Of a DNA stretch of 64,000 bases, positions 1 to 64,000 are shown in pieces. Source of the DNA: Mactra quadrangularis (lineage: Eukaryota > Mollusca > Bivalvia > Venerida > Mactridae). The position numbers were made by a program, and so were the translations under genes. The notes below the pieces were generated by a model. That model worked only from the letters and a program-made list of their open reading frames with translations. It did no database searches and was not told the DNA's origin. The stretch lies in the NCBI GenBank assembly GCA_025267735.1, contig CM046304.1, positions 28,151,381 to 28,215,380 of the forward strand, written 5' to 3'. Every line of letters starts with the position of its first letter. Position 1 is the first letter of the stretch.

Positions 1-280
1 CTTCAAGTATTTAAGTAATTATATTAGAGTGCTTGTTATAAGACATAAATGTAGAAATAAAAACTCAAAAAAAGTAGTTGTTAAAGCAATTTTATAAACA
101 ATGAGATTGCCATAACCTTAGAAAATATAAGAAAGTCTCCATTGAAATTAATTTTCCCTGGCTTTTCACTGACTTTTCAGGAATTTAATTTTTCACTGAC
201 CAATTTTCAAAATTCCTTGACAATTCCCTGACCTTGAAAAAATATCAGATTTCCCTGACTTTTCAAGTCCGCTGGCAACC
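1..280. repeat. Dispersed repeat with iterated CCCTGAC/TTTTCA motifs
   Basis: From about 140 to 282 the sequence repeats short variants of 'ccctgacttttca' and 'ccttgac', and ends in 'gctggcaaccctgga'. On the minus strand this reads as a repeat beginning 'tccagggttgcc'. Low-complexity decayed repeats of this kind are common in invertebrate intergenic DNA. No ORF and no clear terminal repeats are seen, so no family is assigned. The first 140 bases hold nothing recognisable. Confidence 0.35.
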
Positions 281-1262
281 CTGGATCTAGTGAAACTAGC
301 CATTGTAGTCAAACAATAAATAAATAAAACACAAATCAATAATTTAGCAGATACCCAGACTCAACATTTAAGGGCATACTATTAACCCTGACAACTTATA
401 TTTGGGTTCTGACAACTTGTTACTACTAGAAGACATTGGGTTTGACCAAGTTAATAATAAATCTGATTGTCTAACTGGGCAACTTACTGAGCATTGTCTA
501 GCCCTGAATAGATTGTACATAAGTTGAACAAAAAGTGAATGATTAGAAGTATTTAAAGTATGGAAACATATCCTAACATTTCTTTTCAAATAATAAAATC
601 AAAACAATAATGATATACATGCAATTATAGTTTACAGTCAACTTTATTCGGAATGATTTTGCTCTAGGCATGTTCCACTTAAAATGACCTATTTTTTATG
701 TATTGTTATCATGAATTTAAGACATCTAGTGTCAACTTCTTCTTTCTAGAGCTGTCATTGATTCCATTGCTGTATTGTCAATCAATTTGATCAATTTTCA
801 ATCAATAATTGAAAAGCATTTTGAAATATCAATAAAAAAACATATAGGTAAACAAACAAAAGTCACTCTTAAGGGTCAAATTTGTGAGACAAACCTTCAA
901 TTGTAAGCAAAAACAGGGCACTGTCATGATATTAACTGATAGGTCTAAAACACTGACAGCATCCAAATTGAGGAAAAAGCACTAGACCACAGACATTCAT
1001 GACAATTATACATCTAAAATGAGTAAAAGACAACATAAATGGTCTGAATAGTACAGCAAGGAGGGAATGGATATATATCCATGTATTGTCAATATTAATT
1101 TCTCAATATATTGATATCGTCAATACATTTCAAGCCCATCAATGACAGCTCTAGATCTTTTAATTGTCACATTTATTACATGCATATTCATTTTTCAATT
1201 TCTCAAAACAATGAACTTTTTTAGCGTCAAATATCCACTTTTCTTCTCCAGAGGGTTCATTT

Positions 1263-1457
1263 TCACATGGATGATTCTTCATAATTGATCAATGTTTTCT
1301 TCAAACTACAGATTAATAAGCACTGTCTTGAATTCTTTGAAGTCATGTATGATAATATCTTTAAAACATCTAATGTTCCTAAACTGTCATGTCTGTTACA
1401 ATCAGTATGATAAAACAAATAGTCTATATCCTTGTTGATCTTACAATATGCTGGCAC
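1263..1457 (-). CDS. Candidate 3'-terminal exon of unrecognised minus-strand gene (copy 1)
   Basis: On the minus strand a polypyrimidine/acceptor ('acattttcag') ends at 1458 and an open frame starts exactly at 1457, running 64 codons to a stop at 1263. The frame begins VPAYCKINKDIDYLFYHTD. The paralogous exon at 10592-10750 has the same acceptor and a related start (ALAYYKINENIV, then MFYYT), then diverges completely. Partial conservation of frame and acceptor is the only support for coding. It could equally be an exon of a non-coding transcript or a pseudogene. No domain is recognised. Confidence 0.3.
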   Translation of the reverse strand: MPAYCKINKDIDYLFYHTDCNRHDSLGTLDVLKILSYMTSKNSRQCLLICSLKKTLINYEESSM

Positions 1458-4400
1458 CTGAAAATGTTAAAAAGTACAAATGAAAAACTCACAACAGGAG
1501 ACCCATTTATTTCAATATTTTTAGTGACAGAATTATCATTATGCATCCGAATTTAAAAAAACATTAGCAGAAAATATCATCAAATATCAAAAGAATAAGA
1601 CTTGGCAAGTGGAATTGAATTAAAACAGTACTACCATACAGAAATCTTTCATAAAGGCTATTTTTTCAACTAGAACTACTAGATATATATTGCTTTAAAC
1701 AATGTGATATAATTCAATTACCACTTGTCATCAATATCTATAATTCATCACTATACTTACAACCAAAAGAGTTTTTTTCCACCATCTGAAGCCACAGAAT
1801 CAAACACTTATAGAACACAAAATTTAATTATACATACATGTACTTGAAACATATATATGTGTATTCATTAAGTAGTGTTTTAATACTCTTGGTAATTCTT
1901 ATTATTAAATTAGAAATAAAAATATGTTAAAAATGATACTATCACATAAATATAAATAATTTGTCAATCAAATTACTTACTTATTGTTATTAAATCACTG
2001 AACTCCTCAATCTTCACCAAATGTAGTATGCATTGTTGAATGTAGAATATCCATCTATGGTGTTATACAGCATCTGAAATATCAATTGTATTAGTCGGGT
2101 AAAACTTTCATCACACATACCATTATTTCATTTCAACAAGTTCATTTATATGCATTGAATATTGAAAGCTCAAACCTAAAGCTTCGTATTAAGTAAACTA
2201 TCATAAATGCAATCAGTAGTTTTGGTTTCACTATAAGACATTTGCTTTGGTATAAGTATTGAAGTTTACATATTTTTAAGGCTTGTTATTGAGTTATGGA
2301 AAGCTGCTAGCTCAACTTATCAACTTCCCTTGAATCCTAGATTTACCTGGTTTTCCTTATCTTTCTACAAGGAGCAGACACCTTCTCCCTCGATACAATA
2401 AATATTTATTATATAGAAGGTAGGAACCAGTTATGACCTGGAATACAATCCAAATACACTAAATATGAAACCCCTAGTTACTATTAGTAATTCTACTTGT
2501 GCATTACAACCTTAACTTGCATAAATTTCAGTGTCTTAATCCAATGATGTGGGGATCAGGGCTAGCTCTGGCTTTCTTGTCTTTGAGTCAATTTCATGAC
2601 AAAAATGCAGTCGCGACTAAAAAAGAAGTCACCTAAAAAAAGAAGTCGCAACAAAGAACTTTAATGGATGCTTTTTCTTGCCTCATTTGATGATGATATG
2701 AATAGCTGAACAGACCTAGTGCTCTACAAAGATACATGTTCAATTGCAATGACTTTGTCAATTATTTTCTATTGTCTATTTAGGACAGCATATTTCTAGA
2801 TGTTTTATAGCATTTTGGGCTACTTCCACATGTCTGTTGAAAGCCAAATGCCATAGAAAAAATCTGATAATACAGCAGCTTTTTACCTCCACTATCAGCA
2901 TGTTTTGTGCTCTTTGATTTTGGATAAATTTGATGGTGTTCTAATTTTCTAAATAATGAATAAAATAATAATGAATAAGATATACCGGTATTCATTTCTG
3001 ACTATGGCACAAATTAGTCAAGATTGTAAATTTTGTCAAAGTGAAACATTGATGAATCAAAATGTTAAATAAAAAAGTAAAATCACGGATGCAAAAATGT
3101 GTAATGGGAGATTGACAAATATAAATGAATCTTTTACCTTTGCCAATATCTTAAGATAGTATTGTTGCTAACTGTGTTACAGCTAGTTTTTCATCACCAG
3201 CTTTATACTCTTATTATTTTTCATTTATTTTCATTAACAACAATTGTTGACACCATTTAATGACTTATGGTTCAGTTACTCTTTTGTGACCTGAAAAAGA
3301 TGCAAGTCATGAAATATAACAAGTCTAACTTCTAAGTAATCAAAATAATATCACAAAGTAATAAGGCTTAAACAAGGCTACATATTTGGATATACACAAA
3401 TCTTTAATTTCGACCAATGTGAACATTATTATCAACTAAGTATCAAATAGGCAACTTAGAAGCCATCGGTTCAATTTAGTACCTGACCAGTTCTCCTTTT
3501 ATGACATTTGATGCTAAAAATCTGATGCTGATTCAGGACCTAAGTTCTTATCACTTAGAATACTTAGTGACTAGCTCTTAATAGTTAAATATTTTTGTGA
3601 TAATCATCAGCATGATTGGTTCAGTCTAGCTTAGAGTCTTTAGTACATGTATATCTGTCGTTAAACAGAAAATGGTTCAGTCAGTTAAACTAGGAGTCAC
3701 TTTGCTTGATCAATCTCCACTTCACAATCAGGAGAACAGCCGTAGGGCAAGAGGGTTAATTGTAATAAAGTCATAGGCTGTCAATTAGGAAGACTTACCT
3801 TTGTGCCTTAGTTATTGATATCTAAGCATTTTGAATCCTCACACCCAACAAATCTGACATGTACATCCATATCAGTGGACAAGTATAAGTAAATATTTCT
3901 ATCCAACTTGACTGTATATGTGTAATAGTTTGAGCTATAAATATACAAAATAGAATGTAAAGCAATACTTATTCAAGAGAAATTTTTAATGATCAATTAT
4001 TTTCAACAGTGACATTTTCATTGTCAATTAATATTTAACAGTAGGTCTTTAAGATATTATTTTTCAATATTTCTTCTTGAATCTTGAATTTCTACTTGCA
4101 TTATGATCCAAGACATGTTGAGTTTTAGAATTCCCTTGCTTGTTGATTAGTGGGAAAAAATTGGAATTCCGCATCCCTGCATAACTGCCCGATTATTTGC
4201 ATTACACATTGGTTTTAACTTTTATCATAACTCATTAGAGTGGAGCTGGCATGACCGAGCAATTACAACATTGGACTGGTTATCAGTCGATAGTTAGCTC
4301 CATGTTGGTTAGAATCTAATCTAAAACCTTTCATGTTGTTTCCATGAACAAGAAACTATATCCTACTGGCTTAGTACCAGGAAGCACTCAAAAGTGATTA

Positions 4401-4792
4401 ATACAAGTTGTAAGTACTTGTTTAACAGTCGGGTTGAAAATAAAAAAAACAACATTAAAACAAACCGTTAAAGTGGAGCAATGACTACTAAAAAGTGGAG
4501 AAATGACTACTAAAATGTGGAGAAATGACCAGGGGAGAAATGACTTAGTGGAGAAATTACCTGTTCTCGTGAGACTTCACCAAGCAATAGTATTTGCCTA
4601 TTAAGACGATACATTTGTTTCATTATTTACCAGAATATCAGGTGAAAACTTGATACGACTCATGCATATTTCATTATTTTTTAAGCCTTAAGGTTCAGTG
4701 CATCCGTGCACCAATGGATGGAACGCGTCAATTCTACTTTCAGTTTCACTTTACAATTAATACAATGAAATGATGCAAAAAAACCGGCTTAC

Positions 4793-4966
4793 CGTCATCA
4801 TTATAAAGCCATGCAGAATCGATCAAACACTTTTAGATCGCTTAAACACTTCTTTGATCATATTCAAATCAATTACAATCGAAAACAAATCCATCTATCC
4901 GTCTAACTACACAAAATACCTCCATCATTTCAATGTGTTGACATTCTTTATCTTCTCGGCAGCCAT
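4793..4966 (-). other. Candidate first exon of the duplicated locus (copy 1)
   Basis: A minus-strand ATG at 4966-4964 (MAAEKIKNVNTLK, then stop) lies in a block strongly similar to 14039-14206 of the second copy, where the ATG reads MADEKKRMSTHLN and stays open for 34 codons. Both blocks end in a good splice donor (G|GTAAGC here, G|GTAAGT there) after a shared 'catggctttat'. The frame from the ATG closes before the donor in both copies, so this may be a 5'-UTR exon. The conserved stretch 'agccatctttaatagcgttc' just upstream of the ATG may be core promoter. Confidence 0.35.
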
Positions 4967-5020
4967 CTTTAATAGCGTTCGACACTTTCCGTAGGGATTA
5001 CTTTTTAGCGTAGGCTTAAA

Positions 5021-5925
5021 ACCGAACAATAATGCTGTGATTTTCGACATATTCATCCACCAAATATATCCGAGGGTTGATCGTCAGTTTACGGAATCAC
5101 CCGAGCGGATATATCTAGGAGGCCGCCATTGAAGTAATGGCACTACTTTCGGTATCACATGATCGACAAAATGGCGGCGATTGTAAACAATTCGTTAAGA
5201 ATATTGATGCTTCGTTAAAAATTAGGGGAAAAGCGTGATTATTCCGGAAAGGAGTGATATTTTTTGTTGGAAAACGATGTTATTTTATTGATTCAATGTA
5301 ATTTTAACTTTAGAATCGGTCGGATTTTCTTATTCGTCAATATCTTCAAAGTGGAAATATATTCGGATAAACTGTCATTAGTGCAATTTCGGACACAACT
5401 AGGAGAATAAACCAACATGTGGATTTAATAACTGTAGCTTTATAATCAAGTTGCTATGAAATATATACTTCAGAAAAGAACGCTTAATTCGATGAATAAT
5501 AAAATTATTTGCTAGTTTGATTTAATAAATATATATAAAATCTAAATATAGAATCTAATTATATGAATAAATACTGTGTTAAAATTGATATCAATCTCTG
5601 TTGTTTATTTATGTTTACATTCTTTGTTATTATAACCCATGCAAATTCCATTTTCCTTATAGTCAAACCCAATAAATCAAGAGTCATAAGCAGACACCCG
5701 CCCATGTCGCCATAAAAGCTAGCTTGAAGGCAAAGGAGTACAGGTGCTGTATCATAACCTCGGCGACATACACCTTTCTTCTTCCCGGTAAGAGCTGGGA
5801 TCTGACAGATTGTATTAAGCTCTGCCAGACTGAGCATGCGCAATGGCCAAACATCTCCAAAATGTTAAAAGTTTTAAATATAGTTTGAAATTTTTTACAC
5901 TAGTCAATTTGATATTTTTGTCAGA
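5021..5925. other. Intergenic, possible divergent promoter, no gene recognised
   Basis: The sequence around 5040-5240 is richer in CpG than its surroundings and carries an 'atggcggcg' start on the plus strand at ~5172, whose frame closes after 16 codons. It lies upstream of the minus-strand candidate first exon and could be a promoter region. From 5240 to 5925 I see AT-rich sequence only. Confidence 0.25.
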
Positions 5926-6180
5926 TCACTCCGGTAGGAGAGACCTGAAGGCTTCCAATGTTGGCGCTGAAACAACTGATGATGGAAGGTTGTTCCATTC
6001 TTTAGCCGTCCTAGGGAAGAATGCGTTGGCAAATCTGTTCTCTCTAATGCATTCGTGGAAGAACCTATGATGGCCTCAGGTACGTCCTTCATTGCGCTGT
6101 AAGAACTTGTCTGAGGGAATGTCAACAAGATTGTTCTCTATCTTTTACAACATCATCAACCTTGCATGTCTACACCTACT
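5926..6180 (-). pseudogene. Decayed C-terminal end of a CR1/jockey-like LINE reverse transcriptase
   Basis: Read on the minus strand, one frame gives the characteristic C-terminal signature of this non-LTR retrotransposon group: a charged RHAR/KIENNLVDIPSDKFL block, then FFPRTAKEWNNLPSSVV, then APTLEAFRSLL and a stop at 5926-5928. Two in-frame stops interrupt it (near 6072 and 6148), so it is dead. Upstream sequence to about 6300 is probably also LINE-derived but is too decayed to read. The module normally follows the RT domain by some 150-250 residues, and the RT itself is not present here. No 3' tail can be defined. Confidence 0.7.
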
Positions 6181-8446
6181 CCTTTACTGAGTGGATTTTC
6201 TGAACCATTACAATGTTCATAACCCTTGTATGTTCTATATGCTTAAGTTTGTTCCTAAAAGACCCCTATGGCCATAATAACTCTGCCTATCAAGCAGGAC
6301 AGCTGTCGGCCACAAGTAAAGGTTATACCAAGGACCCTATTTAAATGTGAAAATAGGGTCTATGGTTATATGTTAGTATTGAATTAAGCTACCAGGCCAA
6401 GATCTAATAAAGCCTCTTCAGGGACATTGATTTGGTTGATGAGTCATTGCAATCAGGGACACAGCTAACTATCAATAATATCCAATTCCCTGATGCAATA
6501 TAACTTAACTATTTTCTGTTAAACATATACACCACCTTTTACTAAACCACATTCAAATCAATGTAAACCACTCAAAGAGGGTTGTGAATTTGAGACAAGC
6601 TTTAGCCAAAGCATAGTTTAACTCTACATATAAGAAAGAAAACTTGATAACAAATGATAGTGATCTAGTAATGATTTATCCTTGAAACTACTATCAGAAT
6701 TAATGACACCAATAATGCAAGCAGTTTTATGCAGAACTATAAAAAACCATATCAGTCTGATAACAGATCTCAGTTGATACTATATATAACTTCTTTGGTA
6801 CTTGCAACAAGAATATGTCACATGGCAAATGGTCGCCCTTGAGTGCTCGACTTCTAGCTAGCTTTTATTGAGCCTGATAAGCATCTCATTCATTCTGGTG
6901 TCTCAGATTTTAAACAACTTAATATTAAGGCACACATACTGCTTGCCAAATTGATGTAACTTGTAAACATTAATGAAAAATCTGAATATTGTATAAAGCC
7001 ATGTATCTTCCTGTTGTCTGGTGTTTACTACAATTCTTCATTGCACTAAAATAAACAAAAATCATGTGCCCTAATGCACCATTTACTTCCAAAAATCTGC
7101 ATGAGAATCAAACACTTAACTTTTATGGCTTTACCAGTCATAAACACATCTCTGTTAGCACTTTACAAAATTGGGATTCAGACAAAAGTCTTGAAAATTA
7201 ATATATTTCTCAACAATATTTTATTCATATTATTTTCTTTAATTAGATCAGTAATTATGATAAATAAAAAGATACAGGAAAAATGAAAGTTTTTTTAATA
7301 AAAAAACTAAAATCTCATTTTCTATTGCTACAATAAAACATCAACTGGTTAATAATTAACAAATAAATTAGTAACTATGAACAGTTATTCCTGAAAATTA
7401 TTTTAAAATCATGCAATAAATTTCAAACAAAATTATAATTATTTTGAAAGTCCTGTTACAATGAATTGAAACCCATTTTGTCAGTAAAAAAATATGTAAG
7501 GGCTTCAATAGCCAAAAATGCAGTCTTTAATGCAACATGTCAAGTCTATTAAATTTAAAAAGCTGTTAAGGACACATTTTACTGTAAAATTATTCATGAA
7601 TATAATTTTGTACACGTGAATAGTGAGAAAATTATCAATCACAAGCATAGAGAAATGGTGTAAAGTACAAATATAATCCAAGTTATAACATTATTCAGAT
7701 GTACATTTTATAAATTGGCATAAAAGTCATGCCTTGTTTAACAGTTTCAATCATTCAATTAGGAAAGTCTGCTTGAACTTCGTAAATTTTACACTTTGTT
7801 TAATCAAAATTTCACCAGTTGCATATACCGATGTTAACATAGTCAAGCAGTCAAAGCTAAAGAAAATAGTGTTTTGAAGTAATATCATTCCATGAGCAAA
7901 GTAAATGGGTTTGGATAATAATTCATTTGTATCATTAAAAAGTTCCATTTTCATTATTTATGAAAAGGTTTGGATCAAAAGCAAGCAAAATAAATGCCAT
8001 TCTGTTTAAGCAACCTTATAACAAATATATCAACACTAAGATATACAGTGTAGTTCGACAATATTAACCTGAGCTTGACCTTTATGCAAGATCATATTAA
8101 ACTTGGTATTTACAGTCTATTTTTGTCTTCGTTTGTAAATCGCACTTTATCAGAAGCTTTCAGCAAAATACACATACTAAACAATTCATTTTCTTTTCAT
8201 AAGAATTAATACTTTGAAACAGTGATAATGTGTCCAAATTTAAAAGTACAATAACATACCACTTATACAAAATTGATTTATAGTAGCATAGGTTGCTATA
8301 ACATGTATAATCCCATACAGGCATGAGTAATCTCACTATTTTATGTAAGTGAAATGTGTAATTATTATAATTAGGTAGATCAAGCTCATAATAATATTCT
8401 CGCACTATAATACATAGTTACTATGGCAAATATTAAGAGTAGTTAT
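6181..8446. other. AT-rich intergenic sequence, nothing recognised
   Basis: Very AT-rich with short ORFs only (none above 81 codons). No convincing splice-flanked exon, repeat boundary or RNA gene is visible. Confidence 0.4.
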
Positions 8447-8591
8447 TGTTCATTTGATCTCAACTATCAAAACATGAATAATTTCACGGTGACTTTGTGC
8501 TCTTTGTCTGACACTCAAATATTGAGATAGCGTGTAATCATTCACTGTGAAATTATTCAAACTTTGACAGTTTAGAAAAAACGAACAATAA
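8447..8591. mobile_element. Palindromic-ended MITE, copy A (internally deleted)
   Basis: Ends form an inverted repeat: 'attgttcatttgatctcaac' with a 'tgaataatttcacggtga' block on the left, and 'tcactgtgaaattattcaa' through 'tttagaaaaaacgaacaat' on the right. The same ends recur at 35325, 40933, 49309, 50074 and 50374. This copy is ~145 bp and lacks most of the ~150-bp internal part of the full-length copies. It sits just outside the second duplication copy. Confidence 0.65.
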
Positions 8592-8748
8592 ACAACAAAT
8601 AAATAAAACATAGATCAATAATTTAACAGATTGTACATGATTTGAACAAAAATCAATTTGATTAGAAATATTTTAAGTATAGATACAATTTGAACCAAAG
8701 CATACAGCTTAATCAGCACATCAATATTCTTTCTTTTCAAATAATACA

Positions 8749-10262
8749 AGAGCAGTCCAAGGACAGCGCGCTCGACTTTTCGGGCGTTTTGTTCATGGCA
8801 AGGCTTATCTTTAAACAAAAGTAATTTCAAGACAGGACATAATTTTTGAAAGTATATAATTCAGTCAAACAATAATTACCAATTCATATTTGTAAAATAT
8901 AAAAGGGGCATTACTCCTAGAACATTCATCCATAGTAACGCCCCTTCAGAGTAAAGTAGACATAGTATCAACGAATAAGCATACCTACTTTCATTTAAAT
9001 ATCTATATGAAGAACTATAAATACATTGTATTTCAATTTGAACAAAATTCAAAATTAAAGTAAGGGGCATAACTTCAAAAAATAACATCATGAGTTATGT
9101 CCCTTTGTAGTCGCGTAGATGCAGTACTGATGAATAAGCATACTAATTGTCATTTAACTATCTTCTTAAGTATTGAAAATATTTCACTTCATAATACTTT
9201 CTCCCGAATTAAAAAGTTGAAAAGGGTCACAACTCCAACAATAATTCATCAATTATTACGTCCCATTGTATTCAACTAGATGTAGTACTGATGAAAAAGT
9301 ATACTAACTTTCTATCAAACAAAATATATTAAATTTGAGCAAACATAACCCTTAAATATCAAAGTATAAAGGGGAATAACTCTGAAGTAATTCATCCAGA
9401 GTTATGTCCCTTTATAGTCCGATAGATGAAGAACTGACGAATAAGTATTCCGACTTTCATTCAAATATATTTATAAGTTCTAAATATATCCCATGAGAAC
9501 AAATTTTAATCTTAAATGTTTAAGTATAAAGGGGCACAACTCCAACAATAGTTCATCCAAAGTAACGTCCCTTTATAGTTGTGTAGATATAGTACCCATA
9601 ACTAAGTATACAAACTTAAAGTCAAATATCTTGATTAGTATTAAAGATATTACATATAGAAATGATTTTAAATTATATTTTGCATTTTTCTTAAGTATAA
9701 AAGGGCAATTACTCCAAAAATAATTCATCCACAGTTACATCCCTTCATAGTCGGGTAGATACAGTACCAACAAATAAGTATACAAACTTTAAGTCAAATA
9801 CCTTGATCAGTATTGAATATATTCTACATAGGAAAAACTTTAACCTCATATTTTGCAATTTCTTAAGTATAAAAGGGCAATTACTCTAAAAATAATTCAT
9901 CCACAGTTACGTGCCTTCACAGTGGTGTAGATATTGTACTGACAAATAAGTATACAAACTTTAAGTCAAATGAATTGATCAGTATTGAAGATATTCTACA
10001 TAGGAAAAACTTTAACCTCATATTTTGCAATTATTTAATTATAAAAGGGCAATAACTCATAAAATAATTCATCCAGAGTTATCCCCTTTCACAGAATGGT
10101 TAATATAGTCCCACTTAATAAGTATACCAACTTTCAATAAAATAACTTGGATAGTGTTGAAGTTATAAGTGTTTCAAAAAACTTTAACCTGAAAACCAAC
10201 GCCAACGCCGACGCCGACGTGATAGCAATAGCTCTCATTTTCTTCGAAAAGTCGAGCTAAAA
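8749..10262. mobile_element. Composite element with inverted ends and ~8 internal tandem units
   Basis: Left end 'gcgctcgacttttcg' (~8768) and right end 'cgaaaagtcgagct' (~10246) are inverted copies. Between them about eight diverged units of 150-175 bp each start with 'aaaggggcaataactcc' (near 8901, 9062, 9221, 9369, 9528, 9700, 9870, 10043), followed by 'aattcatccagagtta'. The right flank has 'gccaacgccgacgccgacg'. There is no ORF. The plan (short inverted ends around a tandem ~160-bp core) resembles the pearl-type repeats described from bivalves, which some authors link to Helitron-derived elements. The unoccupied site is visible in duplication copy 1 near 590. Confidence 0.6.
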
Positions 10263-10591
10263 ATGAAAACCAAAATAATATGATCATTTTTTGCAGCCTC
10301 CTGGATCAAGCAACTACTTAAATCGTATACCTAATTTAATTTCGATTGTTCTCTCAGCATGTACCACCTAAAATTTCCTATTTTGTCATTTATTGTTAAT
10401 TTGAGATAACTAGTGTCTACCAACACATCTGAATAGCTGATAAGTTATAAACTTTATATTTCAATTGTAACATGCATATTAATTTCTAGTCCTTTAAAAT
10501 ATACAGTTCTTTGAACACTAATAATATTAATATTAGTTCAGTCTTATTCTCCTGTTGATTAATTTCCAATTGGATGATTCCTCATGATTTT

Positions 10592-10750
10592 TCAATCTTC
10601 TTTCCAAACAAAATAAAGAAGCACTGCCTTGACTTCCTTGGTTATGAGTTTGTGAGTATCTTGAGAACATCTTATATTTGTAAACTCTGCAATTTTTGTA
10701 TAATAAAACATATCGACTATATTCTCGTTGATCTTATAATATGCAAGTGC
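10592..10750 (-). CDS. Candidate 3'-terminal exon of the duplicated locus (copy 2)
   Basis: Minus-strand acceptor 'acattttcag' ends at 10751 and an open frame of 52 codons runs from 10750 to a stop at 10592. Its first ~20 residues match the paralogous exon at 1263-1457 (shared A-Y-x-K-I-N and F-Y-x-T positions), after which the copies differ by indels. Either the copies evolved apart or one or both are pseudogenes. No domain is recognised. Confidence 0.25.
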   Translation of the reverse strand, partial: ALAYYKINENIVDMFYYTKIAEFTNIRCSQDTHKLITKEVKAVLLYFVWKED

Positions 10751-13317
10751 CTGAAAATGTAAAAAGTATATAAATCAACTACATCAGATTATGTTTTATA
10801 AATGATGCATCATAATGTGTACAAATCTTGAAATGACAAGATTAAGCCATTTTATAACAAACATTGAAGTGTGATAGTTTGCCTTTCTGTTAGTAAAATG
10901 TAAAAAATGCACAAATAATGTAACACAATGGCACGCTGCCAGAACAATAGAGAGTTTGGTAGTGGTTATTTGACCAATGAGAGCGTGACTGATCACCATG
11001 TGATCATTGATACCGTCTGGTGGCCTGCAGCGTTAGTTCCGAAAGTTGCTTTCCAGTTCCGTGATACCTGGAGAGCGGATGTGTATTTGTAAATATGTTA
11101 GCCAGTAAAACCTATATAAATAATAAGTTATTAAACTATGATGTGTGTTTGTTGTTATATTGTTGGTGATTTTAAGATACTGAGTTAGTATGTGGACAGT
11201 GGACAGGTAGTGCCACAATAAATACATACCACAGTTTATTCTAATCACACCAAAACACATGCAAATGATTTGCCAATTTTTGAAGCAACGTAAAACTCAT
11301 ATTATTTATACTTTAACCATGCTCACTAATTAGTGTTTTAATACTCTTGCCTTGGTAATGATTGTTACCTCAAGTTAAATAAAAAATGAGTATGAAGAAG
11401 ACAGATATTGGATTTGTTTTTACAAAATACTTGTTTTTACTCATTAACTGAATTTAAGAAAACAACTTTTCAGCACCCAATTAAGATTTCAATGTATTTA
11501 GAGCAGCCATCTGAACTGTGCGGCACCATCTGAAATATCAAATACTCATTTAAACTTTGTAAGTTTTCATCACTTACTATTTAATTTCTATAAGTGCATT
11601 TAGATGAATTGAATATTTAATGCTCAAACCTTCAGCATATTATCTAATAAAATATTTTTCATACAACCAGTTATGCTTTAGTTTCATTGTGAGACATTTG
11701 CCTTGGTATAGATTTACACTATTTAAATGCCAATTATTGTGTTACGTATGGCTGCCGGCTACCCTTATCAGTTACTATTGACTCTTTCATTTATCAGGTT
11801 CCCTTTTTCCTGCCACAAGGTGACAACTTCCCTCTACACAAATTACAACAAATATTTGATTTCATGTAGGGTGTATCAAGTCATGACCAGGAATAAATGA
11901 AACGATCCAAATTTGAAATCCTGCATTCTACGAGTAAACCACAACCTTGACAATCCAGGATGCATAAGGTCTAATGGGAGATTGAAAATAATACATGTAT
12001 AGCATATTTACCTTCACCAATATCTTGAGATAGTTTTTTGCTGATTGTCCCTATGTTACATTGACTGTTATCCATTATCAGTTGAATACTCTTCATATTT
12101 TTCATTTACATTAGTAACTTTCTCTATGACCTAAAACATAATCTTAAGCATGAAATACAGCAAATGCTTACAACACTGAAAAATAATAACACTATTACAA
12201 TGTAATCTTTTCTAAACAAGGCTACATATTTGGATACACTCCAATCTTCTATGACAAACAATATGAAAAGTATTGCCAAAAGAATATCAATCAGTCAAGA
12301 AGGAAGCCACAGGTTCCATAAATATGTCTGATACCTGACCGTTGCTCCTTCAATGACACTTTGCACAGACAGTCTGAGGATGATTTAGAAGAAGGCCAAC
12401 TCCTAAAGTTGCTTCAAAATGAATGAAGGATGATCGCAGTTAAAAAATTCAGCCTGACTGGATGGATCAGTCAGTAAAACTAACTGTCAGTGATCTTAGG
12501 TAGCATCCACTCCAAAATCAAGGGATTTACAAGCCTTAGGGAGAGACAATTACTTGTATTTAAGTCAAATGCTGTCAATCAGTATTACGTTAAACATCCC
12601 TTAGCCCCAAGATTATTGGTAAAGCATTTTGAACAATATGTATGTATGTATTTATGTGTGTGTTAAGTATTGCTAAAAATATATCAGACCCATGAGATTG
12701 TGTCAATTACTTGATTTATCATACAGGTCCATGCATGCACCATACATGAGACCTAAATTTAAAATTTCTCAGACATGGAAATCTGTCCCCACTTTGTATA
12801 TGTCTATTTTACTCCAAGTACAGTAATAAAACAAAATCATATACCTTATTACAATACTTGAAACAGTCACTGTCCACTAGAACTGGAGTATACATGTTTA
12901 CAACCCTTTTCAAATATTCATATGATCATATCTGATGGGTTCTTGTTAAATACCTTATGAAGGTAGAGCTTCAACCAAAGATCTGCAAAGCAAAAAAAAA
13001 TAGACAAAAGTTGATAATTACTTGGTAATCAATTAATTTATAAACAGGTCTCTTAGAAATAACAGGGGTCCTTCATTTGAGATCAAATTTTTGCGGACAG
13101 TCTGAGAGTTTACCTGCATATCTAGATGGACCTTTCTATTTATACAGGATTTGTCTGTCCATTCGCAACCTTTAGCCATGACTACTAATATATAAGTATG
13201 CGAGATGCAGATTGCCTGTGTTTGAAACAATAAAAGAATGTTACTTTTTCCTAATTCATTACTCAGGGTATGTTGACCTTGCCAGTCCTCCTTCATTGTA
13301 ACATATCAATTAGTATA

Positions 13318-13640
13318 AAGCCACCTGGCTAGCTCAGTAGGTAGCACACAAGTCTACTGATTGAGGTGTCTTGGGTTCCATTCCCAGGCGGGGCATACTT
13401 TTGTGAAGCTGGGTCATGCAATTATTTCTTCAGCCATTCTCCCTCTTACCACTGATTTTTTTAATTACGTTGAGCAGTTGTCAGTCACTGACCAAAGTAT
13501 GCACTAGAAGTAGTTGGTTAACAGCTAAATCAATCCAGATATTTAGCCTTTCCAGGAGGAGTGAGTAGGTTGACTGACCACCTTTATATGACCAATACAT
13601 TCTGTTGCTACGACTTTAAACCCAACAAACTAACAAACAA
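13318..13640 (+). mobile_element. tRNA-derived SINE
   Basis: The head 'ggctagctcagtaggtagca' fits a pol III A box and 'gggttccattccc' 40 bases later fits a B box, in tRNA-like spacing. The body continues to an 'cgactttaaacccaacaaac' tail with CAAA-type repeats. The cloverleaf is not intact, so this is a SINE and not a tRNA gene. It lies only in duplication copy 2. Confidence 0.65.
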
Positions 13641-14500
13641 TTAGGGTAGCTGGTCAATTATATTCTTCATTCCATTTGTCAATTTTAATGACATGAAATT
13701 TGTTTATTTTGAGCAGTAAATTCTGTATGTTTTAAATGGAATTAGCATGGAACAAAAAACACATATATAATCTATCGCTATCACCAGGCCGAATTATTCC
13801 TCATGGGCATGGCCATTGCAATTGGGCTGCAATCATGCATATAACTTGTAAGTGGACTAAATTGTCCACTTATCAAAACGGACGGCCTAAGGACGAGTGT
13901 GACTTAGGACGGATCGTCTCAATTCCAGCGTTATACAAACTTTCTTAAGCTTCAGTGAATCAGATAGTGGTACGCATCAATTCAACTTTCAGTTTCACTT
14001 TAAAATCATAATCACGAGATGAAAGAAACTCGACTTACCGCAATCATATAAAGCCATGCAGATATGGACACTTTAAACACACTGCAGTACTTCATCAATG
14101 ATATTCAAATCAATTGAGACCGAAAGCAAATCGACCTAGTTGCCCAACTACACAAAATCTCTCGATAATTTAAATGTGTTGACATTCTTTTCTTCTCGTC
14201 AGCCATCTTTAATAGCGTTCGACACTTTCCGGCAACTTCGTTCATCTCCGTAGGGATTACTTTTTAGCGTAGGCAATGACGTAGAATAATATCTTCTACG
14301 TCTATGAGCGTAGGCTTAACGTGTCCCATGTTCTATATATAGAATATCCAACGTAGTGATATTAGTCCAGGGAACCCGGGATTAAATTCTGACCTACATT
14401 GATCTATATTACAAAATGGCGGCCGATGTGCACAACGAACCAATGGGAATGTCCTATCCAGTAATATAGATCAATGGTGACTTTTAAATAGACTTTTTAC

Positions 14501-14550
14501 GGGATGCGTTTTTTCGTAAACAGTTTACCCAAGTTGACTGGTAAAGAGTT
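14501..14550 (+). repeat. Left terminal inverted repeat of giant element
   Basis: Starts GGGATGCGTTTTTTCG and ends with CTGGTAAAGAGTT. It matches the reverse complement of 33686-33735 at 49 of 50 positions (the difference is at 14534). Its inner end, GGTAAAGAGTT, is also the recurrent motif of the third array at 31-33.4 kb. Confidence 0.85.
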
Positions 14551-14659
14551 TTCAAAGTGCAAGTAGTCCGGCATTAAGCTCCGCCTACTATCTGTCTACT
14601 TTTTTCAAACATACATGAACTCTACATGATATAGACAGACGTACCAAAATGATAAAACG

Positions 14660-14780
14660 ATAAGCACAACCTGGCGACCGATAGTGTAACGACCAATAGT
14701 ATCGACCAATAAACCTCGCCAGTTATCTTTCCTTGAAAAATTTACTATGCGTGATATATACATTCCAACGACCAATAAGG
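14660..14780 (+). repeat. Left subterminal CGACCAATA iterons
   Basis: Four copies of (G/A/T)CGACC(A/G)ATA occur near 14674, 14689, 14702 and 14768, after 'aagcacaacctg'. An inverted counterpart lies at 30745-30815. Iterated subterminal motifs of this kind are typical of transposase-binding regions in TIR elements. That role is inferred. Confidence 0.55.
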
Positions 14781-15009
14781 AAGGCTACAGACCACTAAAT
14801 AATCGGCTTTTATATATTTCTTTTACTAATTAATAACTGATTAGCTACTGATTACAAAACTCATAGAGGTTACTAAAGCGGATTTTAATACAGTTTGATC
14901 TTTATTTTGTGTCCTAGGTTAATCTAAAATATTGTTGTCCTTTAACTTACCGGTAAATAAGTCTATAAAAACAAAAACAAAGTGAAATGACCATTATAAT
15001 ATTGAAAGT

Positions 15010-18000
15010 CAATATGCTTCATGAAGAAGCTAATGTGACCCCATAAAACCATATATAGGTATACAAAACATAGAAATAGCAGTAAAATGACACCTTAAGC
15101 AAGGTTGTACCTTGGCCGTGAAAAACATTATACATTTTCAAAATGAGGATTCTTACAGAATATTGCAAAAAAATGCCCCCTATGTTAAAAAAGTGGAGAA
15201 TACTTGATGAAGGAGCTAATGTGACCCCATAAAACCATATATAGGTAAGAAGTACATAGAAATAGCAGTAAAATGACACCTCAAGCAAGGTTGTAACTTG
15301 GCCGTGACAAAAGTTATATGAATTCATAATGATGATTCTCACAGAAAATTACAAAATAATGCCCCCCTATGATAAAGAAGTGTAAAATACTTGATGAAGG
15401 AGCTAATGTGACCCCATAAAACCATATATAGGTATGAAGTACATAGAAATAGCAGTAAAATGACACCTTATGCATGGCTGTACCTTGGCCGTGAAAAAAC
15501 TTGTACATTTTCAAAATGATGATTCTCACAGAAAATTGCTCAGAAATGACCCCCTATGATATTAAAGTGCAAAATACTTGATTAAGGAGCTAATGTGACC
15601 CCATAAAACCATATATAGGTAAGTAGTACATAGAATTAGCAGTAAAATGACACCTTAAGCAAGGTTGTACCATGGCCGTGAAAAAACTTATACATTTTTT
15701 AAAATGAAGATTCTCACAAAAAATTGCAAAATAATGCCCCCTTATGATAATGAAGTGTAAAATACTTGCTTTAGGAGCTAATGTGACCCCATAAAACCAT
15801 ATATAAGTGAGTAATACATAGAAATAGCAGTAAAATGACACCTTAAGCAAGGTTGTAACTTGGCCGTGACAAAAGTTATATGAATTCATAATGATGATTC
15901 ACACAAAAAATTGCACAGAAATGCCCCCCCCCTATGATAATGAAGTGTAAAATACTTAATGAAAGAGCTAATGTGACCCCATAAAACCATATATAAAAAA
16001 GTAATACATAGAAATAGCAGTAAAATGACACCTTAAGCAAGGTTGTAACTTGACCGTGACAAAAGTTATATGAATTCAATATGATGATACTCACAGAAAA
16101 TTGCACAGAAATGGCCCCTATGTTAAAAAGTGGGAAAAACTTGCTTAAGAAGCTAATGTGACCCCATAAAACCATATATAAGTGAGTAATACATAGAAAT
16201 AGCAGTAAAATGACATCTTAAGCAAAGTTGTAACTTGGCCGTGAAAAAACTTATACATTTTTAAAATGAAGATTCTCACAGAACATTGCAAAATAATGCC
16301 CCCCTATGATAATGAAGTGTAAAATACTTGCTTTAGGAGCTAATGTGACCCCATAAAACCATATATAAGTGAGTAATACATAGAAATAGCAGTAAAATGA
16401 CACCTTAAGCAAGGTTGTAACTTGGCCGTGACAAAAGTTATATGAATTAATAATGATCATTCACACAAAAAATTGCACAGAAATGCCCCCCTATGATAAT
16501 AAAGTGGAAAATACTTGATGAAGGAGCTAATGTGACCCCATAAAACCATATATAAGTGAGTAATACATAGAAATAGCAGTAAAATGACATCTTAAGCAAA
16601 GTTGTACCTTGGCCGTGAAAAAACTTATACATTTTCAAAATGAAGACTCTTACAGAAAATTGCACAGAAATGACCCCATATGATAAAAAAGTGGAAAAAA
16701 CTTGCTTAAGAAGCTAATGTGACCCCATAAAACCATATATAGGTAAGAAGTACATAGAAATAGCAGTAAAATGACACCTCAAGCAAGGTTGTAACTTGGC
16801 CGTGACAAAAGTTATATGAATTCATAATGATGATTCTCACAGAAAATTACAAAATAATGCCCCCCTATGATAAAGAAGTGTAAAATACTTGATGAAGGAG
16901 CTAATGTGACCCCATAAAACCATATATAGGTATGAAGTACATAGAAATAGCAGTAAAATGGCACCTTATGCATGGCTGTACCTTGGCCGTGAAAATACTT
17001 GTACATTTTCAAAATGATGATTCTCACAGAAAATTGCACAGAAATGACCCCCTATGATATTAAAGTGCAAAATACTTGATTAAGGAGCTAATGTGACCCC
17101 ATAAAACCATATATAGGTAAGTAGTACATAGAATTAGCAGTAAAATGACACCTTATGCATGGCTGTACCTTGGCCGTGAAAAAACTTGTACATTTTCAAA
17201 ATGATGATTCTCACAGAAAATTGCACAGAAATGCCCCCCTATGATATTAAAGTGCAAAATACTTGATTAAGGAGCTAATGTGACCCCATAGAACCATACA
17301 TAGGTCAGAAGTAAATAGAAATAGCAGTAAAATGACACTTTAAACAAGGTTGTACCTTGGCCGTGAAAAAAGTTATACATTTTCAAAATGATGATTCTCA
17401 CAGAAAATTGCACAGAAATGACCCCCTATGTTAAAAAAGTGGGAAAAACTTGATGAAGGAGCTAATGTGACCCCATAAAACCATATATAGGTAAGTAGTA
17501 CATAGAATTAGCAGTAAAATGACACCTTAAGCAAGGTTGTACCATAGCCGTGAAAAAACTTATACATTTTTAAAATGAAGATTCTCACAGAAAATTGCAA
17601 AATAATGCCCCCCTATGATAATGAAGTGTAAAATACTTGCTTTAGGAGCTAATGTGACCCCATAAAACCATATATAAGTGAGTAATACATAGAAATAGCA
17701 GTAAAATGACATCTTAAGCAAAGTTGTACCTTGGCCGTGAAAAAACTTATACATTTTCAAAATGAAGACTCTTACAGAAAATTGCACAGAAATGACCCCC
17801 TATGATAATAAAGTGGAAAATACTTGCTTAAGGAGCTAATGTGACCCCATAAAACCATATATAGGTAAGAAGTACATAGAAATAGCAGTAAAATGACACC
17901 TCAAGCAAGGTTGTAACTTGGCCGTGACAAAAGTTATATGAATTCATAATGATGATTCTCACAGAAAATTACAAAATAATGCCCCCCTATGATAAAGAAG

Positions 18001-19895
18001 TGTAAAATACTTGATGAAGGAGCTAATGTGACCCCAAAAAACCATATATAGGTATGAAGTACATAGAAATAGCAGTAAAATGACACCTTATGCAAGGTTG
18101 TAACTTGGCCGTGACAAAAGTTTTACATTTTCAAAATGATGATTCTCACAGAATATTGCACAGAAATGACCCCCTATGATAATAAAGTGTAAAATACTTG
18201 CTTTAGGAGCTAATGTGACCCCATAAAACCATATATAAGTGAGTAATACATAGAAGTAGCAGTAAAATGACACATTAAGCAAGGTTGTAACTTGGCCGTG
18301 AAAAAAGTTGTATGAATTCATAATGATGATTCACACAGAAAATTGCACAGAAATGCCCCCCTAAGATAATAAAGTGGAAAATACTTAATGAAGGAGCTAA
18401 TGTGACCCCATAAAACCATATATAGGTAAGTAGTACATAGAAATAGCAGTAAAATGACATCTTAAGCAAGGTTGTAACCTGGCCGTGACAAAAGTTTTAC
18501 ATTTTCAAAATGATGATTCTCACAGAAAATTGCACAGAAATGCCCCCCTATGTTATAAAAGTGGAAAATACTTGATGAAGGAGCTAATGTGACCCTATAA
18601 AACCATATATAGGTAAGTTGTACGTAGAAATAGCAGTAAAATGACACATTAAGCAAGGTTGTAACTTGGCCGTGACAAAAGTTGTATGAATTCATAATGA
18701 TGATTCACACAGAAAATTGCACAGAAATGCCCCCCCCCTATGATAATAAAGTGGAAAATACTTGATGAAGTAGCTAATGTGACCCCATAAAACCATATAT
18801 TGGTAAGTTGTACATAGAAATAGCAGTAAAATGACATCTTAAGCAAGGTTGTAACCTGGCCGTGACAAAAGTTTTACATTTTCAAAATGATGATTCTCAC
18901 AGAAAATTGCACAGAAATGCCCCCCTATGTTATAAAAGTGGAAAATACTTGATGAAGGAGCTAATGTGACCCTATAAAACCATATATAGGTAAGTTGTAC
19001 GTAGAAATAGCAGTAAAATGACACATTAAGCAAGGTTGTAACTTGGCCGTGACAAAAGTTGTATGAATTCATAATGATGATTCACACAGAAAATTGCACA
19101 GAAATGCCCCCCCCCCTATGATAATAAAGTGGAAAATACTTGATGAAGTAGCTAATGTGACCCCATAAAACCATATATAGGTAAGTTGTACGTAGAAATA
19201 GCAGTAAAATGACACATTAAGCAAGGTTGTAACTTGGCCGTGACAAAAGTTGTATGAATTCATAATGATGATTCACACAGAAAATTGCACAGAAATGCCC
19301 CCCTATGATAATAAAGTGGAAAATACTTGATGAAGGAGCTAATGTGACCCCATAAAACCATATATAGGTAAGTAGTACATAGAAATAGTAGTAAAATGAC
19401 ACCTTAAACAAGGTTGTACCTTGGCCTTGAAAAAAGTAATACATTTTCAAAATGATGATTCTCACAGAAAATTGCAAAGAAATGACCCCCTATGATAATA
19501 AAATGGAAAATACTTGATGAAGGAGCTAATGTGACCCTATAAAACCATATATAGGTAAGAAGTACATAGAAATAGCAGTAAAATGACACCTTAAGCAAGG
19601 TTGTAACTTGGCCGTGACAAAAGTTATATGAATTCATAATGATGATTCTCACAGAAAATTGCAATATTATGCCCCCTGGTGATAATGAAGTGGAAAATAC
19701 TTGATGAAGGATCTAATGTGACTCCATAAAACCATATATAGGTAAGAAGTACATGGAAATAGCATTAAAATGACACCTTTGGAAAGGTTGTAACTTGGCG
19801 GTGAAAAAAGTTATACCTTTTCAAAATGATGATTCTCACAGAAAATTGCACAAAAATGACTCCCTATGTTAATAAAGTGGAAAATACTCAATCTC
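15010..19895 (-). repeat. ~187-bp satellite array 1 (about 26 units)
   Basis: The landmark 'gctaatgtgaccccataaaa' recurs at 15029, 15214, 15402, 15589 and so on, giving a 185-188 bp period. Each unit has the TATA-like 'accatatatagg', 'agcagtaaaatgacacc', 'cttggccgtga', 'gattctcacagaaaattgca' and a C-run of variable length before 'tatgata'. Units translate on the minus strand into similar 60-110 aa ORFs. Because the unit is not a multiple of three the frame shifts each time, so I treat these as satellite and not as genes. Higher-order structure is visible: the pair of units at ~18462-18840 recurs almost unchanged at ~18839-19216, and 15.24-15.60 kb resembles 16.74-17.10 kb. Confidence 0.9.
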
Positions 19896-20562
19896 GGGTT
19901 AATATTGTCGTACTATACATGTACAAGAGCTACCCAGATAAGCTTAGATGCATTTATTGCTTTTTGGGGGAACAGAGAATTTATATTTGACCAGTTATCA
20001 AAACTTGTCCGATACAACATGTCCATCTCGCAACCTCCCATTATGAATTTAATATGAACGACAAATCTTGTGCAACTGTTACAAAGTTTTATCGTAGTAG
20101 GCTCCCTTGTTCACAATAAAATCTGGCATGGGTGGTAGGCACGGTCTCACTTCATTGATTTCAACTTAGTACATTAGTACCTTTGCTTTCGGACCCAGTT
20201 GCTGGATTTTGTTTGTCTGATAACTCAATGTTTTGTCAGGTGGTAGATTTGCTAGCAAGTTCGTTAGAATGACTTCATTGACTAACATGTATGGGATAGT
20301 CACAACCTGCCGAGTATTTAGAAGACAAATACTCTGGTTTAATGTAATTATCAATTGCATGTCAGTAAATGCTAAACTTCAGCAACTTTCATTGTGCACC
20401 AGCTCATGTACAAACATGCACATCGTAAGTGTTCAGAAATTTAGAATTTAATTCTATATAAAACACCAATTTGTTACAGGAGAACTTTCTGGTACTTTGA
20501 GGTTATATGTCTAAATAATAATAACATCTAGTTTGTTACTATGTTTATTTTTGGAATACTAT

Positions 20563-20852
20563 TTATATTTATTTATTGGATTTAACGCCGTGTCAACACA
20601 ATTTAGGTCATTTTACGGCGTCCAGCGCACCTAACCAAGCTTTCGTGGACTATTGTCTATAACCAGTACTCACCTACCCTTCCACAAGGCCGGAAACTTC
20701 TCCATATTATCTAATCAATGGAGGGAAATCGACATTTTTGTCTAATTTTCATGGAAGGGTATAACCTCCCCAGGTGGGATTCGAACCCGCACCCCCTCGG
20801 GCACGAGTATCCAAATCCCGGCTTGCTACCAACTGCGCTTTCGACCCGGGTT
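20563..20852 (-). mobile_element. tRNA-derived SINE, minus orientation
   Basis: On the minus strand the head carries an A box ('gcgcagttggtagcaag', from ~20839) and a perfect B box 'ggttcgaatccc' (~20780). The 3' part reads 'ggcgttaaatccaataaata', an ending typical of a widespread bivalve SINE tail. Length is about 290 bp. It is inserted in the spacer of the giant element, so it post-dates the assembly of that element. Confidence 0.75.
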
Positions 20853-21723
20853 CTTTTTGGAATACAAAAGCAACAAAGGTAAAAAAAATAAATTAACTGC
20901 AAAGTGTGTATATTGATGAACATGTTATCATAAAAATATAATGATGAATGAATTTTAGTTAATTCTTAAAAATCAACAATATTGTAAAAGGCAGGGGTCA
21001 ACTATAAAACCTCAGCAAACGGCCATATATTGAACCATGCAGTCCATATCATAAAATGAAATAAACAATATAATATTGAATAATGATTTTATAATGAATA
21101 TGGAAAATGTAAGCTGTAAAAAGTTGGTGGATTGTTGGGCCACAAACCTTCTAAAAGTCACTTGGCCGAATCAAAATATCTAATATGAAAACTCTGAGGG
21201 ATACAATCTGGATTTACACTGTCCACATATGCAATGAAGTGCATATAATTATATAAAGGGTTAACCTCTGTTGAAATGAACGCTTGTTTAACCCTTAACT
21301 GGATGCAACAAGGGATGAAAAGTGGTCATTTCTTCACCTCAATGCCCTAGAGCTATTTCAAGATGGTCAAGTTTCATTACTAGTTGACTGACTGCAACTT
21401 GGCCAAGTTACTTCCTGAGAGATCCCAGTCACCATGGCAAAGCTGGACGGAGCAAAAATGTAAAATGCAATTTGAATGTTTCAATAATGAAGGCAATTTT
21501 TTACTGCACTACACAAAATGGTTTCCTCATGAACATAAGGATGAAAAAGCCAGCTGTACATGTCTCGTTATAATTAGTAGCCTGATCTAAAATAGGCGGT
21601 ATAATTTTAGATCTGGTTTTAATCAGATTATGTCTAGAATGTCCACATAAAATCACCACTGCATTTCTTCCTTAATTTTTGCTTCCAAGATGACTTCCTT
21701 TACATACCGGTAATTCAACTCAC

Positions 21724-21772
21724 CAGATGCAATTGGACCATTCTCAAACCAATGAGCACAATCGTGGTATCT
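21724..21772 (-). other. Isolated exon-like segment within the giant element
   Basis: Minus strand: acceptor 'tatgctttcag' to 21773, a 49-nt segment open as RYHDCAHWFENGPIAS, then donor G|GTGAGTTG. Both splice signals are strong, but no neighbouring exon was found. It could be a captured host exon or chance. No domain is recognised. Confidence 0.25.
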
Positions 21773-23255
21773 CTGAAAGCATACATGAACATAACATTTA
21801 TTTAAAAGTCAAAAGATATATTTCTTAAATAGTAAACAGTATTCTTTCTACAACAAAAGCTACTGAAATAACATCATTCATCTGGGTCTGACTGTTAAAT
21901 GTTAAGATAACAAGTTTGATTACCATATATTTTTTATGGAAAGACTAACATTCATCACAAAATTAAATAAATCTTAATTGTATTATGAAATCTGTGACAA
22001 AACACTCATCCACATTACTTCATCAAAAAGCATTTACAACTCTGTTGCAATAAACCATACAATGGAGAGTGAACTTTTTATTTACCATAAAACAATGAAT
22101 GATATAGGTCCATAGGGGTCAATAATAGTTATAGCCAACACATCTGTTGTGACTGATTAGAATCTGTATTGTTTGCTTTTTATCAGTAACAACCTAATAA
22201 ATCAAAAGGGGAACAGAATATATACTGGTCAGACAGTACTGATGCTGATTGGCTAAACTGGATCTACACTGTTTTACCAAGCAATTAATGCTGTATCCTT
22301 AATATGAATGAAAGGGTTAAAATGCCAAAGCCAAGTTTACCTACCACTATGTTGTGACAAAAAATAACTAGTAAACTAAAAATTATTTAACCCTTTACTG
22401 GATGCAACATGGATGGAATATGGCCATTCTTTCACCTTAACGCTATTTAAAGATGCTCTTATTTCATTACTAATTTACTGAACAAAATGCAACTTGACTA
22501 AGTTATTCCCTGGGTGACTGTTTTTTTCCGAACATGGGTGCTATTTTGAAGGGTGAGTCCAGACAAGTAAACATGCCGGATTGACCAGTTTAGGATTAAC
22601 AAATGCTGTCATGGTTTCATGTCCATTGGACCAGCACTTTCAAAATAGTAACCGAGTGGTAGATAACTTAAGAATTAAGAATTATTGTATATATCTGCTT
22701 TCACAAGGTAGGTAGTTTTAGATAATTTTCTCAATATATAAGTACAACAGATGCAGTCAGCATGAAGTATGTTTCTGAAGACACTGAAAGACAAGATTTT
22801 ATAAAATAAGCAATCTGATTAGTCACTAGAGATTGGCAAACAATATGTAGTAATGAGTTAAAGAAGAAAAAACAATTTAAGGATTAGAAACAATATGTAA
22901 ACTAATATGAATAGACCAAGAAATTATTCCAAGAAAAAAATAAAAAAATAAACATTTTTCTGCAGCTTGAAATCCAAACTTGTTTGTATGCAAGGTACAG
23001 AAAAGGTTTTACATAAACAGAATAGATTATTGTTGATTTTGCACCTACATCGACTTGATACAATACAAATCCTTTATTCTAGATCTAGATCATTTAGCTG
23101 AACTATACCTACAATGTTGTCTCAAGCGATAAAAGTCACATGTATGGAGGAACAGGCCTGCCATCGACCACATTACTGTGCCTGAAATTTCCCTTTTAAA
23201 TCTGAAAATACTACATTTACTGGTTCACAAAAGAAGACAATTGATGCAGAAATGT

Positions 23256-23753
23256 CAAGAAACGACCACCCATGATACGAAACTAAAACATTCTCAATGA
23301 AGGAGGGAATGTGACCCCATAAGACTATATATAGGTAAGTAGTACAATGAAATAACAGTAAAATGACACCTCGGTGAAGGTTGTACCTTGGCCGTGAAAA
23401 AAATTATAAGTATTCAAATAATGATAAACATTGCAAAAATGTTTAGAAACGACCCCCCATGTAATTAAACTAGAAAATTTTCAATAAAAGAGCGAATGTG
23501 ACCCCATAAGACTATATATAGGCAAGTAGTACAATAAAATAGCAGTAAAATGACACCTTGGTGAAGGTTGTACCTTGGCCGTGAAAAAAGTTAGAAGTAT
23601 TCAAATCATCATAAACATTGCAAAAATGTCCAGAAACGACTCCACATGTAACTAAACTTGAAAAATTTCAATGAAGGAGCAAATGTGACCCCATAAGACT
23701 ATATATAGGTAAGTAGTACAATGAAATAACAGTAAAGTGACACCTTGGTGAAG
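23256..23753 (-). repeat. Diverged variant units of the ~187-bp satellite
   Basis: About two and a half units in the orientation of array 1 but of a distinct subfamily: 'gtgaccccataagactatat' in place of 'cataaaaccatat', 'acaatgaaataacag', and 'cattgcaaaaatgt'. The last unit is cut at 'ccttggtgaag' (23753), where the sequence switches directly into array 2 on the other strand. Confidence 0.8.
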
Positions 23754-26700
23754 TATTTTCCACTTTTTTAACAAAGGGGGGCATTTCTGGGCAATTTTCT
23801 GTGAGAATCTTCATTTTGAAAATGTATAAGTTTTTTCACGGCCAAGTAACAGCCTTGTTTAAGGTGTCATTTTAATGCTATTTCTATGTACTTCATACTT
23901 ATATATGGTTTTATGGGGTCACATTAGCTCCTTCATCAAGTATTTTCCACTTTTTTATCATAGGGGGGCATTTCTGTGCAATTTTCTGTGAGAATCTTCA
24001 TTTTGAAATTGTTTAAGTTTTTTCATGGCCAAGGTACAGCCATGCTTAAGGTGTCATTTTACTGCTATTTCTATGTACTTCTTACCTATATATGGTTTTA
24101 TGGGGTCACATTAGCTCCTTCATCAAGTATTTTCCACTTTATTATCATACAGGGGCATTTCTGGGCAATATTCTGTGAGAATCATCATTTTGAAAAGGTA
24201 TAAGTTTTTTCACGGCCAAGTTACAGCCTTGCTTAAGGTGCCATTTTACTGCTATTTCTATGTACTTCATACCTATATATAGTTTTTTGGGGTCACATTA
24301 GCTCCTTCATCAAGTATTTTCCACTTTATTATCATAGGGGGGGGGGCAATTCTTTGCAATTTTCTGTGTGAATCATCATTATGAATTCATATAACTTTTG
24401 TCACAGCCAAGTTACAACCTTGCTTAAGGTGTCATTTTACTGCTATTTCTATGTACTTCATACCTATATATGGTTTTATGGGGTCACATTAGCTCCTTCA
24501 TCAAGTATTTTGTACTTTATTATCATACTACATAGGGGGGCATTTCTTTGCAATTTTCTATGAAAATCATCATTTTGTAAATGTATAACTTTTTTCATGG
24601 CCAAGGTACAGCCTTGCTTAAGGTGTCGATTTACTGCTATTTCTATGTACTTCATACCTATAGATGGTTTTAGGGGGTCACATTAGCTCCTTCATCAACT
24701 ATTTTCCACTTTACTATCATAGGGGGGCATTTCTGTGCAATTTTCTGTGTGAATCATCATTATGAATTCATATAACTTTTGTCTCGGCCAAGTTACAACA
24801 TTGCTTAAGGTGTCATTTTACTGCTATTTCTATGTACTTCTTACCTATATATGGTTTTATGGGGTCACATTAGCTCCTTAATCAAGTATTTTCCACTTTA
24901 TTATCATACGGGGGCATGTCTGTGCAATTTTCTGTGTGAATCATCATTATGAATTCATATAACTTTTGTCACGGCCAAGTTACAACCTTGCTTAAGGTGT
25001 CATTTTACTGCTATTTCTATGTACCTCATACCTATATATAGTTTTATGGGGTCACATTAGCTCCTTCATCAAGTATTTTCAACTTTTTTATCATAGGAGG
25101 GCATTTCTTTGCAATTTTCTGTGATAATCATCATTTTGAAAATGTATAACTTTTGTCACGGCCAAGTTACAACCTTGCTTATGGTGTCATTTTACTGCTA
25201 TTTCTATGTACTTCTTACCTTTATATGGTTTTAAAGGGTCACATTAGCTCCTTCATCATGTATTTTTCACTTCATTATCATAAGGGAGTATTTCTGTGCA
25301 ATATCTGTGAGAATCATAATTTTGAAAAGGAATAAGTTTTTTTCAAGGCCAAGTTACAGCCTTGCTTAAGGGGTCATTTTACTGCTATTTCTATGTACTT
25401 TATACCCATATATGGTTTTATGGGGTCACATTAGCTCCTTCATCAACTATTTTCCACTTTATTATCTTAGGGGGGCATTTTGTGCAATATCTGTGAGAGT
25501 CATCATTTTGAAAACGTATAACTTTTTTCACGGCCAAGGTACAACCTTGCTTAAGATGTCATTTTACGGCTATTTCTATGTTTTACTTACTTATATATAG
25601 TTTATGGGGTCACATTTGCTCCTTCATCAAGTATTTTCCACTTTATTATCATAGGGGGGCATTTCTGTGCAATTTTCAGTGAGAATCATCATTATGAATT
25701 CATATAACTTTTGTCACGGCCAAGTTACAACCTTGCTTGAGGTGTCATTTTATTGCTATTTCTATGTACTTCTTACCTATATATGGTTTTAAGGGGTCAC
25801 ATTAGCTCCTTAAGCAAGTATTTTCCACTTTATTATCATAGGGGGGCATTTCTGTGCAATTTTCTGTGAGAATCATCATTTTGAAAATGTATAAGTGTTT
25901 TCACGGCCAAGGTACAGCCATGCATAAGGTGTCATTTTACTGCTTTTTCTATGTACTTCATACCTATATATGGTTTTATGGGGTCACATTAGCTCCTTCA
26001 TCAAGTATTTTACACTTCTATATCATAGGGGGGCATTATTTTGTAAGTTTCTGTCAGAATCATCATTAGGAATTGATATAACTTTTGTCACGGCCAAGTC
26101 ACAACCTTGCATGAGGTGTCATTTTACTGCTATTTCTATGTACTTCTTACCTATATATGGTTTTATGGGGTCACATTAGCTCCTTAAGCAAGTATTTTCC
26201 ACTTTATTATCATAGGGGGTCATTTCTGTGCAATTTTCTGTAAGAGTCTTCATTTTGAAAATGTATAAGTTTTTTCACGGCCAAGGTACACCTTTGCTTA
26301 AGATGTCATTTTATGGCTATTTCTATGTATTACTCACTTATATATGGATTTATGGGGTCACATTAGCTCCTTCATCAAGTATTTTCCACTTTATTATCAT
26401 AGGGGGGCATTTCGCATTTCTTTGCAATTTTCTGTGATAATCATCATTTTGAAAATGTATAACTTTTTTCACGGCCAAGTTACAACCTTGCTTAAGGTGT
26501 CATTTTACTGCTAATTCTATTTACTACTTACCTATACATGGTTTTATGGGGTCACATTAGCTCCTAAATCTAGTATTTTACACTTTATTATCATAGGGGG
26601 CATTTCTGTGCAATGTTCTGTGAGAATCATCATTTTGAAAATGTATAAGTTTTTTCACGGCCAAGGTACAGCCATGCATAAGGGGTCATTTTACTGCTAT

Positions 26701-29700
26701 TTCTATGTACTTCATACCTATATATGGTTTTTTGGGGTCACATTAGCTCCTTCAGCAAGTATTTTCCACTTTATTATCATAGGGGGGGCATTTTTTTGCA
26801 ATTTTCTGTGATAATCATCATTTGAAAATGTATAACTTTTTTCACGGCCAAGTTACAACCTTGCTTAAGGTGTCTTTTTACTGCTATTTCTATGTACTAA
26901 TTACCTATATATGGTTTTATGGGGTCACATTAGCTCCTTAATCAAGTATTTTGCACTTTATTATCATAGGGGGGCATTTCTGTGCAATTTTCTGTGAGAA
27001 TCATCATTTTGAAAATGTATAAGTTTTTTCACGGCCAAGGTACAGCCATGCATAAGGTGTCATTTTACTGCTATTTCTATGTACTTCATACCTATATATG
27101 GTTTTTGGGGTCACATTAGCTCCTTCATCAAGTATTTTACACTTCTTTATCATAGGGGGGCATTATTTTGTAATTTTCTGTGAGAATCATCATTAGGAAT
27201 TGATATAACTTTTGTCACGGCCAAGTTACAACCCTGCGTGAGGTGTCATTTTACTGCTATTTCTATGTACTTCTTACCTATATATGGTTTTATGGGGTCA
27301 CATTAGCTCCTTAAGCAAGTATTTTCCACTTTATTATCATAGGGGGTCATTTCTGTGCAATTTTCTGTGAGAGTCTTCATTTTGAAAATGTATAAGTTTT
27401 TTCACGGCCAAGGTACAACTTTGTTTAAGATGTCATTTTACTGCTATTTCTATGTATCACTCACTTATATATGGTTTTATGGGGTCACATTAGCTCCTTC
27501 ATCAAGTATTTTCCACTTTATTATCATAGGGGGGGCATTTCTGTGCAATTTTTTGTGTGAATCATCATTCTGAATTCATATAACTTTTGTCACGGCGAAG
27601 TTACAACCTTGCTTAAGTTTTCATTTTAGTGCTATTTTTATGTGTTACTCATTTATATCTGGTTTTATGGGGTCACATTAGCTCCTTAAGCAAGTATTTT
27701 ACACTTCATTATCATAAGGGGGCATTATTTTGCAATTTTCTGTGAGAATCATCATTTTAAAAATGTATAAGTTTTTTCACGGCCAAGGTACAACCTTGCT
27801 TAAGATGTCATTTTACTGCTATTTCTATGTATTACTTACTTATGGTTTTATGGGGTCACATTAGTTCCTTCATCAAGTATTTTCCACTTCTATATCATAG
27901 GGGGGCATTATTTTGTAATTTTCTGTGTGAATCATCATTATGAATTCATATCACTTTTGTCACGGCCAAGTTACAACCTTGCTTAAGGTGTCATTTTACT
28001 GCTATTTCTATGTATAACTTGCTTATATATGGTTTTATGGGGTCACATTAGCTCTTTCATCAAATATTTTACACTTCATTATCATAAGGGGGCATTATTT
28101 TGCAATTTTCTGTGATAATCATCATTATGAATTCATATAACTTTTGTCACGGCCAAGTAACAACCTTGTATCAGGTGTCATTTTACTGCTATTTCTATGT
28201 ACTTCATACCTATATATGGTTTTATGGGGTCACATTAGCTCCTTAATCAAGTATTTTGCACTTTATTATCATAGGGGGGCATTTCTGTGCAATTTTCAGT
28301 GTGAATCATCATTTTGAAAAGATATAACTTTTGTCACGGCCAAGTTACAACCTTGCTTGAGGTGTCATTTCACTGCTATTTCTATGTACTTTTTACCTAT
28401 ATATGGTTTTATGGGGTCACATTAGCTCCTTAAGCAAGTATTTTCCACTTATTATCATAGGGGGTCATTCCTGTGCAATATTCTGTAAGAGTCTTCATTT
28501 TGGAAAATGTATAAGTTTTTTCACGGCCAAGGTACAACTTTGCTTAAGATGTCATTTTACTGCTATTTCTATGTATTACTCACTTATATATGGTTTTATG
28601 GGGTCACATTAGCTCCTTCATCAAGTATTTTCCACTTTATTATGATAGGGGGGCATTTCTGTGCAATTTTTTGTGTGAATCATCATTCTGAATTCATATA
28701 ACTTTTGTCACGGCCAAGTTACAACCTTGCTTAAGGTGTCATTTTACTGCTATTTTTTTGTATTACTCACTTATATATGTTTTAAGGGGTCACATTAGCT
28801 CCTTAAGCATGTATTTTACACTTCATTATCATAAGGGGGCATTATTTTGTAATTTCTGTGAGAATCTTCATTTTGAAAAGATTAACATTTGTCACGGCCA
28901 GTTACAAACTTGCTTGAGGTGTCTTTTCACTGCTTTTTCTATGTACTTCTTACCTATATATGGTTTTATGGGGTCACATTAGCTCCCTTAATCAAGTATT
29001 TTCCACTTTATTATCATAGGGGGTCATTTCTGTACAATTTCTGTAAGAGTCTTCATTTTGAAAATGTATAAGTTTTTTCACGGCCAAGGTACAACTTTGC
29101 TTAAGATGTCATTTTACTAGCCTAATTCTATGTATTACTCACTTATATATGGTTTTATGGGGTCACATTTGCTCCTTCATCAAGTATTTTTCCACTTTAT
29201 TACATAGGGGGGCATTTCTGTGCAATTTTTGTGTGAATCATCATTCTGAATTCATATAACTTTTGTCACGGCCAAGTTACAACCTTGCTTAAGGTGTCTT
29301 TTTACTGCTATTTCTAAGTATTACTCACTTATATATGGTTTTATGGGGTCACATTAGCTCCTTAAGCAAGTATTTTACCCTTCATTATCATAAGGGGGCA
29401 TTATTTTGCAATTTTCTGTGAGAATCTTCATTTTAAAAATGTATAAGTTTTTTCACGGCCAAGGTACAACCTTACTTAAGATGTAATTTTACTGCTATTT
29501 CTATGTATTACTTACTTATATATGGTTTTATGGGGTCACATTAGCTCCTTCATCAAGTATTTTCCACTTTATTATCACCAGGGGGCATTTCTGTGCAATT
29601 TTCTGTGTGAATCATCATTATGAATTCCTATCACTTTTGTCACGGCCAAGTTACAACCTTGCTTAAGGTGTCATTTTACTGCTATTTCTATGTATTACTT

Positions 29701-30560
29701 ACTTATATATGGTTTTATGGGGTCACCCTAGCTCTTTCATCAAGTATTTTACACTTCATTATCATAAGGGGGCATTATTTTGCAATTTTCTGTGATAATC
29801 ATCATTATGAATTCATATAACTTTTGTCACAGCCAAGTTACAACCTTGCATTAGGTGTCATTTTACTGCTATTTCTATGTACTTCATACCTATATATGGT
29901 TTTATTGGGGTCACATTAGCTCCTTCATCAAGTATTTCCACTTTATTATCATAGGGGGGCATTTCTGTGCAATTTTCTGTGATAATCATCATTTGAAAAT
30001 GTATAACTTTTTTCACGGCCATGGTACAACCTTGCTTAAGGTGTTATTTTACTGCTATTTCTATGTACTTCATACCTATATATGGTTTTATGGGGTCACA
30101 TTAGCTTCTTCATCAAGTAATTTTACACTTCTATATCATAGGGGGGGGGGGGGGCATTTTTTTGTAATTTTCTGTGAGAATCATCATTAGGAATTGATAT
30201 AACTTTTGTCACGGCCAAGTTACAACCTTGTGTGAAGTGTCATTTTACTGCTATTTCTATGTACTTCTTACCTATATATGGTTTTATGGGGTCACATTAG
30301 CTCCTTCATCAAGTATTTTCCACTTTATAATCATACGGGGGGGGGGGGGCTTTTTTGCAATTTTTTGTGATAATCACCATTTTGAAAATAAAATGTATTA
30401 CTTTTTTCACAGCTAAGGTACAACCTTTTTTAAGGTGTCATTTTACTGCTATTTCTATGTACTTCATACCTATATATGGTTTTATGGGGTCACATTAGCT
30501 CCTTTATCAAGTATTTTGCACTTCATTATCATAGGGGGGTATTATTTTGCAATTTTCTGT
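23754..30560 (+). repeat. ~187-bp satellite array 2 (about 36 units), inverted relative to array 1
   Basis: The reverse complement of the array 1 unit: 'ggggtcacattagctcctt', 'gtattttccactttattatc', a G-run, 'caattttctgtgagaatcat', 'cacggccaaggtacaacc', 'ggtgtcattttactgctatt'. Period is ~187 bp. The G-run after 'atcata' varies from about 4 to 14 bases between units and is longest near 30137 and 30337. Short plus-strand ORFs (60-111 aa) tile the array and are artefacts of the repeat. It ends near 30560 in 'gataatcatcatt'. Confidence 0.9.
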
Positions 30561-30744
30561 GATAATCATCATTAAAAAAATATATCCTACAGAATCATAT
30601 GTTTTGTAATATTTTCTGGTCAACTTAATAAAGAATAAGCTTATTTTAACTAAACCGTGTGAAGCCGTAAGAATTATAGTGGTGTTTAACCCTGGCAGTA
30701 TACCGGAAATGGAACTAGTGTACACAGTCACCGGTCATCAGGCG

Positions 30745-30815
30745 GGGTAACTCCTTCTTATCGGTCGATGAAAATTATTGGTCGATGTTATTGGTCGCTA
30801 GCTTGTGCTCAGTTG
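30745..30815 (-). repeat. Right subterminal CGACCAATA iterons
   Basis: The reverse complement of this segment reads 'gagcacaagctagcgacc' followed by three (G/T)CGACC(A/G)ATA motifs, matching the left subterminal block at 14660-14780. In contrast to the left side, this block lies 2.9 kb inside the right TIR, with the third array between them. Confidence 0.55.
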
Positions 30816-31039
30816 ATAAAACGTGTATTCGGGTGGTCATTCAGTTAAAGCCGCGGCGGGCCCCTATTCATGTGGTATTCTAATATCAAGGGACTCAGAG
30901 GACCCAACAACTACATCAAAATCTGTTTTGTTTCGTGAGCAAAGTTGAAACGCATGCAAAAGCTCGATACAAAATCGTGTAGACATTGTGTTTGAAAGGA
31001 CTGCTTAAAAAATTAAAGTCTAACACAATATTTTCAATC

Positions 31040-33400
31040 GTTGGAGTTTTAAGTCTTTCTGGGCCGAAAAAATTGATATGAATGGTACACAGGTATTGAA
31101 TAAAGTTTTAAGTATAAAAATCAGAATAAATACCCCGAATGCAGTGTATACAGTAACTCTTTACGAACTTGAACGGAAAATTGCAAATCTGCAAAATTTT
31201 AGTAAAATTGGTAAAGAGTTTTCGTTTGGCAAAAATAGTATAATTATGGGACTCAGGTTCTAAAAAAAACGATAAATATTAGAATAATGAGAAGAAGAAG
31301 AAGAAAAATAATGAGCTTGAATAAAGTGTATACAAATTAAACCTCTTTGCAAACTTGAACGGAAAATTGCAAATCTGCAATATTTCTAGTAAAATCGGTA
31401 AAGAGTTTTCGAATGGCATAAAATGAAATAATTATGGAACCCAGGTACTAAAAGAAAAACTTTCTAGATGAATATCTATATAAAATAAGAAACCAAACTA
31501 GACTCTAGATGTGTGCATAAATCAAATTCAAAATTCAACAAAAATTGCAACCCCTTTAAAGGTTAAATCTTAAAGAGTTCTTGTTTGTGTATAAAGTTTT
31601 TAGTGGACATTTTTTTAGTTAAATGTATGGAACACGGGCACTAAAAATGGTTTGTTCATAAAAATCTGAACTTTGAAACCTTATGAAGATGTATAAAAAA
31701 CTCTTTACCAATTTCAACTGAAATTTCAAAAAACGACCGCTTTAAGGTAAAATCTACAAAGAGTTTTTATTTATGTATTTTATTTAAAAGTGTTTTTCAG
31801 TGGGCAAAAAACTTTAATTCTTTCGAGTTTAATGTCTTTCTGGACCTAAAATGGTGTGTTTGGGACACGACTACTTAAAACATTGTACTTAGGAACATCG
31901 TGAAGATGTTAAAAAAACTCTTTGTAAATTAACTTTGGAATGGTAACAAAGTACCGATTTAAGGTTAAAAATGTAAAGAGTTTTTGTTCATGTCTTTAAG
32001 TGGACAAAAACTTTAGACCCTTGAGTTTAATGTCTTTCATGGTCCTAAATTACGTATTTGGGACATGGGTACAAAAAATTGTGCTTAGAAACTTATGAGG
32101 ATGTATTAAAAAACTCTTTGCGAATTTCAACTTAAAATGCAAAAAAATACCGCTTAAAAGTAAAATCTACAAAGAGTTCTTATTCATGTATAAAGAGTTT
32201 TTCAGTGGGTAAAAACTATTAATCTTTTGACTTTAATGTCTTTCATGACCTAAAATGATGTGTTTGGGACATGACTAATTAAAAAATTGTACTTATAGAA
32301 ACATCATGAAGATGTTTAAAAAAACTCTTTGTAAATTTACACTGGAATGGTAAAAAAATACCGATTTAAGGTTAGAAATGTAAAGAGCTTTTGTTCATGT
32401 CTTTTCAGTGGACAAAAACTTTAGATCCTTGAGATTAGCCTTTCTGTGCCTTGAATTATGTGTTTGGGACACGGGTACTAACAAATTGTGCTTAGAAACC
32501 TAATTCAAATGTATAAAAACACTATTTACGAATTACAACTGAATTTGCAAAAAACGACTGCTTAAAGTTAAAATTTACAAAGAGTTTGTGTTCATGTTTA
32601 AAATGTTTTTCACTGGGCTTCACGGTAACCCTAAGAATTTTACTTAAAAACCTCATAAAGATTTTTTTAAAAACTCTTTATAAATTTCATCTGAAATTGC
32701 AATAAACGAACTCTCTTAGGTTAAATCTGTAAAGAGTTTGTGTTCATATCTTTTCAGTGGACAAAAAACTTTAGATCCTTGAGTTTAATGTCTTTCTGGG
32801 CCTTAAATTATGTGTTTGGGACATGGGTTCTAAAAGAATGTGCTTAGAAAGTAGAAACCTTATGAATATGTATAAAAAACTCTTTATAAATTCCACCTGA
32901 AATTGCAAAAAAAAAACCGTACTCTCTAAGGTTAAATCTGCAAATAGTTTGCGTTCATGCATTAAGTGTTTCCAGTTGACAAAAAACTGTAGGTCTTAAG
33001 AGTTTAATGTCTTTATGGAACTTAAATGATTTGTATGGAAGACAGGTACATGTACCAAAAAAGAAGTCTGTACATGAAAAATGAGGAATCAGAACCCTTA
33101 ATGACGAAGTATAAGAAATAGGCCTACTTTAGGGCCTACAATTTTTTACAGAATTCCAAAAACGAACCATATTAGGTAAAATCCATAGAGTAAAAAAACG
33201 TATAAAGTTATTTGTGGACATGTGGACAAAATATCTTCACAAACGTGAACGAAAATTGCCTAAGATAGGCCTACGACGGCATAAAAATTTTAAGCCTGTA
33301 TAAAATCTAATATTTTTGGTAAAATTCGTAAATGTATTCGTACATGAATAAAGTAAGTTCTCACGGAACAAAACAACATCTGATCGTAAGATTCCAAAGC
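31040..33400. repeat. Third, degenerate tandem array of ~190-220-bp units
   Basis: Landmark 'tttaatgtctttctgggcct' recurs at about 31040, 31831, 32027, 32236, 32427, 32787 and 33007, giving 190-220 bp steps with some deleted units. Each unit carries 'aaaactctttacgaatttcaac' and then, ~60 bases later, 'ctacaaagagtttttgttcatg', i.e. an inverted pair around AACTCTTTA/TAAAGAGTT. The same AAAGAGTT core forms the inner end of the 50-bp TIRs. Units are much more diverged than the 187-bp satellite. No gene is seen. Confidence 0.75.
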
Positions 33401-33685
33401 TTTTTAAGGGTCTTTTTAATCGATTTCAGTAAAAAAGGAACAACAATTCTCAAAAGGTGATTAATATAGAAGCGTACTCGGTAGCACTAAACCGTAACCT
33501 TTTGATGTGGCGTATTGATTTCTTGTGGGTGGTCACTAAGCCAAAGGACACTAAATAGTTCTATTTTTGAGGATAAAATTTTTTTTTGACAATAAACATT
33601 TCCGGGTTTAAACCCTTCATTTTATAATTAAAGTTATATTTCCCTGCGAAAAATTATAAAACAACCTCTCATGCTGTTATACACC

Positions 33686-33735
33686 AACTCTTTACCAGTC
33701 AGCTTGGGTAAACTGTTTACGAAAAAACGCATCCC
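33686..33735 (-). repeat. Right terminal inverted repeat of giant element
   Basis: Reverse complement of 14501-14550 with one mismatch. It begins AACTCTTTACCAGTCAGC and ends CGCATCCC. Outside it unrelated sequence starts at 33736. Confidence 0.85.
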
Positions 33736-35324
33736 GACCTGTACGCTGTAGTTCACGAACGATAACTCTGTGTTAAATTGTTATCTGTTTTGGAAATGGA
33801 CAGGCAAGCTGGTAAATATTAATTTACTTAAAACTTTGTTTGTTTAAAATGTTGATTTTTATATTGATAGCTCTACTTATGAATTTCTTATAAAATGTGG
33901 CTGTAATTTTTCTAATCATCATTGGATTTGGCATTTATTCCAAATTTGTAAATTTATTACTCAGAAAATAACCATTTTTACTAGCAATGCTACATGATTT
34001 TTTTTAAATAAATAATTTTTATAAAATTAATAGATTCATGGAAAGGTAAAACACTTATAGTGTAAACCCAGCAATTTTAATAAATTTTATACAAAAAATA
34101 TCAAATAGAAAATCAAAGCACTACTGGAGTGCAGGAGGAACGATGTCCTGGAGTCGTATTCAATATTGATCTAAGACTGTCCTTATCCTTAAATACCCTG
34201 TCAGAATCTTAAGATTGTCCTTAACTTGTGCTTAATCTTAGAATTTCACTTAAGGCTAGAAAAATCTAAGATTTTGCGTAAGGCTGACCTTGAATTTTAA
34301 GGAAGCGTCTAACCAGCCTTAAATACAATCTTAATTTTACTAACCTTTTCAAAACATCGCTATTTTTGCCATATTTTTCAAAGATCGTCTTCAGTTCACA
34401 GCAGATATAGTCAGTAAGTATTCATCATTATATATTTATTAATATAAAACACAAACAAGTGTTGTACACTCAATAATTATGTGATTAATAAAAGTCTTCA
34501 GTCGCCCCTGTTCTGGTCAGCCCAAAGAAATCATCCTCAACAAGATTATTGCATATTTTCTTACTAATTGGGGTGAAAGTTTGCCACTAAGTGCCGCTTG
34601 AACCGCACTAGCATTACACAATAATTTCGATTGAATGGTCTCCCCTTATATATAGGTGAAGGTCGTCTCAAAATGTAATGGTGGAGCAGCGTTCGTTGCC
34701 TAAAATTTAATGCTGTTTCGGCGTATTGTATTGTCGGAAGAGTAATGTATTGGATGGATAATCTTTCACCTTGTGCAATAATTGATTCTATGCATTGATC
34801 AATCTATTACATACTATGGCATTTGTGGAAATTGTTGATATGAAATAATGACCCCGGAAATATATATGTTTCTGTTTCGGATACAACTCAATTCGGACGA
34901 CATTGTTCAAGATGAACCATAAAGACTGTCTCATTACACGATGTTGCGTTGATAGTCTGTGTATATAAACCAGCTACCAACCAATTGATTGTGGTGAAGT
35001 CAGTTATTTTCTCCAAGTTTGCAAGAAACTCACTGAACATGAATGTATGACAATGATGAGTGACTGATGAAAATGTCGTAATATTGTAAGCTTTTATATG
35101 AATGTAAGTGGTGTTGATGTTTGGTAAGTTTTATCCAGGATTTATGAAACAGAGGTTTGTAACCATGTAAATTAATATCAGATTTTATTGACATGATATT
35201 TACTTTTTATCATTTTGATACTTAATATACTCATATACATGGAAATGTCATCTTTTTAAATCACAAAAAATTCCATTGTCTGTGTATCATTTTGATAATA
35301 TACTGACCCTGCAGTCAGGATATT
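33736..35324. other. 5' flank of the HARBI1-like gene
   Basis: Contains a repeat-like block at ~34145-34330 rich in 'cttaagattgtccttaac' and 'aatcttaa' motifs. It begins 'gagtcgtattcaatattgat', which looks like the end of a dispersed DNA element, but no partner end was found. A short 'atggacaggcaagctg|gtaaat' segment at ~33796 looks like a start plus donor, but its phase does not fit the HARBI1 frame. A non-coding first exon is likely somewhere here and cannot be placed. Confidence 0.3.
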
Positions 35325-35570
35325 TATGCATCTTTGCTCATTTTGAATAAGTTGTAGGTGATTGAATGCATTGCTTTTGAACTGACAGTGTAATTTATAT
35401 TTTTAATTAAAAATATTGACTAGAACTAACATGGCATGAGAATCTTCACTCAATCAGATCAACCCTGAAAGGAAACTCATGGGTGTATATTGACCATTAT
35501 GATATTAAATGCATTCACTGTATAAAATATGCATGTCATAACTAGAGAGAAAAACGAGCAATATATCCTG
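35325..35570. mobile_element. MITE copy F, degenerate
   Basis: Shares the internal landmarks of the family ('gaatgcattg', 'ttgactagaac', 'gaaactcatgggtgtat', 'gcattcactg') and the right end 'gagagaaaaacgagcaata', with many substitutions. It lies 160 bp upstream of the HARBI1-like coding start. Confidence 0.5.
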
Positions 35571-35729
35571 TTATAGCTGGCTACAACATTGAAATTTCTA
35601 TTAAGTCTCTGATTTTAAATCAATGTTATTGATAGTCCCTGGTTTTATGAACTAATGCCATATGTGATTGTTTATTCATTTAATAAAAAGGAGTGACTAT
35701 TAAACCACAGTTTTTATTATCTTTAGATT

Positions 35730-38137
35730 ATGATTCGTCCACCATACTTAGATAGTATGACTGAGAGAGAAGTAATGGACAGGTATAGATTTACTAAAGA
35801 TGGTTTGCAGTACCTTGAAGACTTGATTGGTCCTAAGATTCAACCCATAGTTCCTAGGAATCATGCCCTCTCTGCTCGGCAGAAAATTCTTATTACCTTA
35901 AGATACTTGGCAACTGGGCCTATCCAATTGAATGATGGCGACCTACATGGTTGTAGCCAACCAACTGTGTCAAGGGTGTTGACAGAAGTCATCGAAGCTT
36001 TATCTTCCGAGGAGATGCTCCGAAGATTCATAAAATTTCCAACATCAGAAGCAGATTGTTATAGTTCAAGCATTCAGATGCAAGGATTTTCAAATTTTCC
36101 AAGTGTTATTGGTGCAATTGATGGCACTCATGTGCACATCATTGCACCTAAGGAGCAGGAAGATCTTTATGTAAACAGGAAGGGTCGGCATAGTATAAAC
36201 ATCCAAGTTGTTTTTGATGGATTTTACAAAATTTCAAATGTTGTAGCTAGATGGCCCGGTTCTGTCCACGATAGTAGGATGATGAGAGAGAGTGGACTCT
36301 TCAGAATGTTTGAAGATGGTATTGTGCCAGGAGGTTATCATTTGTTAGGTGATAGTGGGTATGGTGGAAGGAGGTGGCTGTTGACGCCATATCTTGATCC
36401 TCAAACACAAGCACAGTCTCTATACAACAGGTATTTAATTTCATTTTAGTGGTTACTAAATTGCATCTAAAACTAAGATTATGGCAATTAGAACAAATGC
36501 AATAATATTTTAACATTAAAAAAACTGAAAACAGTGAATACTTTTTAATTAAACACTAAAATTTATGTGACAACGACCGTATGAATTATTATACCCCCGC
36601 TTCGAATAAGAAGGGGGTATACAGTTTTACCCTTGTCCTTGCGTACGTCCGTCCGTTACAAATTTTCTGTCGCAGTTTTCTCAGGAACTATAACATGCAG
36701 CAGCCTAATACTTTGCATATTGCTTCATCCCATAGTCCCATGTGGTGTAAAGCGATTTCATGCTCCTTGCTCATCTACTTCATGTTTGTCACATATTTTT
36801 AAATTTTGGTGGGGGTATCACTAGTGAGCATTAGCTCACAGGTTTACTTTTTTTCATAACTAAGCTCCAAGATTGATGACCTTTATTGAACTAATGATAT
36901 CTTTATCATTACGCTTTCTTGTTACCAAATGGGCTCGCCTGAATACTTTAAAAAACAAAATGTTTGAATTGTGTTGTACCATTTTAGCGTTCAACATTAA
37001 AGGTCCAACTTTTGTTCACTCTACATTTTGGTTTGGACATGCAGTTGCTTTAATCAAATTTAAATGCAGTGTTATAATTGACATTACTTTGGTTTATCTC
37101 ATTGTTATCGTAAGTAATATCTTTTTTTTTTCAGAAGTCACAAAATAACAAGAGCCCTGGTAGAGAGAGGGATAGGACAGTTAAAACGGAGGTTTGGTGT
37201 ATTGCATAGACAAATTAACATGCAACTGTATAAAGTTTGCAGGTACAATAATTGATTTGTATACTTAATCATTTTTCTATTTCATTTATAATAATTAATA
37301 AAGTGTAATAAGAGTGTATGGACTCTACCCTGGAAGAATTCTATTACATTGCCTTAAGTAGTGTACAACTGTGATACTTAATTTTTGTTTTCTAAGTGTC
37401 AGTATCCTATAAACTTGACAATGAATTTCAAGCATCAAAGTCAAATTTTAGTTTGTTTGCCTATTCATATGAATTAACCTTAACATGTAAATTTAAATTT
37501 GATTTTCCCTTTGGCATGTAATGTTATAATATTGCTCTCTATCAGGAGCAGTCTTCGAATTTAGCCACCAGACTGAAGACCGAGTCCATCTAAATCACTG
37601 ACGGTCTGGTTAAAATATACAGATCACAAGACAGACTGTCTGGTGGAAATTTCAATAGCAATATAACTAAAAATGCATAATCAATCCATAAAACTTGCAG
37701 ATGCAAGTAAGTCAAGCAATTCTGCATTCAATGATTATTATATATTATCATATATGAGATAGAAACATAAGCAGTACAGTCTAAAATAACATATATGTTA
37801 TTTTAGACTGTACAGCTTAACAAAAAATGATTGACTGCAGGAACATAAATCATTGTTAGCTGTTAGTGATGAATTGTGATGTTTATAATTTATCACATAC
37901 TGTAAAACTAATTCAAATTTCAGACTTGTTCTTGCATGCAGTGTTTTACACAACATAGCCAAGATGTTAGCAATGCCTGATGTGGATGATGATTATGAAG
38001 AAGTAGATATGGAAGTTGCTCAAAATGGTCGACAAGGTGGAAATGTAGAAGGTCTTAGATATAGAGACCACTTTGCTGAAACACATTTTGGTAAATGGAT
38101 ACTTTACTTGCCATTATATTATAAAAAATGGTTGTAA
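35730..38137 (+). CDS. HARBI1-like: HARBI1-like nuclease (PIF/Harbinger transposase family), three exons
   Basis: Exons 35730-36430, 37135-37242 and 37924-38137 join in frame through GT-AG introns into 340 aa, close to the ~350 aa of vertebrate HARBI1. An N-terminal region with an HTH-like segment (about residues 70-92, GDLHGCSQPTVSRVLTEV) precedes the DDE_4-type nuclease core. The triad is complete: D131 (GAIDGTH), D208 (LLGDSGYGG) and E244 (LVERGIGQLKRRFG), the last in exon 2. A leucine-rich end with SVLHNIAKM and an acidic stretch follows, then ETHF. The ATG lies 3 nt after an acceptor, so an upstream non-coding or short coding exon is likely. A canonical donor at 38091, directly after ETHF in phase 1, would join the downstream microexons (45518-53331) and give a ~400-aa form instead. 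No Harbinger TIRs were found around it, and the introns suggest a resident host gene. Family call is firm; domestication is inferred. Confidence 0.85.
36589..36842. mobile_element. Short composite repeat in HARBI1-like intron 1
   Basis: Starts with the hairpin 'tatacccccgcttcg' / 'agaagggggtata' and ends with 'ggtgggggtatcactag' and a small perfect hairpin GTGAGC-ATTA-GCTCAC at ~36821-36836. It contains 'gtccgtccgtta'. The terminal hairpin and lack of ORF resemble bivalve non-autonomous repeats. Family name not assigned. Confidence 0.5.
37774..37813. repeat. Perfect 40-bp palindrome with no spacer
   Basis: GTACAGTCTAAAATAACATA followed immediately by its exact reverse complement. It lies in HARBI1-like intron 2, 111 bp before exon 3. 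It has the potential for a hairpin or cruciform; function unknown. Confidence 0.9.
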
Positions 38138-38958
38138 ATAATTTCAGTGCTTATGTTGGAAAATAATGGTTATCGGTTCAATACTAGAATCCCAAGTTTG
38201 CAAGGCTCATTTATTTCTGTCAGTTTCTGAATAAAAAGACAAGACTCATGTAAAATTATAACTTTAACACTGTATTTATTAATTAGTTAACACTTTCCAG
38301 AATTGGTGTATGTACAATTTATTACAACTAGTTATAAAAAAATTACATCATATGGAAATACAAATTATACTATTGCTACATGAATGTGATGTAAAATCTT
38401 TCCAAAAATACTTGTTAATGAGAGGAAAAAATAAAACATTGCCAAAATGTAAAAAGACCTGATTGCTGGAGAGTATTGAGAAATAATATTGACATGAGCA
38501 TTGCAAAAATTTATTTTTTCTTCAGTTAATGGATAAGTTTGTAAACCTTACTGACCTAAATGAATTATGTGTGTAAATTATAACATTTGAGCAGTTTCTT
38601 ATGTATAGAAGATAAAAATTCAGTTTCACCATTTTTATGATACATTAAGCATTGATTAAAATACTTGAATATCAACAGTGAGTATATAAACAATTTAAAA
38701 CTAATTGAATTAACACAATGAATACATAACAGTCAATGTTTTTAACACATAATATTACATTAAGTTATGCATATTTATAAAAAATAAGACATTTCTTAAA
38801 TACAGTATTAATCAAATCATTCATTCATTTGATTTAGAGACAAGTGTTCATATAAAAGAATACATTTATGAATATACTGCAAAATTTAAGTTCATAATTT
38901 GTTCTGTGAACTGCATATGTGTAACATATTTACAAAAGACACATAAAATACATGTTTA
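38138..38958. other. 3' flank between convergent genes
   Basis: AT-rich, with AATAAA-like signals ('ctgaataaaaag' at ~38227 on plus). No exon is recognised. The HARBI1-like gene and the minus-strand gene converge here. Confidence 0.35.
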
Positions 38959-41900
38959 TCATTGTTCACATCTGCTCTTTTTCAATAATATAGCAACTTC
39001 TAGCTCTAATTTTTTTCTTTTTAGGACTCTGATGGATGAACATTCTGAACATTTGCAGCATTGTTGCTGCTTGGCTTCAGGGCATTTCACAACTGGTTGA
39101 TAATCACTGAAACAAAAGAACAGTTTTAAATGACAAGTTCAGCTTGATGCAAGTGATCTTTGTGATTCCTTTACCTGACTTTCATCACATGTATAAATTT
39201 GTAATTGACATTATCTACTAGATATGTCATGTTCTGTTAGATATTAATAATAATGAATACCCATGCATTCTATGAAATGAATTTTAGTGTGCTGCACTCG
39301 CATTATTATGTAGCATTGTACCCTAAAATGAGTTACTGTGATCACACCTTATTTATAATGTATAACATCAGCTAAGCATATGAATACCACTCATGGTATG
39401 TAGTCTCTCATCAACGTTTTCTGATGATATTGTTTAAATTATTGGGCTATTTTCAATCGTTAAACTGCATAGAAGTTCTGAACAAGTATTTTAATTAAGT
39501 ATACATATAGGTCAATATTTTTTTAACCATGTAGAAGAAAAAAATGACAGTATTTTTTCATTTATAACATACTAGTATACACATAATTTATTACCAGACT
39601 TGATCCACTAACTGGAACACTTGGTTTGTATTTTCTTCTATTGCTATACATGCAGTTTCTAAGTTTTCATTTTCACTGAAATATAAGTAACATTTTATTA
39701 TAAATAGTGTGGTGATCTTTCCTCATGGATAGCAAACTGATATTTAGTGATAACTTCACCATCTAAGGTTTCAATGATTTGTTGGAATGTTTCTATTGCA
39801 TTATTCATTTAGACTATTGTATTGTTCCTCTTTATAGATATTAGAGAAACTGTTTCTTTTTTAAATTTATGGTCAATGAACTATTAGTTCAGGGATATCA
39901 TAACACTTACTTAAGTTGTAATTCAATAACAAATATTTCAGATGTATTTTTCTCTAAAACATTCTAAAGTGAATATAATGAACCGAGGTGTTAAAAAGCA
40001 AGGTGTTTATCACATAAATATTTTACCATATGCATTTAATATTGGACATGATATCAATGTCTGAAATGAATTTTATGTACTAACTTACCTATTCAGCTGT
40101 ATATAGCCACTATCTAGACCAGAATGGATCGAGTCAATTCCGTTTACTGTTACCGTATCTTTTCCAATTGCGTCCATGACACCTTCAGTTAATTGTGAGA
40201 GGTTTACTGAAGTCTTTCCCAGTCCTAAAAATAGATAGAAAATAATAAATTATAATGTGTGAAAAATTAATACATGATATATTTTACATGTATGTTCATT
40301 GTTTTAACTGCCCAAACATTTATTGGCTGATTAATTATCATGGTAAGTTTACAAATGATACATTCTTATTTATAGAATTGTAGTTCTATATAAATGTGTT
40401 TTGTCTCTTCTTGCATGCCTAAATAACAGTGATCAATTAATGTTAGACATTTTTTTACTTGTAACATATCAATTATCAAAGTAATGCTTGTTTAGATTTA
40501 TACCTATAAATATTTTTTTTTTAATATTTTTAGTGTGGAAATTTTGCATTCACATGTTAAAAACATGTGAATGCAAAAAATTCCAAACTGACAAATAGTT
40601 AATAAATAATACAAGCATATTATGTTGTTACTAAAGTATTGTACTAAGTCATATTTTCATGAAAAAAGAAAAATTTATTATTGAGATTAGAGTTACGGAA
40701 GTCAAATAACATGCGTATTTTCAACTTTTTAACATCAAAAAACTTGTTTATATTCATTATAACTCGAAATAAACAAATATATACCGACGTGACTTATTCA
40801 ATTGTGATTACACCCGTCATTTTTGGCCTAGTGTTACGAGTATTCTAAGTAGTAAATTATATAACGTGACATATCTGTCATTCTTTATACAGACATGTGA
40901 ACTAGAATACAAGGTTTAACTATGCACCTATACCTTTCTCAACTGTTAAAGCTTGAATAATTTCACTGTGACTGAATGCATTGTTTTTGTACTTGCGGCC
41001 TAATTGTTATTAAACATATATTGACTAAAACATATCATACGACATAAACAGCTTTACTCGACCATAAAACACACTTTCGGAATCTCATGGATGTATTACA
41101 ACAATGTTTTAATAAACGCATTCACCGTGAAATTATTCATGTTTTGACAGTTGAGAAAAAACGAACAATAAAGAGGTTTAGAAGTACTTAGTATCTGTGG
41201 ATTTATATTCCTGTAGCTATGAGTGATCATTAATTTTACATTTTAACAATGATTTGACCAAAAAAACCCGAAAAAATCTAACGATTTTGTCTTTATGCCT
41301 CGCAATATTTTCTGTTGTGTACCAAACGCCTTCTATTTATAGAAATTGAATATTCCCATTTTTTTCAAATTTTTGCAATTACGATTACTTAACTTTACTT
41401 CTGGAGGTCATTCATAGTGAATACAGGGAATTGTATTCGCTTTCCTCTCGAAATGGCGATTCCTTTTGGTAAAGTATTTTATTATTGAATTTACTTTGTT
41501 TGTTTTATCCTAGCATTAAGGGTCGATACTTGCCCGCCTTAAAGAACTCGTAGGGTTTTGTCACAATTATTTGTGACAATTAAGTAGCTCTCTTCTATTA
41601 GAATAATCAAATGATTACGTTTGTATTCAATTCCGACGTCATCCAAGGTGTAAAAATGCTTTACATGGAATTGAACAGGGTTCTTAGTCTGAAACTATAT
41701 GACCTAAGAATATCATGCGAGACTGCATAAGGGAGAGCTAATGGGTGGGGTATCTAATTATATTCAAATATCCATAAATTCCAAATAATTTTGATATATT
41801 TTTAAGTGGTGCATCAAGTGTAAAGACGTGACAGTAAATATATAAAAAAATATATTTTTTTCATTGTCATTTCTATATACTTGACGTATCACTTAAAATA

Positions 41901-44900
41901 TATATAAAAATTATTTTGGAATTTATGTATATATTCTAATATGTTTAGTTACCCCCACACACTTCATAGATTTTTTCAATTTCAAATCCTGATACACCCT
42001 TAACAGAACTGTGGCAATGACTGGTACCACTTGGTCCCATATTAATGAAATAACTCTTTCCTAAGACAGCGTCGAATCTTTGTAATTATTCAACATTATT
42101 CTTTAAAATAGAATATCACATTGAAATCATGGCTTAATAATGCAGCTGGGTGAAACTTGGGGTCCATTCGCTATGAAGCTCAAAATACTGTTTTTTTTTA
42201 CAAATTGCCTTCCCATTTTTTCTTATAAAATCTCCCATTAGCACTTCATGCTGCATAAAACATTGATTAATAAATCATTGTTGTGCCAGTTGCATTTGTT
42301 GTGACTGTTTTACAATTAGCTATGTTATACAAATGGTGTTTTAACAAAATGAATTGTTAATAACTTAACACGTAGCTTTAAATAATGGTCAGTTTTGATT
42401 TGCTACACATGTAGTTGGTTTGATGATAATTTGATGATTTTAATCACCCCTGTCATACATTCTGACCATGTCTTGTGACAGTTATAAACCATTCATTGTT
42501 TTCTTTCTGAGAAACACGTTGTTTTAGAAGTCAGAATTTATTTTGTTGACAAAAAGACTCATTTTGATAATATCCTAATGGACTATGCACAGTGTAGTTT
42601 GAACCACTTTTTGCAATTTTTTACAGTTCAACCCTCCTGCTTTTTGTCTTTGTAATGTACCTGGTATTAATCTCCAGTAAAAATCTATTATTTTCTTGTT
42701 TCCTTTATTGTTATAGATCTCAGTTTCAGGAATCTCTGCTGCTTAATAAGCTAATCCATTAATCAGAAATACAGAAATCATTTCAATCACCAACTAAGAG
42801 CAAGACATTGCCAAGCACTGTCAACAGCTTTTGTGTGTATTTCTTGATCTCTAATCTCAGAATGGAGGCACATGTCTCTTTAATCAAATCTAATTTAAAT
42901 ACCAGGCGTTTCTAATGTATTTTTTATACGCCCGTTTTGAAAAACGGACGTATTATGTTATGATGTTGTCCGTCTGTCCGTCCGTCCGTCCGTCCGTCCG
43001 TCCGTCTTCCTTGTGTGGACAACTCCTGCCTCATTTCTTGGCCAATTGTCTTCAAACTCCCTCCGATGATAAACATTGATGCCTAGTTGTGCGTAAAGTG
43101 GAGATAATTCAATTTTTTTCATTCGACTTTGAATTACTTCCCCTTTCATATATCTGTATAAGCAAATTTGTGTGGACAACTCCTATTTCATTTCTTGACC
43201 AATTTTCTTCAAACTCTCACATATTATGGACATTGATGCTTAGTTGTGCGTAAAGTGGAGATAATTCAATTTTTTTTATTTGACTTTGAATTATTTCCCC
43301 TGTCCTTCTGTCCGTCCGTCTTCCTTGTGTGGACAACTCCTCCCTCATTTCTTAACCAATTTTCTTCAAACTCTCTCAGATGATAAACATTGATGCTTAG
43401 TTGTTCGTAAAGTGGAGATAATTCAATTTTTTTCATTCGAATTTGAATTATTCAAAATTCAAAAATTCAAATGTTCAATTAATATGTTAATAATGTCAAA
43501 ATGGCAAACAATGAAAAAAATGTCCAGACAATAACTGAAACACCAATGTACCAAGGTTCACCAAATTTTATGTGAGAGTAGCCCATGTATCAATGATATG
43601 CTCTAACGGTTTTGGGGCCCCTGGGTCAAAAGTCAATGTCACAGGGGCATCATATTGAAAAACATTGTCCGGGTAATAACTCAACAATGACTGTACTTAG
43701 GTTCACCAAATTCCATGTGAGAGTAGCCCATGTATCAAGGATATGCCTTATCAGTTTTGGGGAAACAGGGTCAAATTTAAACCTTCAACCAGAAGATATT
43801 TAATTACCTAGCAGTGACTTCAAACGTCAATCAATATGTTAATTAAGTCAAAATGGCAAACAATGGAAATAATGCTATATTTAATAAGTAACATGAAATT
43901 AGTTCACCAAATTTTATGTGAGGGTAGCCTATATGTCAAGTATGTTCCCTATTGGTTTTTAGGCCCCTGGTTCAAAGGTCAAGGTCACAGGGGCATCATA
44001 TCGAAAAACCTTGTCTAGACAATAACTAAACAACAATTGTACCTAGGTTAACCAAATTTTATGTGGATTAGCCCATTTGTCAAGGAGTAATGTGTTGGTA
44101 GCTCTTTGGTAGAGGATGTTCCCTTTTGATTTGGAGACCACAGGGTCAAAAGTCAAAGTCACTGGGACTTAATTTATATTGAAACATTTTCCGGACAATA
44201 ACTCAATAATGATTGTACCTAGGTTCACCAAATTTTATTTAAGGGTAGCCTAAATGACTAGCATATGCCCCTTTGGTTTTAGGCCCCTGGGTCAAAGTTC
44301 AAAATCACAAGGAAATCATGAGGAAAAACCTTGTCCAACAACCAACTTTATCTAAGATCACCAAATTTTATGTATCAATACTCTTTGGGTCAAGGGTGTG
44401 ATTTTTTGATTCTGAGGCCCCAGGGTCAAGGTCACTGGAAGTTTGTATAGGAAAACTTTGTGCTGGTGATAACTCAACCATGGCTGTTCCTAGGTTCTCA
44501 AAATCTTTGCTTTGGATAGCCCTCCAGTTAAGAATGGGACCTATTCTGAGATCACGGGGTAATTGGTCAAGTTCACATGAACTTCATATGATACAGAACA
44601 CAGCATGGACTGCACACGGGCGTATAATGCCCCGCCCAGCGGAGCTCTTGTTTACAATTTGCTATTAAGTCAACATCTCTAGAAGTATATACACTCACCA
44701 AAATTCCTAATCGGTTACCCATTAATTCCAAATAATAATTTATTAATTTTATTAATTTAAATAAATTAAGGACTATAGTGTCAATCAAAAGGACAGCAAA
44801 ATTTAGCAAGTATGCTACAGACAAATTCGAATAAATTAATTATCATATTCTCAATATTTGTGTTTTTATACGAGTGTCTTTAACATGGGTATTTATGTAA

Positions 44901-45093
44901 AAAATAAAAAAAGTGAAGTGTTAGAAAAGTTTAAATAATTCAAACTGAAACTACCTTGGCAGACGCATGCACAAAGAGCAATCTTTTCAAGTACACTTGG
45001 AACTCTTCCTCCCTTAAAACGTTGCAAAACCTTAAGAAAATGATTAACTTTTTCTCCAAATTTTGTCTGACTGCTTTGTACCAGGAACTTCAT
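38959..45093 (-). CDS. Unrecognised small protein, four coding exons
   Basis: Minus-strand exons 45093-44955, 40224-40089, 39675-39595 and 39106-38959 all have canonical acceptors and donors and compatible phases (1, 0, 2 counted from the splice joints), giving 167 aa ending in TGA at 38959. The ATG chosen (45093) is the first in frame, and the frame is also open further upstream. The N-terminal exon reads MKFLVQSSQTKFGEKVNHFL, then a basic FKGGRVPSVLEK stretch. The middle is polar. The C-terminus has a Cys cluster (QQQCCKCSEC) and ends in a basic/leucine-rich helix (LKRKKLELEVAILLKK). Proteins encoded next to Harbinger nucleases are often Myb/SANT partners with similar tails, but no SANT repeat is visible here, so no function is claimed. 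Its 4.7 kb first intron encloses the proposed first exon of the plus-strand microexon gene. Confidence 0.6.
40542..40578. repeat. Hairpin, 17-bp perfect arms, 3-nt loop
   Basis: TTTTGCATTCACATGTT, three bases, then the exact reverse complement. Too short for a typical pre-miRNA. It lies in an intron of the minus-strand gene. Confidence 0.85.
40933..41165. mobile_element. MITE copy B, near full length (~235 bp)
   Basis: Left end 'tttctcaactgttaaagctt' with 'gaataatttcactgtgactg'; right end 'cattcaccgtgaaattattc' with 'gacagttgagaaaaaacgaa'. Inverted ends of about 40 bp. Internal landmarks 'ttgactaaaacatatcatac', 'cagctttactcg' and 'aatctcatggatgtat' are shared with copies C and E. Non-coding. 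Confidence 0.75.
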
Positions 45094-48000
45094 TCGTTCA
45101 ATCAATAATTCTCAATAAATCGAAGTGTTCCATCTGATTTCAAGCATAAAAGCGTCTGTGTTTCGCATGCTGAAGTCGTCAAAGTCTTGAATTGAAAATA
45201 TGGCTCTATAAACCTCTGGCAGGCAATCCAATGTGCAATATGAAAGACCCGTGTACACATGTTATAAGTCAATCATGACTTTAAGTTTGAAGTTTGCCTA
45301 CCCCCAAATGTTTCTATACAATCCTGGGTTAAGAAAAGTTAATATTTTGGTTGAAATCTGTGAATGAACAAGTAGTTTAAAGGACAAGCTAACTGACATA
45401 TTTGATTTTTAAGATTACATTCGCGTCTTGTGTGAGTTGTAAACCTTTCAACATTAAGAATGGTTGCATGATAAACTTCTTTTATGAACAAAAATCTTTT
45501 GTATTTGTCTATTTCAGAACCTCCTATTCAGGAAACTGGTGGTAAGTTATTGTTTGTAGATATTTAATTATATTAGTAAAATGGTGACGGTCAATCTATT
45601 CTGGACCAATGTAAGTCATTGGTTAGTATTTGTTTGGAATTATGCAAAATTACAGGGTGTCCCAAAAGTAATGTAACACTTTGAAATCTCTATAATTTCG
45701 CATTATATTCGACTGTTTCGATGAACAATACACCATTCTAAAGGGTTAACTATGAAGTTTTTATATTTTGTAAAATCGGCACCAAACATAACAACGTCAT
45801 TTCTGAAATAACATATTTTTTTCGAAATGGTCGTTTGACGCCAGATCAGCGTATCTTAGTGAAGAAAAAATTTCACGAAAAAAAGTGTTACTAGTTAATG
45901 TTCAAAGGTAATGTAAGTATCTATTTAAGAAATATACTGTGAGAAGAAAACATTCACAAAATTGTGAGCAAGGTTTAACATTTCGGATCGTTTGCTGATG
46001 CCCCAAAATCCGGTCGACCAAGAACAAGCAGAAGTGATGAAAATTTGAGTTCTCTTTAGGATTTGTAAAGTGAGAGTCATGAAATTTCGCTGAGATGATA
46101 TTCTAATGAGACAGGTATTCCGAAAACATTTGTACACACAATTATAGTTAGATATGACCTGAAACTGTTTTCATACAAAATTCAAATTATGTAGAAATTA
46201 TCCATTACTGATCAAATGCAGAGACTTTACTTTGCTCTTGAGCTGCTGACAATTACGTAGATGCATTTCGCAATGTTTACTTTAGTGACCAGTCAAACAC
46301 AAACCCCAACATGTTATTGGGTAACATCAAATGAGAAGTGAGTAAAATCAACAAAGAAACATGTGGCAGTGTCATTGACAATAGCACAGTACAAGTTCGG
46401 GAAGGGATGAAAATGAATGGGGACCGCTTGGATAACGTCATAAATTACTAAAATGACGTCTAAGTGTGAATTAGGTATAATCAGTGTTTTGTTTAAACAA
46501 ATCGCGAGTTTAACTTTAGGATATCAGTTGTTTTTGCATAAAGTTGTTTCATATTTTTTTCTGTACATGTACAAAATTTGAAATGTATCAGTTAACATTT
46601 AATATAATATATCAATGATTGAAAGTGTTACCTTTCTTTTAGGACACCCTGTACCTAAAGAATGAATGTCATTAAATCAATATAAGCACTTAGATATTTT
46701 TCGTAAGAGCCACAAGAAATTCTACTTGATTTGGAACATTGGCGGTGTTTTTTTCTGGAAAATTTTCACGTAGAGGTAGAGGTAAGCCCTGTTAGAGAAC
46801 AGGTCGTCATAACCCATAAATCCATTGTCGCTTAACATGGTAAATGTTTTCAGTTTTATATGCAATACATGTATTTAAATTCTAAATTATTAATCATTAT
46901 AAAAATCTTTTTAAAAAGTGATCTCATTTTGGTAACATTTGTATTATTTTTGTATGATTTTCCAAATAATTTTTCATTTATCTAGAGCAGTTCCTGTGGC
47001 ATGTCTTGTAGTCAAGTCACATTCATTTCAGAGAAAAATCTAATCCTGCTATGGCGATACATGAACGTGCAATATGCAATTAATTACAATAATAATGATG
47101 TTTTAATTTATTTATCATGTTTCATTATTTATTGCGTTTTTAATTTTTTGTTTGCGTGTGCTAGCTTCGTTGATTGTGCTAATTTCTTTTTAAATGCTAG
47201 TAGTGATGAGATGGCTGCTGATCAAGTCTCCCCAAATATGATTTAAATGGAATATTTTCTTAATCCTTTTTTATCAGTCACACTTATGTGTTTCTTTTCC
47301 TATTCAGAATTTTATTTTAATGTTTTATAGCAGTATTTACTATATAGGCTTTGGTCAAGATCAGCAGCTACCTCATTCTTTTTATATTTTGTTCTGAGAT
47401 AATATGCGTTCATAGTTCATTTACTATGTCATATTACATAACAAACTTTATATATTGCATACACATTTTTATTTTTGTATTTTTTTAAATTCCACATTGC
47501 CATATACTAATGCTCTCATTATTTCTATAGATTTTGTACTATTTGATAACTATGTTTATGTCGGCTAATAGCTATTCATAGCTTATTTTAACTGTTGTAT
47601 TTGATACCGACTATAAATAGAGTTTGTATCTTTTATCATGCTTTCAATTTCGGGGACCACAATGATTGTAAGAGATTGGTCTATTTTTTTGTGTCATTTC
47701 CTCAATTTCCCTGTTTTGATGTGAATGACATATGGTATTTTACATACTGTGATACTCGCAATTTGTATGTCATGTCATGTGTCATGACATTGTTACTGTA
47801 ATAAAAAAGTATTACAATTATTATTAGACACTTATCTATTTTACAAATTTGTCAAATTTCCAAGAGACGTGTTTAATACTTGTGTTATCCAATGGAATAT
47901 TGTGTGCCATATAATTTAGTGAACATCTTAATTATTCAGTACTATAACTGTATAAATAAACTTGTTTCAGGAATCAGAATTGGAAACACGGTTCCATTCC

Positions 48001-51000
48001 GAATTGGTAGCACAGTTCCAGGTATGTATATATAGCTACCTTAGATATACAATGTATGTATTTGATCTATTCTAGTATCTAAATTATGCAATGGTTTAAA
48101 TCCTTTAAAAACGGCATCATTTTTGCTTCAAGTACATTACTTGCAATAGACATACATGTACTATAGATTTTAGAAAATGACCACTTTGTGAAGCTTATCC
48201 TCATAGGTCAGAAATGAAATGCCTTAGTGCACGGAGGTAGAATTCCATTATTGCTGGATTTCTTTTTGGAAAATTGTTATTTGTTTATTATAAGTTCACA
48301 TACGTGTGACTAAATGACCTAAAATGTTTTATTTGTACATTTATAATTCAAAATCAGGGATGTCGCAATGTTACGGTCTCTAATAAGTAAAACTTGAAAT
48401 ATTCATTTTTATTCATTACTGTTACCTAGAACTGCTCAATGTTGTATCACTTTAAACTTAATTAAACGCCTATTTCTATATTACATATTCAATGGCGTTG
48501 TACAAAAATGTTATAAAAGCTAAATACATGTAAGTAAAAACCCTCCACCATAAAAACATAATATATATACAATAACACAAAACAAAATAAAAAAGCCTTT
48601 ATAATTCATATTTTTGGACCTACATCTTTCACAGATTATGATTCCACTTAATTTTACATTTCTATCACTAATTTCTTATTTATTTCTATTTATTTGATAT
48701 TGAAAATTGGTGTCCTGAACAGTATAACATGATGCTACTGTTAACCTGACATGTCCTGAACAGTGTAACATAACGCCACTGTAAACCAGACAATTCCCCA
48801 AAGGTGTCGAAACATCACCTTTAAAGGGCCCTTACTACATCCCCAAAGGTGTCGAAACATCACCTTTAAAGGGACAATTTATTTAGGTTGTCATTGCAGT
48901 CATATGAAACAAGGTATAAAATGACTGAGAGCGAGGCTGTATCACTATGATAGGTGAGTGGTCAGTGATTTGCAAGATATAGGTTCTGATGTGAGGAGAT
49001 TTTCAACATCATTTTACATACTGAAGTTTTATATTAGCTTTAATCTACTTGCTCATGGATTTGTTTTGTTATATTTTAAGATTACATGTCATTGTCTGTA
49101 AACTGTGTTAAGAAATTGAGTTCTTGATTTTCTTGATATAAGACAAACATATTTAGATTTTTATACACGCCCTAAAAGAATATACATGAAGATACGGTTA
49201 CTATCATAAAGGTTTTATACATGAAATTACCATGTTTTAAGGTACAATGACATTAAGATTGTATGAAATATAAAATAAAAGTCACGAACCGTACTTATCA
49301 TCTTATTGTCCGTTTATTCTCAAATGTCAAAGTTTGAATAATTTCACTGTGACTAAATGCATTGTTTTTTGTATGGCGGCCGAATTGTTATCAAATATAT
49401 CTTGACTAAAACATATCATACGGCGTAAGCAGCTTTATTCGATCATATTACACACTTACGGAAACTCATGGGTGTATCATGACGATAATTTTAACAAACG
49501 CAGTCACTGTGAAATTATTCATGTTTGACACTTCAGAAAAAAAAACGAACTATAAGTGGGTAGTTTTGTATACTTCAGATACAATATTTTTTAACTGTAA
49601 GTCAATTTGCCCTAAAAGTCTGTTCATTATCAGAACGCTGCTTTAAGATACTGCTCCCAAATAGTTCTGTACAATTTTGAGAGCCATAGAAAAGTTTGCA
49701 TTAAAATTGAAAGCTATGAAAGATTGCTTTTCACTATGCTGGTAGGAAGGTAGCTTAATAACATAAATGTAAATCTTGTCCTCGTCACGATAGGCATCTC
49801 CGTAAGTGATGTTTCTTTAAATATACATATAAAAATTATATAAAAACATAAGAGTGTAGCTTAAAGTGCCAGGTCACGTAAAGTCATACGCCCTTACTTT
49901 TAACAGTTATAGCTAATGAACATTGACCAGACATACAGCATTATGTATGATTTTTATACATTAACTTAGTTAAAAGTAGTTACCGAAGCATGTGATGTAT
50001 TCATATGTCTCAAGTCAATTTGTACAAACTACATGTACATGCATTATAGTTGTTACTATTGTATTACAATCCATTTTTTCTCAACTGTTAAAGTTTGAAT
50101 AATTTCATTGTGATTGAATACACACTATCAAAATATCACGAAGCCACCGAGAAATTATTCATGTTTTGACTGTCGAGAAAAAAAAGAGCTATAAGCAAGA
50201 GTTAGTCCTGGGTTTTGCATAACACATGAATTGTTAAGAGTAATGTGAAATAGTTAACTAAATTACCACATCTAAAGTTCAAGTAATTTACACTTTCTCT
50301 TTTCATATTGTAAACAGTTCCACCTATTCCGGAGACAAGTAAGTATCATGTTTTAAGTTTAAAAGTATTGTCCATTTTTTTCTCAACTGTCAAAGCTTGA
50401 ACAATTTCACGGTGACTGAATGCATTGTTTTTGTACTGGCGGCCTAATTGTTATTAAATATATATTTACTAAAAATTATCATACGGCGTAATCAGCTTTA
50501 CTCGATCATAATACACACTTTCAGAAACTCATGGATGTATCACGACGATAATTTTAACATACGCATTCACCGTAAAATTATTCATGTTTTGACGTTTGGA
50601 CATTCAATGTGTTGGTTTTACTTGGTAATATTAATTTTATGAATATTATAAATCAGTAATAAAGAATGGAACAAAAAAGAACACAATCATTAAATACTTG
50701 GAACACACAGTTCACATTTATATAAAATAATAACATGTGACATCATTATATCCACAACTACTGGAAGCTAACCAGCTTGTCAACCGTACTGCCTGTTGAC
50801 GAAACTTGTTCTGATTGTACACGGAATAATGAACTTGACAAAGACGAAATTGTATGATGATTTTGTCATTTAATATTTATTAGTATAAATGACGCATACA
50901 TGTATAATAAAACATAATGATACAAACGTTCAAGTATTTACATTACATGTACTGGGATAAGCAAATTTATTTCCTTTTCAAAATCTTACATTTTTAGTGA

Positions 51001-53331
51001 AACAATTAATAATATACAATAGTCAATTATACAAGTATCAAAAGAAGGTGGCGCAACCCACATAGACATAAAGTATTTTTCAAAGTAATATACATGTACA
51101 TTTGTATTATCAAATGATACACACACTTGCTGGGGATAATGAGTTTAGTTTCGTCTTTTAATTTCATTAAATATTTGATGATATAATGCTAAGATATATT
51201 TAATATTAAGATGGAATTAAATGTTGTCTGGAAGGTCCAAAACCCCATTCTATTAAATAACCATTGTGATCAACAAGTATTAAGATTATATGGACTACTT
51301 TAAGAAATTTATTTACTCTCATATGAAGATCTATTATCAAACTTACGCCACTTTACAATAAGAAATTGTATCTTGTTGCTTACATATCAATTTAAAAATC
51401 TAGTACAAGTAGTACAATTAATGAGCTGTCAATATTCTTTACGTTGATCAGAAGAAATTGTATAGTGAGTAAAATAAATTCAATGTTGTAATTATGACAC
51501 ATTTTATATTCAAATAGAATGGTGTTGTAAGTTTGTGCACGAGTGAATTAAACCGGTTTATCATAAAAATGGTATTTTGTCTAAGGGCATTTTGAGGGCA
51601 CTAGCTGTATGTACCCTGAAACTGAAAGTTTGGTTGGTTCTACGTACGTTGTTTTGTATGCGCATCTGGTTCTTATATTGTAATTATTATTGTAGTAGTT
51701 CTTTTAATGATAATTTTCACATTTCTATATAATAAATACCAAAACCTAATTATTTTCCGTCTCTTTCAGACCCAAACCATATGTCAGAAGTGGTAGTCTC
51801 GGGACGTACACGTGGACCTAGAGTATATATGGTAAGTTAGTTTACAGGTACCCGTATTATCAAGAGTATTACGACTGATTTTAGTCGTAAATCATTCTAT
51901 ATTGTATTGTTAAATATTATCGTAAGATTTTTGATAATATACTGCTCTGAATACTTGATACGCTTCCGTGTATTAATGTGTTTTCGTTATTAAAAACAAT
52001 GAAATAGAAATATTAAGCTCACTGTGGTTTGCCAATGAATATACCACAGTTAATGAGTTCAGATGAGTAGGTATAAGTGGTCTATGGTCACATGTTCTAC
52101 AACAACATCAAATAAGATAAACAAATATATGATTCCGCTGATTTCTCTTCCAGATAAATAATTACCTGACATCCAATAAAGCACAATTTTCCTTAAAGTT
52201 TGAATTTTGTTTGTTTACTCTGAGTTTTCTGCACAAGAATTGAGTCAAGAGGTAACCTATGTCATGTACAAAAATATTTGAGATGAGGCTTCATGGTAAA
52301 CAATTGCAACTCACAGTCTTAAGACTGTATTTTGACAAAAGAAAAGTAATAGTTATTTATGCAAGTTACATATTATGTGATATTGTTTATTTACCATCTG
52401 AATATCACGTGACTATACAACCTACTTGTATTTATCAATAGAAATAAGTCATTATAAAGCGTGGAGTCTAATTTCTGGAGACAAATTCATTTGTAGTTAT
52501 AGATCTATATTTTATTCCGTATAATTTATGAATTAAAACAGTTTAATCAAAGTTGATCAACTGTTTTTATTACGGCAATATGACATTTGTCTATAACAGG
52601 TTTTGTTAGACATATGTCACTTTGCCAGGACACTCGTCTATAGTATATTTAGAAGAAACTATGAAATGATAAATACATTATATTTTTATGTATAATGTTC
52701 AAAGGGAGATAACTGCAAAACTAATTCTGCCACTCTTTTATATTTAAATAAACTTCTGTCTATGTATATCACTTAAAGTCGAGTTTTATTTTGCAAAAAA
52801 TCATGGAAACACTCACTGGCACCAGATTCCATATCTTACACTACCTCATATACCTTATTATTATATAATTTAAATGAAATAATAGTTTTAACTCGTACGC
52901 GGGAACGTATACTGGACCGATTTTTAATTGTGTTTGTTGACAAAATAATATATGTGTGCGTATTTAACGAGTGTGATGACTCTGGTGCCAGTGGAAACAC
53001 TGTGTGTCATTCAAATTTTGAAAATAAAACAATTATACGGTCAAGTTTTATTAACTGTGGGTCAATTATTACAGCTGTGTTGAACCTCATTTTTCACAAA
53101 AAAGTGTTTATATATAACATAGAATGAAAACAAACTATTTTCATAACGTGTGCTACACCACTTTTATTTCATTTTTTTGCTTAAGAAAACTGGTTCTATG
53201 GTTTGTACTACAACAAACTGTATTTTATTTCTTATATATATATATATTTGTATGTATTTCAGGGTCCAATGGATTCTTTGGCGTCAGATGTTCGTCGCCC
53301 TTCGAACTTTTGCATCTCGTATAGAATTTAG
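41453..53331 (+). CDS. Microexon gene or alternative HARBI1-like tail (in-frame short exons)
   Basis: Five short plus-strand exons with strong GT-AG sites read in one frame: 45518-45541 (24 nt), 47971-48021 (51), 50318-50338 (21), 51770-51831 (62) and 53263-53331 (to a TAG). The first three are phase 1-1 and divisible by three, so each can be skipped without a frameshift. Exons 45518 and 50318 are related (PPIQETG and PPIPET). Two phase-compatible starts exist. One is a separate first exon at 41453-41468 (ATG, MAIPF, donor G|GTAAAG), giving 80 aa. The other is HARBI1-like exon 3 ending at 38090, giving a ~75-residue extension. The product is Pro/Arg-rich and probably disordered, with no domain recognised. 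Introns hold a mariner fossil, several MITEs and other repeats. The exon chain is well supported by phase; the identity of the first exon is not. Confidence 0.6.
41747..41955. mobile_element. Foldback MITE (~210 bp, long inverted arms)
   Basis: 'ggggtatctaatta' on the left and 'tttagttacccc' on the right, with arms of about 90 bp matching in inverted orientation: 'ccataaattccaaataattt' against 'aaattattttggaatttatg', and 'ttaagtggtgcatcaagt' against 'acttgacgtatcacttaa'. The centre is 'aaaaaaatatattttttt'. Non-coding. Confidence 0.7.
42925..44655. mobile_element. Composite repeat with inverted tips and tandem core (~1.7 kb)
   Basis: The left tip 'tatacgcccgttttgaaaaa' and the right tip 'cacgggcgtataatg' share an 11-bp inverted TATACGCCCGT. 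A (GTCC)n run follows at ~42968-43004. Then come three units with 'ttgtgtggacaactcct' (43012, 43170, 43325), and then about seven units of ~150 bp with 'aggttcaccaaattttatgt' and 'ggcccctgggtcaaa'. The right end is 'ccgcccagcggagctcttgt'. Apparent ORFs (60-73 aa) are repeat artefacts. This type of repeat is frequent in bivalve genomes; the family name is not assigned. Confidence 0.65.
45653..46651 (+). pseudogene. Decayed mariner-like element with TIRs and TA duplication
   Basis: Ends CAGGGTGTCCCAAAAGTAAT and the inverted AGGACACCCTG are flanked by TA on both sides (45651-45652, 46652-46653). The plus strand retains scattered transposase remnants in broken frames: a HTH-like GRPRTSRSDENL block near 46010, ETGIPKTFVHTI near 46115 and a later DLKLFSYKIQ block near 46155. 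Multiple stops and deletions show it is inactive. It lies in the intron between microexons 45541 and 47971. Length ~1 kb, against ~1.3 kb for intact mariners. Confidence 0.75.
46654..47970. other. Intron sequence, nothing recognised
   Basis: AT-rich, with short ORFs up to 81 codons that lack splice or homology support. Confidence 0.35.
48475..48610 (-). repeat. Dispersed repeat, inverted partner of 53800-53920
   Basis: Contains 'ggcgttgtacaaaaa', 'acatgtaagtaaaaaccctc' and 'acaataacacaaaacaaaat'. The reverse complement of this stretch matches 53800-53920 with only scattered differences. The partner lies just upstream (in LINE orientation) of a LINE remnant, so this may be a fragment of the same LINE family. 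Confidence 0.6.
48711..48873 (+). repeat. Two short tandem duplications
   Basis: 'tgtcctgaacagtataacat' recurs 41 bp on (48711, 48752). 'ccccaaaggtgtcgaaacat' recurs 45 bp on (48796, 48841), and each copy has an internal inverted pair AAAGGTG/CACCTTT. Confidence 0.75.
49309..49551. mobile_element. MITE copy C, near full length
   Basis: Left end 'gtccgtttattctcaaatgt' with 'gaataatttcactgtgac'; right end 'tcactgtgaaattattcatg' and 'cagaaaaaaaaacgaac'. The interior matches copies B and E, including 'ttgactaaaacatatcatac'. Confidence 0.75.
50074..50190. mobile_element. MITE copy D, internally deleted
   Basis: 'ttttttctcaactgttaaag' with 'gaataatttcattgtgattg' on the left; 'gagaaattattcatgttttg' and 'actgtcgagaaaaaaaagag' on the right. 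About 115 bp, keeping mainly the inverted ends. Confidence 0.7.
50374..50600. mobile_element. MITE copy E, near full length
   Basis: Left end 'tttttttctcaactgtcaaa' with 'gaacaatttcacggtgactg'; right end 'cattcaccgtaaaattattc' then 'atgttttgac'. It lies 36 bp downstream of microexon 50318-50338 and supplies the sequence just after its donor. Confidence 0.7.
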
Positions 53332-53790
53332 TAAACGACTTTTCTTATTCGAATTTTTGGTACCAATAAATAAGAAAAAACACTCAGTGACAGAAGCTTT
53401 AGTACAGTTGTCCCTATGCCCAGAATTACATAATTGACAAACTCTGTCAGCTCGCTCAACTCTATTCCGTTTATACTTTTTTGTTTCTATATACAGACAA
53501 CGTGTTGAAGTTCTAAATTTTGTAATCACACTACGATCAGTTTTATTTAGTTTATTGAGATAAAGTTCATATTCAAAGTCATATTTTAAATATTTATATA
53601 CTGTTAATATAGAGCTAGTGTCAATCACACTCCTCCATGTTTGTAGATAACATTCAATTTAACGTTCTTTGAATAAATTAAGCTATTGTTTACTACTTTG
53701 GTTGTACCAAATGTATGATAGACCATATGTATCTAATAATTTTTTAACACTTTTTATACACTTATACATTATATAACATCATGTGTGATA
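53284..53790 (-). pseudogene. Decayed C-terminal LINE fragment
   Basis: One minus-strand frame, interrupted by a few stops upstream of 53630, reads through LLDTYGLSYIWYNQ, IECYLQTWRSVIDTSS, then ITKFRTSTRCLYIETKKYK and VCQLCN. This is the layout of the C-terminal region of a group of invertebrate LINE ORF2 proteins (FR-S-H-x-L-x-IE, then a C-x2-C motif). The RT domain is absent. The fragment overlaps, in antisense, the last exon of the plus-strand microexon gene (53263-53331). Confidence 0.65.
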
Positions 53791-53799
53791 AATTTGTAT

Positions 53800-53925
53800 T
53801 TTGTTTTGTGTTATTGTATATTCATTATGTGTTTATGGTGGAGGGTTTTTACTTACATGTATTTATTTTTTATAATATATCTTTTTGTACAACGCCAATG
53901 AATATGTAATATAAAATTAGGCATT
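53800..53925 (+). repeat. Dispersed repeat, inverted partner of 48475-48610
   Basis: 'tgttttgtgttattgtatat' to 'ttgtacaacgccaatgaata' matches the reverse complement of 48475-48610. It adjoins the LINE remnant. Confidence 0.6.
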
Positions 53926-54739
53926 AAATCAAATGAAAAAGTTTGAAGTTAAATCATTCAAATTAAAAACTGTGCGTGAATTCAGTAAAACACCTGCACT
54001 ATTCTTAGTAGCAAGTATAAGTAATTGTCTACATTGATCAATACAGTTTAACATGACATAGTAGAAGAACCATGAAAATCCCAAATTATCTAATTAAGTA
54101 CTCCACAGTCTTAACCTTTTGCAATGTAGTTCATGACAGTGACAAATCCTCTGAACTATAATATTATCTCTGAGTAATTTACATTTACCACATTTTTTGT
54201 GTATTGGCAAGATATAGATAATGCCAAGCTATGAATGATGAGACAAATAAATTTTCTTAAAACTAAAGATATCAACATCTCGGACGATCTTCCATAAAGG
54301 ACTAAAACCATAATTCCCTATCAGTTGTTTATAAATGATGGTCCATTAAACTTCAATTAAAACTCAAGAAAAATAGACATTTGCTCATGAATTGAGGATT
54401 TATGTAATAATAGTTATGGTGTAACATGGTCATCGATTCTAAAGTCTATTATCAAATTTATTTATCTTATGAAATCCAAGACAAAATAATGACATCATGA
54501 ATATTGCCAAAATAAATTTATAAAAGAAGCTTATGTGATTAATTTTATGATTATAAACTAAACTGTTATCTTGGATATTTCTTCTGTGATTAATTTTGTG
54601 ATATAGTATTACATCTATCTGGTGCTTCTTATTTAATATACATCTTATATCAATGTTTCAATTATCTGCTTTGTCTTTGATAAATCTTATTATGTTTTAA
54701 TTCTATGCAATAGTCTTCACTATTTTGATAATGCCTCTC
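53926..54739. other. Intergenic, nothing recognised
   Basis: AT-rich sequence with no ORF, repeat boundary or exon that I can support. Confidence 0.35.
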
Positions 54740-54915
54740 TTTGTCACGCCACCAACACATAGGGACCACAATGGAAATAAGGGCTTGCCTTTTTGTGTTA
54801 TCCCTGGTGTTTGTGTGCAATACATAGTTACAACATCATAATGTCTGTGATATTTGTGTATGTATGTTTTTATTGTATGTACACTATGCCAAATAAATAT
54901 TATTGTTATTATTAT
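54740..54915 (+). repeat. Probable LINE 3' tail
   Basis: 'ggaccacaatggaaataagg' and 'gcctttttgtgttatccctg', then 'atgccaaataaatattattg' and a short (TTA)n run. This order is typical of the 3' UTR of invertebrate LINEs ending in a microsatellite. No coding part adjoins it. Confidence 0.4.
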
Positions 54916-55084
54916 TCTCTATCCATCAGGAATCGTTGTATTTACATTTAATTACTGTTAATAATAAAAACTTTGTATTGTTTTGTTACAGTATTGGCTA
55001 ACGATAATGACGGACATAACGTAATTGCCACAATTTGTAAATATTGTTTTATATCATTTTATTTTTATGGTCGCGTTATTATCT

Positions 55085-55155
55085 TGTCTTCCAATGTGAA
55101 TTACACCGGTCTTCCAATGTGAATTATACCTGTCTTCCCATGTGAATTAAAATCA
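55085..55155 (+). repeat. Three tandem ~24-bp units
   Basis: 'gtcttccaatgtgaattaca' starts at 55085, 55109 and 55132. The surrounding 54916-56749 has no other recognisable feature except an imperfect inverted pair 'aatgacggacat' (~54999) / 'atgtccgtcatt' (~55268). Confidence 0.75.
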
Positions 55156-56749
55156 CATCATCAGACAGCCTTCGTTTCACTGATTCCTATAGTACTAAAC
55201 ATCATCGGTTTGTCATATAAAAAGTCCATCATTATGTAAAGAAATGTCTAAAAATCGCGATTTTTCCATGTCCGTCATTAGCGTCCGTTACGTCTATATT
55301 AAATATTGTATTTGTTATATTTAAATGTTGTCTTTGCCATGAGTATTGTAAATGGCCAAAGGCATATGAAAATGCCGTTATATGCAAATTTTAATTATAA
55401 AAATGTTGTATGTAATAATCATTTTGGTTTTAACTCACATTTACATTAAAATTTTAATACAGACTGTGACTATTTCTCTGTAAACAAAATACAAAAAATG
55501 ATTAATTTATACAAGAAGGGCGAACTTTAATACCTGCGATGTCGAAACTTTGCCTTTATTGTAAATTTCAAACTTTGAATTCGAAAAAATTAAGCATTTA
55601 AACAAATAGCAGTTTACGAATTCATTTTTCTGAAATAGGACTAAGTAAATACAAATTTGAAATTAAAAATGGTTGAATCGCAAGTATTGAACGTAGCCAA
55701 CGCTTGTGTAAATTAGATATTGTGATAGAGATTGTGTTTTAGGTTGTTATAATTTCCTTTAAGTGTTTGAAATGTAAAATACATTATCAGATATTTAGTA
55801 ACCTTACTTTAATAGGAGGTCAGCACGGTTCCGATTTACAAACACAATAATTTATTTTTATTACACATTATACATGTATTATATACACTATTTTTTTACT
55901 CTGAACCGTGCTTATCGCCTATGTTTATTTCCATGTAATCAAGTATTCATAGGTAATCAATTCTAATCAAATCATCTCATTTGTAATCTGATCAGAGATG
56001 GTGTTGGGCATTTTATCTAGAGTGTTACATGTAGTGCATCATAAGTTAATATTTCGTTCACATTATCATAATTATTTATGTATGTTACATTTCTGCTATG
56101 TTATACATGAAAAATGGTTAGTCCATATCGGAATTCTGGTTAGATTTAATGACTTTCTAGATGACATCTAAATAGTGGTGTTTTGTTTCTTTTTTAAAAC
56201 CAGCATTTACTTTATTGCTTTGATTTTGATGATTTGATTAGAACTGATACCACAAAACGAAAACTATCAACGCTGAAAAGGCCTTACCAGTGTAACCTGC
56301 GGAGTGATACATGTGACCCTCATTTACTATGCAGTTAATGTCCAGACGATATAAATAGCTCCGTCAATCAACTGACGCGTATTTGTTTCAATGATCATTG
56401 ACAGGTGTGGAAAGGGCGGGGGTCAAATCTCGTTAATACACTAAGCAGTAGTATTTGCCAGTAAAACAGGGTAGAATAAACACTTCGCCCGCATTTTGGC
56501 CCTGCTTGATTTGTACTTGAATCTAATGTGTAATGAGTAATCATTAGTATGGATTTGTTAGGTTTAAATGTGCACGAAAGTCTTTCTGTATTATAATACT
56601 TATATATTTGCTGTAGATCAAAGCCCTCCGAAAGTTGTTAGACAATTTTAATCCTGCTTTTTGGAAAAATAATTCTCATTTACCAGTGCAAATGTGGCAG
56701 GACCTTGTATGTAGGAAATGTTTTAATAATATTTTGTGGTATAATTATT

Positions 56750-56830
56750 GGCCTGATTAGCTCAGTTGGGATTGTGTCTGACTTGCAAGCAGGAGGTCGT
56801 TAGTTTAATCCCCTCATCGGGGACTTAACT
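56750..56830 (+). mobile_element. tRNA-like SINE head
   Basis: 'gattagctcagttggga' fits an A box and 'gttagtttaatccc' a degenerate B box. The segment between reads like a tRNA anticodon arm with TGC, but the stem does not pair well, so it is a tRNA-derived repeat and not a tRNA gene. The body may run to ~56930. Confidence 0.55.
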
Positions 56831-56917
56831 TTTCCCGCTTCTATTTCACAAAATAGGAGGAAAAAGTTAATGAGCAAATTCCAAAGTCATTAAGGCTGAA
56901 ATCGGCCCCGTTAGTAG

Positions 56918-57160
56918 TGTAGGGCGTTAGCGTGGCACCCAAAATTTTTTGAAAAAACCGTTATGGCACCCAAAATTTTTTGAAAAAACCGTTATGGCAC
57001 CCAAAATTTTTTGAAAAAACCGTTATGGCACCGAGATTTTAAAGAAAAAATATTTATGGCACCAAAACGAAAAAACGAATTTTGGGAGAGAAAACGATCA
57101 AAATTTGGGAGAGAGAAGAGGTGCCACGCCAAAAAGTAAAACTTTTTTTGTACCGCCCTG
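56918..57160. repeat. 31-bp tandem repeat between inverted GCGTGGCACC ends
   Basis: 'ggcacccaaaattttttgaa' starts at 56934, 56965 and 56996 (31-bp period), with a diverged fourth unit at 57027. The block is enclosed by 'agtgtagggcg..agcgtggcacc' (56918-56939) and the inverted 'ggtgccacgcc' (57119-57130) with 'cgccctgtg' (~57154). It is either a small foldback element or terminal/subterminal sequence of the DNA-polymerase element that starts at ~57.2 kb. A GT-rich stretch follows. Confidence 0.6.
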
Positions 57161-57217
57161 TGTTTTTGTGTGTGGGTGTGTGAGTGTAAGACTAGATTAT
57201 TTTGACAATTGAGAATT

Positions 57218-57227
57218 CATTCTTCCG
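57218..57227 (-). promoter_or_regulatory. Histone-downstream-element-like motif 1
   Basis: CGGAAGAATG on the minus strand, 12 nt after stem-loop 1. Purine-rich, and placed where metazoan histone pre-mRNAs pair with U7 snRNA. The same CGRAAGAAT-like motif follows the other two stem-loops. Confidence 0.5.
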
Positions 57228-57239
57228 AAAAAGATGGGT

Positions 57240-57255
57240 GGCCCTGAAAAGGGCC
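57240..57255 (-). terminator. Histone-type 3' stem-loop 1
   Basis: The minus strand reads CAAC-GGCCCT-TTTC-AGGGCC-ACCCA. It has a 6-bp stem, a TTTC loop and canonical flanks, and lies 24 nt after the stop of the Gln-rich gene. In animals this structure is bound by SLBP and directs cleavage without polyadenylation of replication-dependent histone mRNAs. Confidence 0.8.
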
Positions 57256-57279
57256 GTTGGTTGTATAAATCCGTCTGCT

Positions 57280-57741
57280 TTAATGTTTTCGTTTCACATC
57301 ATCTTTCTTTTTCTTCAGTGCAGGTTCCTCCGGCATTTTCTTACTGTGCTTGCCTTGTCCATGTTGTTCATGACGGCTCTCCGTTGAAAAGCGTACAGGT
57401 ATTTTCAATTCTTGAGGTATGAATTGTACAGCACAGCTCTGTCTCTTCTCGATCATTTCACGTACATCTTTCAGCGGGTACAGCAGCGTTTTAATTTCTC
57501 TCAGTTCTTTCAAAATGGCAAGCGAAATTTGACGATCTTGACTGAAACTGCACCCACCTGATTGTTGTTGAGTTGTTGGTTGAATCACGGATTGTTGAGT
57601 TGGTTGAATTATTTGTTGTTGAGTTGATTGTGGTTGCATCATTTGTTGTTGAGGTTGTTGATAGACAGGCTGATACATGGTAGTATAGTCCATCAACTCT
57701 GCAGTCTGCATAACTTCTCTTAATAAATCTTGATCCGACAT
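57280..57741 (-). CDS. Gln-rich small protein, 153 aa
   Basis: ATG at 57741, stop at 57280, single exon. Residues ~1-20 are acidic (MSDQDLLREVMQTAELMDY). Residues ~25-75 are a Gln/Pro-rich low-complexity stretch with repeated QQQ and IQPTQQ. Residues ~80-105 form a likely helix (ISLAILKELREIKTLLYPL). The C-terminus is strongly basic (LKKKKDDVKRKH), a plausible nuclear localisation or nucleic-acid-binding tail. No enzyme motif is recognised. A TATA-like TATTTATA lies at 57793-57786 with an initiator-like TTCATT ~30 nt downstream. The gene ends in histone-type stem-loop 1 and not in a poly(A) signal. It is divergent from nothing within the window and is probably the leftmost gene of the element. 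Function unknown; a structural or DNA-binding role is only a guess. Confidence 0.7.
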   Translation of the reverse strand: MSDQDLLREVMQTAELMDYTTMYQPVYQQPQQQMMQPQSTQQQIIQPTQQSVIQPTTQQQSGGCSFSQDRQISLAILKELREIKTLLYPLKDVREMIEKRQSCAVQFIPQELKIPVRFSTESRHEQHGQGKHSKKMPEEPALKKKKDDVKRKH

Positions 57742-57762
57742 CGTTGCTGGTTAAACAAGAAA

Positions 57763-57794
57763 TGAACGTTCTCGAAGCGCGGTGCTATAAATAG
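57763..57794 (-). promoter_or_regulatory. TATA/Inr promoter of the Gln-rich gene
   Basis: The minus strand has CTATTTATAG at 57794-57785 and 'gttcattt' with a TCA at 57765-57763, a TATA-to-start distance of about 30 nt. The predicted 5' UTR is about 22 nt. Confidence 0.55.
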
Positions 57795-58265
57795 CGCACT
57801 TCCAAGAATTTTAAGTCTGATGACGTCACGTCATCCATATGGCATGTTTAATATTTATGAATTTACGCTCAGTTGTGTTTCTTTTAAAATTTAAAATAGC
57901 TGTTATTTAAAAACGGTTTATGTAAGACTTTTTTCAATGATTGATCCTTATTCTGTCAGTAACATAGATTAATATCATGTCAGTTTCGGAGCGATTCTAT
58001 TTCTAGATTTTATTCAATGAACGATTTTAGGCGATTTTCAACCTGTGTTTCTTTCCATACTTCAATTAAAAACGCATTTATTGATTATAATATAGGCAGG
58101 AATACGTGCATAAGTGGTAATAATAACGTTATAGATACATACAAATTAAAATAATTGTTATACATCTATCATACTAGATTTTTTTAAACAAAATAGGGGT
58201 TAGATCTAAAAACACGGATTAAGTCGAAAATGTACTGAGTGATCAATTGTGACATGTTGAAAATA
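57795..58265. other. Gap inside the element, no gene seen
   Basis: About 470 bp of AT-rich sequence between the Gln-rich gene promoter and the 3' end of the next minus-strand gene. No ORF above ~30 codons and no motif that I can support. Confidence 0.4.
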
Positions 58266-58275
58266 GATTCTTTCG
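58266..58275 (-). promoter_or_regulatory. Histone-downstream-element-like motif 2
   Basis: CGAAAGAATC on the minus strand, 13 nt after stem-loop 2. Confidence 0.5.
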
Positions 58276-58288
58276 AAATGAAATGGTT

Positions 58289-58304
58289 GGCCCTGAGAAG
58301 GGCC
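58289..58304 (-). terminator. Histone-type 3' stem-loop 2
   Basis: The minus strand reads ACAAC-GGCCCT-TCTC-AGGGCC-AACCA, 17 nt after the stop of the Pro/Cys-rich gene. The TCTC loop fits the UYUM histone loop consensus, and the stem is identical to the other two. Confidence 0.8.
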
Positions 58305-58321
58305 GTTGTTTTTGGTTGCAT

Positions 58322-58609
58322 TTAACGGCAACCACACTTCCCCATGCACACCACGCACCATTTAGCCCAAGCCTTCTTGGTGGTACCTGTGGCTAAAGAG
58401 AACGTCTCTGTTTTGCCTCCACTCCAATTGTTCATGAGATCTAATTCGTGATCCCATTCACGTTTTGGAGCCATACAGGGTACCTCCATCAGCTCCTTAT
58501 GCCAGTCCTCTGGCGGCGGAGGTGGTAATGTAACATTATCACCCCAGTCTTCCACTTCTGGAGGTGGCAATCTTTTTCTAATCTCGGCGAAAGTAATTTT
58601 CTGAGACAT
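58322..58609 (-). CDS. Pro-rich, Cys-tailed small protein, 95 aa
   Basis: ATG at 58609, stop at 58322, no intron. Two related proline-rich blocks lie at residues ~14-23 (LPPPEVEDWG) and ~28-38 (LPPPPPEDWHKE), each ending in ED-W, which suggests an internal duplication. The C-terminus is a tryptophan/cysteine patch (WAKWCVVCMGKCGCR) with four Cys in ten residues, possibly metal-binding, disulfide-linked or acylated. No signal peptide, no membrane segment and no recognised family. The promoter has TATATAAG (58651-58644) and an initiator ~32 nt on. It is divergent to the myristoylated-protein gene at 58796 and ends in histone-type stem-loop 2. Function unknown. An accessory virion or host-interaction protein would fit the context, but this is inference. 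Confidence 0.7.
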   Translation of the reverse strand: MSQKITFAEIRKRLPPPEVEDWGDNVTLPPPPPEDWHKELMEVPCMAPKREWDHELDLMNNWSGGKTETFSLATGTTKKAWAKWCVVCMGKCGCR

Positions 58610-58618
58610 GTTGAGATA

Positions 58619-58776
58619 TGAATAGGTGCAGCGATTCCAACGACTTATATACTCTGGATTGACCTACAGGAATAGGATTGACCTACATCCTGAAAGTCTG
58701 TGATTGGTTCTTCAAGTACGAGTTTTGATTGGTTCTTAGTTTTTGTTCTCTTGTATTGTGTGGTGTCCCAGTTCAT
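58619..58776. promoter_or_regulatory. Divergent promoter with TATA, Inr and two inverted CCAAT boxes
   Basis: For the minus gene: TATATAAG at 58651-58644 and TTCATA around 58619. For the plus gene: an initiator-like TTCATTT at 58773 with no strong TATA. Between them GATTGGTTCTT occurs twice (58703 and 58728), i.e. CCAAT boxes on the minus strand. A direct repeat 'ggattgacctaca' also occurs at ~58656 and 58677. Confidence 0.5.
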
Positions 58777-58795
58777 TTGTGCTTGAGCATTCAAG

Positions 58796-59107
58796 ATGGG
58801 CAACTGCTTAAAACCTTCTCTGTGTGATGATACACCCTCTTACATCAAAATGGGTAACCTGTACCCTGATTTGTCAGAGTTTCAGACTGATAAATCCAAC
58901 ATCAAGATGGGTAATTTGTACCCAGATTTGTCAGAGTTCCAGTCAGATGAGTGTAACATCAAAATGGGTAATTTGTACCCAGATTTATCTGAGTATTATG
59001 ATGATGAGCTGTACAAAAACTACTGGTACTACATCTACTTGGCAGAATGTCAATCGAAGGACCCAGTCCTAAGATGGAAGGCCTTCATTACTGCTGCTAA
59101 AATCTAA
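58796..59107 (+). CDS. Probable N-myristoylated protein with three YPDL late-domain-like motifs, 103 aa
   Basis: ATG at 58796, stop at 59105-59107, no intron. The N-terminus MGNCLKPS fits an N-myristoylation site (Gly2) with an adjacent palmitoylatable Cys4, predicting membrane attachment. Residues 18-74 are three 19-residue repeats, each starting I/K-KMGNLYPDLSE, with YPDL at 23-26, 42-45 and 61-64. The DNA shows the same 57-bp period. YPxL/YPDL motifs are known retroviral late domains that recruit ALIX/ESCRT for budding. The C-terminal ~30 residues (YKNYWYYIYLAECQSKDPVL, then a basic helix) are unrecognised. Together these features suggest a matrix- or budding-type protein of an enveloped particle; this is inferred from short motifs only. 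It is divergent from the 58322-58609 gene, convergent with the zinc-knuckle gene, and ends in histone-type stem-loop 3. Confidence 0.75.
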   Translation: MGNCLKPSLCDDTPSYIKMGNLYPDLSEFQTDKSNIKMGNLYPDLSEFQSDECNIKMGNLYPDLSEYYDDELYKNYWYYIYLAECQSKDPVLRWKAFITAAKI

Positions 59108-59121
59108 TAACTAAAACCAAT

Positions 59122-59137
59122 GGCCCTTTTCAGGGCC
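59122..59137 (+). terminator. Histone-type 3' stem-loop 3
   Basis: AACCAAT-GGCCCT-TTTC-AGGGCC-ACACCA, 14 nt after the stop of the 103-aa gene. Stem and loop are identical to stem-loop 1. Confidence 0.8.
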
Positions 59138-59150
59138 ACACCATTTACTT

Positions 59151-59160
59151 ACGAAGAATA
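59151..59160 (+). promoter_or_regulatory. Histone-downstream-element-like motif 3
   Basis: ACGAAGAATA, 13 nt after stem-loop 3, in line with motifs 1 and 2. Confidence 0.5.
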
Positions 59161-59184
59161 ACAAACAACATTTATGTCAATATA

Positions 59185-59195
59185 TTTATTTTTTA
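59185..59195 (-). terminator. Poly(A) signal of the zinc-knuckle gene
   Basis: The minus strand carries AAAAAATAAATAT about 110 nt after the stop codon. Before it lies a short repeat of 'cacagtgac'/'cacagtgag' units (59215-59270). There is no stem-loop on this side, so this gene seems to use normal polyadenylation. Confidence 0.45.
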
Positions 59196-59303
59196 AATAT
59201 AACAAATCATTTCACTCACTGTGTTCTGTCACTGTGTACACTCACTACGTCCAGTCACTGTGTTCACTTAATATTAAATGTCAGTTTAAACACTTACAAA
59301 TTA

Positions 59304-59696
59304 TTATAAGTCCATGTTCTTTGCCCGTTTACGTTTCTTTTCTTTCTTTTTTTCCTCCGGTATTTCAGTGTTGATTTTCTCCGGCATGTCTATCTTGTTT
59401 ACCTCCGGCATGTTGATTCTGTTTTCCTCCGGCATGTCGATCACCAACTTATTCTCATTCACATCTTCTTCTTTTGTTTTCAATGGACATTTGTTTATAT
59501 AATGTGTTTTGTCATGACAGTAATAACATCCCTCTGTGTACCTTGGTTGATTCAAACAACTATTCGCATAATGTCCTTTTTCATGACAACGATAACATTC
59601 AATATGACTTAAATCCTCAGTATCCAACTTAACAACAATGGCATGTACTTCAGCAAGTTTTTTCTTTAACTCGTAGATCAATGTACTCTGAGCCAT
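59304..59696 (-). CDS. Double CCHC zinc-knuckle protein, 130 aa
   Basis: ATG at 59696, stop at 59304, no intron. Residues ~5-30 form a likely helix/coiled coil (TLIYELKKKLAEVHAIVVKL). Two zinc knuckles C-x2-C-x4-H-x4-C follow: CYRCHEKGHYANSC (~35-48) and CYYCHDKTHYINKC (~57-70), the pattern of retroviral nucleocapsid and cellular single-strand nucleic-acid-binding proteins. Residues ~85-115 repeat a short unit (NMPEENR, NMPEVNK, DMPEK, EIPEE), and the tail is a lysine/arginine cluster (KKKEKKRKRAK), probably nuclear. It shares a divergent TATA/TATA promoter with the DNA polymerase, so the two are probably co-expressed. A role in binding single-stranded DNA or RNA during replication or packaging is plausible but inferred. 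Confidence 0.75.
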   Translation of the reverse strand: MAQSTLIYELKKKLAEVHAIVVKLDTEDLSHIECYRCHEKGHYANSCLNQPRYTEGCYYCHDKTHYINKCPLKTKEEDVNENKLVIDMPEENRINMPEVNKIDMPEKINTEIPEEKKKEKKRKRAKNMDL

Positions 59697-59733
59697 AATT
59701 GTTCACAGTTCGAAGACGTGTTTCGAAATGATC

Positions 59734-59813
59734 TGAGATCTGAACATCTCCCCCTTTTATACACAACCGCTCACCGTTGGGTATAAAAACGACCGCTGTT
59801 TCTACATTCAGTC
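59734..59813. promoter_or_regulatory. Divergent TATA/Inr promoter between zinc-knuckle and PolB genes
   Basis: Plus: TATAAAA at 59782-59788 and a perfect initiator TCAGTC at 59808, 28 nt from TATA to the start A. Minus: TATAAAA at 59761-59755 and TCAGATC at 59736-59730, 27 nt apart. Only 20 bp separate the two TATA boxes, so the promoters are back to back. Predicted 5' UTRs are ~13 nt (PolB) and ~38 nt. Confidence 0.65.
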
Positions 59814-59822
59814 ATCATAACC

Positions 59823-62800
59823 ATGTCTCACGAAGACGAGCAACCACCTCCTACCAAGAGATTAAAAACAGACAATGTACGTCAGTTTTATAATATACAA
59901 CGGAGGTCGGAAAGAAAATCAAGAAAGTTTAGAACCAAAGCTCAAGTCTACGATGTCACACTACACCAGTATGATCAATCGTATGAATTTACCAGTCGTT
60001 TATTCAACGATATGATTGAACAACTCTACGACACATGTCAAGTGAAATCAACTGATCAAGTTCGATTCTCCATTCAACATCCAGAGCTAGATTTTGGTAT
60101 TCATATACCTTTTAATCAAGCATCCAACGTCATGGGAGAATCGTTATTAGAAGAAATCGAGAAAGTGGCGCAGAGTAATCAAGCCTTTAGAATTCATGAT
60201 GGAGAAACCCAGCTAGAAATAACACATATTGAGATGCCACAAGGCTCTGGGAAGCCTCTACCATTTAAATCCGTAGATGTCAGCCATCTTATTCAAACAA
60301 AACGAAGTATTGTACGTATTGACAACAGTTCAGATTCGATGTGCTTGGCCAGATCTATTGTGGTCGGGCGATGTAAAGCGAACCAGACTTCAACACCTGA
60401 ATGGAAAAAACGTTGGCATCTTATTCGTCAATCCAAGAAAAGTCTACAAACATTAGAAGCAAAAGCGTTATTGGATCAAGTTGGTATAGGAATGCATCAA
60501 CCCTGTGGTATAGAAGAATACAAGAAACTACAAGATCATTTGTACCCAGAGTATGTCATTAAGATACGTACACAACATGGAAAAGATTTTTTATTCACCC
60601 CTCCAGAAGTGACTGAAAAAAGTCGAGTGATACACATCTATCATCATGATAATCATTATGACTGTATTGTTTCTATCACTGGATTCCTAGCAAAACCATA
60701 TTTCTGTGAATATTGTGATGTAGGATATAGTCATCGTGAAGGCCATAAATGTATACATATTTGTGTATGTTATTCACCCACCCCATGTGAGTTTGGTAAA
60801 CCTCATTATTGTTTTGACTGTCGTCGAATGTTCAAGAGTGAACAATGTTATGAGAAGCATAAATCTACGCAAGGAAAACAAAAAAAGACCATATGTCAAT
60901 CGGTGTGTAAATGTAAAACATGTGGACAGATTATTGTTGAAACGAAACGCAATCATCAATGTACAGGTACGAAAAAATGTCGTTATTGTAAAACAACCGT
61001 TGGACCAGATCATGAGTGTTTTATTCCTACGTATGAATCACCAGACAAGAAACCAGCAAAAGTACCCTTTATCTTTTTTGATTTTGAATGTCGCTTTGAT
61101 TCGGGTGAACATATTCCAAATTTCTGTGTAGCTCAAAGAGCGTGTGGGAATTGTATGTGTCAGTCTGTTCAAGAACCCTGCGCAACATGTGATGGTGTTG
61201 AAGGAGCTCGTGAAATGGTGTTTCGCGGAGAAGATACTTTAAAACAGTTCTTTTCATGGCTATTTCAATCAACCCACCGTGGATCAACAGTGATTGCTCA
61301 TAATGCAGGTGGATATGATGTGCAGTTTATTCTACGACATGCTATTACACATGGAAGTGCCAAACCCGAGTTAATCATGAATGGGTCTAAAATTATTATG
61401 ATGAAAATACATGGAGTACGTTTGATTGACTCTCTCAGTTTTCTGAGCATGCCCCTCTCTGCATTTCCAAAAACATTTGGATTGGATGAATTAGCTAAAG
61501 GATGGTTTCCATTCTATGCCAACAAATTGGAGTTTCAAGATTATGTAGGACCCTATTTATCTTTGTATTACTATAGACCTAATAGTATGAAACCAGCTCA
61601 ACGTGAACAATTTTTGGCTTGGTACAATGAACAAAAAGACAAAGTGTTTGACTTTCAATTGGAAATGGAGAAATATTGTAGATCAGATGTTGACATTTTA
61701 CGACGAGGGTGCGGAGAATTTCGTAAACAGTTATTAGAGAGTGATCAAATAGATCCATTCTTGGAAGCGACAACATTAGCACAAGTTTGTAATAAAGCAT
61801 GGAGAAAAAACTCGATGCCAGAACTGAGTTTAGGTATAATTTCTGATGCTGGATATCCCAACAAAACGAAATATTCCATGAAAGGCGTGCGTTGGCTACA
61901 AATGATGGCTTTGACAGAAGGTATTCATATTCAACATGCCTTGAACCATCATGGTGAAGTCAAGATTGGGCCTTATTATGTAGATGGATTTTGTAAAGAT
62001 ACGAATACTGTGTATGAATTTATGGGATGTTGGTATCATGGATGCCCCGAGTGTTTTCCCAATAGTGATCTGATCCATCCGTATTCCTTGAAAACGATGG
62101 GTTTGTTGTATGCCCACACAAAATGTCGTCTCGAAGAATTGAAAGATCAAGGCTACACAGTAGAAGTGATGTGGGAATGTGAATTTGAGAAAAAATGTAA
62201 AGCAGACAAGGCCTATAAAACCAGAGTAGAACGATTTTATTTTGGTCAAGATCCTATCATCCCTCGTGAAGCTTTATTTGGAGGTCGCACCAATGCTGTC
62301 AAATTGTTTCATGAATGTGAAGAAGGTCAAGAAATAAAATATGTGGACATTTGCTCCTTGTATCCCTTTGTGAACAAGTATAGAGCTTACCCTATTGGTC
62401 ATCCTACTATATTGAGTCAAGAACAGATTGATCTCACTCAACTAGATCTCTACAAAGGACTGATTAAATGTTGTGTTTTACCCCCTCAAGATTTATGGAT
62501 GCCAGTACTTCCCATGCATTGTAATAAAAAGATGGTGTTTACATTATGTCGCACATGTGCTGAAGAGGTACAAATGGGAAAGCCATGCACTCATACGATA
62601 AGGGAACGTAGTTTGTTTGGCACATGGACTCATGTTGAACTGGCTAAAGCTATAGAGTTGGGTTATCGTGTATTGAATGTGTATCATGTATGGCATTGGG
62701 AGGAGTGGAGTTCAGATGTGTACCGTCGATACATAGACAAATATTTGAAAATAAAACAAGAAGCTAGTGGTTATCCTAGTGGTGTGACTACAGAAGCAGA

Positions 62801-63611
62801 ACAAAACCAGTTTAAAGAAGACTACTATAAAGCAGAAGGCATTGTGTTAGAGCATGTAGAGAAAAACCCTGGAAAAAGAGCATTTGCTAAAACTATGCTC
62901 AATTGTTTATGGGGTAAAAATGCCCAAAATAATATTCTACCTAAAACAGAGTATGTGCACAAATTAGATCGTTTATATGAGATTTTGTCTGATCCTAGAA
63001 AGTCTGTTAAATATACAGAAACCTTTGATCATGATGAATTCATGTTAGTGAATTATACAGATGAAAACGATAAAGTAGAACCCCACTCTTCATCCAATCC
63101 TGTAGTGGCCTCGTATGTTACTGCCTATGCAAGATTAGAACTTTACAAAGTGCTTGAACCTTTAGGAAAAAGAGTCCTTTATTTTGACACGGACTCTTGC
63201 ATGTTTATTTATGATCCCAACGGGTACAATGTTCCTATCCACTCCAGTCGTTTAGGAATGTGGACCGATGAAGTGCCTCAGGGTCGTATTGTAAAATATG
63301 TAGCTTTAGGTCCAAAGAATTATGGTTATGAATATATAGAAAACGGAGAAGTGCATCAGACTTGCAAAGTCAAAGGCATTACTTTAGATTTCAATGCTTC
63401 ACAGAAAGTTAATTTTAATTCCATGGTAGAATGTGTCAAAAATCGTGATCAGTATTCTACAGTCGTAGAGTATGAATCTAGAATAAAACGACATCGGGAT
63501 CGTAAAGTCACCAGTGAGAAACAAACCAAGACATTTCGTTCGGTATATACAAAACGTATCATCATTGACAATTATATGACGGTGCCCTTTGGTTACACTT
63601 CATTGACATGA
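59823..63611 (+). CDS. pPolB: Protein-primed family B DNA polymerase (DNA_pol_B_2), 1262 aa
   Basis: Single intact ORF; the ATG at 59823 has a good context (aaccATG) 13 nt after the predicted start. The N-terminal ~290 residues are of unclear function. Residues ~295-400 are Cys/His-rich with many C-x2-C pairs, probably several zinc sites. The 3'-5' exonuclease follows: Exo I D420-x-E422 (FFDFEC), Exo II N494 to D499 (AHNAGGYD), Exo III Y618 to D622 (YCRSD). The polymerase has motif A D842 to P848 (DICSLYP), motif B K1023 to G1031 (KTMLNCLWG, with W where Y is usual), motif C D1122-T-D1124-S and K1182-x-KG. This is the protein-primed type found in Polintons, adintoviruses, adenoviruses and linear plasmids. 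The ~1260-residue length with a Cys-rich insert before the exonuclease matches invertebrate Polinton-type enzymes. All catalytic residues are present. The terminal protein is not identified. The stop overlaps the start of the next ORF by ATGA. Confidence 0.95.
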   Translation: MSHEDEQPPPTKRLKTDNVRQFYNIQRRSERKSRKFRTKAQVYDVTLHQYDQSYEFTSRLFNDMIEQLYDTCQVKSTDQVRFSIQHPELDFGIHIPFNQASNVMGESLLEEIEKVAQSNQAFRIHDGETQLEITHIEMPQGSGKPLPFKSVDVSHLIQTKRSIVRIDNSSDSMCLARSIVVGRCKANQTSTPEWKKRWHLIRQSKKSLQTLEAKALLDQVGIGMHQPCGIEEYKKLQDHLYPEYVIKIRTQHGKDFLFTPPEVTEKSRVIHIYHHDNHYDCIVSITGFLAKPYFCEYCDVGYSHREGHKCIHICVCYSPTPCEFGKPHYCFDCRRMFKSEQCYEKHKSTQGKQKKTICQSVCKCKTCGQIIVETKRNHQCTGTKKCRYCKTTVGPDHECFIPTYESPDKKPAKVPFIFFDFECRFDSGEHIPNFCVAQRACGNCMCQSVQEPCATCDGVEGAREMVFRGEDTLKQFFSWLFQSTHRGSTVIAHNAGGYDVQFILRHAITHGSAKPELIMNGSKIIMMKIHGVRLIDSLSFLSMPLSAFPKTFGLDELAKGWFPFYANKLEFQDYVGPYLSLYYYRPNSMKPAQREQFLAWYNEQKDKVFDFQLEMEKYCRSDVDILRRGCGEFRKQLLESDQIDPFLEATTLAQVCNKAWRKNSMPELSLGIISDAGYPNKTKYSMKGVRWLQMMALTEGIHIQHALNHHGEVKIGPYYVDGFCKDTNTVYEFMGCWYHGCPECFPNSDLIHPYSLKTMGLLYAHTKCRLEELKDQGYTVEVMWECEFEKKCKADKAYKTRVERFYFGQDPIIPREALFGGRTNAVKLFHECEEGQEIKYVDICSLYPFVNKYRAYPIGHPTILSQEQIDLTQLDLYKGLIKCCVLPPQDLWMPVLPMHCNKKMVFTLCRTCAEEVQMGKPCTHTIRERSLFGTWTHVELAKAIELGYRVLNVYHVWHWEEWSSDVYRRYIDKYLKIKQEASGYPSGVTTEAEQNQFKEDYYKAEGIVLEHVEKNPGKRAFAKTMLNCLWGKNAQNNILPKTEYVHKLDRLYEILSDPRKSVKYTETFDHDEFMLVNYTDENDKVEPHSSSNPVVASYVTAYARLELYKVLEPLGKRVLYFDTDSCMFIYDPNGYNVPIHSSRLGMWTDEVPQGRIVKYVALGPKNYGYEYIENGEVHQTCKVKGITLDFNASQKVNFNSMVECVKNRDQYSTVVEYESRIKRHRDRKVTSEKQTKTFRSVYTKRIIIDNYMTVPFGYTSLT

Positions 63612-64000
63612 TGGACTTGATACCATACTTACCGATTGAATTGAGAGAGAAAATTTATCGTTATGTGGTATGGGCCAATGCAAAACGCTGGAAAACGGAA
63701 TTGGTGTTAGCCTGGGCAAGTCACAATGCTTTGCATAGTTTACAAAAGAAGGACTTTCGATTAGAATCTATGGTGTTGGATGTTTTGGGAAGAGATGATT
63801 TGACGATTCATCAAAGACAACCCGTGTTAAGAAAATTTAACATGGTGCAGCAAAAAGTGTATCATATGGTATCACGTATTTGGGGTTTTAGTTTCACTGA
63901 TGCAGAAATGAAAGAAACTGAACTTTTAGCACAACGGTTTCATCAAAGTTGTGTTTTTGTGTGGTATTACTATGTGAACACAATGTATGGGGTGCGTATA
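63608..64000 (+). CDS. F-box-like ORF downstream of PolB, truncated by the window
   Basis: The ATG at 63608 overlaps the PolB stop (ATGA); a second ATG follows at 63611. The frame is open for 131 codons to the window end. The N-terminus (LIPYLPIELREKIYRYVVW) resembles an F-box start (LPxEL-x2-KIy), a motif that recruits SCF ubiquitin ligases, but it is short and could be coincidental. The rest is rich in W, H and K with a tyrosine patch (VWYYYVN) and is not recognised. No promoter is evident in the PolB 3' end, so expression may depend on reinitiation after PolB, an unusual arrangement in an animal genome but common in viruses. Incomplete; length unknown. Confidence 0.6.
   Translation, partial: MMDLIPYLPIELREKIYRYVVWANAKRWKTELVLAWASHNALHSLQKKDFRLESMVLDVLGRDDLTIHQRQPVLRKFNMVQQKVYHMVSRIWGFSFTDAEMKETELLAQRFHQSCVFVWYYYVNTMYGVRI

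Follow-up and report, generated by a model that had tools for sequence, protein, structure and literature searches.

The window analysed here, 64,000 nucleotides of the bivalve Mactra quadrangularis (contig CM046304.1), carries a copy of a virus-like element. Its left terminal inverted repeat (56913..57171) is an inverted match to L032:3116-3374 (blastn, 99.6% over 259 bp) and is followed by three small genes: the Gln-rich GLN (153 aa; 57280..57741, minus strand), 86.8-100% identical over 142-153 aa in 17 other left ends; the Pro/Cys-rich PRC (95 aa; 58322..58609, minus strand), without a Pfam family; and YPDL (103 aa; 58796..59107, plus strand), which starts with MGN, contains a repeated MGNLYPDL and has the homologues P0121-P0123. 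Beyond these lie a zinc-knuckle gene (130 aa; 59304..59696, minus strand), whose CCHC match is weak in Pfam (E 0.059, below the cut-off), and the gene for a DNA polymerase B (PolB) of 1262 aa (59823..63611, plus strand). This polymerase is of the viral-type family B (PF03175, E 1.2e-38), and its residues 780-1250 are 45% identical to Rhodactis coral adintovirus PolB-C. The element also encodes a retrovirus-like integrase with a chromodomain (rve, E 1.6e-11), an A32/FtsK-type packaging ATPase (Pox_A32, E 2.7e-7) and a candidate adenovirus-type protease (Peptidase_C5, E 0.021, below the cut-off), and two ORFs of 274 and 283 aa, considered as double-jelly-roll capsid or penton genes, gave no Pfam match.

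On its PolB, rve integrase and A32-like ATPase, we assign the element to the adintoviruses/Polintons (Mavericks), which it also resembles in its terminal inverted repeats and from which it differs in the histone-type ends of some of its genes. At least 47 near-identical PolB matches, including 3 partial ones, are present in the host genome at 93-100% identity, a lower bound from the scoring of 85 of 179 candidates, and by this measure the family is young and multi-copy. Relatives were found neither in IMG/VR, by PolB alone or by a 23-row PolB alignment, nor in prokaryote genome contigs by the same alignment.

In animals, the 3' ends of replication-dependent histone mRNAs are formed by a system of SLBP stem-loop, histone downstream element (HDE) and U7 snRNP. 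The original prediction placed stem-loops of this type on the coding strand, 14 to 25 nt past the stops of GLN, PRC and YPDL, and all three are found there: at 57240..57255 (minus strand), 58289..58304 (minus strand) and 59122..59137 (plus strand), 24, 17 and 14 nt past the respective stops. They score 38.9, 32.7 and 33.8 bits against Rfam RF00032 (Histone3; E in 4 kb 4.6e-9, 9e-7 and 3.4e-7). GLN's alone among the three passes the gathering score of 34, and the host's own histone genes score a comparable 31.1-36.1 bits. The element stem-loops have the animal-consensus SLBP form, with a 6-bp stem and a 4-nt loop. When as many as 2 mismatches were allowed, the pattern as originally formulated matched 3 times, whereas shuffled sequence averaged 0.55 (3 were reached in 1 of 100 shuffles), and the stricter GGYYCTTTTCAGRRCC gave 2 against 0 in 100 shuffles. 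A fourth histone-type gene end closes a 154-aa gene in the element's right half (stem-loop at L032:2875-2890, 41.3 bits), and a fifth gene with such an end, of 75 aa, occurs in some copies. Relatives of the 154-aa gene are also present in Mactra antiquata. The stem-loop of the 154-aa gene had not been part of the original prediction.

Such hairpins might instead function at the DNA level, say while the element is replicated, recombined or packaged, at sites close to its ends, and the outermost stem-loops do adjoin the terminal inverted repeats. The PRC and YPDL stem-loops, however, lie more than 1 kb inside the repeats, every stem-loop is on the coding strand just past a stop, and loop and downstream block are asymmetric, as in host histone mRNAs. 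We consider a role as DNA very unlikely.

A purine motif resembling CGRAAGAAT, likewise predicted downstream of the stem-loops, can be read from the sequence after each of the three: CGGAAGAAT for GLN (57219..57227, minus strand), CGAAAGAAT for PRC (58267..58275, minus strand) and CGAAGAAT for YPDL (59152..59159, plus strand), with CGAAAGAAT also downstream of the 154-aa gene. The motif lies 12-14 nt past the stem, and most histone-type element genes have a further TCTCA...TGTC block. The five histone genes of the host have the same stem types (four GGCCC, one GGTCC) and a similar downstream block. When the 60 nt past the stem were compared with these five host histone downstream regions, using 500 shuffles, four of the five element stem-loops gave z values of 4.3-8.0 (GLN 4.7, PRC 5.0, the 154-aa gene 8.0, the 75-aa gene 4.3), with 0 of 500 shuffles as high. 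The window's YPDL was the weakest at z 1.7 (36 of 500 shuffles as high), so the region past its stem, purine element included, is weakly histone-like.

In stem-loop, loop, spacing, purine downstream element and small uninterrupted genes, the element thus resembles the replication-dependent histone mRNAs of animals, and with the host's own histone genes it has the promoter motif described below and the extended downstream block in common. It differs from the animal mRNAs in being a virus-like element whose genes lack a match to any histone family, with processing predicted here from sequence. As Pfam found no histone family in GLN, PRC, YPDL, the 154-aa gene or the 75-aa gene, these would function in the manner of histone genes while encoding other proteins. 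The Rfam U7 model found no match in the host genome, where 65 of 281,243 candidates were scored, and none in 14 control genomes either. Three degenerate U7 patterns gave 7, 17 and 13 matches versus 8, 20 and 41 in controls; those folded (7 of 7, 4 of 17 and 8 of 13; 19 of 37 overall) had no convincing 3' hairpin, and Rfam recognized no U7 among the 7 and the 4.

The likeness to host histone genes extends to the promoter. The divergent PRC/YPDL promoter contains two copies of the 12-mer GTAGGTCAATCC (58656..58667 and 58675..58686, both minus strand), which also stands upstream of host H2A and H2B; in this promoter it is present in the window and in 16 of 17 other left ends. The host genome holds 362 matches against 32 in the control, and 76 of the first 100 fall within the element, leaving 24 outside, where the control predicts about 10. 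Every histone-type element gene except GLN has the motif GTAGGTCA(ATCC) of host histone promoters upstream; in the 150 nt upstream of GLN none was found. A promoter motif common to the element and host histone genes favors the S-phase part of the reading that we develop below.

Elsewhere in the element, AATAAA takes the place of a stem-loop, as a hexamer only, both at the zinc-knuckle gene and in the gene cluster that runs from PolB to the protease. For the zinc-knuckle gene, at which no histone stem-loop was found, the hexamer lies at 59185..59190 (minus strand), in keeping with the poly(A) signal originally proposed for it. Because AATAAA is common across the whole element, within genes as well, it is weak evidence for a poly(A) signal. 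One also lies 38 nt past the stem-loop of the 154-aa gene, for which polyadenylation is possible.

The stem-loops are retained among sister copies. Across left ends, the window's own and others, they are present at the 3' ends of GLN in 18 of 18, PRC in 17 of 17 and YPDL in 17 of 17, in a set chosen for at least one exact stem-loop; L027, where GLN alone is whole, falls outside the PRC and YPDL counts. A count anchored on PolB, free of this selection bias and covering 38 of the 47 copies, with right-end and host H2A rows set aside from the stem-loop lists, found the YPDL signal in 34 of 38 and the GLN signal in 35 of 38, with neither in 3 of 38, among the matches listed. Loss of the stem-loops from sister copies with conserved ORFs, which would speak against borrowed histone ends, is thus not the pattern observed. 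At divergent PolB loci of the same genome (38 in all), no histone-type signal was seen among the matches listed: stem plus GAAGAAT at 0 of 26, the bare GGCCC stem at 0 of the 11 on C1-C7 (a few neighboring rows from a single copy of the element being excluded) and the GGTCC and GGYTC stems at 0 of 38 (host H1 rows left out). As far as these matches go, the divergent Polintons differ in this respect from the element described here.

Retention alone could also follow from passive capture, in which an ancestral element acquired hitch-hiking histone flanks by recombining with the host histone cluster and the mRNAs are polyadenylated downstream. The copies are young, with PolB 93-100% identical and little time for decay, the AATAAA downstream of the 154-aa gene would serve such a scheme, and one event could bring in both the host-like promoter and the 3' end. 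Against this, four separate genes carry the signals, with differing spacings and flanks, and none were found on adjoining genes. The stem also survives two-sided change at one base pair in some copies: among 15 hand-picked rows, such change affected 1 of 6 pairs, a level reached by 233 of 500 shuffles, in 3 cells, a number reached by 1 of 500. Furthermore, among the left ends chosen as above, the stem and HDE of GLN and PRC are less variable than the distal flanks and the stretch between stop and stem, though the YPDL stem is no less variable than its flanks. On balance, passive capture appears unlikely.

We return to the reading that the element borrows histone 3'-end signals of its host for a subset of its genes, as originally predicted. 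Gene-end anatomy, the match to host histone genes in stem types and downstream block, retention in sisters, gene specificity and promoter sharing all support it at the sequence level, and we judge it probable, with good confidence, that the element expresses these genes through the replication-dependent histone program of its host. In this model, four of the small accessory genes, or five where the copy has the 75-aa gene, carry the host's replication-dependent histone signals, and their pre-mRNAs would be bound and cut a few bases past the stem-loop by the SLBP and U7 machinery. The products would be short, intronless, nonpolyadenylated mRNAs, whose synthesis, translation and stability would presumably fall mainly in S phase, the time when host replication factors and nucleotides are available.

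A histone 3' end and promoter motif on the non-histone genes of a virus-like element would constitute a new form of viral cell-cycle use and would hint at a way in which such an element keeps its accessory genes in step with host replication. Transcriptomes built from poly(A)-selected RNA would not show these transcripts, and the genes offer natural non-histone substrates for asking what suffices for S-phase coupling.

Genome-wide counts bear on the source of the stem-loops. The GGCCC stem has 314 matches in the host genome and the GGTCC stem 39, each against 0 in the control, and the GGYTC stem has 9 against 7. Among 30 loci examined for the 16-mer stem-loop, 21 belong to the element, 8 to a palindromic repeat that sits away from genes and 1 to a GDSL-hydrolase element. 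With 8 of 30 loci in the repeat, we rejected the 16-mer alone as a mark of a histone-type end. The repeat family lends some color to the view that a common genomic 16-mer landed after genes by chance or as a repeat artifact. Stem plus GAAGAAT, however, has 131 matches against 0 in the control, and no downstream block was seen in the palindromic repeats examined, so that we regard this view as barely tenable. At nine loci of palindromic repeats that contain this 16-mer, downstream z values were -1.5 to 0.9. The HDE expression used in the repeat check was written from host ends and misses CGAAAGAAT of PRC and the 154-aa gene; L014, L050 and L092-L098 match it by selection.

Among the matches to stem plus GAAGAAT that were listed (100 of 131), 77 lie in the element, 13 at host H2A and 10 elsewhere. 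There may be an even chance that unrelated mobile elements, namely the adintovirus, GDSL/SGNH-hydrolase elements and at least two further loci, each adopted a host histone-type 3' end, the adintovirus also the promoter motif, and that histone-type expression is a general parasite niche. If so, S-phase-locked, poly(A)-independent virus and transposon mRNAs would be systematically missed by poly(A)-selected RNA-seq.

By a published account (PMC6303110), replication-dependent histone mRNAs are the only known animal protein-coding mRNAs with a stem-loop end instead of poly(A). That histone-type ends had gone unreported for Polintons and adintoviruses, as first assumed, holds with one reservation: six "histone 3'UTR stem-loop" matches are listed for a collection of PLV and virophage genomes (PMC12220804), with none in its cryptophyte set according to the pertinent part of that paper, where they take up one sentence, without gene context, host comparison or mechanism. 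Our stem-loop scan of IMG/VR returned 3 contigs. The longest ORF to end in the 150 nt ahead of the match has 28 aa in one, 276 aa in another (at a distance of 145 nt) and 9 aa in the third, and we take these for chance matches.

The sequence features collected here strongly support the hypothesis that pre-mRNAs of several small genes of the PolB-bearing adintovirus/Polinton element, whose left inverted repeat includes window positions 56913-57171, would be recognized as histone pre-mRNAs by the SLBP and U7 machinery. The stem-loops originally described for the Gln-rich gene (GLN), the Pro/Cys-rich gene (PRC), and the YPDL gene are indeed present, in each case on the coding strand and at 24, 17, and 14 nt past the respective stop codons, with Rfam RF00032 scores of 38.9, 32.7, and 33.8 bits. 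The latter two fall slightly under the gathering score of 34, but since host histone genes score 31.1 to 36.1, this threshold does not separate the element stem-loops from them. The 154-aa gene in L032, a locus continuing the window's copy, is the fourth signal-bearing gene of this copy (41.3 bits), and a 75-aa gene in other copies has the same 3' end. The YPDL protein (window 58796-59107) begins with MGN and repeats the unit MGNLYPDL. The two homologues examined keep both features, which may have myristoylation and ALIX late-domain roles.

Host histone repeat units were located with an H4 query, and their sequences were then examined. Their stems read GGCCC in four of five genes and GGTCC in H1; genome-wide, these stems gave 314 and 39 matches, respectively, against none in reversed-pattern controls, and GGYTC stems gave 9, not far above the 7 in the control. 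Host H3 and H4 (L078, a histone unit) have the loop TATT rather than TTTC or TCTC, and TATT occurred in none of the element 3' ends compared across left ends. In the 50 nt downstream, host ends have a purine element 13 to 16 nt past the stem and the motif [AT]TGTC, which H3 replaces by TTTGT; four of the five also have TCTCA. Among stem-loops associated with genes (20 in total: 5 from the host, 5 from the element, and 10 others), [AT]TGTC or TTTGT was found in all and TCTCA in 15.

Scored against 500 shuffles, this likeness to the animal's own histone genes is evident for GLN (z = 4.7), PRC (5.0), the 154-aa gene (8.0), and the 75-aa gene (4.3), and weak for YPDL (1.7); host genes, each left out in turn, reached 2.1 to 4.3. 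An unrelated palindromic repeat family shares the stem-loop 16-mer (L001, L015, L016, L020-L024, L045-L047, L049, L051, and L052); in several of its members ACTCATT comes next, as it does in H2B of the host. The copies examined lack a histone downstream element (HDE) and do not lie at the ends of long ORFs. None of 15 repeat stem-loops, which are mutually related and not independent controls, had [AT]TGTC, TTTGT, or TCTCA, and nine repeat loci showed no histone likeness (z = -1.5 to 0.9).

Loss of the stem-loops from sister copies, which the original prediction had named as telling against it, was not seen in the left ends examined: each alignable 3' end keeps the consensus (GLN, 18/18; PRC, 17/17, one with the loop TCTA; YPDL, 17/17; window plus 17 other left ends). 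GGTCC...GGACC in GLN of L008 and YPDL of L018 represents a two-sided change of one pair, and five PolB copies are adjoined by GGTCC matches at the distance expected for GLN. In 15 hand-picked distinct stem-loops, all six pairs hold throughout; one pair changes on both sides in three rows, including host H1, and the other five are invariant and hence uninformative. For GLN and PRC, the mean pairwise difference is lower in the stem and HDE than in the stop-to-stem and distal flanks; for YPDL, that of the stem is not below its flanks. Anchored on the 38 PolB copies in range of the matches listed, the YPDL signal was found within 9 kb in 34 and the GLN signal in 35, with three having neither.

The likeness extends to promoters. 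The 12-mer GTAGGTCAATCC is common to host H2A and H2B promoters, and all host histone genes but H3 (four of the five) have GTAGGTCA no more than about 85 nt from their start codon. In the element, the window has two copies of GTAGGTCAATCC in the interval separating PRC from YPDL, and 16 of 17 other left ends have two or more. The 75-aa gene is also preceded by GTAGGTCAATCC, and the 154-aa gene has GTAGGTCA 44 nt upstream of its ATG; no copy of the 12-mer is present in the 150 nt preceding the GLN, PolB, zinc-knuckle, and ATPase genes. Genome-wide, the 12-mer gave 362 matches against 32 in the control. For 70 of the first 100 matches listed, a near-identical PolB is no more than 20 kb away; 6 adjoin other stem-loops of the element, and the remaining 24, against an expectation of about 10, are neither. 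Neither the window's 56.9 kb of host sequence nor 48 kb from 13 other loci contains the 12-mer.

Histone pre-mRNA is cut between stem-loop and HDE, leaving a 4- to 5-nt tail, according to PMC5636114. With both promoter motif and 3' end, the accessory genes may join the S-phase program, and the genes from PolB to the protease would stay on ordinary polyadenylation. As originally noted, AATAAA follows the zinc-knuckle gene, and it also lies past small ORFs behind PolB and past the protease; these are hexamers only, frequent in AT-rich element DNA. AATAAA is also present 3' of the 154-aa stem-loop, which counts against exclusive use of the histone-type end.

The closest relatives of PolB residues 780-1250, at up to 79%, are ENA proteins without a name; those with a name include oyster proteins (43 to 44%) and a Rhodactis coral adintovirus PolB-C (45%). 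The window's copy has inverted repeats on both flanks and continues into L031 and L032, which contain an A32-like ATPase, an rve integrase with chromodomain, the 154-aa gene, several further unassigned ORFs, and a weak, below-cutoff match to an adenovirus-type protease. The 154-aa protein has three database homologues, each of them from the clam Mactra antiquata, which makes a bivalve the probable host. Elsewhere in the window (35730-36449), a 239-aa ORF resembles, by eye only, a Harbinger-type transposase. With 85 of 179 candidates scored, the 979-Mb genome holds at least 47 PolB matches at 93 to 100% identity, three of them partial, and at least 38 divergent ones at 38 to 44%. Within 25 kb of divergent loci, we found the stem plus GAAGAAT in 0/26 (among the matches listed), exact GGCCCTTYTCAGGGCC in 0/11 (contigs C1-C7), and GGTCC or GGYTC stems in 0/38.

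In the literature searched, we found no earlier report for animal adintoviruses or Polintons. The novelty originally claimed has to be qualified, as PMC12220804 counts six hits to the histone 3'UTR stem-loop among the genomes of its PLV/virophage collection. Searched for the terms histone and stem-loop, the texts of PMC8097293 and PMC11071308 gave no match, and that of PMC11071296 only two passages, both on histone-like proteins.

The histone-type end has other owners. The stem plus GAAGAAT gave 131 matches genome-wide and none in the control; the 100 listed comprise 77 element genes, 13 host H2A, and 10 others. Seven of these ten lie behind GDSL/SGNH-hydrolase-type ORFs or ORF remnants (L093 on C1, L014 on C2, L097 and L098 on C3, L050 on C5, L095 on C15, and L096 on C16), an assignment made by Pfam for the L097 ORF only (E = 7.8e-11) and by eye for the other six. 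L092 (C9:57480700-57483500) has a divergent pair of small ORFs, of which one carries an acidic tail; each has a histone-type stem-loop and GAAGAAT, and neither has a Pfam match above cutoff. L094 (C14:24386450-24387950) has an acidic ORF of about 300 aa, then tandem stem-loops, including GGCTC types otherwise at background genome-wide. We did not find GTAGGTCAATCC in the GDSL/SGNH loci, L092, or L094. Two ends of the GDSL element scored z = 7.0 and 5.5 in the downstream comparison (500 shuffles). This element, which may be of Ngaro/DIRS type, looks mobile, and some of its loci carry several stem-loops in a row.
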